Shown here: piece after piece, positions 1-64,000 of the stretch
Numbering within the stretch: position 1 is the stretch's first letter
How the letters are laid out: every line of letters begins with the position of its first letter
NCBI GenBank assembly: GCA_017614375.1
Contig: JAGABZ010000001.1
Coordinates: 124,001 to 188,000, forward strand
Direction of reading: 5' to 3'
From: Spirochaetales bacterium
GTDB taxonomy: Bacteria > Spirochaetota > Spirochaetia > Sphaerochaetales > Sphaerochaetaceae
DNA: 64,000 nucleotides
Made by a program: the position numbers and the translations under genes
The notes under the pieces: model-generated
Databases searched by the model: none
The model's input: the letters and a program-made list of their open reading frames with translations, nothing else
Told to the model about the DNA's origin: nothing

Positions 1-1316
1 CCGTTGGACTCGAGAATCTCGCTGACCACACGGATCGTATAAGGGAAAACTTCCTTGGACGGAATCACATACTCCAGGGCGCGCTGGGCCAGATGTCCGT
101 GACCGATTTCACGGCGTCCGGTGGAAAGCTTGCCGGTCTCGCCCACCGAATACGGCGGGAAGTTGTAATGGAGCATGAACGAGGTGGTCGTCTTGTCTCC
201 GTCGATGTAGTCATTCAGCTGCTCGTCAGAGGCGGTTCCGAGGGTGGTCACGCCCAGGCTCTGGGTCTCGCCGCGGGTGAACAGGGCGCTTCCGTGGGTT
301 CTGGCCAGGAGTCCGACCTCACAGGTGATCGGGCGGATCTCGCGGGGATTCCTGCCGTCTACGCGGACACCCTTGGCCAGAATCGACTCGCGGAGGAGTT
401 CATACTCCAGATCATCGAACATGGCGCTGAGATTGTCTCCGCTCGGGTCGTTCTGCTCGAGTACTTCGGCGAACTTTTCCTTTGTCCGGACCTTTACCTG
501 ATGGACGGCCTCATGACGTGCCATCTTGCCCTGGGCGAAGAATGCCTGCTGAACCAGAGGCCTGGCATAGGCCTTGATCGGCTCGAGGAACGAATAGTCC
601 TTGGTATCGACGAAAACGGGAAGCTTTTCCTTTCCGCACATCTCACGCAGCTGGATCTGGGCGTCGCAGATGCGGGTGATTACCGGCTGGGCCTCGGCGA
701 TGGCGTCGAGCATGGCCTGCTCGGAGACTTCCTTCGCACCGCCCTCGACCATGGTGATTCCGTCACGGGTTCCGGCGACTACGATGTCCAGCGAAGCCTT
801 TGCAATCTGCTGGAAAGTCGGGTTGATGACGTACGCACCGTCGATAAGGGCTACGCGGACTGCGGCAATCGGTCCGGCGAACGGAATATCGCTGATGGTG
901 ACCGCGGCGCTGGAAGCGTTGATGGCAATGATGTCCGGGGTGTTGATCTGGTCGCACGAAACGACTGTGGGGACAACCTGGATCTCGCGGCCGAATGCCT
1001 TGTCGAACAGGGGGCGCATCGGACGGTCGATAAGTCTGGAGACGAGGATTTCCTTGTCCTTGGGGCGGGCTTCACGCTTCAGAAAGCCTCCGGGAATCTT
1101 TCCGGCGGCGTAGTACTTCTCGTTGTACTCCACCGAAAGCGGAACGTAATCCAGCGGTTCGGTCGGAGCGTCTCCGCAACAGACTGTGGCGATGACGGCG
1201 CTGCCGGCGTAGTGTCCGTAAACGGCACCGTTGGCCTGCTTGCACATTTTCCCGGTTTCAAATACGAGGACATCGTCCCCTATCTGAACCGACACTTGTT
1301 TGATTGAGTTTTCCAT
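1..1316 (-). CDS. pnp: polynucleotide phosphorylase (3' end outside window)
   Basis: PNPase is a phosphorolytic 3'-5' exoribonuclease that acts in mRNA decay. The minus-strand frame begins with [20 protein letters not shown] and carries typical family blocks: [27 protein letters not shown], and the start of the second RNase PH domain ([23 protein letters not shown]). The frame is open to the window edge with 438 whole codons, so the C-terminal part, including the KH and S1 domains, is not visible. ATG at 1316 is preceded by AAAGGA at a normal spacing. It lies downstream of rpsO, the classic arrangement, separated from it by a strong hairpin. Identification is secure. Confidence 0.97.
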
Positions 1317-1367
1317 TTAATAATCCTTTGATTCTTTTTGGTTCTTTTTCGGTCATGTATATACGGG

Positions 1368-1393
1368 AAAGCCCCAAGTGAACTTGAGGCTTT
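1368..1393 (-). terminator. rpsO-pnp intercistronic hairpin
   Basis: Two 12-base arms (AAAGCCTCAAGT on the minus strand and its partner, one G-T wobble) enclose a 2-base loop just after the rpsO stop. No T-tract follows, so it looks more like a processing or RNase III-type site, or a weak terminator, than a full intrinsic terminator. In E. coli the same spacer holds the rpsO terminator and the RNase III site for pnp autoregulation; the parallel is inference. Confidence 0.7.
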
Positions 1394-1400
1394 GTCCGGT

Positions 1401-1667
1401 TTACTTTCTGAGGTTGAGCTCAACAAGCAGCTGGCGGTACTTGTTGATGTCGCGGTCCTTGACGTACCGCAGAAGACGTCTTCTTTGTCCGATCATCTTC
1501 AGCAGGCCGCGGTTTCCGGCGTGATCCTTGGGATTCGCCTTGAAATGCTCCTGGAGGTCGTTGATCCGGGCGGTGAGCAGCGCGATCTGCACTTCACTGG
1601 AACCGGTGTTGGTCTCGTCTCCGCCGAACTTCTTGATAATCTCGGCTTTCTGTTCCTTTGTAATCAT
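1401..1667 (-). CDS. rpsO: 30S ribosomal protein S15
   Basis: Small-subunit protein S15 binds the central domain of 16S rRNA early in assembly. The 88 residues are full family length and carry the S15 signature region, with [21 protein letters not shown], the [21 protein letters not shown] stretch and a basic C-terminus. The ATG overlaps the ribF stop by four bases (ATGA), and GGGG lies about eight bases upstream, so it is translationally coupled to ribF. Last gene before pnp in the rimP-to-pnp operon. Confidence 0.97.
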
Positions 1668-2455
1668 CTGATTACCCCTTCAATAAAAAAGATACGGTCC
1701 AATTCAACCGGCTCCGGTAACTGAAGGGCTAGACAGGACCCGACGACAGACAGTTCAACTTCCAGAGAACTGCCGTCTTCAGCAACCGCCAGGGCTTCGT
1801 AATCACCTTCACGGGGAAGGATCTCACAGAAGGAACCGGCCTGTGTAAGCAGCCGTCCCGCTCTGAAACTGAAGGGAACTCCCCTGCAGTCCAGGCAGTA
1901 GGGTCTGCCCAGCAAAGCGGCGCAACGCGTCACTTCGCCTTTCTGGAGCATTGCACGCACCAGCGAGCTGCTTATGACCTGTCCCTGAGAATCGGTCAGG
2001 GGGTCAACCACAACCACCGACGCGCCAACTTCGGGCCGTTCAAGCGTTTTCCTGATTTCTTCGACACCCAGAGAGTTTCCGGGGTTTCCGCATCTGAAGT
2101 CGCTTCCGACCAGCATCGCCGACACCCTGAAACAACTGCTCAGGGCGGTGATGAACTCCACACCGGAGATTCTACTCATTTCGTCAGAAAAGTCAATGAC
2201 GCAATGATAATCCATACCGACATTTATCAGCTCTTCTTCCAACAGCCTCGGAGAGATCAGGCAACCCCGTGCGGCAGAGGCCTTCGGATTCCGGCTGAAA
2301 GAGATCGCCATCGCCGCCGCGCCGAGCTTACGGGCGGTATCCACAGTCTGGGTGAGGACCCTTCTGTGCCCCAGATGAACCCCGTCAAAGACACCTATGG
2401 TCACGGTCACGGGGATGTCGACCGGCAGCTTTTCTCCGAACGCAAGCCTTTTCAT
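1664..2455 (-). CDS. ribF: FAD synthetase family protein, C-terminal kinase domain degenerate
   Basis: The N-terminal half (residues 1-180) is a recognisable FMN adenylyltransferase: [17 protein letters not shown] near residue 17 is the nucleotidyltransferase motif, and [15 protein letters not shown] is the family's S-S-x-x-R segment. The C-terminal 80 residues follow the usual LGRPY linker but lack the flavokinase G-R-x-x-G-x-P-T-A-N motif, and the whole protein is 264 residues against about 310 for bifunctional RibF. It probably makes FAD from FMN; riboflavin kinase activity is doubtful. The start is ATG at 2455, one base after the truB stop; a longer in-frame extension would overlap truB. 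The stop overlaps the rpsO start. Confidence 0.88.
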
Positions 2456-2456
2456 C

Positions 2457-3308
2457 TCACCATCCCTGCCAGACAAAATGCCCGTCCCGGTCCAGGACCG
2501 ATCCGACTCTGCCCTGATGGGTGAATACCGTAAGTCCTTCCCCCAGCTGCGATTCCAGGGAATGCGGAAGCACACCGTTGCCCAGCAGTCTGGCCTGTTG
2601 GACATCCGCTTCGACAAAGACACAGTTTCCCAGGCGCGAAAGCACGTCCTCCAGCACGAATCCTCCGGCAGACCGGATTATCGCATCCTCATCGTCGGAA
2701 GGTACGGCATCACCGACGTCAAACGGGCCGATTGCCGTTCGTCTGAGAGCTCCGACGTGGGCACAACAGGAGCACTTCAAGGCCAGATCCCGGGCGAAGG
2801 AACGGACGTAGAAGCCCTTTGATACCTTCAGCGTGATTTGCAGATGCCCGTCTTCCCAGCCGTTGATTTCATAATCATGCAGGCACACAGGCCGCGGCGG
2901 AATATCAGGTCGCCGACCGCTACGGGCCAGCTTCCAGGCCCGCTGTCCGTCCAGGTGGACGGCGCTGTATCCCGGAGGACTCTGCATGTAAAACGGGGCG
3001 AAACCGGACAGTGCCTGTTTCACACTCTCAAACGAAGGAACGGGACCGGTCGCGATGACCGTCCCGTCCGGATCAAGTGTATCGGTTTCCAAGCCGAAGA
3101 CAATGGTGGCCGAATAGACCTTTGGCAAACCCATGAAAAGATCGCAGAGCCTGGTGCACCGCCCGCTGAATACTATCAGCAGGCCGGATGCGAACCTGTC
3201 CAGCGTCCCGGCGTGACCGGTGTGTCTGCCCAGGACACGCTTGGCCGGACGCAGGGCATCAAATGATGTTACTCCGGCTTTCTTGTCCAGAAGAAGGACC
3301 GAATCCAC
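2457..3308 (-). CDS. truB: tRNA pseudouridine-55 synthase
   Basis: TruB converts U55 of the tRNA T-loop to pseudouridine. The 283-residue protein opens with LLLDKKAGVTSFDAL and carries the catalytic GHAGTLDRFASGLL block with Asp37 as nucleophile. Later KVYSATIVFGLETDTLD and the KGFYVRSFARDLA region match the family. The start codon is GTG, with CGGAG about ten bases upstream; it begins one base after the rbfA stop. Position between rbfA and ribF matches the conserved operon order. Confidence 0.95.
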   Translation of the reverse strand: MDSVLLLDKKAGVTSFDALRPAKRVLGRHTGHAGTLDRFASGLLIVFSGRCTRLCDLFMGLPKVYSATIVFGLETDTLDPDGTVIATGPVPSFESVKQALSGFAPFYMQSPPGYSAVHLDGQRAWKLARSGRRPDIPPRPVCLHDYEINGWEDGHLQITLKVSKGFYVRSFARDLALKCSCCAHVGALRRTAIGPFDVGDAVPSDDEDAIIRSAGGFVLEDVLSRLGNCVFVEADVQQARLLGNGVLPHSLESQLGEGLTVFTHQGRVGSVLDRDGHFVWQGW

Positions 3309-3309
3309 C

Positions 3310-3669
3310 CTACTGTTTCTCCGGGTTGAGGCTGTCGATCAGACGGTTGACCTCATGGGCCTCGAATATCGAGGTATCCGGCTCGAATCTCAGCTGTGGT
3401 GTGTTTCTGGTCCTGAGGACCGCCCCGAGGCGGCTCTGGATGAATCCGGCGCTGCGCTGAAGGGCATCGACGCTGCGTTGAAGGTTGTTGTTGTCCTGGA
3501 CCAGGCATGAAACATAGGCAGTCGCGTAGGCGTTATCCTTTGAGAGGGATACGCGGGTCACCGACACGAACTGTCCCAGTTTAGGATTCTTGATTTCCCT
3601 CTGGACAATCATCGTGTTGATGGCCTGCTCAATCCTGCTCTCAAGTCTGTCCTGGCTGTACTGGCTCAT
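3310..3669 (-). CDS. rbfA: ribosome-binding factor A
   Basis: RbfA binds the 30S subunit during late maturation of 16S rRNA and cold adaptation. The 119 residues show the single KH-like fold pattern: an N-terminal helix with RLESRIEQAINTMIVQREI, then VSVTRVSLSKDNAYATAYVSC, and a C-terminal helix ending in RTRNTPQLRFEPDTSIFEA. Length and order are typical. Its ATG overlaps the infB stop (ATGA), so it is probably translated by coupling to infB. Confidence 0.94.
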   Translation of the reverse strand: MSQYSQDRLESRIEQAINTMIVQREIKNPKLGQFVSVTRVSLSKDNAYATAYVSCLVQDNNNLQRSVDALQRSAGFIQSRLGAVLRTRNTPQLRFEPDTSIFEAHEVNRLIDSLNPEKQ

Positions 3670-6353
3670 TTCTTTGTCTCCGCCGGCTTGGCTCCCTTGG
3701 CGTCCTCAAGCGACCGCTTGACTTCCTTGATTTCGACAAACTCCAGGATGTCTCCGACCTCGATCCGGTCGAAACCGTCGATGCCGATACCGCACTCGTA
3801 ACCGGAGGCGACTTCCTTCACGTCGTCCTTGAAGCGCTTGAGCGAGGAAATCTTCACCAGTTCCTTGTTCAACTGGATGCTGTCGCGGATTACGCGGCAG
3901 AAGTTGTTCCTCTTCACGCTGCCGGAGGTGACCATACAACCGGCAACAGGTCCGACCTTCGGAACGATGAAGACCTGGCGGATTTCGGCGGTTCCGACGT
4001 CGACCTCGGTCTTTTCCGGAGCCATCATACCTTCCATGGCGGCCTTGATGTCGTCCACGGCGTCGTAGATGACGTTGTACTTGCGGATGTCGATCTTTTC
4101 CTGCTCGGCAAGCTGCTGGGCCTTCGGGGTCGGTCTGACATTGAAGCCGATCACCAGAGCGTGGTTCTCGCTGGCAGAGGCCAGGGTGATATCGTTCTCG
4201 ATGATGGCACCGGCACTGGCGCGGATTACGGAGAGTCTGATTTCGTCGTTGGACAGCTCCTCCAGAGCCTTTTGCAGAGCTTCGACGGATCCCTGTACGT
4301 CTCCCTTGATGATGACGTTGAGTTCCTGCATCTCGCCCTGCTTGATCTTTTCATAGAGGTTGTCCAGAGTGACTTTCTTGTACTTCTTCGCCTGTCCCAG
4401 ACGCTCGAGTTCCTGACGCTTGTTTCCGACCAGACGGGCCTGCTTTTCGTCCTCGGTGACCTGGAACGGGTCTCCGGCGTTGGGCAGACCGCTCAGACCG
4501 CTGATCTCAACGGGAGTCGAGGGACCGGCTTCCTTGATGCGGTTGCCGCGGTCATCGAACATGGCCCTGACGCGTCCCGGATAGACTCCGGCGACATAGT
4601 AGTCGCCCTCGTGCAGAGTACCTTTCTTGATGATGACGGTCGCCACACTTCCGCGGCCCGGGTCGATCCTGGACTCCAGGACCTTTGCCTCGGCGCGGCA
4701 GTCCTTGACCGCCTTTAAATCGAGCATCTCCGCTTCGATGAGGATCGTCTCAAGCAGTTCATCGATTCCCTGGCGTTTGAGCGCCGAAATCCTGCAGTAC
4801 AGCGTCTCGCCGCCCCACTCCTCGGGAGTCAGGTCGTAGGCTGTCAGCTGCTGCATGACCCGCTCCGGATTGGCATCGGGCAGATCGCACTTGTTGATGG
4901 CGACGATGATGGGCACCTTCGCCGCCTTGGCATGGTCGATTGCCTCCACCGTCTGCGGCATGACGCCGTCATTGGCGGCGACGACCAGGACGACTATATC
5001 GGTAATCTGTGCTCCGCGGGCACGCATCATTGTGAATGCGGCGTGTCCCGGGGTATCGAGGAATACCACATCGCCTCGATCCGGGATGCTGACTTTGTAG
5101 GCACCGATGTGCTGGGTGATTCCGCCGAATTCTCCCTCCGCCACCTTTGTGGAGCGGATGGCGTCGAGCAGTTTGGTCTTACCATGGTCGACATGGCCCA
5201 TGACGGTGACAATCGGAGCTCTGGGAACCAGGTCCTCCTCCGTTGTCTCCTCGGTCGGAATCACAGTCTCGTCGTAGAGGTTGACGATGTGCACCTCACA
5301 GCCGTAATCGGCGGCGATCAGGGATGCCGTATCGGAGTCAATCTGCTGGTTGATTGTCAGCATCATGCCCTGCTGGAAGCATTTGGCTATGATTTCCGAG
5401 GCCTTCAGGTTCATCTTCTTGGCCAGGTCGTTTACGGTGATGTTCTCCAGGATGTCGATGGACTTCGGTACGGCGTTGAGGGCCGTCTGAGACTCCTTGC
5501 GGCGGTACTGGAACCCGCCCTCACGGTCATCGCGGCGGTTTTCCCAGTTCTCCTGAGAATCCTTGCGCTTGGAGTAGTCCCTCTTGGTCTTTCCGATGGC
5601 GGGCTTGTCCGACGGCATCGGGGCACCGGCACCGGGCTTGCGGAATCCGCCCTGTCCGAAACCGGTCCCGGGCTTCTTGTTGCCGAATCCGGGTCTCGGT
5701 CCGCCGGCAAAACCGTTCGGACGCTGGAAACCACCCTGGCCGGGCGCTCTGCCGGCAGGCGAGCCGGGACGACCGAAGCCTCCGGTCCTCTGACCTGTTC
5801 CGAAGCGGTCCGAAGTCCTGCCGTAGGTATTCCTCGTACCGGAGAAATCCCTTCCCCCTACGACGCCGGCCTGTCTGGGACCTCCGGTGGAGGGAACCCT
5901 GGTGGCCTGACGGCTGTCAATCGGCGGGAGGTTGGTGTTCTTTATAATCACCGGACCGTGGCGAAGCGGGTCGCTCTTGGCCGCAGGCGAAACTTTCGCA
6001 GCAGGCTTTGCCGGAGCAGGAGTCGGCTTTACAGTTACTTTCTCGACCGGAGCGGCGGCAGCGGGAGCCTTTGGGGCCGGGGCCGGTGCTGCGGCGGGCG
6101 CCGGAGCAACCTGAGCCGGGGCCTGGGTTTCCGGGGCCGGTTTCGGAGTCTGGGTCTCGGGAGCCGGTGCAACCGGTTTCACGACAGGCTTTACTGCCTG
6201 CACGGGCGCCGAAGCCCCCGGTTTGAGCATCACTTTGTGCTTGACGACAACCTTTTTCTTTTCAGGGACTGCAGTCTGAGGCGTCACGGCGGTATCCGGT
6301 TTGAGGGCCTTTGGCTGCTTGATCAATGTTACCTTCGGTGTGTTGTCACTCAT
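3666..6353 (-). CDS. infB: translation initiation factor IF-2
   Basis: IF-2 is the GTPase that brings initiator fMet-tRNA to the 30S subunit and drives subunit joining. The 895 residues comprise a Pro/Ala-rich stretch (about 50-125), a Gly/Arg-rich stretch (160-285) and an IF2-N domain near 297-358. The G domain follows, with GHVDHGKT at 386-393, DTPGH at 433 and NKCD at 487, and then the tRNA-binding C-terminal domains. The low-complexity leader is long, as is common in spirochaetes and other IF-2 proteins. The gene lies 28 bases after nusA and overlaps rbfA. Confidence 0.97.
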
Positions 6354-6381
6354 ACTAGTTGGGTTCTGTCTCCTGTCTTCC

Positions 6382-7866
6382 TTACTCGAAACTCAGTCCG
6401 ACGTGGCATTCGGGGCACTCGGTCATGTCCTTTGTAATTACGGCGCCGCAGTTGGGGCACGTATACTCTTCCTGCTCTTCCTGTCCGCCGTCCTCGACGA
6501 AGTCGACGTTTTCGGCGATGACCTTGTTGATTTCGGCAACTTCCTCGGCAGAAAGCCTCGTCATGTTGGCAAAATCCTCCTCGGTCAGTTCGATGTACTC
6601 CTCGACGGAATAGACATCGTAGAAGTTCAGTTTCTTTATCAGCTCGGGGCGGATCGGGAGCTCGTCGAGCTGGAGTTCTTCCTCCTCCTGCTCTTCGTAC
6701 TGCTCATCCTCAGCGGCCTCGCCCTCGGCGGGGATTTCCTCCTCTTCGCCCTCGTACGAGTCGAACAACTGGTCAGCGGCGCGGCGGACTTCCTTGGAGA
6801 CATCCATCTCGGCGAACTGCTCCTTGGTCTTGACCTCGACCATCCAGTCGCAGAGTCTGTGTACCAGGCGGACGTTCAGTCCGAATTTGCCGATGGCCAG
6901 TGAAAGCTGGTCGTCATCGACGATGGCCACCGCATAGCGCTTGTGCTCATCGATGATGTAGACCTGCGCCACGCGTGCCGGTGAAAGGGCGTTCTGGATG
7001 TAGGTGGCGGGATCCGGATCCCATCTGAGGACGTCAATCAGCTCGCCGTTGAGTTCGGTGATGACGGTCTTTATCCTCTGTCCGCCCAGACCGACGCATG
7101 TGCCGACCGGGTCGACATCGGAGCGGTTGGCATAGACGGCAACCTTTGTCCGGAAACCGGCTTCACGGACGATTTTGGCAATCCCGACGGCCGGCTCGCT
7201 GCCCTGCATCTCCGGGATATACTGCTCGAACAGCCTCTCGACAAACTTGTCGCTGGTCCTGGAGAGGATGATTCTCAACATCCTCGGGTTCTTTTCATCC
7301 GGAACGACGCTCTCGAGCAGGCACTTGACCTTGTCACCCTTCTGGTAGGAGTCGCGCTGGCTCTGGTTTCTCGCCGGGAGGAAGCCCTGGGTCCTGCCCA
7401 GATCGATGAAGCAGTCCCCTTCCCGCTCGCTCTGGAGCGTTCCGACGACAATCTGGCCTTCCTTTTTCTTCAGTTCGGCATAAATCTCGTCCTTCTGGAT
7501 GTCACGCATGGTCTGCTGGGCCTTTTGCTTTCCGCTCTGGACGCTTCCGCGGTCGAAGCCGGTCAGGTCGATGGGAATCAGCAGCTCGTCGCCGTCCTCA
7601 GCCTCGGGGCTGAGTTTCTTGGCCTTTTCCAGTGAAATCTCATGGGCCCAGTCAAGGTCGTCCTCGGCGGCGTCGACAACCACTTTTCTCGAACTGAGGG
7701 TCACATTCTCCAGATCATCTGAGAACTTGACCACGGCGTTGTCATCAACACCGTACTTCTTCTTGTATGCGGCTATCAGCGACTGCTCAATCGTCTCCTT
7801 GACCTGATCGACAGTCATGCCCTTTTCACTGACTATTTCATAAATAGCGTTTCTTAAACCGGCCAT
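6382..7866 (-). CDS. nusA: transcription termination/antitermination factor NusA with C-terminal zinc ribbon
   Basis: NusA binds RNA polymerase and modulates pausing, termination and antitermination. The 494-residue protein has the N-terminal polymerase-binding domain (MAGLRNAIYEIVSEKGMTV onward), an S1 domain (GTLQSEREGDCFIDLGRTQG), and two KH domains with the signature VGTCVGLGGQRIKTV. An acidic tail follows. Residues 470-487 form a Cys4 zinc ribbon (C470-x2-C473 and C484-x2-C487), an uncommon extension of NusA. ATG at 7866 is chosen because it begins one base from the rimP stop; the longer frame upstream overlaps rimP. Confidence 0.96.
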   Translation of the reverse strand: MAGLRNAIYEIVSEKGMTVDQVKETIEQSLIAAYKKKYGVDDNAVVKFSDDLENVTLSSRKVVVDAAEDDLDWAHEISLEKAKKLSPEAEDGDELLIPIDLTGFDRGSVQSGKQKAQQTMRDIQKDEIYAELKKKEGQIVVGTLQSEREGDCFIDLGRTQGFLPARNQSQRDSYQKGDKVKCLLESVVPDEKNPRMLRIILSRTSDKFVERLFEQYIPEMQGSEPAVGIAKIVREAGFRTKVAVYANRSDVDPVGTCVGLGGQRIKTVITELNGELIDVLRWDPDPATYIQNALSPARVAQVYIIDEHKRYAVAIVDDDQLSLAIGKFGLNVRLVHRLCDWMVEVKTKEQFAEMDVSKEVRRAADQLFDSYEGEEEEIPAEGEAAEDEQYEEQEEEELQLDELPIRPELIKKLNFYDVYSVEEYIELTEEDFANMTRLSAEEVAEINKVIAENVDFVEDGGQEEQEEYTCPNCGAVITKDMTECPECHVGLSFE

Positions 7867-7867
7867 T

Positions 7868-8347
7868 TCAACCAACATCCTCCCATTTATAATCGAGTTT
7901 TGCCTTGTATACATTTTCAAAGGGGATCTCAAGCCTCTCACCCGTTTCGGCGCTGTCCTCGTTCTTCCACGAAAGCAGCACTACGCTGTTTTCCGAGCAA
8001 GGCCCGATCGTCCCGCTGAATGTCGCGCTCTTTGCACTGTCATAGAGGCGGCACCTGGAACCGCAGAAAAGTTCAAACTCATATATATCCTTGAACACCC
8101 TTTGGATTCCGGGAGTGGACACCTCCAGTTGCAGGTCTCTGGTGTTGAGCATCAGCGACAGCCAGGGAAAGACCAGGTTGTACACATCCGCGCAGTCATC
8201 AACACTCACCTCACCCTCTGCCTTTTTTATAGTCAGAGTCACGTCGGTGCCGTGCACACCAAGCCCCACGATCCTCAGCCCCAGGTCCTCCACCAGAGGC
8301 TCAAGTTCCTTGAAATACCTGTTCTCACGAATGGCGTTGTTCAACAT
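7868..8347 (-). CDS. rimP: ribosome maturation factor RimP
   Basis: RimP assists early 30S assembly. The sequence shows the family pattern LEPLVEDLGLRIVGLGVHG, then DVTLTIKKAEGEVSVDDCADV and LQLEVSTPGIQRVFKD, where the E-V-S-[TS]-P-G-[IL] segment is characteristic. The start is taken as ATG at 8347, giving 159 residues. A GGGG lies only three bases upstream, and an alternative TTG at 8356 is also possible. Both sit directly behind a terminator-like hairpin in the leader. It is the first gene of the operon with nusA and infB, the widely conserved order. Confidence 0.9.
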   Translation of the reverse strand: MLNNAIRENRYFKELEPLVEDLGLRIVGLGVHGTDVTLTIKKAEGEVSVDDCADVYNLVFPWLSLMLNTRDLQLEVSTPGIQRVFKDIYEFELFCGSRCRLYDSAKSATFSGTIGPCSENSVVLLSWKNEDSAETGERLEIPFENVYKAKLDYKWEDVG

Positions 8348-8354
8348 CTTCCCC

Positions 8355-8388
8355 AAAAAACAAGGGACCGAAGTGCTCGATCCCTTGT
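8355..8388 (-). terminator. leader attenuator in front of rimP-nusA-infB
   Basis: On the minus strand, arms ACAAGGGA and TCCCTTGT enclose a 13-base loop and are followed at once by TTTTTT, the standard shape of an intrinsic terminator. It lies downstream of the consensus promoter at 8411-8439 and directly before the rimP start, so it is inside the leader of this operon rather than at the end of the preceding gene, which has its own terminator. A 16-codon frame opening at an ATG just before the hairpin ends over the rimP start. Regulation by NusA or by translation of this frame is inference. Confidence 0.8.
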
Positions 8389-8410
8389 CATAAACAATAA
8401 ATCTGTTGTC

Positions 8411-8439
8411 AATATAGCGTTTCGTGCAATTCCTGTCAA
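8411..8439 (-). promoter_or_regulatory. sigma-70 promoter of the rimP-nusA operon
   Basis: TTGACA (8434-8439) and TATATT (8411-8416) are separated by exactly 17 bases on the minus strand. This is the closest match to the housekeeping consensus in the window. The expected start is near 8404, giving a leader of roughly 57 bases that contains the attenuator hairpin. Confidence 0.88.
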
Positions 8440-8469
8440 CTTTTCCGGTCTTTTTTCTCCCTTCAGGTC

Positions 8470-8497
8470 AAAAAACAGGCGGTCCGGAGACCGCCTG
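8470..8497 (-). terminator. terminator after the 473-aa lipoprotein gene
   Basis: Minus-strand arms CAGGCGGTC and GACCGCCTG enclose a TCCG loop, followed by six T. It starts about 23 bases after the stop at 8520 and separates the lipoprotein gene from the rimP promoter. Confidence 0.92.
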
Positions 8498-8519
8498 CAG
8501 GAGTTTGCAATTCAGCAGA

Positions 8520-9941
8520 TCACTGCTTGACTCCGTTGACGTAGGTGCCGTTGTTGGTGACGAAACTTCCGCCGGTGATGTTAATCGTTCCCTTTGACGT
8601 CTCATAGTAGTCATAGAGAGTGTTGCCGGTGAAGGTTCCGCCGGAGATGTTGAATACTGCCGTGGCGGCACTGTTGGTGTAAATCGCGGCGCCGGCGGTG
8701 GCGTGGGTACTGCTGTTGTTGCTGAATGTTCCGCCGACGATGTTGGTCGTCGAAGGAGTTGCTCCGACGATTACACCGTACTGCTGCGAGTTGCCGTCGA
8801 ACAGACCGCCGTTGACGGTGAGAGTACCGCAGTTCTGCACGACGGAAGAGGAGTTGGCGGTGGAGGTGTTGTCCTTGAAGGTTCCGCCGTTGATAACGGT
8901 TGTGCCGTAGACGCAGAAAAGTGCGTTTCCTGCCATGGTGTTGTCATGGTAGTTTCCGCCGTTGATGGTGACATCTCCGTAGCCTCTGACGACTACGCCG
9001 AATGATGTAGTTCCGGTCGATTCGATTCCGGTGACTTCAACTCCGTCGTTGAGAGTGACTGAACCGCTGGCAAGATTGGTCTTTGTGGCACCAAGGAAGA
9101 ACAGGACACGGCGGTTGCATTCGGTGTGTGCGGCAGAACCGTCGGCAGCACCCTGGAACTTCAGGGAACCGGTGGTATTTCCGGAAACGACAAACGCCGA
9201 AGTACCGTTGATCTGGAACATTCTGGCAACCTGGTTTGAGGTGGAACCGGTGTCGGTGTCGTGGGTCATCACGGCATCCTGAATCGTGACATTGGCACCG
9301 TCACGGTTCATGATTGTCAGGTTCTTGTTGGCTACTGTGATTGTTTCCGCTACAGAAATATCCTCATTGACGATAATGGTCGCGGTCGCGTTCTCGGCGA
9401 CTGCATTACAGGCGGCCTCAAGTGTGTTGTAACCGGTGTATACGCCGTCAACAAGCACCAGAACCTTTCCTTCAACAGCAGGCAGAGTGTGTGAATTGTC
9501 ACGGGAACAAGTCCATGTAGTTACACCCTCCGAGTAAGCGGCGACATAGTCATGTCCGAGAACCGCCACGGCGAGGCTTTCAGCTGTCACTTCAGTAGTG
9601 CCGGCTGCATCGGAGAACAGTTTGTGGCAGACCGTGCACTCGTAGTGGGCGGCAACTCCGGCAGCCTCACAGGTGGCGGGAACGGCTGCGACAGACTGAG
9701 TGGTGTGAGCGGCCGGAACAACGGTGCTCTCGAGGGTGATTTCATTCTGACCCTCGGCATCGGAGAACAGCAGGTCACATCCGCTGCACTTGTAGTAGGC
9801 GGTGTTTCCCGGAGTTGTGCAGGTGGCGGCTACTGCCGGAACCAGTTCCAGTTCGTGGACATGCGGCTGCTCGGGGTTACATGCGACAAAGAGGCAGGCT
9901 GTGAGCAGTACAACAATTACGATTGAAAAGAGCTTTTTCAT
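8520..9941 (-). CDS. surface lipoprotein: two Cys-rich modules plus beta-helix repeats
   Basis: A 473-residue predicted lipoprotein with a signal peptide ending in the lipobox LFVAC21. Residues about 37-125 contain two copies of a roughly 50-residue module of the form A-T-C...Y-x-C-x-x-C-x-x-L-F-S-D (C41/C52/C55 and C91/C102/C105), which could bind metal or form disulfides. From about 155 on there is a right-handed beta-helix of Val-x-Ile-Asn-Gly-Gly-x-Phe-x-x-Asn type turns, as in polymorphic outer-membrane and pectate-lyase-like proteins. It is a paralogue of the next gene upstream; both share G-S-T-[AS]-N-Q-V-A-R-M-F-Q-I and C-N-R-R-V-L-F-F-L-G. SD is AAGGAG. Function unknown; adhesion or glycan binding is plausible. 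Confidence 0.85.
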   Translation of the reverse strand: MKKLFSIVIVVLLTACLFVACNPEQPHVHELELVPAVAATCTTPGNTAYYKCSGCDLLFSDAEGQNEITLESTVVPAAHTTQSVAAVPATCEAAGVAAHYECTVCHKLFSDAAGTTEVTAESLAVAVLGHDYVAAYSEGVTTWTCSRDNSHTLPAVEGKVLVLVDGVYTGYNTLEAACNAVAENATATIIVNEDISVAETITVANKNLTIMNRDGANVTIQDAVMTHDTDTGSTSNQVARMFQINGTSAFVVSGNTTGSLKFQGAADGSAAHTECNRRVLFFLGATKTNLASGSVTLNDGVEVTGIESTGTTSFGVVVRGYGDVTINGGNYHDNTMAGNALFCVYGTTVINGGTFKDNTSTANSSSVVQNCGTLTVNGGLFDGNSQQYGVIVGATPSTTNIVGGTFSNNSSTHATAGAAIYTNSAATAVFNISGGTFTGNTLYDYYETSKGTINITGGSFVTNNGTYVNGVKQ

Positions 9942-9969
9942 CTATTTCTCCTTAATTGATTTGCTACGA

Positions 9970-9997
9970 AAGAAAAGCAGAGCGGCACAGGCCGCTC
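9970..9997 (-). terminator. terminator between two lipoprotein genes
   Basis: Minus-strand arms GAGCGGC and GCCGCTC with a CTGT loop, then TGCTTTTCT. It follows the 426-aa lipoprotein stop by about 15 bases, so the downstream lipoprotein gene at 8520-9941 depends on read-through or on an unseen promoter in the 28 bases left. Confidence 0.85.
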
Positions 9998-10012
9998 CGC
10001 GTTTCAGTTGAC

Positions 10013-11293
10013 TCAGTTGGTCCGGATGCTGACGCCCGGGGCAACTGTCAGGGTACTGTTGTTCCTGTAGTAGTCGTACGGGTCATTGTCGGCGAAGGTG
10101 CCCCCGTTGATGTTGACGGTAACCGTGGCATCGTTGTTGCCGTGGAGGGCAGCTCCGCGGTTGTTGGCGGCAGCCCTGTTGCCGGTGAAAGTCCCGTCGT
10201 TGACCGTGGTGGTCGCGCCCGCGACGGTAATCACACAGGCGTAGTTGGCTGAGTTGTTTGTGAAGCGTCCGCCGTTGATCGTCAGGTTCGCTCCGGATGA
10301 GGCGTTCTGGATGATCGAAGAAGATCCGTCGCTGATGTTCTTGTCAAAGGTTCCGCCGTTGACCACCGTGGTTCCGTATACACAGAACAGACCGTTTCCG
10401 TTCTGGTAGTTGTCATGGTAGTATCCGCCGTCAATCTGGACATTCCCATAGCCGCGGATGACGGTTCCGAACGAGGTTGTTCCGTCGCAGTAGATTCCGG
10501 TAACTTCAACGCCGTCCTTGAGTGTAACTTTTCCGGTGGCCTTTTCGGCATTCTTCACGCCGAGGAAGAACAGGACGCGGCGGTTGCAGTTGTTGTGAGC
10601 GGCGGAGGTCTTGGAAGCCCCCTTGAAGAGGATTGTTCCGGTGGTGTTTCCCTGCACTGTCAGGTTAGCCGATCCGCTGATCTGGAACATCCTGGCTACC
10701 TGATTGGCCGTCGAACCGGTGTCGGTTTCCTTGCTCATTACGCCGTCATTGATTATCGCGTCCTCTCCGTTGAGGTTTGTGAGGGTCAAATCCAGATCGG
10801 TGATCGTCATCGTGGCCTTTACCGTGATTTCGCCGTTGACCGCAATGGTGGCATTCTGCCCCTCGGTGAGTACGGCCACAGCATCTTCCAGACTGTCATA
10901 GACGGTGGTGTTTTCAGCAACGGTAAGAGTTACAAGGGGTTTGGCCGAGACGGCGACATCCTGGGTTTCGTTGATTTCAATCGAGGAAACGGCAGATCCG
11001 TGACCTACGAGCTTGGCGTCGTTGGAAAACGCATCGACACTCAGAACAAATACACCGGAGGGAACCTCGCCCGACCAGGTCAGGCCGGTGATATTCTCGG
11101 TCTTGAGAATCTTTCCTGTTCCGGCCTCTTTGAAGGTAAGCTTGTAGCTGACCGGATTTCTGGTGGTGTTGTCGGTGATCGAGACATTGACGACGCCCGG
11201 TTCGTTGAGCGGTTCGGGTTTGCACGAAACAAAGCCGAAAACGAGTGTGATTGCAACGATTGCAATCAGAAGATTCATTACGGTTCTTCTCAT
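10013..11293 (-). CDS. surface lipoprotein: beta-sandwich plus beta-helix
   Basis: A 426-residue predicted lipoprotein with its lipobox ending at Cys24 (FVSC). Residues about 33-115 look like an Ig/carboxypeptidase-regulatory-like sandwich (VVNVSITDNTTRNPVSYKLT, GEVPSGVFVLSVDAF). Residues 120-426 form beta-helix turns with repeated N-G-G-x-F and N-N/D motifs. It is a close paralogue of the neighbouring 473-aa protein, but the Cys modules there are replaced by the sandwich domain, so the pair shares a helix and differs in the N-terminal domain. ATG at 11293 has GGAGG seven bases upstream. It has its own promoter and an operator-like palindrome. Role unknown, probably at the cell surface. Confidence 0.85.
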   Translation of the reverse strand: MRRTVMNLLIAIVAITLVFGFVSCKPEPLNEPGVVNVSITDNTTRNPVSYKLTFKEAGTGKILKTENITGLTWSGEVPSGVFVLSVDAFSNDAKLVGHGSAVSSIEINETQDVAVSAKPLVTLTVAENTTVYDSLEDAVAVLTEGQNATIAVNGEITVKATMTITDLDLTLTNLNGEDAIINDGVMSKETDTGSTANQVARMFQISGSANLTVQGNTTGTILFKGASKTSAAHNNCNRRVLFFLGVKNAEKATGKVTLKDGVEVTGIYCDGTTSFGTVIRGYGNVQIDGGYYHDNYQNGNGLFCVYGTTVVNGGTFDKNISDGSSSIIQNASSGANLTINGGRFTNNSANYACVITVAGATTTVNDGTFTGNRAAANNRGAALHGNNDATVTVNINGGTFADNDPYDYYRNNSTLTVAPGVSIRTN

Positions 11294-11319
11294 AATTTCC
11301 TCCGAAGGTACCTTTTAAG

Positions 11320-11348
11320 AATATAAACCCAGCGGAAGCTGAAAACAA
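11320..11348 (-). promoter_or_regulatory. promoter of the 426-aa lipoprotein gene
   Basis: TTGTTT (11343-11348), a 17-base spacer and TATATT (11320-11325) on the minus strand, giving a leader of about 20 bases before the ATG at 11293. Confidence 0.7.
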
Positions 11349-11357
11349 TTCTACAAC

Positions 11358-11377
11358 TGCTAATAGCCCTATTAGCA
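11358..11377. promoter_or_regulatory. operator-like palindrome
   Basis: TGCTAATAG and its exact inverse are separated by two bases. The site sits 9 bases upstream of the -35 element of the lipoprotein promoter, in the position expected for an activator or repressor. No T-tract follows, and the surrounding sequence is AT-rich compared with the neighbourhood. Confidence 0.6.
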
Positions 11378-11415
11378 ACTCTAATATTGTCTCCGCGCCG
11401 TCCCGCACAAATACC

Positions 11416-11437
11416 GCTGCCGCCCGGAGGCGGCAGC
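11416..11437 (-). terminator. strong hairpin after the lipoprotein operon
   Basis: Nine-base arms GCTGCCGCC/GGCGGCAGC with a TCCG loop lie about 17 bases after the stop at 11454. The following bases (GGTATTTGTG) are only moderately T-rich. It ends the unit formed by the two beta-helix/MBL genes and the 326-aa lipoprotein. Confidence 0.75.
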
Positions 11438-11453
11438 AGCATCTGAAGACTGA

Positions 11454-12434
11454 CTATTTCTTGATCTTCGCGGCCACGACGTCATCGGCGATGGTGGTGT
11501 TTCCTGCCTTTACCGTGATGTCGTACGGGCTGTTGTTGGTGAAAGTGCTGTTCTTGATGGTGGTGGTTCCCTGTGAGCGGACCGCTGCACCCTCGGCGTC
11601 GACTGCGGCATTGTTCTCAAAGGTGGCTCCGTTGATCTCGACAGTGGACTTCGCGTAGGTATTGATGACAGCTCCCCAGACTCCCGAGTTGCCGGCGAAA
11701 TATCCGCCGTTGACATAAAGGAAGGTCGGGTTGTTGGTGACCTGGATCAGACCGCCGTTGGAGAAGGTGTTCTCGTTGTTGGTGAAGCTTCCGCCGTTGA
11801 TCGTGACGGTTCCGTACATGCAGATAAAGGTTCCGTTGACGGTGGCTGCGTTGTCGCGGACGATACAGTCGTTGAACGTCATGGTTCCGAAGCCGCGGGC
11901 CACTCCGCCGGTGTATGTGGTGTAGATGCCCTGGGCGATGACGTTTGTCAGTTCAAGCTGGGCCGCGGTGCTCTTGTCGCCGTCCTGCGGTCCGACGTTG
12001 AACATGCACCTCTTGGTTGCCGCGGCGTCCTTTCCTGCTCCCTGGAGGGTGATGTTGCCCTGGGCGGTGGCGATGATTGCCAGTTTGGCCGTTCCGGAGA
12101 TGGTGAACATGAAGTTCGGGTTCTCGGTGTCGGACAGTTTGTCGTAGATAACCACCGGAGCGCCGTTGTCGGTGATGGTGATAACCTTGTTGCTGATGGC
12201 CAGCGGAGTGCGGAACTCAACATCGGCCTTGAGAACGATGGTCCCCTCTCCTCCCTCGGGAACGGCGTCGAACGCTGCCTTGAGGGTGTTGAACTCCTGG
12301 GCCTGGGCGGAGCCGGCGACTGTCAGGACAATCGGTGCTTCCTGGGCCTGGGCGGCCGCGGGCGCGGTTGAGGCGCAGGACACGACCAGCGCTACAAGCA
12401 TGAGCGAAAGAACTGCAAGCAGAATCTTTTTCAT
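11454..12434 (-). CDS. beta-helix lipoprotein
   Basis: A 326-residue predicted lipoprotein with lipobox LVVSC20, followed by an Ala-rich linker. The body is made of beta-helix turns such as GTVTINGGSFTNNENTF and STVEINGATFENNAAV. It is shorter than its neighbours and has neither a Cys module nor an MBL domain. The chosen start MKKILLAVL at 12434 has a GGAG Shine-Dalgarno; the open frame upstream overlaps the preceding gene. It is the third gene of the unit starting at 16545, 19 bases after the previous stop. A structural surface protein is likely; no enzymatic residue is visible. Confidence 0.82.
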   Translation of the reverse strand: MKKILLAVLSLMLVALVVSCASTAPAAAQAQEAPIVLTVAGSAQAQEFNTLKAAFDAVPEGGEGTIVLKADVEFRTPLAISNKVITITDNGAPVVIYDKLSDTENPNFMFTISGTAKLAIIATAQGNITLQGAGKDAAATKRCMFNVGPQDGDKSTAAQLELTNVIAQGIYTTYTGGVARGFGTMTFNDCIVRDNAATVNGTFICMYGTVTINGGSFTNNENTFSNGGLIQVTNNPTFLYVNGGYFAGNSGVWGAVINTYAKSTVEINGATFENNAAVDAEGAAVRSQGTTTIKNSTFTNNSPYDITVKAGNTTIADDVVAAKIKK

Positions 12435-12453
12435 TTTTCTTCTCCTTCTATCT

Positions 12454-14496
12454 TCAGAAAGCGGTCCAATCACCGTTTCCCGTTTTGATTCTCCTCTCTC
12501 CGATTCTGACCAGGACATCCGCGTTCGCGGCATCGCTGAAATCCGTCACCGTTGAGCCGGTCAGAATGAAATGCGCACCAGCATCGGCGTACCTCTGGGC
12601 CACGTCACTCTGGTAGTTACCCCCCATCGCTATCGCCCAGACCGGCGAAACGGCCTCGATCAGCGCAACTGAACTCGACGTACGTTTGCCATGATGCGGC
12701 GCAGTCATTATATCAGCATTCAGGACCTGCGTTCCAGCATATTCGGCAACCAGATACTGCTCAGAGCAGAGATTGTCATACGCCGTGTAGTCTCTGTTGC
12801 CGTAACTTATTCCATTTGCATATATGTCACCGGTGAAAAGAATTGTTGTGTTCTTATACACCATCCTGACTACCAGGCTCCGGCTGTTTACATCCAGACT
12901 TCCTCCCACCGGCGGCGGGTCATCAGCGGTATACGCCTTTTCGGAATCCGTCGAATTCGAAGTGTATCCAGCAGGAGGATTCAGACAGCTCTGGTCCGGC
13001 CACAGCACATCGAAAGTAGCACCGCCGAGAGAAAAGCTGCTGCCTTTGGAAACCGTCGATACCGAAGTTACCCCGCCGATCAGCCAGGAATAGCTTGCCG
13101 ACGGCCTGTACGTCGAGCAGTACAGCGTCCCTATTGTAATTCCGGCGTTTTGGATTATCGGTTTGAGGCCGTTGGCGTGGTCCCCGTGGAAATGCGTCAG
13201 GAGCACCGCGTCGATTCTGCGTATTCCGCATGCCCAGAGTTCCTTCGCGATTGCCTCGCCCGTTTCGGTCTGGGCGGCATCGATCAGCATGTTCGTTCCG
13301 TCGGGGAACTCGATGTATGTGCAGTCGCCCCACTCCTTCTGGTTGATTGGGGTGGCGAAGAAACGGGCACACGCATCGTCCGACGGGCCGAACATAGACT
13401 CCGGCAGGCCTTCGAAACGAAGACAACCGTATTCGTCGGCGAAAGGACCTGCAAGGAGTGCAAGCTTTTCATCCGTACTCAGATCCACGGTCGATTTCAC
13501 AGGCCAGGTTGTCGCTCCGGGTGAAACACAGAGGTTCAGCCGGATGTTCTTTCCCTTGAGCTGAATCATGTCGCAGGAGAAGCTTCCCGTGATATTCACG
13601 GACGTCGGGGTATCAGCGCTGCCGTTCGCGATGTCTATGCTGTTGGCGTCGTTTTTGAGTTTGCCTCCGGTAAATGAGCCGCCGCAGATTGTCACGCCCT
13701 GGGACTGTGAAGGGATGTAAAGGTTTCCCCCTCCGGTAGTCGCGGTATTGTTCTCGAAAGAGCCGCCGGCGATGAGGACAGTCGTTGTCCTGGCCGCGTT
13801 GACTCCTCCGCCGTAGTTGGCGCTGTTGGAGCGGATTGTTCCGGAGAACACCTTCAAAGTGCCGTTGTACGAAATCTGGAACGCTCCGCCGTTGTCCGAG
13901 GAGGTATTGTGTTCAACCACCGCTCCGTCTAATGTGAGCGTCCCGTTCACCAGCGCCGCGCCTCCTTTGGCAGAGGTTACGTTGTTCCGGACGGTCACTC
14001 CAAAAAGCAGGGACAAAGATGCGGTGCTGTCATTCTCCCCTGTCCCGACCAGAAAGACGTTTCTTCCGGAGAGGTTTTCCGAGGCTTCCGCGCGGCTGCC
14101 GTCAACAGTGAGGCTTCCTTCGGTGCTTCCCCGCAGAGTCAGGCTCCCGCCGTCGGTGATGACGAACATCCTGTTTCCGCTGTCGGAGGAAAACGCCCTG
14201 GTGATGGTGACGTCGCTTCCGCCGTCCGTGAGCGTCACAGACTTGCCCGCAACTGTGAGCTGACGGCTCAGAACCACGTCTTTGTAAACGGTTATCACCG
14301 ACTGCTGCCCGCCCGGGGCTGCTTCGAAGGCCTGCTCCAGCGTGTCGCATCCCGTCGTGCGGCCGGAAACCGTCAGCGTGACGGGGTATCGGGTTTCCTG
14401 GGGGTTGTCCGGTTGCGGCAAGTCAGGCACACATGATTGCAGGATTATCAGTCCTGCGATCAGAAGCACAAACGTGACGGTCAGCCGGGCTTTCAA
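12454..14496 (-). CDS. lipoprotein: beta-helix fused to ComEC-like metallo-beta-lactamase domain
   Basis: A 680-residue predicted lipoprotein (lipobox Cys22, LQSC). Residues 38-330 are beta-helix turns. Residues about 385-675 are a metallo-beta-lactamase fold of the ComEC/Rec2 kind: ATPINQKEWGDCTYIEF and GTNMLIDA, the HFHGDH motif at 435-440, LFTGDIY, APHHGKRTSSS, then a beta-strand with AMGGN. These are the expected metal ligands of a hydrolase. In ComEC the related domain is a nuclease; here it would be exposed outside the inner membrane. Start codon is TTG with GGGGGA upstream, three bases after the previous stop. A paralogue lies directly upstream. Confidence 0.85.
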   Translation of the reverse strand: MKARLTVTFVLLIAGLIILQSCVPDLPQPDNPQETRYPVTLTVSGRTTGCDTLEQAFEAAPGGQQSVITVYKDVVLSRQLTVAGKSVTLTDGGSDVTITRAFSSDSGNRMFVITDGGSLTLRGSTEGSLTVDGSRAEASENLSGRNVFLVGTGENDSTASLSLLFGVTVRNNVTSAKGGAALVNGTLTLDGAVVEHNTSSDNGGAFQISYNGTLKVFSGTIRSNSANYGGGVNAARTTTVLIAGGSFENNTATTGGGNLYIPSQSQGVTICGGSFTGGKLKNDANSIDIANGSADTPTSVNITGSFSCDMIQLKGKNIRLNLCVSPGATTWPVKSTVDLSTDEKLALLAGPFADEYGCLRFEGLPESMFGPSDDACARFFATPINQKEWGDCTYIEFPDGTNMLIDAAQTETGEAIAKELWACGIRRIDAVLLTHFHGDHANGLKPIIQNAGITIGTLYCSTYRPSASYSWLIGGVTSVSTVSKGSSFSLGGATFDVLWPDQSCLNPPAGYTSNSTDSEKAYTADDPPPVGGSLDVNSRSLVVRMVYKNTTILFTGDIYANGISYGNRDYTAYDNLCSEQYLVAEYAGTQVLNADIMTAPHHGKRTSSSVALIEAVSPVWAIAMGGNYQSDVAQRYADAGAHFILTGSTVTDFSDAANADVLVRIGERRIKTGNGDWTAF

Positions 14497-14499
14497 GTT

Positions 14500-16545
14500 C
14501 TATTCCCCCACCCTGACAGTGTAGGTCTGTCCGTCCATCCTGACGTACACGTCGGCATTCTGCGCGCCCTTGTAGGCCTTGGCCGTCGAACCGGTCAGGT
14601 AAAACACTGCTCCGTTGTCCTTATAGCGCAAAGCTATGTCGGAGTGGAAATTCCCTCCCATTGCTACGGCGTAGGACGGGGAAACGACCTTGACCAGAAG
14701 CTCGGAACTGGATGTGCGTTTTCCGTGGTGCGGGGCGGTCATGATGTCCGACTTGAGGGTGTCCGTTCCCTGATATCTGAGCACCAGATACTCGTCGGAG
14801 TTCTTGTTGTCGAACGCTGTGTAGTCCCAGTCCTGGGAGCCTTTGTAGGCTATTCGGTTGGCATAGATATCTCCGGTGAACAGGACAGAGTTCTGACCGT
14901 AGGTCATTTTGATGACGAGGGTCTTGCTGTTCATGTCGACGGTTCCGCCAAGCGGCGGCGGGTTGGAGTCCGTGTAGGCCCCGCCGGGGTCGGTCTGGGT
15001 CGACTTCGGAACCGGTTCAAGCTGTCCCGTCTCAGGCCAGAGGACATCAAAGTGCGCTCCGCCGAGGTCGAAACTGTCCCCGGCGGCCACAACCACCTTT
15101 TCGATTCCGTACTGCTTCAGGTCCGAGGGCACCCAGGAATAGGAGTTTGAGGGCATGTAGGAGCTTGAGACAAATCTGCCGACTTTGATTTTTGCTTCTT
15201 CAATTATCGCCTTTAGGCCGTTTGCATGGTCGCTGTGGTAGTGGGTCAGAATCATCACGTCAATCTTTTCGATTCCCGTCTCCCACAGCAGACGGGCTAT
15301 GGCCTGCCCGGACTCGGTCTGGCCGGCGTCGATTATCATGTTCGTCCCGTCGGGGAACTCGATGTATGTGCAGTCACCCCACTCCTTCTGCTCAACCGGG
15401 GTGGCAAAGAACCGGATGTTGAGCGCCGAACTGTCGGAGAACATCGAACCGGAAAGGCCATCGAATTTGAAAGTCCCGTACTGGTCGGCGGCGTGGACGC
15501 CCTCAATCATGGCAAACAACTGCTCCTTTTCAATGGGTACCGCGGATCTGACGTGAACCGTGGACTCGGTGAGTTCTGATGTGATCTTGAAGCGGACGTC
15601 AGGGCCCAGAAGCTCGATTGCATCGGCTATGAACCTGCCGGTGAATGAAACCCTGGTCGGTCTGTCCGCGGTTCCGTTTCCTATGCATATGTCGTTGGCC
15701 ACTGCGGCCTGAACTCCGCCGGAGAGGTCGACCTTGTTTCCTCCGAGGAGGACGGACTGGTTTGAACCTTCGATGTAAACGTTTCCGCCGTTGAGGGAGG
15801 CTGTGTTGCAGCAGAGGCTTCCGCCGTTGAGGACCGCCGAGGCCTGGCCGAGAACTGCCAGCGCACCGCCCTGCCCGGCGCTGTTTGCCGAGACTTTTCC
15901 GCTGTAGATTCTGAAGTCTCCTTTGCCGTCGACGGCAAAGGCCCCGCCGCGACCGGTTGCGGAGTTGTCGCTGACCTGGGCGCCGTTCACGGAGGTCTTT
16001 CCGTAACAGAGAGCCACCGAGCCGTCACCGGAAGTAGTGTTGTTGATTATTGTCACGCCTGAGTTGAGATACAGGGTTCCGTTGTTCTGGTTGGCAAGGA
16101 CCGCCGGATCACCGACCAGAAAGACCTGTCTGTTTTCCATGTCAGCGTCCGAGTCCGTACGGGCGTCGATTGTCACAGAGCCGGTCTTTGAGCCGACCAA
16201 CGTGAGGACGGCTTTGCCGGTGACCACGAACATCCGGTTGGCCTTTGAATCTGAGAAAGAGCGGGAAACGGTTATGCTGCGGCCGTCGTCAGTGAGGGTG
16301 ATATTGGACTTGGGGACGTTGATCTGCCCGGTCAGAACCATATCCCGCGAGACATATATGACAGCATCGGTTCCGTCGGGGACTGAGGCGAAGGCTTGCT
16401 CCAGAGTGTCATACCCGGTGCGTTCCTTACCTATCTCGACGAAAACGCCCGGGGTCACCGAGGCCGAAGCACAACCGGCCAGTAAAACCAACACAACACC
16501 AATCAGAACCACAGGCAGAAAGCCTGTTTTAAACTCTTTATTCAT
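14500..16545 (-). CDS. lipoprotein: beta-helix fused to ComEC-like metallo-beta-lactamase domain (paralogue)
   Basis: A 681-residue lipoprotein (lipobox LLAGC25) with the same two-part architecture as the next gene: beta-helix turns over residues 30-330, and a C-terminal ComEC-like MBL domain with HYHSDH, LFTGDIY and APHHGKRTSSS. FFATPVEQKEWGDCTYIEF and FPDGTNMIIDAGQT are nearly identical between the copies, whereas the helix parts have diverged. All visible metal ligands are kept in both copies, which argues that both are active. ATG at 16545 is preferred because AGGTGA lies nine bases upstream; a TTG frame begins seven codons earlier. First gene of a three-gene unit. Confidence 0.85.
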   Translation of the reverse strand: MNKEFKTGFLPVVLIGVVLVLLAGCASASVTPGVFVEIGKERTGYDTLEQAFASVPDGTDAVIYVSRDMVLTGQINVPKSNITLTDDGRSITVSRSFSDSKANRMFVVTGKAVLTLVGSKTGSVTIDARTDSDADMENRQVFLVGDPAVLANQNNGTLYLNSGVTIINNTTSGDGSVALCYGKTSVNGAQVSDNSATGRGGAFAVDGKGDFRIYSGKVSANSAGQGGALAVLGQASAVLNGGSLCCNTASLNGGNVYIEGSNQSVLLGGNKVDLSGGVQAAVANDICIGNGTADRPTRVSFTGRFIADAIELLGPDVRFKITSELTESTVHVRSAVPIEKEQLFAMIEGVHAADQYGTFKFDGLSGSMFSDSSALNIRFFATPVEQKEWGDCTYIEFPDGTNMIIDAGQTESGQAIARLLWETGIEKIDVMILTHYHSDHANGLKAIIEEAKIKVGRFVSSSYMPSNSYSWVPSDLKQYGIEKVVVAAGDSFDLGGAHFDVLWPETGQLEPVPKSTQTDPGGAYTDSNPPPLGGTVDMNSKTLVIKMTYGQNSVLFTGDIYANRIAYKGSQDWDYTAFDNKNSDEYLVLRYQGTDTLKSDIMTAPHHGKRTSSSELLVKVVSPSYAVAMGGNFHSDIALRYKDNGAVFYLTGSTAKAYKGAQNADVYVRMDGQTYTVRVGE

Positions 16546-16556
16546 AGACAAAGTCA

Positions 16557-16594
16557 CCTGATTCAAGACTAAATCAGGCTGACTCCGCCGTCAA
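16557..16594 (-). promoter_or_regulatory. candidate promoter and SD-covering hairpin before the MBL lipoproteins
   Basis: TTGACG (16589-16594), 17 bases, TAGTCT (16566-16571) on the minus strand form a possible promoter. Overlapping it, CCTGATT and AATCAGG (16557-16578) form a 7-bp stem whose 3' arm contains the AGG of the Shine-Dalgarno. If transcription starts upstream, for example by read-through from the TPR gene, the stem would hide the ribosome site; if it starts at this promoter, the stem would not form. Confidence 0.45.
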
Positions 16595-16670
16595 TGAAAA
16601 GGTTTGAAATCTTACGCTTTCTGTGGGTTTCTGTGGTTTTTTGTTTCTTCCCTCTGAGGCAAGACGCCCG

Positions 16671-17570
16671 TTACTTGGACCACTCGTTGATCAGTTCCTG
16701 GATTTCTGCGTAGTTCTTGTCATCACCTGCGGTATGACTCGACCTTGATTTGTATACGGCCTGGGCGTACTGGAGAATCACCAGGGCCTCCTGCCGGTCA
16801 CTCATGCCTGAAAGCTTCGTCTTTGTCCAGATCGGCATGGCATCAGCACCCTTTGCGCCTTCGTAGTAGGCATACTTGTCAAAGTTGCTTTTCTTCTCCT
16901 TTTCCCAGTTCTTCTGCATCTTGGCAATTTCTTTTGCCCTCTTGTCGGCGGACCAGTTGCGGTTGTAGAGCATCTCGGCCAGAGCCTTGTAAGTGCCGCC
17001 GTATATGTATTTGGCGGGGATTGTCTCACAGGCGATTCTCATGTAACTGATTGCGGCGACGGAATCTCCGCCGAAGATTCCCGGGACTGCGTCATTGAGG
17101 ACTCCCAGGGTGTACCAGGCCTCGGAGCAGTCAAGGACATTGAAATCGTCGGTGATGACCTTAAGATCGGCCTTCATCGGCTTGACCTTTCCCAGAGAAT
17201 CCATGACCCCCTTGGTCTGACCGTAGCGTCCGATATTGGCGCACTTCCAAAGGTATGCCTGGTAGTTGGGCTTTGCCTCTATTGACTTGAGGGCGTAATC
17301 CTCACCCTCGGTGTAGAAGGCGAACCTGCCGGTCTTGTCCTTTTCATCCAGCGCATCTCCCAGATCGACGCAGACACGGGAGAGTCTCCAGAGCACTTCG
17401 GCCTTTTCCTCAGCGCTGTTTGCTCCCTTCAGCATTGTCTGAAGGGTGTCATAGACAAGCTTGTAATCGGTTCCGGAATCATATAAATCATCGACAGAAT
17501 TGAAATCAAGCGCGAACAGGGCCATGGCGGCAACCAGAAACACAACAAGCAACAAAACCGGTTTCTTCAT
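16671..17570 (-). CDS. periplasmic TPR-like protein
   Basis: A 299-residue protein with an N-terminal signal peptide (MKKPVLLLVVFLVAAMALFA, no lipobox Cys) and alpha-helical TPR-like segments, including AEVLWRLSRVCVDLGDAL, SIEAKPNYQAYLWKCANIGR, and IFGGDSVAAISYMRIACETIP. The G-G-D-x-x-x-A pattern is seen in several periplasmic TPR proteins, including T-components of TRAP transporters in treponemes, but no TRAP genes are nearby, so this is only a resemblance. ATG at 17570 has GGAG eight bases upstream. It precedes the MBL lipoprotein unit in the same orientation with a 125-base gap. Confidence 0.7.
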   Translation of the reverse strand: MKKPVLLLVVFLVAAMALFALDFNSVDDLYDSGTDYKLVYDTLQTMLKGANSAEEKAEVLWRLSRVCVDLGDALDEKDKTGRFAFYTEGEDYALKSIEAKPNYQAYLWKCANIGRYGQTKGVMDSLGKVKPMKADLKVITDDFNVLDCSEAWYTLGVLNDAVPGIFGGDSVAAISYMRIACETIPAKYIYGGTYKALAEMLYNRNWSADKRAKEIAKMQKNWEKEKKSNFDKYAYYEGAKGADAMPIWTKTKLSGMSDRQEALVILQYAQAVYKSRSSHTAGDDKNYAEIQELINEWSK

Positions 17571-17624
17571 TTGTCATCTCCGAATCGCAGAATCCCGACC
17601 GATGCCGGGGATTTCCGTGTTTTG

Positions 17625-17650
17625 TACAATGATAACACGGAACGACAATC
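17625..17650. promoter_or_regulatory. inverted repeat upstream of the TPR gene
   Basis: CCGTGTT and AACACGG flank 12 bases that include the palindrome TTGTACAA. It lies 55 bases before the TPR-gene ATG, overlapping the only weak promoter-like hexamers seen there. It could be an operator or a leader hairpin; nothing distinguishes the two. Confidence 0.4.
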
Positions 17651-17718
17651 AGGTGCGAAAAAAGAGCGTTCAACAACCAAGCTGCTGCCTGAGGGCGGAT
17701 TGGAGAAGCCGGGAAAAG

Positions 17719-18414
17719 TTAATTTCTGTCTGTCAGTGCCTTGAGCGGAAAACCGGCAAGGACGACGGCGGCGCATTGACGGCCTTTAAGGCAATCAAGC
17801 GCCGAGATGACACTCGCGCCGGTGGTCACCACATCATCTATGACCACAACAGGCCTTTCCGGCGGCAGGACCGAAAGGTCGACTGAGAACATTTTTCCCG
17901 CCACCTGCAGACGTGCCTGTCTGTCCAACCGCTTCTGCTGGTATCCGCCGATGCGTTTCAGTGCACAGACTGTATCGAAAGGCATTTGGGACGCAATCAG
18001 TTTCATCTGGTCGAAGCCCCTTTTCCGCCTGCCCTGGTAACTGGCCGGAATCGGGACAATCACAGGCGGACTGAGCGGAAACAAAGCCCTGACCGCCCGG
18101 GTGTACAAGGTCGCAAGCGGTGAAGCGATTTCCCTCTTTCCCGTGTACTTCAACTCCTCAATCAGGTACCTCGTCAGGCCGGCAAACGGAGAGAGCACCA
18201 TGACTCTGGTTCCGCCGACCCCGCCGCAGAACCTGCACGGGAAATCCTCCCAGGGCAAAGGGTTGCTGCATGCCGGACAGCGGGTGAAAAAGTTGTCGTA
18301 CAACTCCCCTTTCACCCTGTCCAGACAGCCAGGGCACAGAGGTCCCCCCGAAGCCTTTCCGCAGACGCAGCAGCTGTCCAGAAGGAAAGAAGAGATAATG
18401 GCGGTTCTTCTCAT
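17719..18414 (-). CDS. comF: ComF-family phosphoribosyltransferase
   Basis: ComF proteins combine an N-terminal zinc-finger region with a phosphoribosyltransferase fold and act in DNA uptake or fork restart. Visible here are the Cys pairs CCVCGKA, CPGC, CPAC and CRFC in the first 70 residues, RRKRGFDQ, the family's R-x-x-R-G-F-[DN]-Q motif, and VVVIDDVVTTGAS, the PRPP-binding loop. ATG at 18414 gives 231 residues; a TTG seven codons earlier is possible. It follows mutS by 63 bases and is the last gene of the tamB-bamA-mutS unit. Confidence 0.92.
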   Translation of the reverse strand: MRRTAIISSFLLDSCCVCGKASGGPLCPGCLDRVKGELYDNFFTRCPACSNPLPWEDFPCRFCGGVGGTRVMVLSPFAGLTRYLIEELKYTGKREIASPLATLYTRAVRALFPLSPPVIVPIPASYQGRRKRGFDQMKLIASQMPFDTVCALKRIGGYQQKRLDRQARLQVAGKMFSVDLSVLPPERPVVVIDDVVTTGASVISALDCLKGRQCAAVVLAGFPLKALTDRN

Positions 18415-18477
18415 CAACCCCACTATCCGCGCCAAAAGGCGTTTCGCTGAAAGAATCCGGAACTTTTTTTCCGGAGA

Positions 18478-21066
18478 TTATTCCAAGGCTTTGGCCATCT
18501 GCCTTAGTTTCTCAATCTCGATCATAGCCTGTATCGGCGTGGACGCGTCGGGGTTGAAGGAGAGAATCTCATCGATGATTTCCCTGGATTTGACCCATTT
18601 GATCCGGTTTTCCTCAAAGTCGTCTCCTCCGGAGGTTTCCTCTGCGCAGAACAGTGTGTCGCTGACGGCACCGCCGTAATCGGCGAAATGCTTGCGTCCG
18701 AAGGCGGCAGCGTCCTTGATCACACTCTGTGGGATTCCGGCCATCCGGGCCACATGCAGGGCATAGGATGAACTTGCTGAACCCGGAACGAGTTTGCGCA
18801 GGAATGTCACGCTTTTGGGGCTCTCACGGACTGCCAGGGTGTAGAGGGCCATTCCGGTGGTATCCATACCGGCCAGTTCGTGGAAATGGGTCGCAAACAG
18901 TGTCTTCGGGCCCTTGTTGAGCAGGTAGCGGATAATTGACCAGGCGATGGACATACCCTCCTGGGCGCTTGTTCCGCGGCCGATTTCGTCCATGATGACC
19001 AGGGACCTCCGGGTACAGGAGCGCAGGATGAAGGCCGCCTCCTGCATCTCCACGAGAAAGGTCGACTCGCCTTTTGCCAGATTGTCCGACGCGCCGACCC
19101 TGCAGAAGATACTGTCGGTCAAACCTATTTCAGCGCTTTTTGCCGGCACGAAGCTGCCCATGTGGGCAAGCAGGACAATCAGGGCCGTCTGGCGCAGATA
19201 GGTCGATTTTCCCGCCATGTTCGGGCCGGTAATCAGAAAGAACCTCTCGTCCATCATCGTGTCGTTCGGAACAAAGGCTCCGGGTTCCAGATGGTCCTCG
19301 ACCACCGGGTGGCGGCCGTCGGTAATTCTGAGCACATCATCCGAAACCACCGAGGGCCGGCAGTAACCGGCCTCAAGAGCCTTTGCAGCGAAGCTCTGGA
19401 AACAGTCGAGAACGGAGATGAAACGCCCCGTGTCGTTCAGCTGCAGATTGATCGCCGCTGTGCGGTTCAGAATTTCCTCGTAGAGTTTCCTCTCCCGCTC
19501 CTCCGCCAGACGCTCAGCTTCCTGACTGCCCGCTTCAAGTTCCGACAGTTCGGTGGTCGTATAGCGCTCCCCGTTGACCAGGGTCTGGCGGCGGATGAAG
19601 TAATCCGGAACCTTTGAAGTCTGTGAGCGGGAAACCTCCAGAACATAGCCGCAGACGCGGGAATTGACGATTTTAACGGTGGTAATCCCCGTCTCCGCCT
19701 TGATCTTTTGCAAATACCCGTCAAAAAGCTCGGAACTGTGCCGGACCATTTCACGGTATCCGTCCAGCTGGCTGTCATAACCGTCGACAATCACCGCGCC
19801 GGAGACGAACGGCCCGTTGCACTCCTCGCTGATTGAGCGGTCGATCGCGTCCATCAGGGCGCTCAGCTCCCCGAGGGCGGCGTTGTCCAGACCCGGAGGC
19901 AGAATCGAGGCATAGCGCTCCGGGGCAATCGAGAGGATTGAGAACAGACAGCCCAGCGTCTGCTTGATTCCGACGAGGTCCCTGGGGATGGAGCGCTTGA
20001 GAGACACTCGGTTTGCCAGCCTCTGGATATCCAGACAGGAGCGCAGGATGTCGCGCACCCTGTGTAGTTCGTCAGGGTTTGAGACGAAATAGCCGGTCCA
20101 GTCCTGCCTGAAGTTGATTTCCTCAATCCGAACCAACGGGAAACCCAGCCAGCTCTGAAGCAGCCTCTGCCCCTGGGCGGTTACTGTACGGTTTATGGAT
20201 TCCAAAAGCGAGTAGCGCCTGGTACGGTCCTGGATGTTCTCGGTGAGTTCCAGATTTCTTCGGGTCGCCTCATCGATTCTCATGTAGGCCAGTTCGTCGA
20301 CCACCGAGATGTTGAAATAACCGGTGGAAACGGGCTTTGCCGTATCCCGGACGTACTTGAGAATCGCTCCGGCAGGCCCGATGGTCTTTTCGTTCCCGCC
20401 CAGCCCGAAAGCCTCCAGCGATTTGGTTCCGGCGGTGGCACAAAGCAGTGAGTATCCGTCCTTGACGGAGAAATACTGGGCGGGAAGCTTGTCGATCATG
20501 CAGGGGCAGGCATCCAGTACAGCCCTCAGATCCGGCTTGAGGTAATACTCGTCGTCACAGACGAGAATCTCGGAGGGACGGATCTGCTGGAGCACCGTGG
20601 ACAGGGCGTTTACCGGGTCGGAGGCGTCCAGGGCCCTGAGCCTGAGGTCTCCGGTGGAGATGTCGCAATAGGCGCAGCAGGCACCGAACACGGCCAGAAG
20701 ATAGTTGAATGAACCGCCCTCCAGGAACTCCTGCTCGACAACCGTGGCCGGGGTGATTACCTGAATCACCTCCCGCCTGACGATCTGGTTTGTTGACGAG
20801 GGCAGTTCCATCTGCTCGCAGACGGCAATCTTCTTTCCGGCAGCGAGGAGCCTTTTTATGTAGTTTTTCGCCGCGTGGAACGGAATCCCGCACATCGGGC
20901 TGTCGTTGCGGTGGGTCAGAGTCAGGTTCAAGAGGCGCGACACCTCCCGGGCGTCGTCGTCGAACATCTCGTAGAAATCACCGAGACGGAAGAACAGAAC
21001 CTCCTCCCGGTACTTTTCCTTTACCGAGAGGTATTGCTGCATCAGCGGGGTGATTTCACGGGCCAA
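18478..21066 (-). CDS. mutS: DNA mismatch repair protein MutS
   Basis: MutS recognises mismatches and small loops and starts repair. The 862 residues begin with the mismatch-binding domain containing GDFYEMF (F31-x-E33), then the connector, lever and clamp domains. The ATPase carries GPNMAGKSTYLRQ (Walker A), VIMDEIGRGTS (Walker B) and LFATHFHEL. The length is normal for the family. The start codon is TTG at 21066, supported by AGGAG seven bases upstream. It follows bamA by nine bases; in Treponema pallidum a skp gene lies between these two, and it is absent here. Confidence 0.97.
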   Translation of the reverse strand: MAREITPLMQQYLSVKEKYREEVLFFRLGDFYEMFDDDAREVSRLLNLTLTHRNDSPMCGIPFHAAKNYIKRLLAAGKKIAVCEQMELPSSTNQIVRREVIQVITPATVVEQEFLEGGSFNYLLAVFGACCAYCDISTGDLRLRALDASDPVNALSTVLQQIRPSEILVCDDEYYLKPDLRAVLDACPCMIDKLPAQYFSVKDGYSLLCATAGTKSLEAFGLGGNEKTIGPAGAILKYVRDTAKPVSTGYFNISVVDELAYMRIDEATRRNLELTENIQDRTRRYSLLESINRTVTAQGQRLLQSWLGFPLVRIEEINFRQDWTGYFVSNPDELHRVRDILRSCLDIQRLANRVSLKRSIPRDLVGIKQTLGCLFSILSIAPERYASILPPGLDNAALGELSALMDAIDRSISEECNGPFVSGAVIVDGYDSQLDGYREMVRHSSELFDGYLQKIKAETGITTVKIVNSRVCGYVLEVSRSQTSKVPDYFIRRQTLVNGERYTTTELSELEAGSQEAERLAEERERKLYEEILNRTAAINLQLNDTGRFISVLDCFQSFAAKALEAGYCRPSVVSDDVLRITDGRHPVVEDHLEPGAFVPNDTMMDERFFLITGPNMAGKSTYLRQTALIVLLAHMGSFVPAKSAEIGLTDSIFCRVGASDNLAKGESTFLVEMQEAAFILRSCTRRSLVIMDEIGRGTSAQEGMSIAWSIIRYLLNKGPKTLFATHFHELAGMDTTGMALYTLAVRESPKSVTFLRKLVPGSASSSYALHVARMAGIPQSVIKDAAAFGRKHFADYGGAVSDTLFCAEETSGGDDFEENRIKWVKSREIIDEILSFNPDASTPIQAMIEIEKLRQMAKALE

Positions 21067-21075
21067 ACCGAACTC

Positions 21076-23613
21076 CTAGATCAGGCTGGTCGAAATGGCC
21101 AGAACGAGTTTCATGCCTCCGAACAGGCTGCCGTTGTCCCAGGCGAATCCCGAAGGCTGGGCGACATTGAACGTGGCGTTCTTGACCAGATAAAGACCGA
21201 TCGGGAAGCCGGTGATCTTGAGCTTTATACCGGCTCCGGCGGCAAACCACCAGCCCAGGCTGTTCCAGGAAGTGCCCTCCAGCGTGCCGTGCCCGGCGGT
21301 GGCCGAGGAGAAGACCTCGAAGTTGATCAGGTCGCGTACCAGGGGATAGGAGACCTCAAGCATGTTGTCCCAGAGGAAGGACAGACCGTACACGACGTCG
21401 AATCCGCGTCCGTTCGTCATGCCGTCGATATAGAGCATCTCGTATTTGGTCGCGCCCTCGCTGGCCGGATGCCAGGCCCAACCGGCCTCCCCGTCTGCCT
21501 TGTAGTACTGGGGGAGCATCATTTCCAGAGTTGAGGTCATGCAGAGCACGAGGTTGTTTGTCTTGCCGGTATCGGTGCGGTGGCTCAGCAGAGTCAGGTA
21601 GCCGGCGGCCGAGGTCGTCGACTTGATGTAGTTGGAAAGCCCGCCGAGTACTCCGCCGGCGTAGGTGAAGTTCTGGCTGAGGATGTAGCCCTTGGTCGTG
21701 TAGTAGATGTAGTCGCGTCCGTCCCACTGCAGAGACAGGGAAAGCTTGTTGGAGAACTGCCAGTCCTGACCGTATCTGAAGATAAGTTCCTCGTACGGAT
21801 TGTAGCGTTCCTTGTCATAAACTGCCTTGTTCAGGCTGACGGAGATTCCGGATGAGAGGGTCAGCCTGCCCGGTGTGAAGACAAATGTGTAACCTGTCGA
21901 GTAGCCGAGGGAGACTGTGAGCAGGTTGTACTTCATCAGGTAGGCGGACTCTGGCGACTTGTACCCGGAAGCCCTGTAGGCTTCGTAGCTTGAGTACCCG
22001 AGCGGCCATGCCTGGGTTCCGACCTTTCCGTCATCCCTGTCCGAGCCGATTCCCAGCTGGAGGCCGTCGCTGTGTATTGAGCGGGAGAATGCGGCTGAAA
22101 CGGTGTTGGACCATCTCTTGTCCCCGAACCAGTTGTTTCCGATCGATGCGGATACCGACTGGGTGTCCGGTGAAAGCGTGGTGGACAGCGACAGGGTCCG
22201 GGCGGTTCCGAAGAGGTTGCGGTTGTTCCACTGCAGGAATCCTGAAATCGGGAATCCCGAGACGTTGCCGCCGAATGTGGCTCCGAACTGGAGGTCCATC
22301 TGGTTGCCTTCGGTCAGATTGAACTGGACAACCAGTCCCTTGCCGTCCTGGTCCGGGACGATATTGTACGTCAGGTCGGTCAGCAGACCGGTGTTGTAGA
22401 GGTTCTGGAAGCTGCTCTGTAGGTCTGCGCGGGAAAACACCTCACCTTCCTTGAGGGTAAGCTCACGGCGGAAGACGTACTCCTTTGACTTTGTGATTCC
22501 TGAAAGGACTACGGCGGATACCGAGGCCTGGGAATACTCGGCGATGGTCATCGAGTAGGAGACGGTCAGGCCTTCTCCATCCCTGTTCTCGTTGCGCCTG
22601 TACTGCATGTAAACGTATCCGTTATCCCAGTACAGCTCGGCGATTGAGTTGCAGATCGTCTCCAGCACAATCAGGTTGTCCACATCACCGGGAGTCAGGG
22701 TAATGAGTTTGCTGATTTCAGCGTCGGAAAACACCGTGTTTCCGGTTACCTCCAGCCCCCCGAAGAACCACTGTTTACCCTCGTCAACGGTTATTACCAG
22801 CCGGACTTCCTCGTAGGCCTTGGGCTTGGCGCCCTCCTCCGGCTCAATCGTGACGGAACTGCAGTCGGTGATTTTGGCATCGATGTAGCCGTTCTGGAAG
22901 TAGAAGTTCTGAATGGTCTCAAGGTCAGCCTCGACGGCGCTTTCGTCCAGATATCCGTTGTTGAACAGAGATTTGGTCTTCTGGCTCATCTTGCTGCGCA
23001 GCACCTTGTCGGAAAACACCTCGTTGCCTTCGAATGCGATTTCCAGGACCTTTTTCTGGTTGCCTTCGGTTATGGTGTACAGCAGGTCCACGGTGTTGGC
23101 CTCTTCGTTGAGAGTGTACGAGGGCACGACTTCCACATAGTCGAAACCGCGGCTTCTGTAGAGCTCGGTTATGTCGTCGGAGACCTTTTTGAGCGTCGCG
23201 TCATTCGTTTCGATGAACTGCCCCACTGCCAGGGAAGTGATGGCCTCGGTGACGATGTAGTCCTTGAGCTTGACGTTTCCGGCGATTTTTATCGAGCCGA
23301 TGACGGGAATCTCGTGAAATGTGAAACGGATGGAGAGGTTTCCCGATTCCGGAATTATCTCGGAGTCGATGTCGATATACATCACCCCTTCCAGATCGTA
23401 GAGCTTGGCCACCAGTTCCAGAAAACTGCTGTCGGAGTACTGCCGCCCCTTGTACGGATATGTGATGTTGTCGACGGAAATCGCGGTGATGTGCTTCAAT
23501 CCGTCAAAGGTGAATTCCTGGATGATTTTCCCGGTTATGTCGTCGGAGGCCGCGAACAGCACCGAAACGGCGAGAACGGCTGTCAGCAGAACTGTTATGA
23601 AACGTCTTTTCAT
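21076..23613 (-). CDS. bamA: outer membrane assembly factor BamA (Omp85)
   Basis: BamA inserts beta-barrel proteins into the outer membrane. After a cleavable signal peptide (MKRRFITVLLTAVLAVSVLFA) come tandem POTRA domains: FDGLKHITAISVDNITYPYKGRQ, GSIKIAGNVKLKDYIVTEA, VLEIAFEGNEVFSDKVLRSK, FFGGLEVTGNTVFSDAEISK and a last one with VVLSGITKSKEYVFRRELTL. A C-terminal 16-strand-type barrel with GATFGGNVSG and GRDYIYYTTKG follows. The 845-residue length fits. ATG at 23613 has AGGGG upstream; the longer frame overlaps tamB. Its position after tamB indicates a shared envelope-biogenesis unit. Confidence 0.95.
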   Translation of the reverse strand: MKRRFITVLLTAVLAVSVLFAASDDITGKIIQEFTFDGLKHITAISVDNITYPYKGRQYSDSSFLELVAKLYDLEGVMYIDIDSEIIPESGNLSIRFTFHEIPVIGSIKIAGNVKLKDYIVTEAITSLAVGQFIETNDATLKKVSDDITELYRSRGFDYVEVVPSYTLNEEANTVDLLYTITEGNQKKVLEIAFEGNEVFSDKVLRSKMSQKTKSLFNNGYLDESAVEADLETIQNFYFQNGYIDAKITDCSSVTIEPEEGAKPKAYEEVRLVITVDEGKQWFFGGLEVTGNTVFSDAEISKLITLTPGDVDNLIVLETICNSIAELYWDNGYVYMQYRRNENRDGEGLTVSYSMTIAEYSQASVSAVVLSGITKSKEYVFRRELTLKEGEVFSRADLQSSFQNLYNTGLLTDLTYNIVPDQDGKGLVVQFNLTEGNQMDLQFGATFGGNVSGFPISGFLQWNNRNLFGTARTLSLSTTLSPDTQSVSASIGNNWFGDKRWSNTVSAAFSRSIHSDGLQLGIGSDRDDGKVGTQAWPLGYSSYEAYRASGYKSPESAYLMKYNLLTVSLGYSTGYTFVFTPGRLTLSSGISVSLNKAVYDKERYNPYEELIFRYGQDWQFSNKLSLSLQWDGRDYIYYTTKGYILSQNFTYAGGVLGGLSNYIKSTTSAAGYLTLLSHRTDTGKTNNLVLCMTSTLEMMLPQYYKADGEAGWAWHPASEGATKYEMLYIDGMTNGRGFDVVYGLSFLWDNMLEVSYPLVRDLINFEVFSSATAGHGTLEGTSWNSLGWWFAAGAGIKLKITGFPIGLYLVKNATFNVAQPSGFAWDNGSLFGGMKLVLAISTSLI

Positions 23614-23636
23614 GGCTACCCCTGAATACTTATCAA

Positions 23637-26600
23637 TCAAAACTGGATGCTCCGAGTTACACTGAAGCCCATAGTATCGAAAATCTCGAAAACCGACAAC
23701 TCTCGGGGCTGGGCAAAGACGGTAAGGCTTCCCAGCGGAGTGTCCCATTCGACGCTGATTTCGACGTCGAGCCACAGGTCGTTGCTCAGGAACGTTCCCC
23801 CGTCCCTGGACCCGGCCGAAGCGGCGTTCAGGCTCAGGGTCGTCTGGAGGAAGATGTCGTTCCACATGTATTTCCCGGCGAATATGCTCGTCCCGTTGAG
23901 GTACTTCGAAATCGGCGTCAGATCCGACCCGAAGATGCTCCCCGGAAGGGCGTCTATCACTATATTCTGAAGAAGGTTGGTCCGGATCGAGAAGATATCC
24001 AGACTCAGCGCGTTCTTGATTACGCTGGTCAGTCCGAGGTTCGCCTCGCCCGTCTGGAGGATGCCCAGCTTGCCTACAGCCTCGGCGGCGCTGACGGTGA
24101 GCGAGGCCAGCGAGGACAGCGAGATGCGGTTGTTGAAGGTCTCCGTGGAAATGATGCTCTCACCCAGCAACTGGAGGATTTCGGACTCTCCCAGCGAGGG
24201 AACGCTGGTGAAATACGGGTTGATTGAGGATAATGTGGAATTCTGTAGATTCAGATATATGTCCACCTTTCGCCCGGAGCTGTCGTAGTCTCGCATCTTG
24301 GCCTTAAGGCTGATTTCCATGGTGAGGTTGCCGTCGGCATCTACCAGGGAGCCTCCGGGGAAGTTTATGTTGCCCTCGGTGATGAGGAAGTCCTTTTGGA
24401 AATAGTAGACCTCCCCTCCCTTGATCGACAGGTCGCCCCCGATGACCACCTCACCGTCACGGACGCGGTAATCGGCGCTGATCGACGCTCCGTCGGCTAT
24501 CGAGATGCTCATAATCGGGTTGTCCTGGGTCGGATAGTAGATTGTATTGTTCTGTTTGAACACCACGTCAAAGGTCATGTCGGACGGACTGTTGTTCTCG
24601 TAATACCACTGCGGCACCACCCTGTCGGCCAGGCTCATGTCGACAACCATGTCCTCCAGAGTGATGCTTCCGCGCAGATACGGGTATGAATCGGAACCGA
24701 TGTGGACCTGGCCTCCGACCTGGGCGAACGCGTCCAGCGAAATGTCGGTCACCGGCACCCACAGCGGCATCGTCACACCCTCAGGCAGAGTGATGCAGAC
24801 ATCGTAGGACAGATCGTCCAGACGCGCCTGGGCGGTGAATTCCCCGTATACACGCTCGTGGGTCTTTTCGTTGTAAACTTCCAGTCTGGCAGACGGTGAT
24901 ACCGCCTGGGTTCCCACGACGGCCACATAGGGATTGCTCAGCGTAAATACGATGTCGGGAATCCAGAACACGGAAAGGGAAACCTTGTCCGGATAGAGTG
25001 AACCGTACAGTTGGACCGCGCTCAACGGACCGGTTGCCGTGAAGCCCCCGTGAACTACCCCGCCCCTTATCGGGACCGAGGCCATGCTGACCACCTCGTT
25101 GAGGATCAACAGCGGCAGGCTCAGATCGGAAACCTCAATGTCCAGATCATCGAAGTCCAGTCTGCCCTCTGCCTTGATTCCGATCCCGAAATCCGGGTCT
25201 ATACGGATTCCGGCCTGTCTGTCGGCGAATGAGTAACTTATGTCGATAAGGTCACTTGCCGCGCTGAGCACACCATCCGACAGGCCGAGGGCGACCTCCT
25301 GAGGGGCGAATCTGAAATCACCGGCCTCAAGCTTTTTCAGGCTGAGGCTGCCGCTGAGCGTCGACAGGGCGGATTTGAAATCCGCTTTGTAACCGAGAAT
25401 GTCGGCAGGGTTGTTCCTGAGGATCTCTATGGCTCCGTCAATCAGTCCGGCCAGTTCCCCCAGTCCGACCTTCAGCGAAAGAGCGGCCGAGATGGCCTTG
25501 TCGGCATCGGAGAGGTGCTGCATCAGCGATGCATCCAGGTTGATCCCGGCGGTGCCGGTCTGCCGGTCAAAGAAAACCTCCGTCTGCTTGAGCGAGAAGT
25601 CCTCCAGGCTGGAAACCATGTTGGCCAGACTCAGGCTCCTCTCGTCCATCACGATGTCAGCGGCGATGTTGAGTTTGCCCGAAGAAAAGGTCAGGTCACC
25701 GAAAAGCGACCCGCCGACCCTGCCGAGCAGGTGCACTCCCGCCGTGGCATTCATCCCAAAACGACCGAAGGAGAAATCCTCCAGATTGAACATCAACGTG
25801 TTGCCGGTATAAGAAGCCCTCAGGCTCTCCCCTGCCTCACTCTGAAGCGACAGTGCCACGACAAGCGACGAGAAGTCAAACTTCATCAGGCTCCGGTAGT
25901 CATCATAATTGACTGACACAGAGCCGGTTATCAGGCTGTCTCCCTTTGGCAGAACAGCGATATCGTCAATCTGCAGAGAATTGTCGTCCAGATGCAGAGA
26001 GAATCGCAAATCCGAAAACGGGCCTCCGCTGAACTGAAGATCGGCGATGTCCAGGCCGATATCCCCGTCCGAAGTGTCGTACTGCCCGGCCAGGATGAAA
26101 GAAACAAGCCAGTCCTTTCCGTTGGGAAAGACAATGTTGAAATCCTCCGCCGTCAGTCCGACAGAGGCTTTCCCGCCCGTGTACGAACCGTCCAGGACTA
26201 TCCCGTCGGACAACCCCCAGACAGTCGAACTATTGAGATCAATCCCCAGGGTAATCGGATAAGTTCTGCCGTAGCTGAGAGTTCCGTCCACACTGAATGA
26301 GCGCGCCCCGGGCGAACTGATCTCCGCGTCCAGCACGAACTGCGGGTAGCGGTCAATCCTCAGCACCACGTTGTACGTATCGTCCTGCGTGGGCATCAAC
26401 TGCGCCGAGGCTATCTGTGAGGCATCCATCGGGCGCTTGAGCGATAGTGTTCCCGACGGGAGGTTGGACAAGGTCTGACCGGACCGCCTCAACAGCGAGG
26501 TCTCCACGGTCCCGTCGTAATCCAACCTGTAATCAGCCGAGGAAATAATCAGCTTGCCCACATCAATCCTGTCGGCCTCCACCGCCCCGTCAAAGGTTAC

Positions 26601-28457
26601 GGAGAAGCTGTACGGCCTGGAGGCTATGTCGGCGTTTCTGACGGCCAGCATCAGGTTTCCAGTCATATCCAGAGGCTTGAGCGTCTGAAGATTTACCGCG
26701 CAGAAAAGGTCAAGTTCGGTATCGTCCCGGACCGCATCGGTCACGCCCTGCGGAAGCAGACCCAGCAGCGCTCCGAACCTGGCCGGGGCCAGGTCGTTCA
26801 ATCTCATGGTGGCCGAACCGGTAATACTGTCCAGATCCGCGCTTCCGACCAACCTGAGCGTATCGCCCATAAGCACCGAAGCGTCGCAGATCAGGGCCGA
26901 ACCCTCATGCCTGCCCAGCGAAGCCTCGATTTCCAGCTGCTGCGGCAGGGTTTCCACATTGATGCCGTTCAGTCTGGCGTTGATTGAGAAATCCTCCGCT
27001 CCGGCGAAATCCACATCGGCGACCAGTTCTCCGCCGAAGTCCCCCGCAAGCCCGGATTGGGTCTGCCCCTTGAACAGGGCATAGACATCGCCCCTGATTG
27101 CCTCATCGGTGAGGCTGAAACCGACGTAGACCTCATCCAGTGACGCGGCCTGAAGTCCGGCGGATGACAGCCCCTCCCCATCGATTCTCTCCGCCCTGAA
27201 CGAGCCTCTGGCGTTGAGACTGTCAATCGCGGTGGTGACTTCCAGTTGCAGGTTTCCCGCAGCGGCGCCGTACAGCTGATCCCAGCTGCCGTTGAGGGCA
27301 GTTACCGAGAGGCGGACCTGGGCCTGGGCGTCCTTTGTTTTCTCAACGGCAAAAGCGGCATCACCCAGCCCCGCCTCAAGCCTGTCCACGGCCACCTCCG
27401 CACTACCCAGGGTTCCGGCAGCTGTCAGGCTGAGGCTCTCGGGATTCAACGAGGTGATCTGGAGGTTGAACGAGCCCAGGGAACCGCTTATGTCACCGAC
27501 GGCAAACACCGCGGACTCGAGCCAGATTCTGCCGGCGAGTGCGGGCTCCGCATCCAGGGCATGCAAATACTTGTTGACGATATTTTCTAGTGAGGCTTCG
27601 ATATATCCCTTGTAACCGGTACCGTAGTCCGTACTGAGGGCGTCGAAGGACAGACTGAGTTTCATCGCACCGTCCAGGGCAAGCCTCAGCTCCCGGGCTC
27701 CGACTGTCTGCCCCGAAAAAGCGACGCTGATTGTTCTGCTGTTGAGGTTGGCCGACAGGAATTCCATTCCCGGCCCGAATGCTACGGCACTGTCCGTTCC
27801 GGAGGAACTCAACTGCACGGCATCAAGAGCAAGTTCGATTGTGGCATCCGTCAGCCAGAGTCTGAAGCCGGTGCGTCCGAGAAAGCTGTCCAGGCTCTCG
27901 GCCTCTTGGCTTTTGCCGCGTTTGGCGGCCAGGGCCTGTCTGGCCTGTTTGATTTCCGAGTCGCGGTACAGCTGATAGAGGTTTCCGTCCGCGAAATCCA
28001 GCGCATAGGGGTCGTCGTGCACATATTGAAAGGGTTCCTGCTCTCCGGCGGAGGTCGGTGAAGACTTGCCCGAAAACAGCGACGAAAGCACCTCCAACTG
28101 GGCCTGATTGATTCTCAGTTCCGGGGACTCAAGGCGGATGTCAAATACATCGGTGCCGCGGAAGATGTGCGAAATGAGTTTCTGGACGGATGAGCCTACC
28201 TCCAGACGCCCGGCTGAGAGAACCGGGACCCCGTCTACGCGGACCTCAAAGCCGTTGAAGGCGACCAGGCGGAAGAACTGCCTGTCCATCGAGCTGTAGA
28301 GAACATCCACCCTGCCGCCGAGGTCAAAGCGCCGGATGACGGCATCGGCGAATTGCCGCGTAAGGCTCTGTGCCGTCAGAAACAGGGCTGCTGAAGAAAC
28401 CAGAGCCAGCACCAGAATCGCGGCAATCAACGCCCGGGGAGTAACGCGGAACCTCAT
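23637..28457 (-). CDS. tamB: translocation/assembly module TamB-like protein
   Basis: TamB-type proteins span the periplasm as a long beta-taco groove and are thought to move lipids or help outer-membrane protein assembly. The 1606-residue protein has one N-terminal membrane anchor (ALIAAILVLALVSSAALFL), a long stretch of short beta-strands, and a C-terminal DUF490/TamB region with VVIGGDLSIKGGEVYYFQKDF, TEGNINFPGG and SLGESEILQLLGESI. It precedes bamA by 23 bases. No Shine-Dalgarno is seen at ATG 28457 or at the in-frame ATG 28466; a TATAAT box ends seven bases before 28457, so a leaderless message is possible. Confidence 0.92.
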   Translation of the reverse strand: MRFRVTPRALIAAILVLALVSSAALFLTAQSLTRQFADAVIRRFDLGGRVDVLYSSMDRQFFRLVAFNGFEVRVDGVPVLSAGRLEVGSSVQKLISHIFRGTDVFDIRLESPELRINQAQLEVLSSLFSGKSSPTSAGEQEPFQYVHDDPYALDFADGNLYQLYRDSEIKQARQALAAKRGKSQEAESLDSFLGRTGFRLWLTDATIELALDAVQLSSSGTDSAVAFGPGMEFLSANLNSRTISVAFSGQTVGARELRLALDGAMKLSLSFDALSTDYGTGYKGYIEASLENIVNKYLHALDAEPALAGRIWLESAVFAVGDISGSLGSFNLQITSLNPESLSLTAAGTLGSAEVAVDRLEAGLGDAAFAVEKTKDAQAQVRLSVTALNGSWDQLYGAAAGNLQLEVTTAIDSLNARGSFRAERIDGEGLSSAGLQAASLDEVYVGFSLTDEAIRGDVYALFKGQTQSGLAGDFGGELVADVDFAGAEDFSINARLNGINVETLPQQLEIEASLGRHEGSALICDASVLMGDTLRLVGSADLDSITGSATMRLNDLAPARFGALLGLLPQGVTDAVRDDTELDLFCAVNLQTLKPLDMTGNLMLAVRNADIASRPYSFSVTFDGAVEADRIDVGKLIISSADYRLDYDGTVETSLLRRSGQTLSNLPSGTLSLKRPMDASQIASAQLMPTQDDTYNVVLRIDRYPQFVLDAEISSPGARSFSVDGTLSYGRTYPITLGIDLNSSTVWGLSDGIVLDGSYTGGKASVGLTAEDFNIVFPNGKDWLVSFILAGQYDTSDGDIGLDIADLQFSGGPFSDLRFSLHLDDNSLQIDDIAVLPKGDSLITGSVSVNYDDYRSLMKFDFSSLVVALSLQSEAGESLRASYTGNTLMFNLEDFSFGRFGMNATAGVHLLGRVGGSLFGDLTFSSGKLNIAADIVMDERSLSLANMVSSLEDFSLKQTEVFFDRQTGTAGINLDASLMQHLSDADKAISAALSLKVGLGELAGLIDGAIEILRNNPADILGYKADFKSALSTLSGSLSLKKLEAGDFRFAPQEVALGLSDGVLSAASDLIDISYSFADRQAGIRIDPDFGIGIKAEGRLDFDDLDIEVSDLSLPLLILNEVVSMASVPIRGGVVHGGFTATGPLSAVQLYGSLYPDKVSLSVFWIPDIVFTLSNPYVAVVGTQAVSPSARLEVYNEKTHERVYGEFTAQARLDDLSYDVCITLPEGVTMPLWVPVTDISLDAFAQVGGQVHIGSDSYPYLRGSITLEDMVVDMSLADRVVPQWYYENNSPSDMTFDVVFKQNNTIYYPTQDNPIMSISIADGASISADYRVRDGEVVIGGDLSIKGGEVYYFQKDFLITEGNINFPGGSLVDADGNLTMEISLKAKMRDYDSSGRKVDIYLNLQNSTLSSINPYFTSVPSLGESEILQLLGESIISTETFNNRISLSSLASLTVSAAEAVGKLGILQTGEANLGLTSVIKNALSLDIFSIRTNLLQNIVIDALPGSIFGSDLTPISKYLNGTSIFAGKYMWNDIFLQTTLSLNAASAGSRDGGTFLSNDLWLDVEISVEWDTPLGSLTVFAQPRELSVFEIFDTMGFSVTRSIQF

Positions 28458-28464
28458 TATCGTC

Positions 28465-28494
28465 ATTATATCAAACTGTATTGATTGTCCTCAA
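28465..28494 (-). promoter_or_regulatory. promoter of tamB-bamA-mutS-comF
   Basis: TTGAGG (28489-28494), an 18-base spacer and a perfect TATAAT (28465-28470) on the minus strand. The -10 box ends seven bases before the tamB ATG at 28457, leaving no room for a leader. It overlaps the divergent tmk promoter. Confidence 0.7.
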
Positions 28495-28510
28495 CACAAA
28501 AGGCTATCAT
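28481..28510 (+). promoter_or_regulatory. promoter of tmk
   Basis: TTGATT (28481-28486), 18 bases, TATCAT (28505-28510) on the plus strand, about 44 bases before the tmk ATG. It shares DNA with the tamB promoter, so the two may compete for polymerase. Confidence 0.55.
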
Positions 28511-28554
28511 TCACTGTAGGCAAAACACCTGAAAAGCCACGGAGATACAAGCAG

Positions 28555-29163
28555 ATGGACGAAATCCTCAAAGGTTTTTTCGTAGTCGAGGGACTTGACG
28601 GAGCGGGTACCACCACCCAGCTCAGGCTCAGCGCATCAGCCATCTCCCGGCAGGGTCTGAAGGTGCTGACCACATGCGAACCCACGGACGGTCCGATCGG
28701 GCGCCTGATCCGCCGGATTCTGCGCGGTGAGGAGCAGTCCTCCGCCGAGGCCCTTGCCTATCTTTATGCCGCCGACAGGCTCGACCATATCAACCTCTGC
28801 ATCCGCCCTTCCCTGGGTAAAGGCAGTCTGGTGATTTCCGACCGCTATTTCTTTTCGTCGATGGCATATCAGGGTCTGGCTCTTCCGTTTGAGAGAATTG
28901 CCACGCTGAACGCCGGATTTCCCTATCCCCAGGCTGTTTTCTACGTCGACACCCCTGTTTCCGAGTGCCTGAAGCGAATCAACAACCGCGGTGAGAAGAA
29001 AGAAATCTTTGAAAAAGGCGTAACGCTGGAGAAGGTCAGGGCCAACTACGAGCGGGCGTTCTCCCTCCTGCCCGCAGAGGTCAGGCTGGTCAGGCTTGAC
29101 GGTCTTAAAAGCGCCCAGGAAATCTGCGACGAAATCGTAAACACCATTCTCAGCCTGAACTGA
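28555..29163 (+). CDS. tmk: dTMP kinase
   Basis: Thymidylate kinase phosphorylates dTMP to dTDP. The 202-residue protein has a P-loop FVVEGLDGAGTTTQ, the dTMP-site segment TCEPTDGPIGRLIR, and SDRYFFSSMAYQG, which is the D-R-[YF] motif, then a lid region with RGEKKEIFEK. The P-loop shows GAGTTT in place of the more usual GxGK[ST], a form also found in other spirochaetal and clostridial homologues as far as I recall. ATG 28555 has GGAG ten bases upstream; the open frame before it has no support. It is divergent from tamB. Confidence 0.92.
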   Translation: MDEILKGFFVVEGLDGAGTTTQLRLSASAISRQGLKVLTTCEPTDGPIGRLIRRILRGEEQSSAEALAYLYAADRLDHINLCIRPSLGKGSLVISDRYFFSSMAYQGLALPFERIATLNAGFPYPQAVFYVDTPVSECLKRINNRGEKKEIFEKGVTLEKVRANYERAFSLLPAEVRLVRLDGLKSAQEICDEIVNTILSLN

Positions 29164-29201
29164 CCCTGCCCTGTCCGGTCATAGCCCCCTTGTTATCGCC
29201 G

Positions 29202-29283
29202 TTTCATCAAAACTGGGCCATTAAGTGTTGAATTGATGAAAACCTTCATCAAAACAGGGCGATTAACTGTTAAACTGATGAAA
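29202..29283. repeat. two tandem 40-42 bp repeats with inverted ends (set A, units 1-2)
   Basis: Two units with period 42. Each starts (T)TTCATCA and ends TGATGAA(A), and has a similar interior (AAAAC-GGGC-ATTAA-TGTT). The arms are perfect 7-8 base inverted repeats, so each unit can fold as a stem with a loop of about 24 bases. They follow the tmk stop by about 40 bases and precede the nuclease-like gene. More units of the same family occur on the other side of that gene. Confidence 0.9.
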
Positions 29284-29307
29284 ACTTTCAAGGTCTTCTC
29301 AGCGAAA

Positions 29308-29342
29308 GGCCCTTTGCTTGCGATATACAGGCAAGGAGGGCC
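29308..29342 (+). promoter_or_regulatory. hairpin hiding the Shine-Dalgarno of the nuclease-like gene
   Basis: GGCCCT (29308-29313) pairs with AGGGCC (29337-29342) and CTTGC (29317-29321) pairs with GCAAG (29331-29335), leaving a small internal loop and a 9-base terminal loop. The AAGGAGG ribosome site lies inside the 3' arm, five bases before the start codon's upstream region. This predicts low translation unless the stem is opened. Confidence 0.7.
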
Positions 29343-29347
29343 GATGT

Positions 29348-30124
29348 ATGCTCTTAAGACTAATCAATGAAGTTTCGGAAACTCTGAGCGTCCTTGAAAA
29401 GATACTGAGGAAAAACTTTTCCCGGACAGAAGACACCCTGAAACTGACAACACAACACGGGAAGGCACGTTTTTACCTGAAAACCCACGGAGAGGAAAGG
29501 AAATATCTGAGCAGAGAAAAACTCTCGGATGTCAGGATCCTTGCGGGAAAGTTTTATTCAAAACAGTACCAGGATACTCTCGAAAGAGAGATTTCAGTCC
29601 TCAGGAGAGTCCGTACCATGCTTCAGGAATGCGGAACTCTGGATGATGCCTACAACTCCCTCCCGGAGCCTGTCAGGAATCTGGTAAAGCCCCGGAAACA
29701 CATAAACGATAAAGAAGTTGAAAGGTGGGAGAACGCGAACAGACCGGCACAAAGGCTCGGCCCGGGGGAAGGCATAAAGACTTTGCACGGAGAACGTGTG
29801 CGCTCAAAGAGCGAGGTAATCATCGCTGACCGACTTGCCGCTTTCGGAGTTCCTTACCGCTATGAAGTGCCTCTGCTTTTGGAACACAGGTTGTTTCATC
29901 CCGACTTTACAGTATTTAACAGGCGCACCGGGCGGCAATACAGGTGGGAACACTTCGGGAAGATGGGTGATCCTGAGTACAGTTGCGACGCCCTTTCCAG
30001 ACTGAGCTTGTACTCGAGGCATGGGATTATACTCTGGCAGAATATGCTGATTACATGGGAGACACAGGAAAAGCCTTTAATGACGGAGGTTGTAGACCTC
30101 ATCATCGAGAGATACCTCCTCTGA
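29348..30124 (+). CDS. PD-(D/E)XK-nuclease-like protein of unknown role
   Basis: A 258-residue protein. The C-terminal half has the pattern VRSKSEVIIADRLAAFGVPY (Glu156), LFHPDFTVFNRRTG (Asp186) and YRWEHFGKMGDP (Glu201), followed by two helices and a strand (IILWQNMLITWE). This spacing of E, PD and (D/E) fits the PD-(D/E)XK fold, and similar proteins are frequent in gut Firmicutes; the function is not established to my knowledge. The N-terminal half is helical and charged. ATG 29348 lies eight bases after AGGAGG. The gene is flanked on both sides by set-A repeats and its Shine-Dalgarno is in a hairpin. Horizontal acquisition is likely. Confidence 0.75.
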   Translation: MLLRLINEVSETLSVLEKILRKNFSRTEDTLKLTTQHGKARFYLKTHGEERKYLSREKLSDVRILAGKFYSKQYQDTLEREISVLRRVRTMLQECGTLDDAYNSLPEPVRNLVKPRKHINDKEVERWENANRPAQRLGPGEGIKTLHGERVRSKSEVIIADRLAAFGVPYRYEVPLLLEHRLFHPDFTVFNRRTGRQYRWEHFGKMGDPEYSCDALSRLSLYSRHGIILWQNMLITWETQEKPLMTEVVDLIIERYLL

Positions 30125-30146
30125 CCAGGTCATGCAAAACCCGGCG

Positions 30147-30269
30147 TTTCATCAAAACAGGTGCATTAATTGTTAAACTGATGAAAAGTTTCATCAAAAC
30201 AGGGCCATTAATTGTTAAACTGATGAAACCTTCATCAATACTTCGCCTTTCCCGGGCCCCGGGATGAAA
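30147..30269. repeat. two further set-A repeats plus a degenerate third (units 3-5)
   Basis: Units 3 (30147-30186) and 4 (30189-30228) have TTTCATCA and TGATGAAA arms around a nearly identical interior, period 42. A diverged unit follows from 30231: its left arm TTCATCA is kept, its interior is GC-rich, and its right end reads GGATGAAAC at the queA stop. The array fills the gap between the convergent nuclease-like and queA genes. Confidence 0.85.
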
Positions 30270-31307
30270 CTATTTGATAAAGGTGGCGTCTCCGTAGCTG
30301 AAGAAGCGGTAGCGCTCCTCTACGGCGTGTCTGTAGGCGTTGAGGATTATCTCGCGGCTGGAAAAGGCGCTGACCAGCACCAGGAGGGTTGATTCCGGGG
30401 TGTGGAAGTTGGTAAGCAGCTGGTCAACCACATGAAATTCAAAACCAGGGGTAATGAACAGGTCGGTGCGCCCGTATCCCGGCCTGACCCCTTCGCCGGG
30501 AGCCCAGGCACTCTCGAGGGTCCTGACCGAGGTTGTCCCGGTGGCCACTACCCTGCGGCCTTCGTTCTTGGCCCTGTTTATCGCCTCGGCGGCCTGAGGC
30601 GGGACGTGATAGGACTCGAAGTGCATATGGTGGCCCTCGAGGGTCTCGCTTCTCATCGGCAGGAAGGTTCCCATGCCCACATGAAGGGTGATTTCGACAA
30701 TTTCGATGCCTTTTGCGCGGATTTCGTCGAGCATCTGCGGTGTGTAGTGAAGTCCCGCGGTCGGGGCGGCGACACTGCCGTTTACCGAGGCGTAGACCGT
30801 CTGGTAGCGGTCTTCGTCGGAAAACTCATCCTCTCTGCGGATGTACGGAGGCAGCGGTACATGGCCGCAGCGCTCAAAGAACTCCTCGGTAACCGGGACG
30901 GAGAGCGAGACTATCTTCAGCCCCTCTTCATTCTCACCGAGAACGGTCCCGGTGGCGTAGGGACGGCCGTCGGAGTCGGCGAACGCAAAGGTCTTGCCCG
31001 GTTTCTGCCTCTTGCCCTTTGTCGTCATCGCCAGAAGCGTCCCGTCCGGATTCCGGCCGGTGAACAGAAACTGTACCTTTGCCCCGGTGTCGGCGACGCC
31101 GTAGACGCGGGCTTTGCGCACACGGGTGTTGTTGATGACAACTACGCTTCCAGGCTCGAGATAGTTGACAAAGTCCTCCATCCTGGCGTCGGTATACTGC
31201 CCGGTCCGGCGGTCAATGACCAGCAGCCGGCAGTCCTGACGGGCCTGGGAGGGATACTGGGCTATAAGCTCCGGGGGAAGCTCAAAAGAGAAGTCCTTGA
31301 CCAGCAT
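30270..31307 (-). CDS. queA: S-adenosylmethionine:tRNA ribosyltransferase-isomerase
   Basis: QueA transfers the ribosyl part of SAM to preQ1 in tRNA to make epoxyqueuosine. The 345 residues have family blocks [15 protein letters not shown] at the start, [32 protein letters not shown], and HVGMGTF near residue 205, with [12 protein letters not shown] and [14 protein letters not shown] near the end. ATG 31307 overlaps the ruvB 3' end by 26 bases, so it belongs to the yebC-ruvCAB unit, a common association. Confidence 0.96.
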
Positions 31308-32331
31308 TTGCCCTTGTATCCTTGATTCCGAGTAGTTCGTACGCCTTCTGGGTCACTACCCTGCCCCTGGGCGTGCGCTTGAGGTAGCCCTTCTGAATCA
31401 GATAGGGCTCGTAAAAGTCTTCGAGGCTCTCGACGGCCTCTCCGACCGAGATGCTCAGTGTCTCGGCTCCGACCGGGCCGCCGTCGTAATACTCGATGAT
31501 TGTGCGCAGTATGTTGCGGTCCTGCTCCTCAAGTCCGTTGAGGTCCACGCCTAGTTTGTCGATGCTGCTGCGGACTATGGATGTGGTGATGACACCCTCA
31601 CCGTAGATTTCGGCGAAGTCGCGGATTCTGCGCAGGATGCGGTTGGCGATCCTCGGGGTTCCGCGGGAGCATCGGGCCAGAAGGAGAACCGCCTCAGGCT
31701 GGACTTTGACACCGAGGATGTCGGCCGAGCGGCGGATTATGTCGGACAGTTCCGAGTCGGAGTAGAACTCCAGACGGCAGCTGATTCCGAAGCGGGAAAG
31801 CAGCGGGGATGAGACCATTCCGGCCTTTGTAGTGGCGCCGACCAGGGTAAAACGCGGAATCGGCACCCTCATGGTTCTGGCGCTGGGCCCCTGACCGATG
31901 ACCCAGTCAATCTCGTAATCTTCCATGGCTATGTAAAGCATCTCCTCCAGGGCCGGCTTGAGCCGGTGGATTTCATCGATGAAGAAGATGCTGTTTTCGG
32001 TTACGTTTGTGAGGATCCCCGCCAGATCCTTGGGTTTGTCCAGCGCCGGCGCAGAGGTCATCTTGATGTCCGAACCCATCTCGTTGGCGATGATTGAGGC
32101 CAGGGTCGTCTTGCCCAGTCCCGGAGGACCGATCAGGAAGGTATGGTCCAGGGCCTCTCCCCTTTCCCGGGCGGCGGAAATGAACACCTGAAGGTTTGAC
32201 TTTATCTTTGCCTGCCCCTGGAACTCGGAGAGTTTGCGGGGCCTCAGGGAGATTTCCTGAACATCCGAATCGCCCTGATAGGCGGCGCTCATCAGCGAAG
32301 TCATCTTGAGATTGAGGTCGTTTTCTTCCAT
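31282..32331 (-). CDS. ruvB: Holliday junction helicase RuvB
   Basis: RuvB is the AAA+ motor that, with RuvA, drives branch migration at Holliday junctions. The 349 residues begin with [20 protein letters not shown] and carry the Walker [12 protein letters not shown], Walker B FIDEIHRL, the sensor GATTKAGM and the C-terminal winged helix [21 protein letters not shown] lies eight bases before ATG 32331. It follows ruvA by ten bases. Confidence 0.97.
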
Positions 32332-32341
32332 CCCATGCTCC

Positions 32342-32965
32342 TCAGAGGGTGCTCAGAGCCAGTCTGAACAGAATCTCCTCCTGCTCCTGGAGGGGTTTTG
32401 TCCCAAGTTCGGCGGCGTGTGTCTGCTCCAGACCGGCGATGACGTCGACCACGCGCTTTTTGTCATAGCCCATATCGGAAAGCGCCGCCACCAGATCGTC
32501 GTACTTGCGCGCCGCCTGTGGGACGGAGCCGGCCCCTGTGGCCGAAGACCCGGCGACCAGGGTGTCACGCAGGGCCAGGATGATCTTCTGGGCTGTCTTC
32601 GTCCCCAGACCGGGAATCTTGGAGAGGAATTTCACATCCTCCCGGTCCAGAGCGGCAATAATGTCCGAAACGCTGGCTCCGCTGAGGATTTTCAGCGCGC
32701 CGCGGGCTCCGATACCGGAAACCTTGATTAGCTCAAGAAACAACTGGCGCTCCTGTTCGGATGAGAAGCCGAAGAGGACCATCTCGTCCTCACGGTGCTG
32801 TAGGTAGGTCAGGATTCTGACGTTGCGGCGCTCGGCACCCTCTAGGCGCGAGACATTCAGCGCGGTCTGTGCCGAGACGACCAGCGAATACTCCACGGCG
32901 CCGGCCCTGAGGACCAGAGTCTGGCCGTTGGTGAAGACTACATCTCCGATAACCGCGTTTATCAT
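32342..32965 (-). CDS. ruvA: Holliday junction branch migration protein RuvA
   Basis: RuvA binds four-way junctions and loads RuvB. The 207-residue protein has the N-terminal OB-fold ([21 protein letters not shown]), tandem helix-hairpin-helix motifs ([21 protein letters not shown] and [20 protein letters not shown]) and a C-terminal RuvB-binding domain beginning near [19 protein letters not shown] follows AGGAGGG. The gene sits three bases after ruvC and ten before ruvB. Confidence 0.96.
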
Positions 32966-32968
32966 CAG

Positions 32969-33463
32969 CTACCCTCCTATCCTGGCCTCGGTAGCCCCGA
33001 AGTGCCCCAGGCAGATTGCCGCGCTCAGAGCGTCGGCGGCGTGGTCCGGACGTGGTATCTCCTTAAGCCCCAGAATGATTTTAGCCATCTCCTGGACCTG
33101 TTTCTTCTCGGCCTGACCGTACCCGGTGATGGAACTCTTGATCTGGACCGGAGAGAAGAGCCTGCACGGCACCCCCATCCTGCCCAGTTCGCACAGCACA
33201 GCCCCGATGACCTTTGATACGTTCATCGCGGAGGTTTTGGAGTGCCCGGTGAAAAAGATCTCTTCCATCGCGGCACAGTCGACTTTGTACTGTCCGGCGA
33301 TGCCGGAGATTGCCGAAACGACCTCCATGATCCTGGTCTGAAGATCCTCCGAGGGCTTTGTCCTGACCACTCCATACGAAACCGGCTGGAAGCGCTGTGA
33401 TTGGAAATCAACTACGCCCCAGCCGATATCTGCGAGTCCCGGATCGATTCCGAGAATTCTCAT
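32969..33463 (-). CDS. ruvC: Holliday junction resolvase RuvC
   Basis: RuvC cleaves Holliday junctions symmetrically. The 164 residues carry ILGIDPGLADIGWGV with catalytic Asp7, MEEIFF with the Glu at 67-68, and RPDHAADALSAAI with Asp140/His141/Asp144, so the acidic active site is intact. Length is normal. It lies three bases from both yebC and ruvA. Confidence 0.96.
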   Translation of the reverse strand: MRILGIDPGLADIGWGVVDFQSQRFQPVSYGVVRTKPSEDLQTRIMEVVSAISGIAGQYKVDCAAMEEIFFTGHSKTSAMNVSKVIGAVLCELGRMGVPCRLFSPVQIKSSITGYGQAEKKQVQEMAKIILGLKEIPRPDHAADALSAAICLGHFGATEARIGG

Positions 33464-33466
33464 CTC

Positions 33467-34210
33467 TTACTCTTCGTCCTCGTAATCCTCAGGCAGTTCG
33501 AGGTTGGTTGAAACCTGCTGGACGTCGTCCAGTTCCTCAAGCCTGTCGATGATCTTCATGACCTTGCGGGCCTTTTCGGTGTCGAGCAGGACCTTCTGGT
33601 CGGGAATCTTGTTGACATCGGCGCTCTCGGCCTCGAAACCGGCGGCCTGAAGTCCCTCGAGGACGTTTGCGAAATCGGCCGGTCCGGTCAGGACCTCGAT
33701 GATTCCCTCCTCGGAAGACACGTCCTCAGCACCCAGGTCAAGGGCGGCGGCGAAGATGTCGTCCTCGGAATACTTTGTGGCGTCGTAGGTAATTACACCC
33801 TTTGTATTGAACATATAGGAGACGCATCCGGTGGTGCCCAGAGAGCCGCCGAGTTTGGTCAGCGTGCTGCGGACATCGGCAGCGGTTCTGTTCTTGTTGT
33901 CGGTCAGGGTGTCGACGATGATTGCCACTCCGCCCGGAGCATATCCCTCATAAGTCAGTTCGGTATAGACCGCGTTGCCCAACTCTCCGGAACCCTTCTT
34001 GATAGCTCTTTCGATGTTGTCCTTCGGCATGTTCTCCGCCCTGGCCTTCAGAACTGCGGTTCTGAGTCTGGCGTTGGAGTTCACGTCCGGTCCGCCCATC
34101 TTGGCGGCAACGCTGATTTCCTTGATGAGCTTGGTAAAGGCCTGACCGCGCTTGGCATCGGCTACGCCCTTCTTGTGCTTGATGGTCGCCCATTTGCTGT
34201 GACCTGACAT
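33467..34210 (-). CDS. yebC: YebC/PmpR family protein
   Basis: YebC proteins were first described as transcription regulators and are now also linked to ribosome function at polyproline. The 247-residue sequence opens MSGHSKWATIKHKKGVADAKRGQ, the family hallmark, and continues with RAENMPKDNIERAIKKGSGE and YEGYAPGGVAIIVDTLTDN. First gene of the unit yebC-ruvC-ruvA-ruvB-queA, with its own promoter and GAGGT before the ATG. Confidence 0.95.
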   Translation of the reverse strand: MSGHSKWATIKHKKGVADAKRGQAFTKLIKEISVAAKMGGPDVNSNARLRTAVLKARAENMPKDNIERAIKKGSGELGNAVYTELTYEGYAPGGVAIIVDTLTDNKNRTAADVRSTLTKLGGSLGTTGCVSYMFNTKGVITYDATKYSEDDIFAAALDLGAEDVSSEEGIIEVLTGPADFANVLEGLQAAGFEAESADVNKIPDQKVLLDTEKARKVMKIIDRLEELDDVQQVSTNLELPEDYEDEE

Positions 34211-34246
34211 TTATCTACCTCTTTTGATTCGTAGTATAACCGGTTA

Positions 34247-34275
34247 AATCTATCATGCGCTCAATCTCCGGTCAA
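34247..34275 (-). promoter_or_regulatory. promoter of yebC-ruvCAB-queA
   Basis: TTGACC (34270-34275), 17 bases, TAGATT (34247-34252) on the minus strand. The leader to the ATG at 34210 is about 30 bases. The 191-base gap 34211-34401 otherwise holds only short GC-rich motifs (two AAGGCC(C)TGACCG copies) of unknown meaning. Confidence 0.7.
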
Positions 34276-34401
34276 GTAGCCTGAGCCTATCTCCGGGCTT
34301 CTGGCCAAGGCCTGACCGCCTCCGCCTAAAAGGCCCTGACCGGACGCACCCGCCGGCAGTTGTAACCGGGCGAGTTTAAAATCGTTCCGCCCTGATGCCC
34401 G

Positions 34402-36588
34402 TCACCTGAACTTATAACCGGCAAGCAACGTGAACTGCAAACCGAAAGTGTAGTTGCTGATTAACCCTATAGTCAGCGAATACTTCTGGAAGAACTCAAA
34501 AACCAGTTCCGCCTTGATATCCAGACCGGCCTTGCCGACTCCGATCTTGAAATCGATGAAGGAGTCGAAATCCTCGTTGTAACCGGATTCATAGTAACTC
34601 TTAAGCTCGGAATTCATCAGGAAAGGATTGAAAATCAGCATCAGATCGACACCGCAGAGCAAGCCGTAGTCATTGGCGGTACGGACAAACGGCGACAATC
34701 CGACTCCGAAGGAACCGAACTGCTTGTAGACCTCCGCACCGGCAATTATGTTCCAATCATCCTCTTCCGTGCCGAAGCCGGCTCCGCCGAAGGCCTTGAT
34801 GTGGATGGGATCAGTCAGATTCCGCACGTAGTACGGCAGATTTGATGAATTCTGTGAAGAAGCCGTATCGGATACATACCCGGACGAAGTCGCGGACTTC
34901 GATGAAGTCAGGCCGGAAAGAGCCCTGGAAGTCCTGAGCCACTTGTATCCGCTGACGTTCCGGATTGAGAGATCCGGATATTTGACGGTGAATTTCTTTG
35001 ACGACTCGGGTTTGACCTCGAAATCGGAACCGTTTAGTGCCATCCTCATCGCCTTTACGGACACATCGAGACTGCCGGCCGTCAAATGTACGGAAAGGTC
35101 CAGGACGATGTCGTTGCTTCCCTTCCAGTAGTCCATGCTCTTAAGCAGGCTCTGGTAGGCATCGACCCTGTCCAGATAGGCGGAGGAGCTTACATCGGGC
35201 TTGGCGCTGTCTCCGGTTACCTTTGAATAAGGCAGGCTCAGATTGACGGTGAACATCGAAGTAGCCTTGTTGTACTGCTGAAACCTGCCCCGGTTGAAGA
35301 AGGTGGAGGTCAGGGTGAACTTCCAGCTGTAGTCCTTGCCGTCATATCTCACCGATTCGACCACCAGCGACCCGTCGGAGACCTTTGCCACAAAGGCCGA
35401 TTCCTCAATCTGGGTCACAAGGGAGGCAATCCGGTCGTACGCGTCCTGAATCAGAGGCTGCATCTGGCTGTCGATGAACTGAAGAATCCTTGTGCGCTCC
35501 TCTTCCCTCTCGCTTTTCATCTGCGCGACTTCTTTTTCCCGTTCGTTCTTCGCGTCCGCAATCGGAACGCCGTTTGAGAGCTGGGCGGTGCGGTAAGCCC
35601 TGTTTCGGATTGCCTCTGCCTCTTCCTCGATTGCCTTGTCGATTCTGTCGTTCTCCGCGGCGACCATTTCGTCGTATCTGGAGCCGGCGGTGTTGAATTC
35701 ACTGATTGCCGAAAGCAAATCGCCGAACATCGTGTCGAAGTAATCAAGGGTCTTGTAGTCCGAATAGACCTTGCCCGTTCCGTTGATCGTGGAGCGGATT
35801 CTGTCCATCTGCTCCTGGATGGCCGCCTGATTGAGCAGTTCCTGCTGACGGAGCGACTCCGCCTTTGATTCGGCCAGCTGCTCCATGTCCTGCACGTTCT
35901 GCTCCAGGAGGGACATTATTCCCTGGGCCTTCAACTCTATGTCGTAGCTTTTGTCCGACATCAGGTAGTTGCTGATCTCAATCAGGACATTTTCGTACTC
36001 GTACTGGATGACGTTCTTCGTCTTGCCCAGGTCCAGATCGGGAATCCTGTGCCCCAGTTTCAGCAGGACATACTGGAAGTTCTCGTACTCGGTATATGCC
36101 CCGAGGACTTCGATCAGGAGGTCCCGGCGCCGCTCCAGGGCCGACGAATCGGCTGATGTGTACATCAGGTAGAAGGATTCGGCATCTTTCTTTGCCTCTT
36201 CGGCCTTTTTCTCATACCAGCTTACGGTCGGAACGTTGTCCCTCAGGATGGCATGGTACCCGTAGCGCTCAGTCTTGGCCTCTGCCGAAGAAAGCCTGAA
36301 CTCCTCATATTCGACCGAGTACAGCAGTCCGTACGCGGTCGATCCGGATTGGGATGAGAAAGACTGGGTCGACTGCGTCATGGAGACAGTCGTCTCGCCG
36401 GTCACAAGAACGGGAAAGACCGTTTTCATCAGTTCGCTCAGAGCGTTCTGTTTGGCTTCCTCTATGGTTTTGCCGTAGCCGGAGGCCACGACATCCCCCG
36501 CCCAGACAGGCAAGGCAATCAGGCAGATTAGCAGTACGGCAATCAGTCCTTTGTTCGGGTTCTTTGTTCTCATCAGACCGTATCTCAT
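34402..36588 (-). CDS. exported protein: FlgT/LPP20-like domain, coiled coil, C-terminal membrane beta-domain
   Basis: A 728-residue protein with a signal peptide (LIAVLLICLIALPVWA). Its first mature domain contains VVASGYGKTIEEAKQNALSE, the G-x-G-x-[TS]-x-x-E-A pattern of LPP20/FlgT N-domains. Residues about 120-390 are strongly charged and helical, with coiled-coil stretches (QMKSEREEERTRILQ). The last 130 residues have alternating strands with Gly and aromatic residues (AFGGAGFGTEEDDWNIIAGAE) and end LLAGYKFR, like a small outer-membrane barrel. The start overlaps the previous stop by four bases (ATGA); an internal ATG five codons on is possible. Function unknown; envelope structural role likely. 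Confidence 0.72.
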   Translation of the reverse strand: MRYGLMRTKNPNKGLIAVLLICLIALPVWAGDVVASGYGKTIEEAKQNALSELMKTVFPVLVTGETTVSMTQSTQSFSSQSGSTAYGLLYSVEYEEFRLSSAEAKTERYGYHAILRDNVPTVSWYEKKAEEAKKDAESFYLMYTSADSSALERRRDLLIEVLGAYTEYENFQYVLLKLGHRIPDLDLGKTKNVIQYEYENVLIEISNYLMSDKSYDIELKAQGIMSLLEQNVQDMEQLAESKAESLRQQELLNQAAIQEQMDRIRSTINGTGKVYSDYKTLDYFDTMFGDLLSAISEFNTAGSRYDEMVAAENDRIDKAIEEEAEAIRNRAYRTAQLSNGVPIADAKNEREKEVAQMKSEREEERTRILQFIDSQMQPLIQDAYDRIASLVTQIEESAFVAKVSDGSLVVESVRYDGKDYSWKFTLTSTFFNRGRFQQYNKATSMFTVNLSLPYSKVTGDSAKPDVSSSAYLDRVDAYQSLLKSMDYWKGSNDIVLDLSVHLTAGSLDVSVKAMRMALNGSDFEVKPESSKKFTVKYPDLSIRNVSGYKWLRTSRALSGLTSSKSATSSGYVSDTASSQNSSNLPYYVRNLTDPIHIKAFGGAGFGTEEDDWNIIAGAEVYKQFGSFGVGLSPFVRTANDYGLLCGVDLMLIFNPFLMNSELKSYYESGYNEDFDSFIDFKIGVGKAGLDIKAELVFEFFQKYSLTIGLISNYTFGLQFTLLAGYKFR

Positions 36589-37271
36589 TGCGCCAGATCA
36601 AACCCCTGGGCTGTCAGATACTCCAGCAACCCGGCCTCGTGTCCCGCTATGTCCATGCCCGCGATGACGGCGTTGATTCCCGCCAGGGCACTGTCCGCCT
36701 CCTGTTGAGCCTGTGCCCTCTTCTGGGCGACCTCGGCGCTGTCCGATTCGCCGATGGCCTTAAGCTCGGCCTCCAGTTTAGCCAGAGTCAGTATCCGGAG
36801 TTCCTCCAACTGGTTCAGATAGTCGTTGGCAGAATCGGCATAGAGTTCCGGCAGGTCCTTGATTCTGAAAGAAACCAGCGACCAGACCGTCCCGTCCTTT
36901 GCCGTCCAGCGCTGCTCCACCTCGACCCGGTTCATCGTCAGGTTTACACTCTGGACAATGACCGACTGATAGGCCGAAGAGACTGCCTCCGAGGCTTCGG
37001 AGGAATAGACCGCCATGCTTCCGTCGAGGTTCGCACGGATTTTCAGAGCCAGATCCGCCCGGGCCGTGGCATCGGCGGCCTGTTGGGAGTTGGTCGGGAC
37101 CAGCAGTTTGGCGCTGCCCACCCCGTAGATCAGCCTGGAGCTCTTCGGAATCTCCGTCGTCCAGATCGGGGATCCGTCGCGGTTCTTCTTGTTGATGTCG
37201 GTTCCCGTTGCGCAGGAGCAAACCATCAGAACCGACACTATCAACAAAACAAACGCAAATTTTCTCATCAT
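36585..37271 (-). CDS. LPP20 family lipoprotein
   Basis: A 228-residue lipoprotein with lipobox MVCSC. The domain after it has IYGVGSAKLLVPTNSQQAADATARADLALKI arranged as a G-x-G-x-A...A-R-A-x-L pattern, the LPP20 fold (family named from a Helicobacter lipoprotein), ending with SLVSFRIKDLPE. The C-terminal 60 residues are a helical Ala/Glu/Gln-rich tail. AGGAG lies six bases before the ATG, which overlaps the preceding stop; its own stop overlaps the next start, so these three genes are tightly coupled. Confidence 0.82.
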   Translation of the reverse strand: MMRKFAFVLLIVSVLMVCSCATGTDINKKNRDGSPIWTTEIPKSSRLIYGVGSAKLLVPTNSQQAADATARADLALKIRANLDGSMAVYSSEASEAVSSAYQSVIVQSVNLTMNRVEVEQRWTAKDGTVWSLVSFRIKDLPELYADSANDYLNQLEELRILTLAKLEAELKAIGESDSAEVAQKRAQAQQEADSALAGINAVIAGMDIAGHEAGLLEYLTAQGFDLAQ

Positions 37272-38056
37272 CTCTGCTCCTGTTGCTTCTTCAGCGCGGC
37301 AAGTGCGTAAACCTTTTTATCGGCCGGGTTGTATTCATATGCCAGCACGTAAAACCCGTCATATCTTCCACCGAACACCGAGTAGGAATCCGAGCGGTAA
37401 TGATCCGCGGTGGTGACGGTGATGGTATTGTTGACATTGAGTGTTCCGGTATCGGTATCCATCAGGGCCTGGGCCACCCTGAAAGTCGCAGCCTCAATAG
37501 CCTCCGCAAAGCCCTGATATGACGATTCCGACGATGACACCGCAACGTTGTAGCCTGCTATCTCAGGTATGGAAACCCCGATGACCTTCTGCTCGGTCCG
37601 TATCGGGGTCATCTCCGGAAGTCTGGCGAAGACCGCCGCTCCGACGTTGCCGCCGAACCAGAGCACATCGACAATCTCCATCTGCCGGGCGGCTTCCTCG
37701 TATATCCGGTCTGCCGTGCCGCCGACTGCGTCCCGCTCGGTGAATACTTTGTCGAAACCCGAGTCGGTCACCGTGCCGAATTCCACCTGCATCGCGAATC
37801 TCCGGCTCAGAGCCAGATACTGCAGGCAGTTCAGCGTAGCCTTAGCCACGGCATCGGCGCGGTCGTACATCGGACCGGAGATACCCATGCAGACGCTTCC
37901 GCCGTAAGAGTTGTACACAGCGAACAATTCCCCGTACTCCTGCTCCACCGTCACAATCTCAGGGCCCTCACCTACGGGACGCGGCCCGGCGGTCGCACAA
38001 CCGGAAAGAACGGCGACAAGAACAATCAGGACCGGGAAAAGCTGTTTTCTGGGCAT
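37268..38056 (-). CDS. lipoprotein of the LPP20 operon
   Basis: A predicted 262-residue lipoprotein (lipobox VLSGC). No named family is recognised with certainty. Segments VCMGISGPMYDRADAVAKAT and LNCLQYLALSRR resemble an LPP20-type helix-strand unit, and SVFGGRYDGFYVLAYEYNPA near the end resembles a second strand set. ATG 38056 is chosen because it gives a clean signal peptide, although no Shine-Dalgarno is visible; a TTG 14 codons upstream stays in frame through the intercistronic hairpin. The stop overlaps the next start by four bases. Confidence 0.68.
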   Translation of the reverse strand: MPRKQLFPVLIVLVAVLSGCATAGPRPVGEGPEIVTVEQEYGELFAVYNSYGGSVCMGISGPMYDRADAVAKATLNCLQYLALSRRFAMQVEFGTVTDSGFDKVFTERDAVGGTADRIYEEAARQMEIVDVLWFGGNVGAAVFARLPEMTPIRTEQKVIGVSIPEIAGYNVAVSSSESSYQGFAEAIEAATFRVAQALMDTDTGTLNVNNTITVTTADHYRSDSYSVFGGRYDGFYVLAYEYNPADKKVYALAALKKQQEQR

Positions 38057-38067
38057 CCATTCAAACG

Positions 38068-38089
38068 CGGGGATTGCGAACAATCCCCG
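38068..38089 (-). other. intercistronic hairpin
   Basis: Perfect 9-base arms CGGGGATTG/CAATCCCCG around a TTCG loop on the minus strand, between the first LPP20 gene and the next lipoprotein gene. There is no T-tract. A likely effect is partial termination or protection of the upstream message, giving more of the first protein; that is inference. Confidence 0.65.
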
Positions 38090-38118
38090 GCTTTTCAAAT
38101 CACACTGGAATCAAGTTG

Positions 38119-38655
38119 TTACTGGGCGAGGAACTTGTCGACAGCCTTGTAAGCCATGTTCAGGGCTTCCTCCGAAGCCTGGTTCTTCACGAAGGCTTCC
38201 TTGAGATCTTCCTTGAACTGTTCGGCAACCGGGCCGATTGGAAGCTTGGCCAGGCAGTAGACGGTACCGTCATCCATCACCTGATACTGATAGGTGACAC
38301 CGGTCAGCACGGCTTCGGCCTTCTGGAGCGAAACTGACTCGAACGCCTGCATCGCCTGCATGTTCTTGGAATCGGCAGCGACTTCCCCGGCATCACTCTG
38401 ATAAGTCATGACGACGTACTTTACCGAATTCTGGACATACTGGGCCAGAGCGGAATTAGCGTTGGCCTTAGCCCACTCACGGGTGGTCTGCAGGATGCTT
38501 CCCTGGGCGACACCTACTTCATAGTGGACTTCGGCGGTATCTGCCGGAGGATTGTTCCACCAGGCGTCGGCGGAATTGGCAGCGGGAGTGGCGGTGGCGC
38601 AACTCACAAAAGCGAAAACCGCGATAACAACAAGAACAAACAAGGATTTTTTCAT
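38119..38655 (-). CDS. LPP20 family lipoprotein
   Basis: A 178-residue lipoprotein (lipobox AFVSC19). The mature part begins with ADAWWNNPPADTAEVHYEVG and then GSILQTTREWAKANANSAL, the W-x-x-N/D-P-P...Y-x-V-G...A-R-x-x-A plan of LPP20 proteins. C-terminal part includes DDGTVYCLAKLPIG. ATG 38655 follows AAAGGAGGG. First gene of a four-gene unit (this gene, then 37268, 36585 and 34402) with its own strong promoter. Confidence 0.82.
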   Translation of the reverse strand: MKKSLFVLVVIAVFAFVSCATATPAANSADAWWNNPPADTAEVHYEVGVAQGSILQTTREWAKANANSALAQYVQNSVKYVVMTYQSDAGEVAADSKNMQAMQAFESVSLQKAEAVLTGVTYQYQVMDDGTVYCLAKLPIGPVAEQFKEDLKEAFVKNQASEEALNMAYKAVDKFLAQ

Positions 38656-38675
38656 TCGAATCCCTCCTTTTTGCA

Positions 38676-38704
38676 AATATAGTACATTATTCCACATCTG
38701 TAAA
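38676..38704 (-). promoter_or_regulatory. promoter of the LPP20 operon
   Basis: TTTACA (38699-38704), 17 bases, TATATT (38676-38681) on the minus strand, a near-consensus promoter about 20 bases before the ATG at 38655. Confidence 0.82.
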
Positions 38705-38736
38705 CCGAACTTCATCCGCTCCGAAACCTCGTTGCC

Positions 38737-38818
38737 GTATCCGGAAAACCGGTGTCATGGCTGTTTTTCGGATACAGGAGTATCCATTTTCAAGAATCCC
38801 GGGACGTTTTTCGGATAC
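38737..38818. repeat. two tandem 39-bp repeats with inverted ends (set C)
   Basis: Units 38737-38775 and 38780-38818 both end in GTATCC(G) and (C)GGATAC, period 43. On the minus strand each left arm is followed by AAAAAC and then a variable interior. They lie after the DUF4384 gene and before the LPP20 promoter. Their size and plan match sets A and B, but the arm sequence is different. Confidence 0.85.
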
Positions 38819-38885
38819 TTCGGCCAGGGCCTGACTCTTGTGCCGTTTTCTTTACGGGCAAGTCCTGACCGTCCCCGGCCCTAAG

Positions 38886-40322
38886 TCACCGGACCGAGCG
38901 GTAGGTGACGCTGGCCTCGGCACAGGAGACAGCCCTGGCGGCGGAAGCGGCCTTTTTGATGTTAAGCGCGCGGGTTTTTGACAGAACCTGCTGCGGCTCT
39001 CCGGTGATTACGAAGAATTCTTCGGTTTCCGTCCACGCGGGAATCCTTGACAGGAACTCGGTGTAATCGTCGGTCGTTGAGGCGTAGACCTGCAACGTCT
39101 CGACTCCCAGGGGAGGCTCGATTTCGAGGGGTATCACATAGCCGTTGACCGAAGGATTGATGACCACCCACCTGCCGACGTTCTCTGAGCCGATTCTCCC
39201 GACAAACAGGTCATTCCCGGTCTGACCTGCGGAGACAGGGAACAGATAAGAGAACTCATTTCCTTCTTCGTCAAAGACATAGCCCACAATATAGAAAGAG
39301 CACGGCTGAGAAGCCTTGACCTCGACGAACAGTTCGTCCCCCACCCGGAAAGTGCCCGATCCGCTGCCGCCGTTGATGCGTATGAAGATACGCAAGTCGT
39401 TTATAACGCTCTGGCCGGAATTCTGGGATTTGCGGAATTCATAGCCGTCGGCGTAGAGGCTCAGGCCCCGGACAAGAAACGCCGGTACGGTCACGGAGGA
39501 AGAAAACACGCCGCGCCCGCTTCGGTCGCTGAGTTCGGCCACCACAAAGAGGTCCCCGCTGCTGTCCTCAGAGTATCTGGTGTTGAGGAAGTACCCCGCC
39601 GCCTGCATCGTGCCGACCGTCTTTCCGCCCAGACGGCTTTTGAGGGCATCGGCAAAGATGATGGAAAAGTCCGATGCCACGTTGTCCGCCGCGGGCAGCG
39701 GCAGTTCGACATAGATACCGTCATAGGCGCACCCGGCGGTCAGAATCGACGCGGCCTTGGCCAGTGAATCGACAGTACCGTTGACCCGTATCAGGACGGA
39801 GCGGATCTCGGCTTCGGTGACCGACGGCTGCTTTTCATAGGAGCCGCCGAGGGCCGAGACGACATACCTGAGTTTTCTGTACTCATCAAAGCGCTCAAGG
39901 ACCGCATTCAGAAGGGCCGCAGCCTCGGCTGAGCCGATTCCGGTGAGGTCAGGCATCACCAAATCCGCGACGACCGGGTCCAGAGCCTCAAAGTACAACG
40001 GGAGTGATTTTTCCGAATCAATCCGCGCGGTTGAGGTCCAGATTCCCCCGGTATAACGATCGTTGTACGTCACGCCGAGCAGGGGCATGTTGCTGCTGAC
40101 CTGCGTCCCCTGATAGAACGAGGCCTCCACTCCGTTGCCCGAATCCGACAGCGTGGTGATGACGGTGGTATCGACCATCGTATACAGGTAACGCGACAAC
40201 TCGGCGGCAGCCTCGGTACGGGCCTCGGAGACTGTTGTACCGCAACCTTGCCCTTCTGCCGCGCGGGACATCAGGGGGAAACAGACCAGAAGCAGAATGA
40301 GCAGTACAAAGGATTTTCTCAT
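38886..40322 (-). CDS. exported LPP20/FlgT-like and DUF4384-type protein
   Basis: A 478-residue protein with a signal peptide (MRKSFVLLILLLVCFPLMSRA). The N-terminal domain starts EGQGCGTTVSEARTEAAAEL, an LPP20/FlgT-like element. The region near residues 310-430 (FRVGDELFVEVKASQPCSFY, IVGYVFDEEGNEFSYLFP, VIPLEIEPPLGVETLQVYAS) matches the beta-sandwich often annotated DUF4384, found beside peptidase or kinase domains in envelope proteins. It starts five bases after the caspase-fold gene stop, so the two are probably cotranscribed. Specific role unknown. Confidence 0.75.
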   Translation of the reverse strand: MRKSFVLLILLLVCFPLMSRAAEGQGCGTTVSEARTEAAAELSRYLYTMVDTTVITTLSDSGNGVEASFYQGTQVSSNMPLLGVTYNDRYTGGIWTSTARIDSEKSLPLYFEALDPVVADLVMPDLTGIGSAEAAALLNAVLERFDEYRKLRYVVSALGGSYEKQPSVTEAEIRSVLIRVNGTVDSLAKAASILTAGCAYDGIYVELPLPAADNVASDFSIIFADALKSRLGGKTVGTMQAAGYFLNTRYSEDSSGDLFVVAELSDRSGRGVFSSSVTVPAFLVRGLSLYADGYEFRKSQNSGQSVINDLRIFIRINGGSGSGTFRVGDELFVEVKASQPCSFYIVGYVFDEEGNEFSYLFPVSAGQTGNDLFVGRIGSENVGRWVVINPSVNGYVIPLEIEPPLGVETLQVYASTTDDYTEFLSRIPAWTETEEFFVITGEPQQVLSKTRALNIKKAASAARAVSCAEASVTYRSVR

Positions 40323-40327
40323 AGGCT

Positions 40328-43300
40328 CTATTTCACCGGAAAGCTAAAGGCTCCGGTCATCGCCGGCCGGCCTTTGGCCGTCATCGTCCAGACAATCTCA
40401 ACCGGCTTTGTCACATCGTGATCCTTGGGAATCTTGACACTGTAGGTGTAGTAAGTGCCGGATTGGTACTTCTCCGAGCCCATATCGTAGTTATCACAGT
40501 TCAGGTACATGCCCGGGCTCAGGCAATACCAGCTGTCCGTACCGCGCTCGACTGTCACCCCGTCGGTCAGACTCCTGAGCGAGAGGTTGGGATTAAGAAG
40601 CTCACTGCTCCCGGTGTTCTTGAAGCACATGTCGAAGTATACGGTCTCGCCGGGATTGGGCACCAGGTCCCCGTTGTTCGTACTGGTGACCCTGACGCCC
40701 TGGAGACTGACATCACCCTGTGTGTACTTCACCGGAATCGTAAAGACGCCGGTCATAGCGGGGCGGCCTTTGGCGGTCATTCTCCAGGCTATCTCCACCG
40801 GTTGTGTCACATCGTAGTTCGACGGAACCTTAAGACTGTAGGTGTAGTACGTACCGCTCTGGTACTTTTCCTTGTCCATGTCGTAGCTGTCGCAGTTGAG
40901 GTACTTGCCGGAACCCAGATAGTACCAGCTGTCCGTCCCCCTCTCGATGGTCACCCCGTCGGTCAGGCTCTGCAGAGACATATTCAGGTTGAGCAGTTCA
41001 CTGGTTCCGGTGTTCTTGAAGCACAGGTCGAAATAGACGGTCTCACCGGGGTTGGCCGTGTAGTCATCGTTGTCGGTATCGGTGATGCGCACTCCCTGGA
41101 GCCGGACTTCGCCGTCGGTGTACCGGACGGGAACGGTGAATACACCGGTCATATCGGGGCAGCCGGTGGCGGAAACCCACCAGCCGACATAAACCGGCTG
41201 TGTGACATCATAGTCCGACGGAACCTTCATGCTGTACGTGTAATAGGTTCCGGACTGGTACTTCTCGCTTTCCATGTCGTAGTTGTCGCAGTTGAGGTAC
41301 TTCCCCGCGCTCAGGTAATACCAGCTGTCAGTACTCCTGTCGAGGGTCACACCGTCGGTCAGGCTGTAGATGTACAGTCTGAGGTTCTGCAGCTTACTTG
41401 TCCCCGTGTTCCTGAAACAGAGGTCGAAGTACACCGTCTCGCCGGGATTGGCTATGCTATCGTCATTGTCGGTGCTCGTAATCTTCATCCCCTGAAGCTC
41501 TACCTTACCCTTGGAATAACTGACGGGAATCGTGAAGTATCCCTTCTGATCCTCCTTGCGGTAGCCGTAGCTGTTGGAACAGGTAATCGTCCAGTTGACC
41601 TTGATCGGCTCCGAGATGTCATAATCGCTGTCGATATCGATCCTGTAGCATCCGTACGTACTGCTGCTGTATCGCTCCGTCGCCAGACCTGAATCCTCGC
41701 TGTTCATGAAGTACGACCCGTTCAGGGAATACCAGTGGTCCGTTCCCCTGGATATGGTCACACCGGGGGTGTCGGTGCTGAGAGTCAGGTCCAGATTGGA
41801 CAGATCGGTGAACCAGGTGGTGTTTTTGAAACAGAGGTCAAAGTACACCGTCTCGCCGGGGTTGGCGTAATTGTCGTCATCCGTCGTGTCGATTATCCTG
41901 ACGCCGACCAGATTCACGATTTTTGTCTGGTTTACAATTTGAAGGGCGTCAACGACAAGCTGCGAAGTACCGGGTTCTTCGGGGGAGATCAAAAAGTCCT
42001 GTTGTGTCTTTTTCTTCACATCGATGGTGAAATTCCCATTCCAGTCGGAGTGGGAGTCACCGCTAATCTGCCATGTCAGGGACACGGGACGTGAGGTGTC
42101 GTAAGTATCGGAAATCTTGATACAGTAGGCATACGCACTGTAATCCGACCCGTCGTACCAACCGAGCTTCTCCAGGTCGGTGTCAAAGCAGTTGAAGTAC
42201 CTTCCCGCATCCGCCCTGCGCCAGATGCGGTTTCCCTTTTCAACCGTCACGCCGGGGGTGGAACTGACAAGGGTGATTTCCGGATTCATGACTCTGGAAG
42301 TTCCGTAGTTGAGAAAGGCCAGGTCAAAATACACGTATTCACCCTGCTCCGGTACATCGTCCCCGTCGGTGGTTCCCAGAATCTTCACCCCCTCCAGAGT
42401 GATGTCGGAGTTGATTTCAGAAACCGGGATTTCAAAGGTCCCGAACCACTGCGGATGATCGTCACCTTCGATGAGCCAGTAGAGGACAATCGGTTCCGAA
42501 GCCTTGTGATTTTCACTGACTGAGAGGCTGTAGTAGTAGGAACTGCCTGATCTGGCCGAAAAGTTGTCCGTCGAGCTGCCGTTGAGGTATCTGCCCGGAC
42601 TGAGTGAGAGCCAGTTTCTGCTTCGTTCCGTGAGGGTTACCGTCTCATCAGCCGGGAACAGTTCCTGCGGCGTCATCAGATACAGGGAAGGATTCTTCAG
42701 GACAGCGCTGCCGCTGTTCTTGAATATGAGGTCGAAATACACATCCTCACCCGGATTTACGACTGTATCGCCGTTTGTCGTGGAAATAACGACGCAGTCT
42801 ATGAATTCGACCTCGGAGAGGTTGCAGTACAGCATCTGCGGCAACGGGTCCCCGTCCTGCCACAGGACCACGGAACCCACCGGCTCGGCGTACACCGAAC
42901 CGTATCTGTTCACGCTCCAGCCGTAGAGCCTCCGGGTCGGATCGGTTGACTCGTCTCCGTACGGGAGAACTGCGTAGGAGGAGTTTTTCAGGTACCAGTC
43001 GTTGACCAAAAGACCGCCTACTACGGTACCGCTGAGTTCCAGCCTTTGCGGAATCGTACGCCCGGGGAAGAGGACCTTGCTGTAGACCGACATGTCAATC
43101 ATATCGGCCTGCTTCTCCTGCTCTGTTCTGATGTCTATACCGTTGAGGCTCATATAGACCTCATTCCCCCAGAAAGAGGCCATGGAATCCTGGGACAGGT
43201 CGAGAATCACCCGGTTGTCGTCGGCGCGCCGGATCTGGAGGCTTTGGGGGATGAAGCAGTAGGAAAGGCCACCGTCGACATCGATATTGAACGAAAGCTC

Positions 43301-45136
43301 GACCTGGATCACCGGGACCTCGCTTCTGAACAGGGCGTCGAACATCTCAACCTGGTTGAGGTACTCCAGGTACGCCGAATACTGGGAAATGTCATCGAAG
43401 TCCTTCATGACGCTGAGCCCGGTAACGGTCTCATAGGGCAGGAAAAAGTCGTGGGTAAAGATGTTGCCGTTGTAACCGTACAGGTCGGTCGTGACATGGA
43501 GGTTCCATCCGCCGCGCTCCCCGTCGAACTGGTCGAGCCTGATCGTCAGGTTTTCAAGCACCGAACTGAGGGTGAACGTTTTATGCTCCACCACAGCGAT
43601 TTCTTCCCTGATCAGATTCAGCAAATCGGAGCGCTGGCCGGAACTGCTGCCGCTGACGGATTTGACATAGGCATCGTACTCGGCCTCCATCGCCTGACGC
43701 TCGGCGTCTTTGCGGACCTCGCGGACCTTGAGAGCCATCTCGGTTGGGTTCCCGTTGGCATCCAGTTCGGCCTTTGCGTAGCCGGCAGTGTCGATCTGCC
43801 TCAGAGTCACGACCAAAGCCGCCTCCAAAGCCGCTCTCTTTTCGGCCAGCAGCGCGTCCTCGTCGCTTTTCATCGCGTACCATGAGAGCTTGTTGTTCTC
43901 GATTTCCCGGATTGCCCCGCCTATATCGAACTGCTCTATGGCCGCCTGCCGGGCCAGCAGAGCGGCGTTTTCAGCAAGCACGGTCATGTTGTCAATCTGT
44001 GCCTGAAGCTCGGCGCTCCGCTGGGCGGCCTCCTCCATTTCTCTGGCTGTCTTGGCCGCGTCGGCCTCCACCTGGGCCGCCCTCTTTTCGGCGGCATCCT
44101 TCTCCGCCTGTGCCAGGGCAAGCTTTGCCTGGGCCGAGGCCAGGGCCGCAGCGGCTTCGCTTCCCGAACCGGCCTTGTTCTCCAGCCTCTTGATTTCAGC
44201 CTCGGCATCCCGCAGGAGCTGGACTTTCTTTGCCAGGACTGCGTTTGCCAGTTTCTCACTCTGGAACACGAAATCAGACCCCGTGGTGCTCGAAAGCGGC
44301 ACCTGTTCGGAGTCGGTCATCGCCTTTACCCTGACGGCGACATTGTTGAACAGCTGGCTTAGGGGGACGTTGCCCTTGACGATCTCATCAGCCAGGATTG
44401 CGGTGAAAACCGAGTTTCCACCCTCACCGTCTTTGGCGGTCTGTCCGCTCTGGGCGGCGAAAAGATAACTGAGGTTCACTCCCCTCTTTGCTTCCTTGAG
44501 TGCACCCAGACCGCCCTTTACTCCGGCGGCCCTGTCCCCGCTCATCCTGTACGGGTTGTTGCGGCAGGCATCGAGAATCACAATCTGCTCCCCGGCTTGC
44601 AGGAGGGAGAGCAGGCTGTCCAGGGAATACGCGTAAATCTTTACATCGGCCTCGGACTCGATCTTTGCGTTGTCGACGGGAATCAGATAGTTCACTCCGT
44701 CAACTTCCACACCGTGACCGGCGTAATAAAACAAAGCCACCGCTTCCGGATCGCGGTTTACCGTTTTCACAAAGGCCGATACTGCGTCATCTATCCCGCT
44801 TTTCCTAAGGTCCCTGTATTCGGAAACATCAAATCCGGTCTCTTTCAGGCGCCGGGTCATCAGATCGGCATCGTTGACGGGGTTGGCAAGCGCGCCTTCC
44901 TCATAATTGCCGTTGCCTATTACCAGGGCGTACCTGTGCAGATTGTATGAATCATTGTTTACCGGCAGATCCGCCGCCGGAGCCTCAGCGGACTCAGAGG
45001 CAACAGTCCGGGCAGCGGTTTGCGGCCCCTGTCCGACCGGTTCCTGCCGCCAATCCCCGGCTCCGGAGGCGCACCCGGTGACGATCAGAAGCGAAATGAC
45101 GAGAATTATGAAAAGCGACTTGCGGATTGCGACCAT
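40328..45136 (-). CDS. caspase-fold lipoprotein with coiled coil and six C-terminal repeats
   Basis: A 1602-residue predicted lipoprotein (lipobox VTGC22). Residues 65-300 form a caspase-like (C14, metacaspase-type) peptidase domain: YALVIGNGNY, FYYAGHG with catalytic His141, VILDACRNNP with catalytic Cys191, and SYLFAAQSGQTA. Both catalytic residues are present. Residues about 305-400 are an Ala/Glu/Lys coiled coil. After a mixed beta region come six tandem repeats of about 110-130 residues with N-P-G-E-x-V-Y-F-D-L-x-F-K-N, resembling CARDB/NEW3 beta-sandwiches. ATG 45136 gives the clean lipoprotein signal and has AGGGG eight bases upstream. Likely an envelope protease or signalling scaffold; substrate unknown. 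Confidence 0.85.
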   Translation of the reverse strand: MVAIRKSLFIILVISLLIVTGCASGAGDWRQEPVGQGPQTAARTVASESAEAPAADLPVNNDSYNLHRYALVIGNGNYEEGALANPVNDADLMTRRLKETGFDVSEYRDLRKSGIDDAVSAFVKTVNRDPEAVALFYYAGHGVEVDGVNYLIPVDNAKIESEADVKIYAYSLDSLLSLLQAGEQIVILDACRNNPYRMSGDRAAGVKGGLGALKEAKRGVNLSYLFAAQSGQTAKDGEGGNSVFTAILADEIVKGNVPLSQLFNNVAVRVKAMTDSEQVPLSSTTGSDFVFQSEKLANAVLAKKVQLLRDAEAEIKRLENKAGSGSEAAAALASAQAKLALAQAEKDAAEKRAAQVEADAAKTAREMEEAAQRSAELQAQIDNMTVLAENAALLARQAAIEQFDIGGAIREIENNKLSWYAMKSDEDALLAEKRAALEAALVVTLRQIDTAGYAKAELDANGNPTEMALKVREVRKDAERQAMEAEYDAYVKSVSGSSSGQRSDLLNLIREEIAVVEHKTFTLSSVLENLTIRLDQFDGERGGWNLHVTTDLYGYNGNIFTHDFFLPYETVTGLSVMKDFDDISQYSAYLEYLNQVEMFDALFRSEVPVIQVELSFNIDVDGGLSYCFIPQSLQIRRADDNRVILDLSQDSMASFWGNEVYMSLNGIDIRTEQEKQADMIDMSVYSKVLFPGRTIPQRLELSGTVVGGLLVNDWYLKNSSYAVLPYGDESTDPTRRLYGWSVNRYGSVYAEPVGSVVLWQDGDPLPQMLYCNLSEVEFIDCVVISTTNGDTVVNPGEDVYFDLIFKNSGSAVLKNPSLYLMTPQELFPADETVTLTERSRNWLSLSPGRYLNGSSTDNFSARSGSSYYYSLSVSENHKASEPIVLYWLIEGDDHPQWFGTFEIPVSEINSDITLEGVKILGTTDGDDVPEQGEYVYFDLAFLNYGTSRVMNPEITLVSSTPGVTVEKGNRIWRRADAGRYFNCFDTDLEKLGWYDGSDYSAYAYCIKISDTYDTSRPVSLTWQISGDSHSDWNGNFTIDVKKKTQQDFLISPEEPGTSQLVVDALQIVNQTKIVNLVGVRIIDTTDDDNYANPGETVYFDLCFKNTTWFTDLSNLDLTLSTDTPGVTISRGTDHWYSLNGSYFMNSEDSGLATERYSSSTYGCYRIDIDSDYDISEPIKVNWTITCSNSYGYRKEDQKGYFTIPVSYSKGKVELQGMKITSTDNDDSIANPGETVYFDLCFRNTGTSKLQNLRLYIYSLTDGVTLDRSTDSWYYLSAGKYLNCDNYDMESEKYQSGTYYTYSMKVPSDYDVTQPVYVGWWVSATGCPDMTGVFTVPVRYTDGEVRLQGVRITDTDNDDYTANPGETVYFDLCFKNTGTSELLNLNMSLQSLTDGVTIERGTDSWYYLGSGKYLNCDSYDMDKEKYQSGTYYTYSLKVPSNYDVTQPVEIAWRMTAKGRPAMTGVFTIPVKYTQGDVSLQGVRVTSTNNGDLVPNPGETVYFDMCFKNTGSSELLNPNLSLRSLTDGVTVERGTDSWYCLSPGMYLNCDNYDMGSEKYQSGTYYTYSVKIPKDHDVTKPVEIVWTMTAKGRPAMTGAFSFPVK
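40331..42820 (-). repeat. DNA encoding six tandem beta-sandwich repeats
   Basis: Each repeat encodes roughly 110-130 residues starting with [LI]-x-G-[VM]-[RK]-I-x-x-[TS] and N-P-G-E-[TD]-V-Y-F-D. The three copies nearest the C-terminus are very similar even at DNA level (for example shared blocks near 40440-40530, 40830-40930 and 41230-41330), whereas the first three have diverged. This suggests recent duplication or gene conversion at the C-terminal end. Confidence 0.8.
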
Positions 45137-45200
45137 ACTCCGAACCCCTGTTCCCCGACTGTTGCACATATTTTGTTACACTTTATTACTGATTGCCCGG

Positions 45201-46010
45201 CTATTCCAGCAGTTTTTCGCGGAGAGTGCCGATATCGGTGTCATCCAGCCCCAGACCGTCCCGGATGAACTTATCGTAACTTCCGTATTTCCGGTCCGTT
45301 GCTTCGTAATAGGCGCCGATATAGTCCCGGTGTGTCCCGAAAAGGTAATCGACCGACTCCGAGATTGCTTCCGTTTCAGCCCCGCTCAGGGCCTTTTCCG
45401 CCGAGACCGCTTTGAGGATTGACTGTCTCTCGCCCTCGACGAAGCCCTTCAGGTAGTCCATCGTGCAAAGGTAGTCCTCTATTACGGCCTCACGCGGCAC
45501 GCCGAGAATCTCGCATAGGATTACCGTGGCGATGCCGGCCCGGTCCTTTCCCACCGAGCAGTGCCAAAGGACGGCCTTTTGCGGGCTGTCCGTCAGCATT
45601 CGGATGAATCTGGCATACTGGCTGACACAGAAATCCCCGGTGAATTTGCGGTACATCGAGCACATGTACCGCCACGAGCCCTCAGGGTCGAAGATCAGAC
45701 GGGACACCAGGTTCCGGTCCGATTCCTCCTCGCGGGAGACACCTTCGGTAAAGCTCTCCACGATAGGGAGATGAACATAACGTACGCCGGGAATCCGGGG
45801 GTCCGGATCCTCGGCGACCTCCCCATAGGTACGCAGATCGACAACCAATCCGACGAGAGACGAAATCCTGGCCGAATCAGAAGCCGAAAGTCCGGCCAGC
45901 TGTCCGCTGCGGATCAGGCGCCCGGGAAGCACCCTCCTCCCGTCGGCGGCGGGCATTCCGCCCAGATCGCGGGTGTTCTTCAGTACCTGAAACTCAAGCA
46001 GCCTGCTCAT
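45201..46010 (-). CDS. protein tyrosine/serine phosphatase family protein
   Basis: A 269-residue protein of the bacterial tyrosine-phosphatase group with HCSVGKDRAG (Cys151, Arg157), the H-C-x-x-G-K-D-R active-site loop typical of Y_phosphatase3 enzymes. The N-terminal block NTRDLGGMPAADGRRVLPGRLIRSG is also diagnostic. No signal peptide, so it is probably cytoplasmic. It could act on phosphotyrosine or phosphoinositides; members of this family do either. It overlaps the end of the upstream membrane-protein gene by 17 bases. Confidence 0.88.
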   Translation of the reverse strand: MSRLLEFQVLKNTRDLGGMPAADGRRVLPGRLIRSGQLAGLSASDSARISSLVGLVVDLRTYGEVAEDPDPRIPGVRYVHLPIVESFTEGVSREEESDRNLVSRLIFDPEGSWRYMCSMYRKFTGDFCVSQYARFIRMLTDSPQKAVLWHCSVGKDRAGIATVILCEILGVPREAVIEDYLCTMDYLKGFVEGERQSILKAVSAEKALSGAETEAISESVDYLFGTHRDYIGAYYEATDRKYGSYDKFIRDGLGLDDTDIGTLREKLLE

Positions 46011-46623
46011 TCTTCAAGCCTGAGCGGTGCAGAATCAGAACTCCCAGGAAGAAACAGCCCTGACTGAGAATATTTGTGCCCTGGGCCACCCACTGCATCA
46101 GCGCCGAATCGTCAAAAGCCGACCCGAGATAGCCCATGCCGAGGATGAATACAAAGGCCAGTATGAACAGGACGATTGCCAGGGGCTTTTTCATCGCCTT
46201 AGCCAGGCGCGCCAGGCAGAACTGGATTCCGCCGTAACCGATTACCTGCACTGCGATGAACAGGATATTGCTGTCGTACACGGCCGGGGCTGCAACGGCC
46301 AGGGCGCCGGTCGGGCCGGGCAGAACCGAATCCCGCTGAAGGGCCGTCAGCCCCAGGAACACCAGCAGAAAACCAGGTGCCTGCATCGGGAACATCGCGG
46401 TGTTCAGCGCCTGGAAATCGCAGACGCTCAGGGCGTAGAGCAGTTTCCAGACCGCCTTGTAGATTCCTCCGATGAGGACCAGGATCGACCCGGAGGCCAG
46501 AAGGGCGAAAGGCCCCTTGCCCAGCCTCGGATAAAGATCTCTCTGGAGCAGCACCGCCGCGGCGAAAAACAACGCCACCGGGATGAAGTCCACGATTGCC
46601 ATAGGTACTGTTACTTCTACCAT
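45994..46623 (-). CDS. integral membrane protein of unknown function
   Basis: A 209-residue protein with about six hydrophobic helices (IVDFIPVALFFAAAVLL; GPFALLASGSILVLIGGIY; APGFLLVFLGLTAL; NILFIAVQVIGYGGIQF; AIVLFILAFVFILGMGYLG; a last one with CFFLGVLILH). No family is recognised. ATG 46623 has AGGTGA six bases upstream and overlaps the end of the flavin-reductase-like gene. Coupled on both sides, which suggests a three-gene unit with the phosphatase. Confidence 0.7.
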   Translation of the reverse strand: MVEVTVPMAIVDFIPVALFFAAAVLLQRDLYPRLGKGPFALLASGSILVLIGGIYKAVWKLLYALSVCDFQALNTAMFPMQAPGFLLVFLGLTALQRDSVLPGPTGALAVAAPAVYDSNILFIAVQVIGYGGIQFCLARLAKAMKKPLAIVLFILAFVFILGMGYLGSAFDDSALMQWVAQGTNILSQGCFFLGVLILHRSGLKNEQAA

Positions 46624-46627
46624 AGTC

Positions 46628-47560
46628 TCACCTGCTCTTTTCCTTCGCACGCTTGTCGTTGATCGTCTGCATATGCTCCCCGGTAATCAGCTCCACGTTG
46701 TTCTCCCTGGCCCACTTCACGCAGCCTCTGAGAACCGTCGGCAGGAAGATACGCGGGACGTTGACCAGCTTTGAAAGCGCCTCATCGGTGAACTTGACCT
46801 TGTCATCGATTCTGTCCGCCGCGTAACGCACGCTGGCGAGGCTGGTCTGCCTCATCGGAAGCAGCTCCGGAATCGCCCTTCTGTGCCTGTGGTACCAGAA
46901 GTTCTTCGAATCGCGGTAACCGTAGTCCACCGGAGCCGGGGGGAAGTCCCTGGCCGTCACGCCGTTTACGATGGCGTTGTAGTAGCGCTCCTTCATCAGA
47001 ATCTTGTCCACCCTGAGGATGAACATCGCCCCGTACGGGCTGATGATTCCGTTGAAATCGTGGAAAGGCCCCGGATAGCCGTCGAGGATGCCCGGCTTAT
47101 CGTCCTGCGCCCCGTCCAGCTCGCGCATCCAGGTGCACTCCATCGCCTGGTATGCCTCCTTTATCACCTTCGGGTACAACGAGGCATGCTCAGGGTCAGC
47201 CTGGGCCATCAGTCCGTCCTCACAGGTGAAGTCGAAGTTCTTCATCTTTTCCTCGGTCGTGTCCCCCGGCCAGCTCAACTTGACCAGCGAGCGGAAAGTC
47301 GCCTTCTCATCGGTGACGAAATTGATGGTACATTTACCGCTTCTGAGTATATTCTGCGCCGTGTTTGACGAGTTGCGGCAATTGAGCAGCATCGCGTAGT
47401 AATCCTTTCCCGCCACATAGTACGGCTGGATCAGCGAGTACGGCCCGAAACTCGGCCGCCCGTCCTCCGTCAGCGTCCCGATCAGCACCGTCGGCATCGG
47501 AAAGAACAGCGAAGTCTGATAGAAGTTGTCCACTATCCGCAAATCCCTGAAACTGCCCAT
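46628..47560 (-). CDS. flavin reductase-like FMN-binding protein
   Basis: A 310-residue protein whose N-terminal 180 residues look like the FMN-binding split barrel of the flavin reductase-like group: FPMPTVLIGTLTEDGRPSFG, PYYVAGKDYYAMLLNCRNSS and NTAQNILRSGKCTINFVTDE. The C-terminal 110 residues are an extra segment not assigned. Substrate unknown. ATG 47560 is preceded by GGAGATAACA; the open frame upstream lacks support. A promoter is seen at 47636-47664. Confidence 0.75.
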   Translation of the reverse strand: MGSFRDLRIVDNFYQTSLFFPMPTVLIGTLTEDGRPSFGPYSLIQPYYVAGKDYYAMLLNCRNSSNTAQNILRSGKCTINFVTDEKATFRSLVKLSWPGDTTEEKMKNFDFTCEDGLMAQADPEHASLYPKVIKEAYQAMECTWMRELDGAQDDKPGILDGYPGPFHDFNGIISPYGAMFILRVDKILMKERYYNAIVNGVTARDFPPAPVDYGYRDSKNFWYHRHRRAIPELLPMRQTSLASVRYAADRIDDKVKFTDEALSKLVNVPRIFLPTVLRGCVKWARENNVELITGEHMQTINDKRAKEKSR

Positions 47561-47635
47561 TGTTATCTCCTCTTTTCCCGTATTTCCGGGCAAGTCCCCG
47601 GCGGCATCGCCTGTTTGAGCCTGCCCCTGACCCGA

Positions 47636-47664
47636 ATCATCCCCCACCGCCGTGGCATAGTCAA
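47636..47664 (-). promoter_or_regulatory. promoter of the flavin-reductase-like gene
   Basis: TTGACT (47659-47664), 17 bases, GATGAT (47636-47641) on the minus strand. The -10 match is only moderate (four of six). The leader would be about 70 bases. Confidence 0.45.
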
Positions 47665-47687
47665 GAGCGTCTGAACGGGACCTCGGC

Positions 47688-47716
47688 TTTACTCTTTGCC
47701 CTTGCTGTGTTATTTT
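47688..47716 (+). promoter_or_regulatory. promoter of the acyltransferase gene
   Basis: TTTACT (47688-47693), 17 bases, TATTTT (47711-47716) on the plus strand. The -10 box ends eight bases before the ATG at 47725, which has no Shine-Dalgarno. Confidence 0.5.
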
Positions 47717-47724
47717 TGCCGCGT

Positions 47725-49221
47725 ATGAGCAAGAAGCCGGACAGTTTCACCGTATTCACCCGCTCCCTGTCCGAAAAGGACCGACAGACCGTACGGTCTT
47801 TCACAGACGGATGGAAAAAACATTTCGACCTGCCCGCCTCAGAGGAAAAACTCCTCCTGGAGGACGCGCGCGAGGCACTGATGGCCCTTACCGGCGCGGG
47901 AACAGACCTGGACGAGGCGGTCCGCAGACTCTCACCGGCCAACCTCGGAGGCTTCTACGCCCACGAGGCGCTCTCCTGGTACCCTCTGGACGACGCGGCG
48001 AAGATCTATCCCCTTTCGCTTAAATTCGGGCGGATGCCGATTTTCCGCCTCAGCTGCTACCTGCTCAAACCGGTGGTTCCCCAGCTTCTGCAGGTCGCCC
48101 TGGACTTTACCATAAAGCGCTTCCCCAGTTTCGCCACCATCGTCCGCAGAGGCTTTATTTGGCACTACCTGGACTCGATCAAGCGCCGCTTCTCCATCTC
48201 AAAGGAAAGCGGACCGCCGTGTCAGCCGCTTAAAATCACCGCCGCAGGTGTCCAGTCGTTCCGCGTTCTCTACCACGACAACCGCATAAGCGTCGAATTT
48301 TTCCACGTCCTGACCGACGGACACGGGGGAATGGTGTTTCTCAAAACCCTGGTCGCAGAGTATCTGAGGCTGACAGGCGTTGAATTCACACCCTCCGAGG
48401 GCGTTTTCGACATAAACGAGCCCGCCCGCGGCGGAGAATTCTCAAACGACTTCGAACGCTTCTGCCCCAACTCCAGGAAAACAGGCGGATTCGGCGGGAA
48501 AGCAGCCCTCCAGATGGGAGGCAAACTGTCCCGCCTGGCCCCGTGCAGGGTCTGTCAGCTTGTATACAGCACAGACTCTTTGCTTGAGTGCGCCCACAAC
48601 ATGGGCGTCTCGGTCACGGCGCTGGTCCTGAGTCTGATGTTCCACGCCCAGTGCAGCGCCACCGAGTCCCGCGAAGGCCTGATGAAAATCCAGGTCCCGG
48701 TGGACATGCGCCATCATTTCACCGAATCCGAGACCCTTCGGAATTTCTCGATGTACTGCAGCATAGACCTCAGCCCGGACCAGGTAACCGATATCAGACA
48801 GACGGCTCTGGAGGTCGCCGAACAGCTCAAGTCCCGTTCGACCTTTGAGGAGATGGCCGTCATGATGACCACGGCGCGCAAACTGATACGCTCGCTGAGA
48901 TTCATCCCGCTGATTGCAAAAATCCCCGTGGCCCGCTTCCTCTACGGTTTTCTGGGTGACAGCCGGTTTTCAAACACCCTGTCGAACCTCGGCAGAATCA
49001 TGATGCCGCCCGAACTGGCATCCCAGATCGCCGGATTCGATTTCGTCCTGGGGACCACGGTCGTCAGCCGCGCCGCCTGCGCCATCTGCTCGTTCGGAGG
49101 CAACACGGTCCTCTCGGTATCAAAGAGCACCAAGGACCCCTCTTTCGAGGAGCGCCTGCTGGCCTTGTCCGAATCACTCGGGCTGGAAACCCGCGTTACG
49201 GAGACACCGCTGTATGAATGA
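47725..49221 (+). CDS. condensation-domain-like acyltransferase (alcohol acetyltransferase type)
   Basis: A 498-residue protein with EFFHVLTDGHGGMVFLKTL at 191-209, which matches the H-x-x-x-D-G core of the CoA-dependent acyltransferase/condensation fold (His194, Asp198, Gly199). The C-terminal half has VPVDMRHHF, RNFSMYCSIDL and FSNTLSNLGR, where the S-N-L-G element is common in alcohol acetyltransferases. No carrier-protein domain is present, so a free acyl-CoA acceptor reaction is more likely than peptide synthesis. It overlaps the next gene by eight bases. The donor and acceptor are unknown. Confidence 0.78.
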   Translation: MSKKPDSFTVFTRSLSEKDRQTVRSFTDGWKKHFDLPASEEKLLLEDAREALMALTGAGTDLDEAVRRLSPANLGGFYAHEALSWYPLDDAAKIYPLSLKFGRMPIFRLSCYLLKPVVPQLLQVALDFTIKRFPSFATIVRRGFIWHYLDSIKRRFSISKESGPPCQPLKITAAGVQSFRVLYHDNRISVEFFHVLTDGHGGMVFLKTLVAEYLRLTGVEFTPSEGVFDINEPARGGEFSNDFERFCPNSRKTGGFGGKAALQMGGKLSRLAPCRVCQLVYSTDSLLECAHNMGVSVTALVLSLMFHAQCSATESREGLMKIQVPVDMRHHFTESETLRNFSMYCSIDLSPDQVTDIRQTALEVAEQLKSRSTFEEMAVMMTTARKLIRSLRFIPLIAKIPVARFLYGFLGDSRFSNTLSNLGRIMMPPELASQIAGFDFVLGTTVVSRAACAICSFGGNTVLSVSKSTKDPSFEERLLALSESLGLETRVTETPLYE

Positions 49222-49789
49222 TCTGATAATCTCCTACCCGCCCGTTACCAAAGCCAGCCTGTTTCTGCACCGGGTGCGCCAGACCCTGAAGTGGGTATTC
49301 ATCCTGGCACTGGTTGCCTGTCCGGTCCTAAACATCATCACCGGCGCCCCGGCCTGGAGCGTCGTGGCGGTTCTCGGAGTCTTTTTCGTCTGGAAGGTTT
49401 TCCTTTCCCCGGACGTTCTCGAGCGCGGGCCGATGAACTACCTTTTCACCTTCACCGCCTTTGCCATGATCGAAACGGCCCTGATCGGCCTGCTTCTCTC
49501 CCCCGGCTGGCTCGGCTTCGTTCTCCCGATTATGGGGTTTTCGACCCTGATTCTGAGCGTTCTGTTTTTCTATACCACCAGCAAGCGCAGGCAGGACGGC
49601 ATCATCCCTCTGCTAAGCCAGACCATCGCCGCCCTGATAGCCGTGGGGGTCATCTACTTCAAGGACGGTGAGCTCTCCTGGCCGATGGTCGTGCTGGGCA
49701 CCCTGTCGCTTGTGCTTCTGGTGATGGGCAGCATCGCCTATCACACCACCATCGCCCGCGAAATCCGCAAATACTTACACACCCGCTGA
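49214..49789 (+). CDS. membrane protein, DUF6320-like partner of the acyltransferase
   Basis: A 191-residue protein with about six transmembrane helices and a short cytoplasmic N-terminus (MNDLIISYPPVTKASLFLHRVRQ). The start overlaps the acyltransferase by eight bases. In many Firmicutes a similar membrane protein (DUF6320) follows an alcohol-acetyltransferase-like gene; that pairing is the basis for the name and rests on memory. Probably supplies or handles the acyl acceptor at the membrane. Confidence 0.68.
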   Translation: MNDLIISYPPVTKASLFLHRVRQTLKWVFILALVACPVLNIITGAPAWSVVAVLGVFFVWKVFLSPDVLERGPMNYLFTFTAFAMIETALIGLLLSPGWLGFVLPIMGFSTLILSVLFFYTTSKRRQDGIIPLLSQTIAALIAVGVIYFKDGELSWPMVVLGTLSLVLLVMGSIAYHTTIAREIRKYLHTR

Positions 49790-49800
49790 GGGGGAGCATC

Positions 49801-50268
49801 ATGGACAGGAAAGTAATCCGACGCTTTTCAATCTTCGAAGGCAATGATCAGTCCGGCATGACCTCAATCGACATCGTCGGAAAGACTGTAACCGCAATCA
49901 GAATCTACGGCGGCTCACAGCTTAAAAAAAAGCTCCCCGACGACCCGCTTGTACAGGTCGGCGGCGGCATCTGCGTCTGCTTCGGAGACGGCAACGAGCT
50001 TGAACTGTCCGCCTATGACGAGACCTTTTTCGCCGCCTACAACGCTTCTTCCTGGGACGGTGAGCAGCCGGACCCGCAAAAGGGCAGAGTGTACAGGATT
50101 CTAGAAAAGGAGGTCATCGGCCACACGGTGACCTCGTCCGATTTCTGCGGCAGGGAGGTTTCCGGGACCCCGATGAGCCTGCGCATGGTTCTGGACAACG
50201 CGGTCTGTCTCAGTTTCACCGCCCCCTTCGGCGATGACACCCTCAATCTGGCAATCAACCGAGGCTGA
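49801..50268 (+). CDS. hypothetical protein
   Basis: A 155-residue soluble protein with no signal peptide and no recognised family. It is predicted to be mostly beta-strand (SIDIVGKTVTAIRIYGG, GGGICVCFGDGNELELSAYD, NAVCLSFTAPFGDDTLNLAI). GGGGGAG precedes the ATG at 49801, eleven bases after the acyltransferase partner stop, so it may be the third gene of that unit. Convergent with the DUF4160 pair. Confidence 0.7.
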   Translation: MDRKVIRRFSIFEGNDQSGMTSIDIVGKTVTAIRIYGGSQLKKKLPDDPLVQVGGGICVCFGDGNELELSAYDETFFAAYNASSWDGEQPDPQKGRVYRILEKEVIGHTVTSSDFCGREVSGTPMSLRMVLDNAVCLSFTAPFGDDTLNLAINRG

Positions 50269-50274
50269 GGAGCA

Positions 50275-50553
50275 TCAGGCAAAGAACCTGGTTTCTCCGA
50301 AATGGGCAGCCCACTTTGAGATTATTTCCGAACTTCGCGCCTCGATGATCCTCATTATGTTCCTGAGAGGAACAATGGGAATCTGCGAGTTATTGTTGCA
50401 GAGGTAGGCCTTTCCGGATGAAGTAATCCAAATCTTGGTGGCATCAGCCGAAGGGCTTCCCTGAGAGACAAGGACATGAACCGGCTCAAGCGGTTCGTTC
50501 TCATTGGACCAGAAATACACCCAGTAGGAACCTATCTTAAAAACCCGAGGCAT
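50275..50553 (-). CDS. DUF4160 family protein
   Basis: A 92-residue protein beginning MPRVFKIGSYWVYFWSNENE and containing PVHVLVSQG and SSEIISKWAAHFGE, the layout of DUF4160 proteins, which occur beside a small partner and are often suspected to be toxin-antitoxin-like. ATG at 50553 is preferred since the family starts with MPR; an ATG two codons earlier is in frame. It overlaps the partner gene by 17 bases. Activity is not established. Confidence 0.75.
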   Translation of the reverse strand: MPRVFKIGSYWVYFWSNENEPLEPVHVLVSQGSPSADATKIWITSSGKAYLCNNNSQIPIVPLRNIMRIIEARSSEIISKWAAHFGETRFFA

Positions 50554-50809
50554 TCTCAAAGCCTCCGTGTTTGGAAAACTCCATGATAAGGTTCGATGTG
50601 GACATTATTACATCCAGATACTTTTTCTGCTCTTCTTCAGAGAACCCGAAAACATCCTCAACGGAATAACCGGGAAGGTAGCAGGTCATGTGGTGGAAGC
50701 AATCCGCTTCATCCGGTTTTTCAACATAAACCTTGACCGATCCGTCCTGTTTCATTTCGGAATGTACTATCTCGGCATCATCGTCCAGAGTCATGAACTT
50801 GTACATCAT
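50537..50809 (-). CDS. small partner protein of the DUF4160 gene
   Basis: A 90-residue acidic protein (MMYKFMTLDDDAEIVHSEMK start, then KVYVEKPDEADCFHHMTCYL) with a C-terminal helix. It is not recognised as a named family. It precedes and overlaps the DUF4160 gene, the order seen when such genes are paired. GGAGGT lies eight bases before the ATG, and the pair has its own promoter within the MATE 3' end. A toxin-antitoxin role is possible only by context. Confidence 0.68.
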   Translation of the reverse strand: MMYKFMTLDDDAEIVHSEMKQDGSVKVYVEKPDEADCFHHMTCYLPGYSVEDVFGFSEEEQKKYLDVIMSTSNLIMEFSKHGGFENASGF

Positions 50810-50838
50810 TCAGCGGCACCTCCTTTTCTGATACTCAA

Positions 50839-50867
50839 ACTATACTTCCTTTTCCCCTTCCGGTAAA
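50839..50867 (-). promoter_or_regulatory. promoter of the DUF4160 pair
   Basis: TTTACC (50862-50867), 17 bases, TATAGT (50839-50844) on the minus strand. It overlaps the last codons of the MATE gene, so the pair can be transcribed alone. Confidence 0.6.
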
Positions 50868-52249
50868 CATGTAGGGTTTTCATGGGTTGTTTCCGGGCGG
50901 AAGTCACGGGTGATGTCGTTTGCCCACCTGTACGAGTAGTAGCGTCTGAAGACAAACGGCCATTTAATGAATTCATCGGTGGAAATCAGCAGGTACACGA
51001 CCTTTACCGGCCACTTGAACACAAACGCAGCCAATGCCCCCAGCGGCACGGCGTAGAGCCACATCACGATCAGGTCGCACTTAAGACCCCAGATTGCGTC
51101 TCCCCCGCTTCTGAGGATTCCGGAAATCATCGTCGCGTTGACCGCCGAACCGATTACATAGACGCAGTTGACGTAGAGCATGAATCTCAGGTAATCCCGT
51201 GAGACATCCGAAATCCGGGCAGCCCGGATTACGAACGGGGACAGAATCAGAATCAGCAGGGCCCCGGCGAAACCCGACAGCAATGCCATACGGAACATCC
51301 GGGCACTTGCGTACTTGCCGTCCTCGATTCTGCCGGCCCCCAGGTATCTGCCGACGATGATTCCGCTTGCCACACCCATTGCCCAGCAGCCCGAGCATGC
51401 CAGGTTTCTCACCACAGTCAGAATCGAGTTGGCCGCCACCACATCACTGCCCAGGTGGCCGAAGATCGAGGAGTACATCGAGAACCCCAGTCCCCAACCC
51501 ACTTCGTTGAGCACCGCCGGCAGAGCTATGCGTCGATAGTCGGCGGCCAGAAGCCGGTCAAACCTGAAAACCATCCCCGGCTTCATTTTGAGATTTCTGC
51601 TGCAGATCGAGACGCCGATGCAGATCAGCATCTGCACCAGTCTGGAGATGGAAGTCGCCAGTCCTATGCCGGCCAGACCGAGTTTGGGCAGACCGCACAA
51701 TCCGAAGATGAAACAGGCGTTGAGAAAAACGTTCACCGCCATGGCGATGATCTCGGAAACGGTCGAGACCCGCACCCGCTCCATGCTCTTGAGACCGGCC
51801 AGGTAGATGACCGAAATGCTCCAGAACAGGAAGCACGGACCCATCATCCGAAGATACCTGACCCCCAGCCCGATCAGTTCCGGATCCCCGGTGTAGACCC
51901 GCATCATCAGTTCCGGGCAACAGCTGCAGGAAAACAGCAGGAGCAGACCGACCGGCAGGGCGTAGCGGTACGCGATCCCCTGGACATGGTCAATCGCCGC
52001 GAGGTTTTCCCTGCCCCAGTACTGGGAGCCCATCATCACCACGCCCGAACTTATGCCCAGAAAGTACATGGCCACAATCCACGGATACTGGGAGGCCAGC
52101 GACAGTGCCGACAGCGCGCTCTGACCGATGAAGCCGGTCATGACGACGTCCGCCGAATTCACTGCGGCGCTGATCAGGTTCTGGATTATTATCGGTACGG
52201 AAACCAGCCAGATTCTGCGGCTTAAGTCCCTTTTCTCACTCTGCTGCAC
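50840..52249 (-). CDS. MATE family efflux transporter
   Basis: A 469-residue integral membrane protein with twelve hydrophobic segments in two matching halves, starting RIWLVSVPIIIQNLISAAVNSADVVMTGFIG-type sequence and with GLATSISRLVQM, PAVLNEVGWGLGFSMYSSIF and VASGIIVGRYLGAG in the second half. This is the MATE/NorM-type plan of proton- or sodium-coupled drug and metabolite export. The start is GTG at 52249 with AGGA upstream. It follows rarA by 26 bases. Substrate cannot be told. Confidence 0.9.
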   Translation of the reverse strand: MQQSEKRDLSRRIWLVSVPIIIQNLISAAVNSADVVMTGFIGQSALSALSLASQYPWIVAMYFLGISSGVVMMGSQYWGRENLAAIDHVQGIAYRYALPVGLLLLFSCSCCPELMMRVYTGDPELIGLGVRYLRMMGPCFLFWSISVIYLAGLKSMERVRVSTVSEIIAMAVNVFLNACFIFGLCGLPKLGLAGIGLATSISRLVQMLICIGVSICSRNLKMKPGMVFRFDRLLAADYRRIALPAVLNEVGWGLGFSMYSSIFGHLGSDVVAANSILTVVRNLACSGCWAMGVASGIIVGRYLGAGRIEDGKYASARMFRMALLSGFAGALLILILSPFVIRAARISDVSRDYLRFMLYVNCVYVIGSAVNATMISGILRSGGDAIWGLKCDLIVMWLYAVPLGALAAFVFKWPVKVVYLLISTDEFIKWPFVFRRYYSYRWANDITRDFRPETTHENPTCLPEGEKEV

Positions 52250-52275
52250 CTGGGAATCCTACATCCCCGACAATC

Positions 52276-54441
52276 TTATTTCAAGTTTCCCGCCCGGATG
52301 AAGAGCACTCCGTGATGCCAGTCCAGTTCCCTGCCGGCAAGTTCCGAGACCGCTTCATCGACCAGGCAGGAGCCGGCATCGGCATCCGCCTTCAGAGCCG
52401 GTGCATAGGACTGGGTAATCCACCTCTGAATGTCTTGGGGACGCGGACTGCGCTTTTCAATCAGAGTCTGGATTGCTGATTCCTCAACTGCGGCAACACC
52501 GGATACCGCGGATACCAGTTCCTCTGCCTGCCAGTTCGATTTGCCGGAAGCGAAGATGACGGACTCGGCCGCCTCAAGCTTTTCCTTCAACTTCGGAGCA
52601 GCCACAAACTGCGAGAGCCGCGAGCCGAGGGAGGGCACCGCCTGGACGAAAACGACCTTGCCTTCGGGAGTCATCCGGGGCAGAAGTTCCTTTACAAGCG
52701 GCCCGACCTGCTCCGGCTCCCTGAACAGATTCCGCCCGACGGCCTTCTCAAACCGCAGGTCTTCATCGATATCGGAGATTCTGCTGACTATCTCGACCTT
52801 TTGCAGGTCATCCAGGGTGCGGTTGTAGTGCTCAATGGCCTCGTACTGGTCCTTTCTGTCAACCTGGGCTACGACCAGCCCCTCCGGGGTAAGCCTGTAG
52901 GCCTCCCAGACCAGGAGCCCCAGACCTGCGTTGAGGACCAGGACACGGTCGCTGCGGGCCGGTCTGAGCCAGTCAAAAGTCTTTTCGCGGATTGTCTCCA
53001 GCATCCGGCTTTTCTGGCCGGTGATCCGGCTGACCCAGCGGTCCCGCTGCCTGTCGCCCGGGCTGTAGCTGAGGTTCTCGGGAAACTCGTCCTCCGAAGC
53101 GGCCTCGAGCTGGGCCTCACGGTGCTTTTCAACCTCACCGGCAATCCTGCCCTCGTACCCCAGATGCCCCGCCTGGTAGAAGACCTTTGACTGCAGCGCT
53201 CTGGGCAGATAGTTCTGGGCAACCCAGTGCTCCGTGTAGGCGTGCGGGTACTTGTACCCTTCCCCGTGTCCGAAGCCCTTGGCATCCCTGCTGGCATCTC
53301 TGAGATGGTTCGGAACCTCCGCCTGGGCGTTTTCCTCCCGCACCGCCTTGAGCGCGTCGAAATACCCTACGGCACTGTTGCTCTTGGGAGCCGTGGACAG
53401 GTACAGGGCACTGTGGGTCAGGTGGTACTGCCCCTCCGGCAGGCCGATCCGCTCATAGGCGGCGGCATCGGCTTCGACGACAACGATTGCCATCGGGTCG
53501 GCCAGACCGATATCCTCACAGGCGCTGATCATCATCCGCCGGAAGATGAACCTCGGATCCTCACCGGCGTCGACCATCTTGGCCAGCCAGTACAGCGCCG
53601 CGTCGGGGTCGCTCCCCCTCAGGGATTTGATAAAGGCGCTGATGACGTCGAAATGATAGTCGCCCTCCTTGTCATAGAGCACGGCCTTTTGCTGGATGCT
53701 CTGCTCGGCGGCGTCCTTTGAAATGATTACCAGCGGCCTGTCACCGGGCCTTTGTTGGGCGGGCGTGGTCACAACGGCCAGTTCCAGGGCGTTGAGCAGG
53801 CTCCTGGCGTCCCCCTTGGAAACATCGATCAGATGCTCCAGAGCCCCGTCCTCGAAGCGGACCTCAAGTTTTCCGTAGCCCCGCTGCGGGTCATCCAGGG
53901 CCTGACGGGCCACTGCGTACAGGTCTTCATCGGTCAGGCTCTTGAGCTGGAAGATCCTCGATCTGCTTACGAGGGCGGCATTCACCTCGAAAAACGGATT
54001 CTCCGTCGTGGCGCCGATGAGGATAATCGTGCCGTTTTCCACCCAGGGAAGCAGGGCATCCTGCTGGCTCTTGTTCCAGCGGTGGACCTCATCGACGAAC
54101 AGAATCGTCCGCTTTGAGTACAACTCCAACCGGCGCTTGGCCTCATCGATTTCGTACCGCAGTTCCTTGACCCCGGACAGAACGGCGTTGACCGAACTGA
54201 AGTGGCTCTTGGTCGTGTTGGCTATCACGCTGGCCAGTGTGGTCTTGCCCGTCCCCGGCGGCCCGTAGAAGATCACCGAGCTGAGCCTGTCAGCCTGGAT
54301 TGCCCTGCGCAGGAGCTTGCCCGGGCCTATGATGTGCTGCTGTCCGATGTACTCGTCCAGAGTTCTGGGCCTCATCCGGTATGCCAGCGGCTGTGAGCCG
54401 TTCTGCTGTCTCGCCGCGCTCTCAAACAGGGTGTCCGCCAC
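52276..54441 (-). CDS. rarA: RarA/MgsA AAA+ ATPase fused to a methyltransferase-like domain
   Basis: Residues 1-440 are a replication-associated recombination protein of the RarA/MgsA/WRNIP1 group: RMRPRTLDEYIGQQHIIGPG, Walker A GPPGTGKTT at 60-68, FVDEVHRWNK, GATTENPFFEVN, and the C-terminal block with SACEDIGLADP and GEGYKYPHAY. Residues about 470-721 add a second domain with VLVLNAGLGLLVWEAY and LVVAQVDRKDQYEA, which look like a Rossmann SAM-methyltransferase motif, although the motif-I glycine pattern is degenerate (N-A-G-L-G). Standard RarA is about 440 residues, so this is a fusion. Acts at stalled forks; the second domain's role is unknown. Confidence 0.88.
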   Translation of the reverse strand: MADTLFESAARQQNGSQPLAYRMRPRTLDEYIGQQHIIGPGKLLRRAIQADRLSSVIFYGPPGTGKTTLASVIANTTKSHFSSVNAVLSGVKELRYEIDEAKRRLELYSKRTILFVDEVHRWNKSQQDALLPWVENGTIILIGATTENPFFEVNAALVSRSRIFQLKSLTDEDLYAVARQALDDPQRGYGKLEVRFEDGALEHLIDVSKGDARSLLNALELAVVTTPAQQRPGDRPLVIISKDAAEQSIQQKAVLYDKEGDYHFDVISAFIKSLRGSDPDAALYWLAKMVDAGEDPRFIFRRMMISACEDIGLADPMAIVVVEADAAAYERIGLPEGQYHLTHSALYLSTAPKSNSAVGYFDALKAVREENAQAEVPNHLRDASRDAKGFGHGEGYKYPHAYTEHWVAQNYLPRALQSKVFYQAGHLGYEGRIAGEVEKHREAQLEAASEDEFPENLSYSPGDRQRDRWVSRITGQKSRMLETIREKTFDWLRPARSDRVLVLNAGLGLLVWEAYRLTPEGLVVAQVDRKDQYEAIEHYNRTLDDLQKVEIVSRISDIDEDLRFEKAVGRNLFREPEQVGPLVKELLPRMTPEGKVVFVQAVPSLGSRLSQFVAAPKLKEKLEAAESVIFASGKSNWQAEELVSAVSGVAAVEESAIQTLIEKRSPRPQDIQRWITQSYAPALKADADAGSCLVDEAVSELAGRELDWHHGVLFIRAGNLK

Positions 54442-54449
54442 GGTTCCTC

Positions 54450-55127
54450 CTATACCCCGAGTCCGAAGACCTTTACAAAGGTGCTGTCCAAACTCAGATC
54501 CGGTGTTGTCCTGAGCCTGACCTCGGAAACCGACATCTGGGCAAAGAACAGTTCGGTGATAACCCCGGCGATATACGGAACCGGGTCGGCCTCAAGGGTG
54601 CTCCCCCCGCCGCCTGCGAACAGGGACTGCGAGGCGATGTAGTCGTTGTACTGAAGGATGATGCGCTCAAAGCCGGATCTGTCAAGGACTTCCCCGAGCC
54701 TGGTCTCGAGCCAGGAAAGCGCCTCCTCCTCCCTCTCCTGCTTCAGCAGGTCAGTCATGCTGTGCTCCCGGGAAACCAGTGCCGTCCAGTTCTCCGGCTC
54801 CAGGGCCAGGATTTCGTCCTTCAGATACGCGGAGAACTGGGGAATCAGCGACAGGCACATAGCTGAGGCGGCCTCGTTCCACTGTCCGATCAGGTAGTCC
54901 AGTCCCGGAATGTTCCCCGGAGACCGGAGGACCTCGAGCGTCTGCGGCGGAATGAACGACGTCTGTGCCAGGATGCCTCCCATCGACGAGGAAGCCGCAT
55001 CACAGGCCATCTGCCCGGCCTCCAGAAGGGCGAATCTGGCCTCCGAAGGGGACACGTTCGCCCCGGTCGCGCAGGAGACCAGCAACACGCTCACAATCAG
55101 AATCAGGGCGATTCCCGACCGTCCCAT
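54450..55127 (-). CDS. hypothetical lipoprotein
   Basis: A 225-residue lipoprotein (lipobox LVSC19), mostly helical. Segments FIPPQTLEVLRSPGNIPGLD and QWNEAASAMCLSLIPQFSAYL recall DUF4197-type lipoproteins, but the match is not strong enough to assign. It lies one base after the Bax-inhibitor gene stop and nine bases before rarA, so all are cotranscribed. Function unknown. Confidence 0.7.
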   Translation of the reverse strand: MGRSGIALILIVSVLLVSCATGANVSPSEARFALLEAGQMACDAASSSMGGILAQTSFIPPQTLEVLRSPGNIPGLDYLIGQWNEAASAMCLSLIPQFSAYLKDEILALEPENWTALVSREHSMTDLLKQEREEEALSWLETRLGEVLDRSGFERIILQYNDYIASQSLFAGGGGSTLEADPVPYIAGVITELFFAQMSVSEVRLRTTPDLSLDSTFVKVFGLGV

Positions 55128-55128
55128 A

Positions 55129-55842
55129 TCAGTTCCTGTTTCCCCTTCCGTAGAGCCTAAGCAGGAAGAGGAACATATTGATGAAGTCCAGATACAGAGT
55201 CAGCGCCGCCAGGATGGACAGCTTGATGAAACTGTCCTCGTCGGATTGAGCCCCGTCACCGAGCTGGACGATCCTGCGGGTATCCCAGGCGGTCAGACCG
55301 CAGAACAGGATGACACCTGCCACGCTGATGACGTAGTCCAGCGTATCCGAGCCGAGGAACATGTTGACCAGCATGGCTATGAGGAGCCCCCACAGCCCCA
55401 TGCCGAGGATGTGCTGCCAGCGGGCCAGGTTGACCTTTGTCACCAGAGCAAACAGTCCGGCGCCGGCAAACATCAGGCAGGCAGAGAAAAACGCTTTGGC
55501 AATCACCGCGCCCGTATAGACATAAAAGATACTTGCAAAGGTCAGCCCGGTGACGATCGAGTAGGAAATGAAGCAGAACACCGCCGTTCCGGTACTCATC
55601 CGCTGGATCCTGGCGCTGAGATAGACGACCAGTCCGAACTGGAGCATCACCACCAGAAACAGGACGAAGGCGTTTGAATAGATCGACCTGAGAATCTGCT
55701 CGGACGAAGCGGTGAACCAGGCCACCACGCCGGTCATTGCCAGGGCCAGGGCCATCCAGAGATATGCGTTGCGAAGCAGCGAGGTCGTCCTCACGACGCC
55801 CTTTGACCGTGCTCCGTAGTTGTCGGTATTGTAGGATTCCAT
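55129..55842 (-). CDS. Bax inhibitor-1/YccA family membrane protein
   Basis: A 237-residue protein with seven membrane helices (LLRNAYLWMALALAMTGVVAWF at the start) and the family block FGLVVYLSARIQRMS, SYSIVTGLTFASIFYVYTG and ILFCGLTAWDTRRI near the end, where the two aspartates of the calcium/proton site lie. Bacterial members are linked to ion leak and membrane quality control. GGAGG before the ATG. First gene of the unit with the lipoprotein, rarA and the MATE exporter. Confidence 0.9.
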   Translation of the reverse strand: MESYNTDNYGARSKGVVRTTSLLRNAYLWMALALAMTGVVAWFTASSEQILRSIYSNAFVLFLVVMLQFGLVVYLSARIQRMSTGTAVFCFISYSIVTGLTFASIFYVYTGAVIAKAFFSACLMFAGAGLFALVTKVNLARWQHILGMGLWGLLIAMLVNMFLGSDTLDYVISVAGVILFCGLTAWDTRRIVQLGDGAQSDEDSFIKLSILAALTLYLDFINMFLFLLRLYGRGNRN

Positions 55843-55868
55843 CTGCAGCCCCCTCCCCGGGGCACTTG

Positions 55869-55895
55869 AAAAATAACCACGGAAAGGCCCGCGGT
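55869..55895 (-). terminator. terminator after the PHP gene
   Basis: Minus-strand arms ACCGCGG and CCGTGGT (one G-T wobble) around a 6-base loop, then TATTTTT. It separates the CBS-DRTGG-PHP unit from the Bax-inhibitor unit. Confidence 0.75.
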
Positions 55896-55913
55896 AAAGT
55901 GAAGAAACCTGTA

Positions 55914-56630
55914 TCAGCCGTTTCCCGGCCCGTATTTCACGATTCCGTTCTTAAGCCCTTCCTTCAGTCCGGCGAAACTGATTTCAGGCACCTCAACCCT
56001 GCACGAACGTCTGCCTACTTCCCTCAGGTAATGGGCGTCGGACCCCTGGATTACCGTGTTTCCCAGCGTATCCATCACCGGCGGGAGGGTAATCACCTCC
56101 ACGGCGCTGTACGGCATGTCCGGCAGAAAACCCAGACTGGCCTTGACGCTTAAAGCGTAGCGGTCGATGTGGGCGGGGATGATCAGTCCGTCCCTGGCGA
56201 GGACCTCCTCGACCAGGTCGGAAAAGCTGATTCCGCAGGTGCCGATCAGGTTCTTTTCAAAGGTCCCGCAGACCTCTTCCTCATCGTTGATTATCAGCTG
56301 CTCGCCGAAAAGCTGGGGATTGTTTTTGATGTCGGGCAGCAGGAACTCGATGAATGACGAGAAATCCATCGCGTCCTCAAGCGTCCCGAACAGCCCCAGG
56401 ACATGCACTTCCTCCACAGTGTTGACCTCGATTCCCATCACCGGAACGATTCCGCAGGTCTCGCAGGCCGACTTGAACGCCGGCAGGTTGCGCCCGCAGT
56501 TGTGGTCGGAGAGCCCGAGAATCTGAATCCCCTTTTCCATCGCCTCGAAGGCGAGCATTCCGGGGGTCATGTCGTTGCTTCCGCAGGGCGAAAGGCAGGA
56601 GTGGTTGTGCAGGTCAATCCGGGCGAACAT
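55914..56630 (-). CDS. PHP-domain phosphoesterase-like protein
   Basis: A 238-residue PHP (polymerase and histidinol phosphatase) protein with the metal-site motifs RIDLHNHSCLSPCG, LGLSDHNCGRN, GIEVNTVEEVHVLG, PAHIDR and IQGSDAHY. All metal ligands are present, so it should be an active phosphoesterase. In Clostridia and Thermotogae the same type of gene sits beside DRTGG and ATPase/CBS genes near iron hydrogenase clusters. Coupled to DRTGG with one base between them. Confidence 0.86.
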   Translation of the reverse strand: MFARIDLHNHSCLSPCGSNDMTPGMLAFEAMEKGIQILGLSDHNCGRNLPAFKSACETCGIVPVMGIEVNTVEEVHVLGLFGTLEDAMDFSSFIEFLLPDIKNNPQLFGEQLIINDEEEVCGTFEKNLIGTCGISFSDLVEEVLARDGLIIPAHIDRYALSVKASLGFLPDMPYSAVEVITLPPVMDTLGNTVIQGSDAHYLREVGRRSCRVEVPEISFAGLKEGLKNGIVKYGPGNG

Positions 56631-56631
56631 T

Positions 56632-56976
56632 TCAGTTCAGGGTGACTTTCCCCATCAGGGAGGCGACCTTTACGCTGGCGGTGAACTGGTCGTCTTTAGT
56701 GGCGAAGATGCTCACACCCTCCGAGGCGGCGGACTGTCTCATGTCCTCGGGCACTTCGCGGTCGTTGCAGATCACCACCGCTACCGCGCCGGCAAGTGAA
56801 CAGACCGCTATGGTGTTCTTGTGCGCCTGGATTGTGATCAGCACGCTCTGATCCGGGGCGTGGCCCATGACGTCGCTTAAAAGGTCCCCGGTATAGGCGT
56901 TTGTGATTTCGGCGTCCGGATCCCCGGCAACGACGAGCTTGTACCCTTCGAGTTTTCCTATCTCACCGGCTTTCAT
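56632..56976 (-). CDS. DRTGG-domain protein
   Basis: A 114-residue protein that looks like a free-standing DRTGG/CBS-associated domain: LEGYKLVVAGDPDAEITNAY, GDLLSDVMGHAPDQSVLIT, and VAVVICNDREVPEDM. Such stand-alone domains occur near hydrogenase and PHP genes and are thought to bind nucleotides. Its start overlaps the CBS/ATPase stop by four bases, and its stop is one base from the PHP start. Confidence 0.78.
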   Translation of the reverse strand: MKAGEIGKLEGYKLVVAGDPDAEITNAYTGDLLSDVMGHAPDQSVLITIQAHKNTIAVCSLAGAVAVVICNDREVPEDMRQSAASEGVSIFATKDDQFTASVKVASLMGKVTLN

Positions 56977-57905
56977 GCTTCCTCCGTGTTCTCGCTGTCT
57001 GAGTTGATCAATATGGTCGAGATGACGACCGTCCCGTTCTTTGACGAACTGATGGTAAAGTCATCCGATACGCTTTTGGTGTTGGGCAATCCCATACCTG
57101 CCCCGAATCCGAGGGACCTTGTCCATTCATCGGCGGTGGAGAACCCCTTTCGCAGGGCGCTGGCCACATCGGGGATGCCCGGTCCGAAGTCCTTGGCGGT
57201 GATGACCACCCTGTCGGGCCTGAACTCGGCGATGATCTCCCCTCCGTCGGAATGGACGACTATGTTCATCTCGAGCTCGTAGGCCGCCACAGCCACCCTG
57301 CGGATGACGGCGGGCTTCACACCGGCCTTTCGCAGGAACTTCTTGATCTGGGTGCTGGCGTAGCCTGCCCTCTCGAAATCCCTCCTCTGGATGGAGAAAC
57401 TCTGAATCTCGTCGCGCAGGGTGACCCGGTCCGGGTTCGGTCCGGACTTCTCCAGCTTGTCGATTTCCTTGTTGATTTCCACCAGAAGATGGGTCGTGAT
57501 GTCACGGCTGGTGACGATTCCGACCAGTTCCTTGTCCTTGTTCAGTACCGGGAAACGGCGGTATTTGAACCGCTCGAAGTACTGGATGGCGAAACTGACC
57601 GGCATGTCCTCCTCGAGGACGATGATGTCGGCCGTCATGTGGGAGCCGGCATTCTCCCCGATATAGCCCCCGTCGAGGGCCGAGATGATGTCGCCCATGC
57701 TTACCAGGCCGATCAGATGCCTGCCGTTGACGATCGGGACTCCGGTGATTCCCATGTCCCTCATCATGTGCTGGATCTCCCTCAGCGGGACATCCTCGGC
57801 GGCGGTCACGACCCCGCGGGTCATGACATCCTTTACCTTCATCCTGAAAACCAGTTCCATGATGACAGGCGCGGAATTGTAAGTGTTCAGGGGGATGCTT
57901 GCCAT
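56973..57905 (-). CDS. CBS-pair protein with RsbW-like histidine-kinase ATPase domain
   Basis: A 310-residue protein: residues about 22-145 form two CBS motifs (VKDVMTRGVVTAAEDVPLRE; VPIVNGRHLIGLVSMGDI; SHMTADIIVLEEDMPVS; FPVLNKDKELVGIVTSRD) and residues about 205-300 form a GHKL ATPase (AAYELEMNIVVHSDGGEI, KDFGPGIPD, GFGAGMGLPNTKSV). This is the anti-sigma-factor-type kinase fold coupled to adenylate-sensing CBS domains. ATG 57905 has no Shine-Dalgarno; a TATAAT box ends seven bases before it. Likely a regulator of the neighbouring DRTGG and PHP proteins or of a redox enzyme. Confidence 0.82.
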   Translation of the reverse strand: MASIPLNTYNSAPVIMELVFRMKVKDVMTRGVVTAAEDVPLREIQHMMRDMGITGVPIVNGRHLIGLVSMGDIISALDGGYIGENAGSHMTADIIVLEEDMPVSFAIQYFERFKYRRFPVLNKDKELVGIVTSRDITTHLLVEINKEIDKLEKSGPNPDRVTLRDEIQSFSIQRRDFERAGYASTQIKKFLRKAGVKPAVIRRVAVAAYELEMNIVVHSDGGEIIAEFRPDRVVITAKDFGPGIPDVASALRKGFSTADEWTRSLGFGAGMGLPNTKSVSDDFTISSSKNGTVVISTILINSDSENTEEA

Positions 57906-57912
57906 ATCTGGC

Positions 57913-57918
57913 ATTATA
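57913..57918 (-). promoter_or_regulatory. -10 element of the CBS/ATPase gene
   Basis: A perfect TATAAT on the minus strand, seven bases before the ATG at 57905. No good -35 is visible at 16-18 bases. Suggests a leaderless transcript. Confidence 0.5.
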
Positions 57919-57964
57919 CACGTCTTGAGCAGGGTTTGATATAGCAAACGCCGAGTTTTTGGGC

Positions 57965-57970
57965 TATAGT
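57965..57970 (+). promoter_or_regulatory. -10 element of the pseudouridine synthase gene
   Basis: TATAGT on the plus strand ends six bases before the ATG at 57977; no Shine-Dalgarno lies between them. The -35 is weak. Mirror situation of the divergent CBS/ATPase gene 60 bases away. Confidence 0.45.
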
Positions 57971-57976
57971 TTGCCC

Positions 57977-58678
57977 ATGTCCGAACTCTGTGAAGTGTAC
58001 CGCGGCGAAGGCTTCGCGGCCTTTTACAAGCCAAAGGGAATTCCCACCGCGCCGCTTAAGTTCTCCCGCGACGGAAAGAGCCTCCTGGAGCAGGTCATCG
58101 CCCGCTATCCCGCAGTTTCCTCGGTCCGCGGCTATTCGGACTGGGAACCGGGGCTGCTCCACCGCCTGGACACCGCCACCTCGGGCCTGGTGCTCATAGC
58201 CGTTGACAATGACGCATTCGAGCGCCTGAGTTCCTTTCAGGACCGGGACCTGATGACCAAGACCTACACCGCCCGCGTCCTGCGCAAAATGCCCGACGCG
58301 AGCTTTCCCCCTCTGGATGAGGAGCTGCTCGGGGCCCTGGCCGGCGGGATTCCCGTCAGGCGGTTTGCCGTGGAGAGCGCCTTCAGGGCCTGGGGCGTGG
58401 GCCGTCAGGCCGTGCGTCCCTGCTCCCCCTCCTCCCGCAAAGGTTCCTCCAGGGTCTACCGCACAATCATCTGCCGGGGTCCGGAGGCGGACACGGCGGT
58501 GTGTACCATTACCCGGGGTTTCAGGCACCAGATCCGTTGCCATCTGGCGTGGATAGGCTTCCCGATTGCGGGCGACGGCCTCTACGGCGGTTCCGACGGC
58601 CCGCTGGAGCTGGAATGTACGAAAATCACCTTTCCCCGGACGGAAATCACCCTCAGCCCCACCTTGACTGACAACTGA
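57977..58678 (+). CDS. RluA family pseudouridine synthase
   Basis: A 233-residue enzyme with GLLHRLDTATSGLVL (catalytic Asp65), FYKPKGIPT near the start, and GFRHQIRCHLAWIGFPIAGD at the C-terminus, all marks of the RluA family that modifies uridines in rRNA or tRNA. It lacks an S4 domain, as in the smaller RluA-type members, so the target is probably rRNA or tRNA but cannot be fixed. The frame upstream of 57977 has no support; ATG there is the first conserved start. Confidence 0.86.
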   Translation: MSELCEVYRGEGFAAFYKPKGIPTAPLKFSRDGKSLLEQVIARYPAVSSVRGYSDWEPGLLHRLDTATSGLVLIAVDNDAFERLSSFQDRDLMTKTYTARVLRKMPDASFPPLDEELLGALAGGIPVRRFAVESAFRAWGVGRQAVRPCSPSSRKGSSRVYRTIICRGPEADTAVCTITRGFRHQIRCHLAWIGFPIAGDGLYGGSDGPLELECTKITFPRTEITLSPTLTDN

Positions 58679-58692
58679 CGGTGGGGTATCAT
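58664..58692 (+). promoter_or_regulatory. promoter of the ferredoxin gene
   Basis: TTGACT (58664-58669), 17 bases, TATCAT (58687-58692) on the plus strand, overlapping the last codons of the pseudouridine synthase. The ATG at 58722 has AAAGGAG upstream. Confidence 0.75.
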
Positions 58693-58721
58693 TGGGCATC
58701 AACCGTAAAAGGAGTTGTATC

Positions 58722-58889
58722 ATGGCTTATAAGATCACCGATGCATGTGTTGCGTGCGGAACTTGCCAGGGCGAGTGCCCGTGCAATGCTATCGAGGAAG
58801 GCGACATCTACAAGATCAATCAGGATGTCTGCGCCGGTTGCGGAACCTGCGCTTCCGTCTGCCCGATTTCCGCCATCGTCGAAGAGTAA
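58722..58889 (+). CDS. 2[4Fe-4S] ferredoxin
   Basis: A 55-residue clostridial-type ferredoxin with two complete C-x2-C-x2-C-x3-C motifs: CVACGTCQGECPCNAI and CAGCGTCASVCPISAI. It carries electrons between low-potential partners such as hydrogenase or pyruvate:ferredoxin oxidoreductase. ATG 58722 is set by the AAAGGAG site; codons before it are not needed. Own promoter and terminator make it a single-gene unit, as expected for an abundant electron carrier in an anaerobe. Confidence 0.95.
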   Translation: MAYKITDACVACGTCQGECPCNAIEEGDIYKINQDVCAGCGTCASVCPISAIVEE

Positions 58890-58906
58890 TCCAGTGAAAA
58901 CGACCG

Positions 58907-58936
58907 AGGCAGTCATTGACGATGGCTGCCTTTTTT
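58907..58936 (+). terminator. terminator after the ferredoxin gene
   Basis: AGGCAG-T-CAT pairs with ATG-G-CTGCCT (one T-G wobble) around a TGACG loop, then TTTTTTATT on the plus strand, ending twelve bases before the next ATG. Confidence 0.92.
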
Positions 58937-58947
58937 ATTAGCCGGGA

Positions 58948-59661
58948 ATGGACAAATTCTATAATTACGCTACATACGGGATGGTTGTCATAGGCGTCTT
59001 CGCCATTACGGGGGGCCTGTTCTACCGCAGGACCTTTTCCGTCATCCGGAACATCATCTTTTCCCCGCTTATCGGGTTCTTCCTTTCCCTGCTGATCTTC
59101 GTTCCCTCAAGCGCCACCGTCATCCTGAAGAAGCTTTACAGCATCGTCACCGGCCTGGTCGGCGAGAGCTGCTGGAGCATCGTCAAGCAGGTTCCCGGCA
59201 TTCTCAACCAACTGGGTGTCCTCGACCGGGCCACGGACTGGCTGTTTATCTGCGGAGCGGTGTTCTCCGCCACCCTGCTGGGGGTCGCGGTCTTTGCCGC
59301 CATCCGCAGCCGGATGCTTCTGCGGGCCCAGGCGATGGTAGTCTCCGCCTTTATAATCACTTTGAGCATCTGCTTCACCCTGACCGCCCTGGACAGGGAG
59401 TTCACCACAAAGGCGTTCTGCCTCACCCTCGGAGGGCTGGGGCTGGTCATGGCCCTGCTTCAGAAGTTCGACTTCGACATCATCATGATGGGCGAAACCG
59501 CCGTTCTGGGCAGTCTGATCGCCCTCTCTCCCCTGAAAATCAAGGGCAACCTCAACATGACCCTTTATCTCGGCCTGGCATTCTTCAGCGCCGTAGTCCT
59601 TTTCGTTCTGGGAATCCTTCTGTGGAGAAACAGGAGACGCAGGAATGAGCCCAAGGCCTGA
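58948..59661 (+). CDS. integral membrane protein of unknown function
   Basis: A 237-residue protein with about six transmembrane helices (MVVIGVFAITGGLFY; NIIFSPLIGFFLSLLIFV; WLFICGAVFSATLLGVAVFA; AMVVSAFIITLSICFTLTAL; near 160-180; and a last one near 210-230), ending in a basic tail RRRRNE. No family recognised. GGGA precedes the ATG. The stop overlaps xseA by 17 bases, so translation is coupled to exonuclease VII, but no functional link is evident. Confidence 0.7.
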   Translation: MDKFYNYATYGMVVIGVFAITGGLFYRRTFSVIRNIIFSPLIGFFLSLLIFVPSSATVILKKLYSIVTGLVGESCWSIVKQVPGILNQLGVLDRATDWLFICGAVFSATLLGVAVFAAIRSRMLLRAQAMVVSAFIITLSICFTLTALDREFTTKAFCLTLGGLGLVMALLQKFDFDIIMMGETAVLGSLIALSPLKIKGNLNMTLYLGLAFFSAVVLFVLGILLWRNRRRRNEPKA

Positions 59662-60916
59662 GGCCGAAACCGTCTTTACAGTCAGCGCAATAAACGAACT
59701 GGTCGGGGATGTCCTCTCAAAGACCTTCGGGACTTTTTCCGTCCGCGGCGAAGTCTCGGGCCTGAAGCGCTCGGGGCATGTCTACTTCACCCTCAGGGAC
59801 GAGACCTCCGCGCTTTCGTGCATAGTCTGGCGCAGCCGTGCAGCCCTCTGCCCTCCCTTCAATGAAGGGGACAGAATCATCGCCCGTGGCCAGCTGTCGG
59901 TGTATTCCCCCCGCGGGACTTACAGCCTCGTCTGCGACAGCATCGAGCCTGAGGGCGAAGGGGCAATCCTGGCCGAACTCGAGCGCCGCAAGCGGGCCTA
60001 TCTGGCCGAAGGCCTGTTCGACCCCGCCCGCAAGCGCCTTCTGCCTAAGAGAATAGAAAGAATAGGAATAATCACCAGTTCCACCGGGGCCGCGGTCCAC
60101 GACATAATCAGCGTTCTGCGCCGCAGAAACTGCCCCGGTGACATAATCCTCCTCCCCGCGGCGGTCCAGGGGGAAAATGCCGCCGGCGAGATAGCCCGGC
60201 GCATAGATCAGGCCAACTCTTTCGCCGTGGCCGACGTCCTCCTGGTCGGACGCGGAGGCGGATCGATCGAGGACCTGCTCCCCTTCTCCGATGACCGGGT
60301 CGTCCGGGCCGTGGCCGCCTCCGGGATTCCCGTCATCTCCTGCGTCGGCCACGAGGTGGACAATGCCCTGTGCGATTACGCGGCGGATATCAGAGCCGCC
60401 ACGCCCACCGCCGCGGCTGAAATCCTGTCCAACAACGCCGACGCGCTTCTCTCGCATATAGTTGAAATCAGTTCTTCAATGAGAAACTGCGCCGAACAGG
60501 CAATCCGAAAGGCGCGGAACCTGGTGAACTCCTTCTCGCTTGAAAACGTCAAGGGCGACCTGCGTTCCCGGCTGGCACACCTGAAGCAGTCGGTAATGGA
60601 AGGTCAACGCGATCTCAGCGACAACATTAAGGACAGGACCGGTTCCTCGCGCAAACGGTTGGAGAACGGTAAGGACTTGCTCATCAATAAGATGCAGGCA
60701 AAAGCCACCGGGAACCGACACGCGTTTGAGAGGGCTTTGGCAGAACTGGGCGCCCTGTCGCCCTACGCTGTCCTGAAGCGGGGATACAGCATCAGCGTCG
60801 CCCCTGACGGGAGCATAATCAAATCAGCAGACCGACTGCCCGGGGGACAGCGTTTCTCGGTCAGATTCGCCGACGGAGCCGTAAAGGCCGTCTCGGAGGG
60901 AAAAGACAATGGATGA
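59645..60916 (+). CDS. xseA: exodeoxyribonuclease VII large subunit
   Basis: XseA forms with XseB the single-strand-specific exonuclease VII. The 423 residues have the N-terminal OB-fold (TFSVRGEVSGLKRSGHVYF and DRIIARGQLSVYSPRG), then the family core GIITSSTGAAVHDI, LVGRGGGSIEDLLPFSD, ISCVGHEVDNALCDYAADIRA-type sequence and AATPTAAAE, with a long coiled C-terminal half. GGAG lies about ten bases upstream of ATG 59645. Its 3' end overlaps xseB by eight bases. Confidence 0.96.
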   Translation: MSPRPEAETVFTVSAINELVGDVLSKTFGTFSVRGEVSGLKRSGHVYFTLRDETSALSCIVWRSRAALCPPFNEGDRIIARGQLSVYSPRGTYSLVCDSIEPEGEGAILAELERRKRAYLAEGLFDPARKRLLPKRIERIGIITSSTGAAVHDIISVLRRRNCPGDIILLPAAVQGENAAGEIARRIDQANSFAVADVLLVGRGGGSIEDLLPFSDDRVVRAVAASGIPVISCVGHEVDNALCDYAADIRAATPTAAAEILSNNADALLSHIVEISSSMRNCAEQAIRKARNLVNSFSLENVKGDLRSRLAHLKQSVMEGQRDLSDNIKDRTGSSRKRLENGKDLLINKMQAKATGNRHAFERALAELGALSPYAVLKRGYSISVAPDGSIIKSADRLPGGQRFSVRFADGAVKAVSEGKDNG

Positions 60917-61172
60917 AAGACAAAGCGATCTTCACCAGGAGCCCGGTTTTGAGGAAAAACTCAGGCGGATCGAGGAAATCAACAGCGTCCTTGCCGACGG
61001 CAAGGCGGACCTTGAGCAGTCCGTCGCCCTGTATGAGGAGGGCATGACCCTGGCCCGCTCCCTGGAAAAGGACCTCAGCGCCCTTGAGCGGAGAATCGAA
61101 ATTGTGACGAACAACCCCGAACCCGAGGGTTCCGAGGGGCTTGAAACGGCCGACTTCAACGAGAAAGCCTGA
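60909..61172 (+). CDS. xseB: exodeoxyribonuclease VII small subunit
   Basis: An 87-residue protein with the XseB core FEEKLRRIEEINSVLADGKAD and LEQSVALYEEGMTLARSLE, two helices that dock several copies onto XseA. Overlap of eight bases with xseA suggests coupling. The acidic C-terminal tail is dispensable-looking. Its stop lies 17 bases before the topB start. Confidence 0.93.
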   Translation: MDERQSDLHQEPGFEEKLRRIEEINSVLADGKADLEQSVALYEEGMTLARSLEKDLSALERRIEIVTNNPEPEGSEGLETADFNEKA

Positions 61173-61188
61173 GCCGTCCGGAGAAGAA

Positions 61189-63588
61189 GTGAAAAAACTC
61201 GTACTTGCCGAAAAGCCGAGCGTCGGCCGCGAAATCGCGCGGGTCCTCGGCTGCAGAAACTGCCAGAAATACTTTGAGAGCGACGCCTATGTCGTCACCT
61301 GGGCGCTGGGACACCTGGTCAGCCCTGCCAAGCCGGACCACTACGGCCCCCAGTACCGCCGCTGGACCATGTCAAACCTCCCCATCCTGCCGCAGAGGCT
61401 GGACAACGAGGTCATTGACAAGACCAAAGAACAGTACGCCCTGGTCAGTTCCCTGCTGTCCAGGGAGGACGTCGGTTCGATTGTCATAGCCACCGACGCC
61501 GGGCGCGAGGGTGAGCTCGTCGCCCGCTGGATATTGCAGATGGCCGACTGTCACAAACCGATTCAGCGGCTCTGGATCAGTTCCCAGACCGATGCGGCCA
61601 TCCTCGAGGGCTTTGCCGACCTCAGGCCCGGGGAGCAGTACGACAACCTGTACCACGCCGCCGAGTGCCGCAGCGCCGCCGACTGGTACGTCGGCTACAA
61701 TGTCTCCAGAGCGATGAGCTGCCACTACGACACACAGCTCTCCGCCGGAAGGGTCCAGACCCCGACCCTGGCGCTGATGGTCCAGAGAGAACACCAGATA
61801 AATGATTTCACCGGCAAATTCTACTGGACGATCAAGGCTGACTTCGGGACCTTTTCCGCCTCCCTTTTCAGGGACGGTACCATCCGCATTCCGTCCGAGG
61901 ATGAGGCTGCCTCGATAGCCGACTCGATCCGGGATGTCTCGGGCACCATTACCGCCGTCAGCGAAATCTCAAAGACGGAGAACCCCCCTCTTGCCTACGA
62001 CCTGACCGAACTCCAGAGAGACGCCAACACCGCCTTGGGCTTCAGCGCGAAGGAAACCCTGGACACCCTTCAGAGGCTCTACGAGATCCACAAGATCGTC
62101 ACCTATCCGCGTACGGACAGCAGGTACATCACCGCCGACATCGTACCCACACTGCCCCAGCGGCTGAAGGCCCTGACAGGAACTCCGTTCGAATCCCGTG
62201 CCCTGGGTCTGGCGGCCGGCTCGATCAGAAGCGACCTGGGCAATCTGGTCGATGATTCAAAGGTCAGCGACCACCACGCCCTGCTGCCCACCGAGCAGCC
62301 GGTCGACCTGTCAAAACTCAGCGAAAACGAGCGCAGGCTCTGGGAGCTTGTGATGATGCGTTTCCTGGAAACTCTTTCTCCGGACTATGTTTACCGAACA
62401 ACCTCAGTCACCGCGACCGTAAGCGGCCAGACTTTCATCAGCCGCCTGAGCATCCCTCAGTCCCTCGGATGGAGGGAGGTCGGTCGCGATATCGGACGCA
62501 GTTCAACCTGTGTCCTGGCCGACGATGTGCTTGAGGGCAGGATTTCTCTGGCGGCGGAGCTCAGCGAAGGCAGCCCCGTCACGGTCAGGGAAGTCAAAGT
62601 CTCCCGCTTCGCCACACCCGCCCCCGAGCGCTACACCGAGGCCACCCTGCTCTACGCCATGGAACACGCGGGCTCATTTGTCGAGGACGCCGATCGGAAA
62701 AAACACCTGGCCAACGGGCTGGGCACCCCCGCCACCCGCGCCGACATCATCGAGAAGCTCATATCAAACCGCTGCATCGAGAGACAGGGACGCAACCTCG
62801 TCCCCACCCCCAAGGGAATGGAACTCGTCCGTCTGGTTCCCGAGCAGCTCCGTTCACCCGAGCTCACGGCCCGCTGGGAGGAGAGGCTCGGTGCCATAAG
62901 CGCCGGGGAGGAATCTCCGCGGGATTTCATCGAGGATATCAAGAAAAACGCCTCCGAACTGGTGACTCAGGTCGCCCGCTCCACCCTAAAATACGACCCG
63001 ACCCTGATGGGCGAAAAGGCCTGTCCGCACTGCGGTTGGCCGATGCTCCGCGTCGCCGACGAATACGGCCAGATCCACTACATCTGCCAGCGCTTCAGCT
63101 GCGGCTATGAGGAAAAGGAAGCCAAAATCAAGGAAAAGGTCGAGACTACGGAACCCTCAGAAAGCACCGAGGCCGGAAAGCAGACTGCCGTGCTCAGGGC
63201 CCACCGGACGATAGCCAGCGCCTCGCCCTCCGAGCCCGGAGCGAAAAAGGTCGTCGTTCTCAAAAAGAGCGCGATAAAAAAGGCCGAGCCCAAATACGTG
63301 TGGAAGACGGTGATTGAAGTGGTCAAGCCGAGCCACTTCAGACCCAGGCCCGAGTTCAGCCGCCCGGATTCCAGCCATATACCCGGGCGCCCCGACAACA
63401 GGCACACGGACAACAGGCGTCCGGCCAATCGGCATCAGGCCCCGGACAGGCCCCGCCAAGGCCGCCCGGACAAAACCGACCTGGCCTACTACGCCAACCG
63501 AAACAGCTCGGGCGGCGGCACTCTGGCCGACTTCTTCAACCAGCAGAAAGAGCGCGAAAAGCGCGACCGCGAGAAGCGCAGGAAGTAG
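61189..63588 (+). CDS. topB: DNA topoisomerase III
   Basis: A 799-residue type IA topoisomerase. The Toprim domain has LVLAEKPSVGREIARVLG and TDAGREGELVARWI; the core has SAGRVQTPTLALMVQRE and VTYPRTDSRYIT, with the catalytic tyrosine in YPRTDS. After the core, a zinc-ribbon region CPHCGWPM...CQRFSCGY is followed by a basic, low-complexity tail rich in Pro, Arg and Asn/Asp (about residues 715-799). GTG at 61189 is chosen with GGAG five bases upstream; a longer TTG-initiated frame overlaps xseB and is unlikely. Decatenates DNA; follows xseB directly. Confidence 0.93.
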   Translation: MKKLVLAEKPSVGREIARVLGCRNCQKYFESDAYVVTWALGHLVSPAKPDHYGPQYRRWTMSNLPILPQRLDNEVIDKTKEQYALVSSLLSREDVGSIVIATDAGREGELVARWILQMADCHKPIQRLWISSQTDAAILEGFADLRPGEQYDNLYHAAECRSAADWYVGYNVSRAMSCHYDTQLSAGRVQTPTLALMVQREHQINDFTGKFYWTIKADFGTFSASLFRDGTIRIPSEDEAASIADSIRDVSGTITAVSEISKTENPPLAYDLTELQRDANTALGFSAKETLDTLQRLYEIHKIVTYPRTDSRYITADIVPTLPQRLKALTGTPFESRALGLAAGSIRSDLGNLVDDSKVSDHHALLPTEQPVDLSKLSENERRLWELVMMRFLETLSPDYVYRTTSVTATVSGQTFISRLSIPQSLGWREVGRDIGRSSTCVLADDVLEGRISLAAELSEGSPVTVREVKVSRFATPAPERYTEATLLYAMEHAGSFVEDADRKKHLANGLGTPATRADIIEKLISNRCIERQGRNLVPTPKGMELVRLVPEQLRSPELTARWEERLGAISAGEESPRDFIEDIKKNASELVTQVARSTLKYDPTLMGEKACPHCGWPMLRVADEYGQIHYICQRFSCGYEEKEAKIKEKVETTEPSESTEAGKQTAVLRAHRTIASASPSEPGAKKVVVLKKSAIKKAEPKYVWKTVIEVVKPSHFRPRPEFSRPDSSHIPGRPDNRHTDNRRPANRHQAPDRPRQGRPDKTDLAYYANRNSSGGGTLADFFNQQKEREKRDREKRRK

Positions 63589-63589
63589 T

Positions 63590-63712
63590 TTTCAGAATAA
63601 AAACTCAAATTCCGGGCCCGTATTCGGAAATTTCAGAATAAACCCCGGAATTTCTGCCTCCGATTCGGAAATTTCAGAATAAAACCCGGATTTCCCGCCT
63701 CCTATTCTGAAA
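63590..63712. repeat. three tandem 41-bp repeats with inverted ends (set B)
   Basis: Units 63590-63630, 63631-63671 and 63672-63712 have no gaps and a strict 41-base period. Each begins TTTCAGAATA; right ends read TATTCGGAAA, GATTCGGAAA and TATTCTGAAA, the last being a perfect 10-base inverse of the left end. Interiors are related (AAACCCGGA, then TTTC, then GCCTCC). They fill the gap between the convergent topB and umuC genes. Confidence 0.92.
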
Positions 63713-63723
63713 TCGCCCAAGCC

Positions 63724-64000
63724 TTACCCGGCTCCGGGGATGTCGGACCAGCGCGTCGTGTAGCACGGGGAGAGGAATTCGCTCCTGCAGATCCGCCTTT
63801 TGTCCCCGAAGCTGTCCGTCAGGGTTCTCAGATCCCCTCTCTGCCCGACCAGCGCGGCCATGGTGTCCCGCTTTCTGGCCGCCTCAATCCGGCTCTCGTC
63901 ATCAAAGAGCGACCACTGCCGGCACTCAAGCGGGCACAGGCCGAAGACCCCCACTCTGCTGTTCTTGTACCTGAGTCCCGGGACAAAGACTGCCTCCAGC
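63724..64000 (-). CDS. umuC: UmuC-type Y-family DNA polymerase, C-terminal end
   Basis: Only the last 91 residues are in the window; the gene enters from the right edge. The readable C-terminus has VFVPGLRYKNSRVGVFGLCP and FLSPCYTTRWSDIPGAG, which match UmuC: R-Y-K-K-A-G-V in the little-finger domain and the terminal L-S-P-x-Y-T-T-R-W-S-D. UmuC with UmuD' forms the error-prone translesion polymerase V. No umuD is visible in the window. Convergent with topB across the set-B repeats. Confidence 0.88.
   Translation of the reverse strand, partial: LEAVFVPGLRYKNSRVGVFGLCPLECRQWSLFDDESRIEAARKRDTMAALVGQRGDLRTLTDSFGDKRRICRSEFLSPCYTTRWSDIPGAG

Follow-up and report, generated by a model that had tools for sequence, protein, structure and literature searches.

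What is a nuclease-like gene doing between tandem palindromes that also occur without it elsewhere in the same genome? This question is raised by a stretch of 64,000 nucleotides (hereafter the window) from a 1.54 Mb, 98% complete spirochaete genome; among named organisms, its closest homologues come from spirochaetes of the gut and rumen. The pairing of this nuclease with palindromes of its own gives the impression of a selfish or genome-shaping element not described before; as the original prediction had supposed, we found no description of a system joining such a nuclease to such repeats in the open-access literature, and none is known to us.

The whole module is 1.1 kb long and occupies positions 29164..30269 (+ strand), between the stop of tmk at 29163 and the stop of queA at 30270, so that the interval reported earlier (29202-30269) misses part of it. 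Two palindromic units of the family that we call F1, of the form TTTCATCA..TGATGAAA, precede the gene (29202..29241 and 29245..29283), and two follow it (30147..30186 and 30189..30228), together with a decayed fifth unit, TTCATCA..GATGAAA, read by eye at 30231..30269. Between the two arrays lie a ribosome-binding site, AAGGAGG (29333..29339, + strand), and the nuclease ORF of 258 aa (29348..30124, + strand). These unit coordinates bear out the two repeats of 40-42 bp claimed before the gene and the two to three claimed after it, and 100 base shuffles of the window produced no units of the F1 type. The claimed period of 41-42 bases was likewise recovered by Tandem Repeats Finder, which detected three arrays with this period in the window: the two F1 arrays and a three-unit array at 63590..63712, which is a gene-free copy of another family (F2), whose cognate nuclease gene (L002) lies elsewhere, on contig C16. 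The 91-bp blocks upstream and downstream of the nuclease gene are 87% identical in direct orientation.

The comparison with and without the gene, which had been suggested as a check between strains, was made here between species, in the draft assemblies of the window genome (G000) and its two congeners (G001 and G002). At the same tmk-queA site both congeners lack the nuclease and the repeats: in G001 the two genes abut, with 2 bp between the stops, and in G002 they overlap. Judged from this comparison, the module is either inserted relative to the congeners or lost from them; the flanks are too diverged for a target-site duplication to be defined.

Is the association of gene and repeats peculiar to this locus? 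The genome holds eight divergent nuclease paralogues, the window gene (L001) and seven others (L002-L008), which are ~30-46% identical, and all eight adjoin their own family of palindromic elements of 80-130 bp (F1-F8, respectively). The elements lie on both sides of L001, L002 and L004, upstream only of L003, L005, L007 (~12 nt from its start codon) and L008, and downstream only of L006. Each family also has gene-free copies elsewhere, at about 6, 11, 5, 9, 3, 1, 2 and 1 loci for F1 to F8 (~38 in total, as counted by sequence searches); copy numbers are low, 1-11 per family. The dispersed copies are not random pieces but extend over the entire compound element (83-128 bp, made of 2-3 units of ~41 bp), their arms are conserved while their loops have diverged, and they are located mostly between co-directional or convergent genes, with 2/23 in divergent promoter regions. 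A search of the genome for exact arms at a fixed spacing returned no match because arm spacing varies. Arms are related between L001 and L002 (TTTCATCAAAAC and TTTCAGAATAAAAC), the two closest paralogues. Most units fold as hairpins better than their shuffles do, in a test biased by the choice of these units as inverted repeats, whereas the F1 units fold only weakly as single strands (z -0.8), unlike most other families. At one further site (L191/L143, G000:C10:28951-29134), a promoter motif and a ribosome site lead directly into an F2 array without any nuclease ORF, probably what a deletion has left behind.

Another important issue is whether such associations exist outside this genome. Relatives of the nuclease are distributed patchily, being present in 8 of the 61 genomes searched and absent from both congeners, and they occur in Spirochaetota, Bacillota and Fibrobacterota (including Treponema, Fibrobacter and Clostridia), the culturable rumen species Treponema bryantii being one carrier. 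Their tree, in which ~10 long-branch rows are to be ignored as probable frame errors from hand-set starts, groups the sequences largely according to phylum, with nothing to indicate widespread transfer. Upstream inverted repeats with arms of at least 12 were found at 22 of 77 distant homologues (29%) versus 12 of 282 control genes (4%) taken from the same loci (Fisher p 9e-9). The expectation that homologues would have flanking repeats was supported: inverted repeats are enriched, with an arm sequence proper to each family, but about half of the distant homologues are without a clear repeat by this test. Long repeats common to both flanks are not general, since the elements are confined to a single side at most loci; 2 of 81 loci (L001 and L002) passed, and we judged the inverted-repeat test to be more apt than this two-flank comparison. 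When 16 repeat families were searched in 19 genomes, they were almost always confined to their own genome, the exceptions being X22, also present beside the orthologous nuclease L110 in G026, and X123, matched in G061; family X89 occurs at 7 scattered positions of its own genome. Arms are common to both members in 18/18 pairs of near-identical nucleases, a figure confounded by shared flanks, and almost never in distant pairs, leaving aside a few pairs hit by the same probable frame errors. Nucleases paired with private palindromes appear to be present in gut and rumen spirochaetes and among related genes of other gut bacteria. One homologue (L031, G062:C9:8874-9554) is preceded by an 8-copy array with a ~85-bp period, consisting of a CCCACTTAAC palindrome plus a spacer.

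Searches of Pfam, NCBIfam, PHROGs and PDB sequences yielded no family assignment for the 258-aa protein. In the AlphaFold model, its N-terminus (residues 1-96) is a helical hairpin, and its C-terminal domain (~144-258), which is modelled with confidence, is of the PD-(D/E)XK type. The N-terminal half is variable (mean majority fraction 0.35-0.46) and the C-terminal domain reaches 0.61, with E156, D186 and E201-H202 invariant in the nuclease alignment. Among solved structures, the predicted catalytic domain is matched best by that of the homing endonuclease I-Bth0305I (Z 8.5, 2.6 Å over 89 residues), followed among nucleases by Bax1 (Z 8.0) and VRR-type enzymes, Z-scores of 7-8 being middling; the top Foldseek ranks are mostly nucleases of the PD-(D/E)XK fold, but with E above 0.001. 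Membership of the restriction-endonuclease-like fold class is nevertheless well supported for the model, mainly by the fold matches combined with the invariant E156, D186 and E201; the predicted domain has both the fold and the conserved acidic residues of the PD-(D/E)XK superfamily, but the classical lysine was not pinpointed. The predicted active site is intact in 8/8 paralogues. The C-terminal part also resembles the predicted defence protein PDC-S68 (E 1e-23), only at profile positions ~1094-1248, and assignment to PDC-S68 was discarded, that protein having ~1200 aa versus 258 aa here. The same domain was found in plasmid-borne AAA ATPases, and phage and plasmid collections contained almost no full-length relatives.

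Under what circumstances might the enzyme be made? The original prediction placed a hairpin at the ribosome site of the gene. This hairpin overlaps a longer motif at 29300..29327 (+ strand), CAGCGAAA-N12-GCGATATA, a degenerate match to CAGCGAAA-N11-GCGGATAG that aligns with the upstream region of comM (score 18), and a promoter region is the better reading of this segment. We prefer the shared motif to a hairpin with a regulatory role of its own, although a hairpin may still form over the ribosome site. Six of the eight paralogues have CAGCGAAA or CAGCGATT shortly before the start codon, and for five of these six an alignment to the sequence preceding comM scores 18-25, the sequence of L006 being degenerate; L007 and L008 have no promoter motif. 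With up to 2 mismatches, CAGCGAAA-N11-GCGGATAG occurs at 13 sites genome-wide, and the reversed control occurs at none. The other sites precede dprA, comM, ssb and a comF-like gene, as well as genes for a RecQ-like helicase, a Gp49-like toxin, a secreted lipoprotein of the endonuclease/exonuclease family and two unknown lipoproteins (L192, L186, L196). A perfect copy lies within the window itself at 18423..18449 (- strand), 5' of the comF-family gene (~17719-18414, - strand), which matches TIGR00201 with E 2e-22, yet below the curated cut-off.

In three other genera the shared upstream sequence differs from that of the window genome, yet it accompanies the same set of genes: it joins comEC and comM to nuclease L102 in G027; comEC, dprA and comM to nucleases L106 and L113 in G020; and comEC, dprA and comM to nuclease L117 and a Y1 transposase in G026. 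The G026 motif seems to resemble an ECF-type promoter (TGAAAT-N17-CGTATA). The putative promoter is carried by 1 of 4 scored nucleases in G026, one or two of 4 in G027 and 0 of 5 in G010. Thus, in four spirochaete genomes (G000, G020, G026 and G027), some nucleases share a putative upstream signal with core transformation genes for DNA uptake, and since nucleases have a motif in common with dprA, comM, comF and ssb, or, in the other genera, a different one in common with comEC, comM and/or dprA, the nucleases look, from their upstream sequences, like competence-regulon genes. A profile search found no ComEC in the window genome, which does have dprA, comM and comF, whereas the congeners have ComEC; competence there may therefore be reduced, or the gene was missed. 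The Y1 gene of G026 (L258, G026:C2:63522-63860) encodes an IS200-like (RAYT-like) transposase behind the putative competence-type promoter of that genome and is flanked by short repeated CCAAAGCC/TCCAAAGC tracts.

How does this arrangement compare with known systems? REP elements are widely scattered in bacteria, with the RAYT transposase as the best-known partner, and certain palindromic families lack any known one (PMC3733652). As in REP-RAYT pairs (REPtrons), a single-copy enzyme gene is flanked by members of a palindromic family dispersed intergenically away from the gene, several independent gene-repeat families coexist in one genome, and duplication of the gene within its family is not seen. 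The enzyme here, in contrast, is a PD-(D/E)XK-type nuclease and not an HUH Y1 transposase, the elements consist of 2-3 tandem units of ~41 bp with long loops, and a competence-type promoter is added; moreover, the definition of REP includes a GTAG (or CGTC) tag at one repeat end (PMC3733652), and F1 and the other listed units have no conserved tag of this kind. No Y1/RAYT gene (PF01797) was found in G000, G063 or G070. The resemblance to REP-RAYT pairs put forward originally therefore holds as an analogy with an unrelated enzyme, and we keep it because the cognate repeats also occur gene-free and the module is absent from the same site in the congeners. Among solved structures, the catalytic domain is nearest in fold to free-standing homing endonucleases (I-Bth0305I, EDxHD family), but the present nucleases are multi-copy, divergent, chromosomal rather than phage-borne, intergenic and tied to repeats instead of a conserved gene site; of the hallmarks of homing, cutting of an empty allele and copying of the enzyme's own gene, what was observed is the empty site alone. 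Rpn nucleases are also of the PD-(D/E)XK class, and they are not known to have cognate palindromes. Like the present family, Rpn (YhgA-like) nucleases are multi-copy across bacteria, and a link between them and horizontal transfer has been described (PMC5350276); however, none of 53 alignment members matched the Rpn/transposase_31 or PDDEXK_2 profiles in a Pfam scan at E 0.01. MITEs are likewise short non-coding elements with inverted ends, whereas here the units are internally repeated, no known transposase partner is seen and the partner is a nuclease.

With slightly more belief than doubt, we suggest that the nuclease gene and its dispersed cognate palindromes are one unit working like a REP-RAYT pair, built on an unrelated endonuclease expressed in competence and probably spreading, or being protected, in a homing-like manner. 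The pairing, the dispersal and the shared upstream motif, which are directly seen, as are the difference in presence between species and the intact predicted active site, lead us to propose an enzyme whose targets are its cognate repeats and whose moment of action is the entry of foreign DNA as single strands; its binding, recognition, cleavage, copying, mobility and selfish benefit, and the role of the motif as a promoter, are what we infer. Each repeat family would have one enzyme gene, flanked by family members, and small non-coding copies elsewhere. The enzyme, a helical-hairpin N-terminus joined to a homing-endonuclease-like PD-(D/E)XK domain, would be made in the competent cell, would probably recognise its own arm sequence, as duplex or as a single-stranded hairpin of imported DNA, and would cleave there or nearby. 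Either repair or recombination mediated by RecA/DprA might then copy elements to new sites, along with the gene where two elements flank it; alternatively, transformation would be stopped from erasing the elements. Multiplication and patchiness would, on this proposal, result from homing-like cleavage and copying or from protection against replacement during transformation. That such pairs form a new, transformation-coupled class of selfish elements, in which an endonuclease switched on together with the DNA-uptake machinery would find the hairpins of its own family on DNA that is imported as single strands or is recombining, and would thereby copy the elements or keep transformation from removing them, is a more tentative idea, which we rather doubt than believe. 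What we describe is a second enzyme family, unrelated to RAYT, with the same gene-repeat arrangement among gut bacteria of several phyla, and the competence link would allow a direct test of the idea that mobile elements conflict with transformation (PMC4795794, PMC12637031). If the enzymes are indeed arm-specific, they offer a large natural set of paired nucleases and target sequences.

Could the nuclease instead serve its host? It might process imported DNA, for example by nicking or trimming hairpins of single strands, with the palindromes acting as immobile regulatory or self-marking sites. The upstream motif common to comEC, dprA and comM and the intact predicted active sites of all eight paralogues agree with such a role, but the patchy presence of the family, its multiplication into private repeat families and the position of the module as an insertion between housekeeping genes do not, and we consider it unlikely. 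The repeats could also be operators or terminators, controlling a small regulon that includes the nuclease gene, and not substrates of the enzyme; elements do lie directly upstream of several nuclease genes, as at L007. We regard this as quite improbable, given the rarity of dispersed copies in divergent promoter regions, the solely downstream element of L006 and the frequent multi-unit structure of the element. It is more doubtful still that the enzyme is an anti-phage or anti-plasmid defence nuclease with incidental repeats: its resemblance to the C-terminal domain of PDC-S68 and the domain's occurrence in plasmid AAA ATPases point that way, whereas the cognate repeats of all eight paralogues and the competence-type promoter would be left unexplained, and no defence genes are present among the neighbours of the 29202-30269 locus. 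An integron-like cassette with attC-type hairpin sites is hardly credible, for although a single gene is bounded by long hairpins and GTTAAAC in F1 fits the attC core GTTRRRY, this core is absent from the other families, the copies are scattered singly with no cassette array, and each nuclease has a different site.

Two other tandem arrays were noted. The window contains one at 40400-41452 with a ~396-bp period and 2.7 copies, and downstream of another nuclease (L124) there are ~36-nt repeats (GCTTTAGATATCTACAAAATAACACGTCTCCAAAGC) separated by ~30-nt spacers, resembling a CRISPR array.
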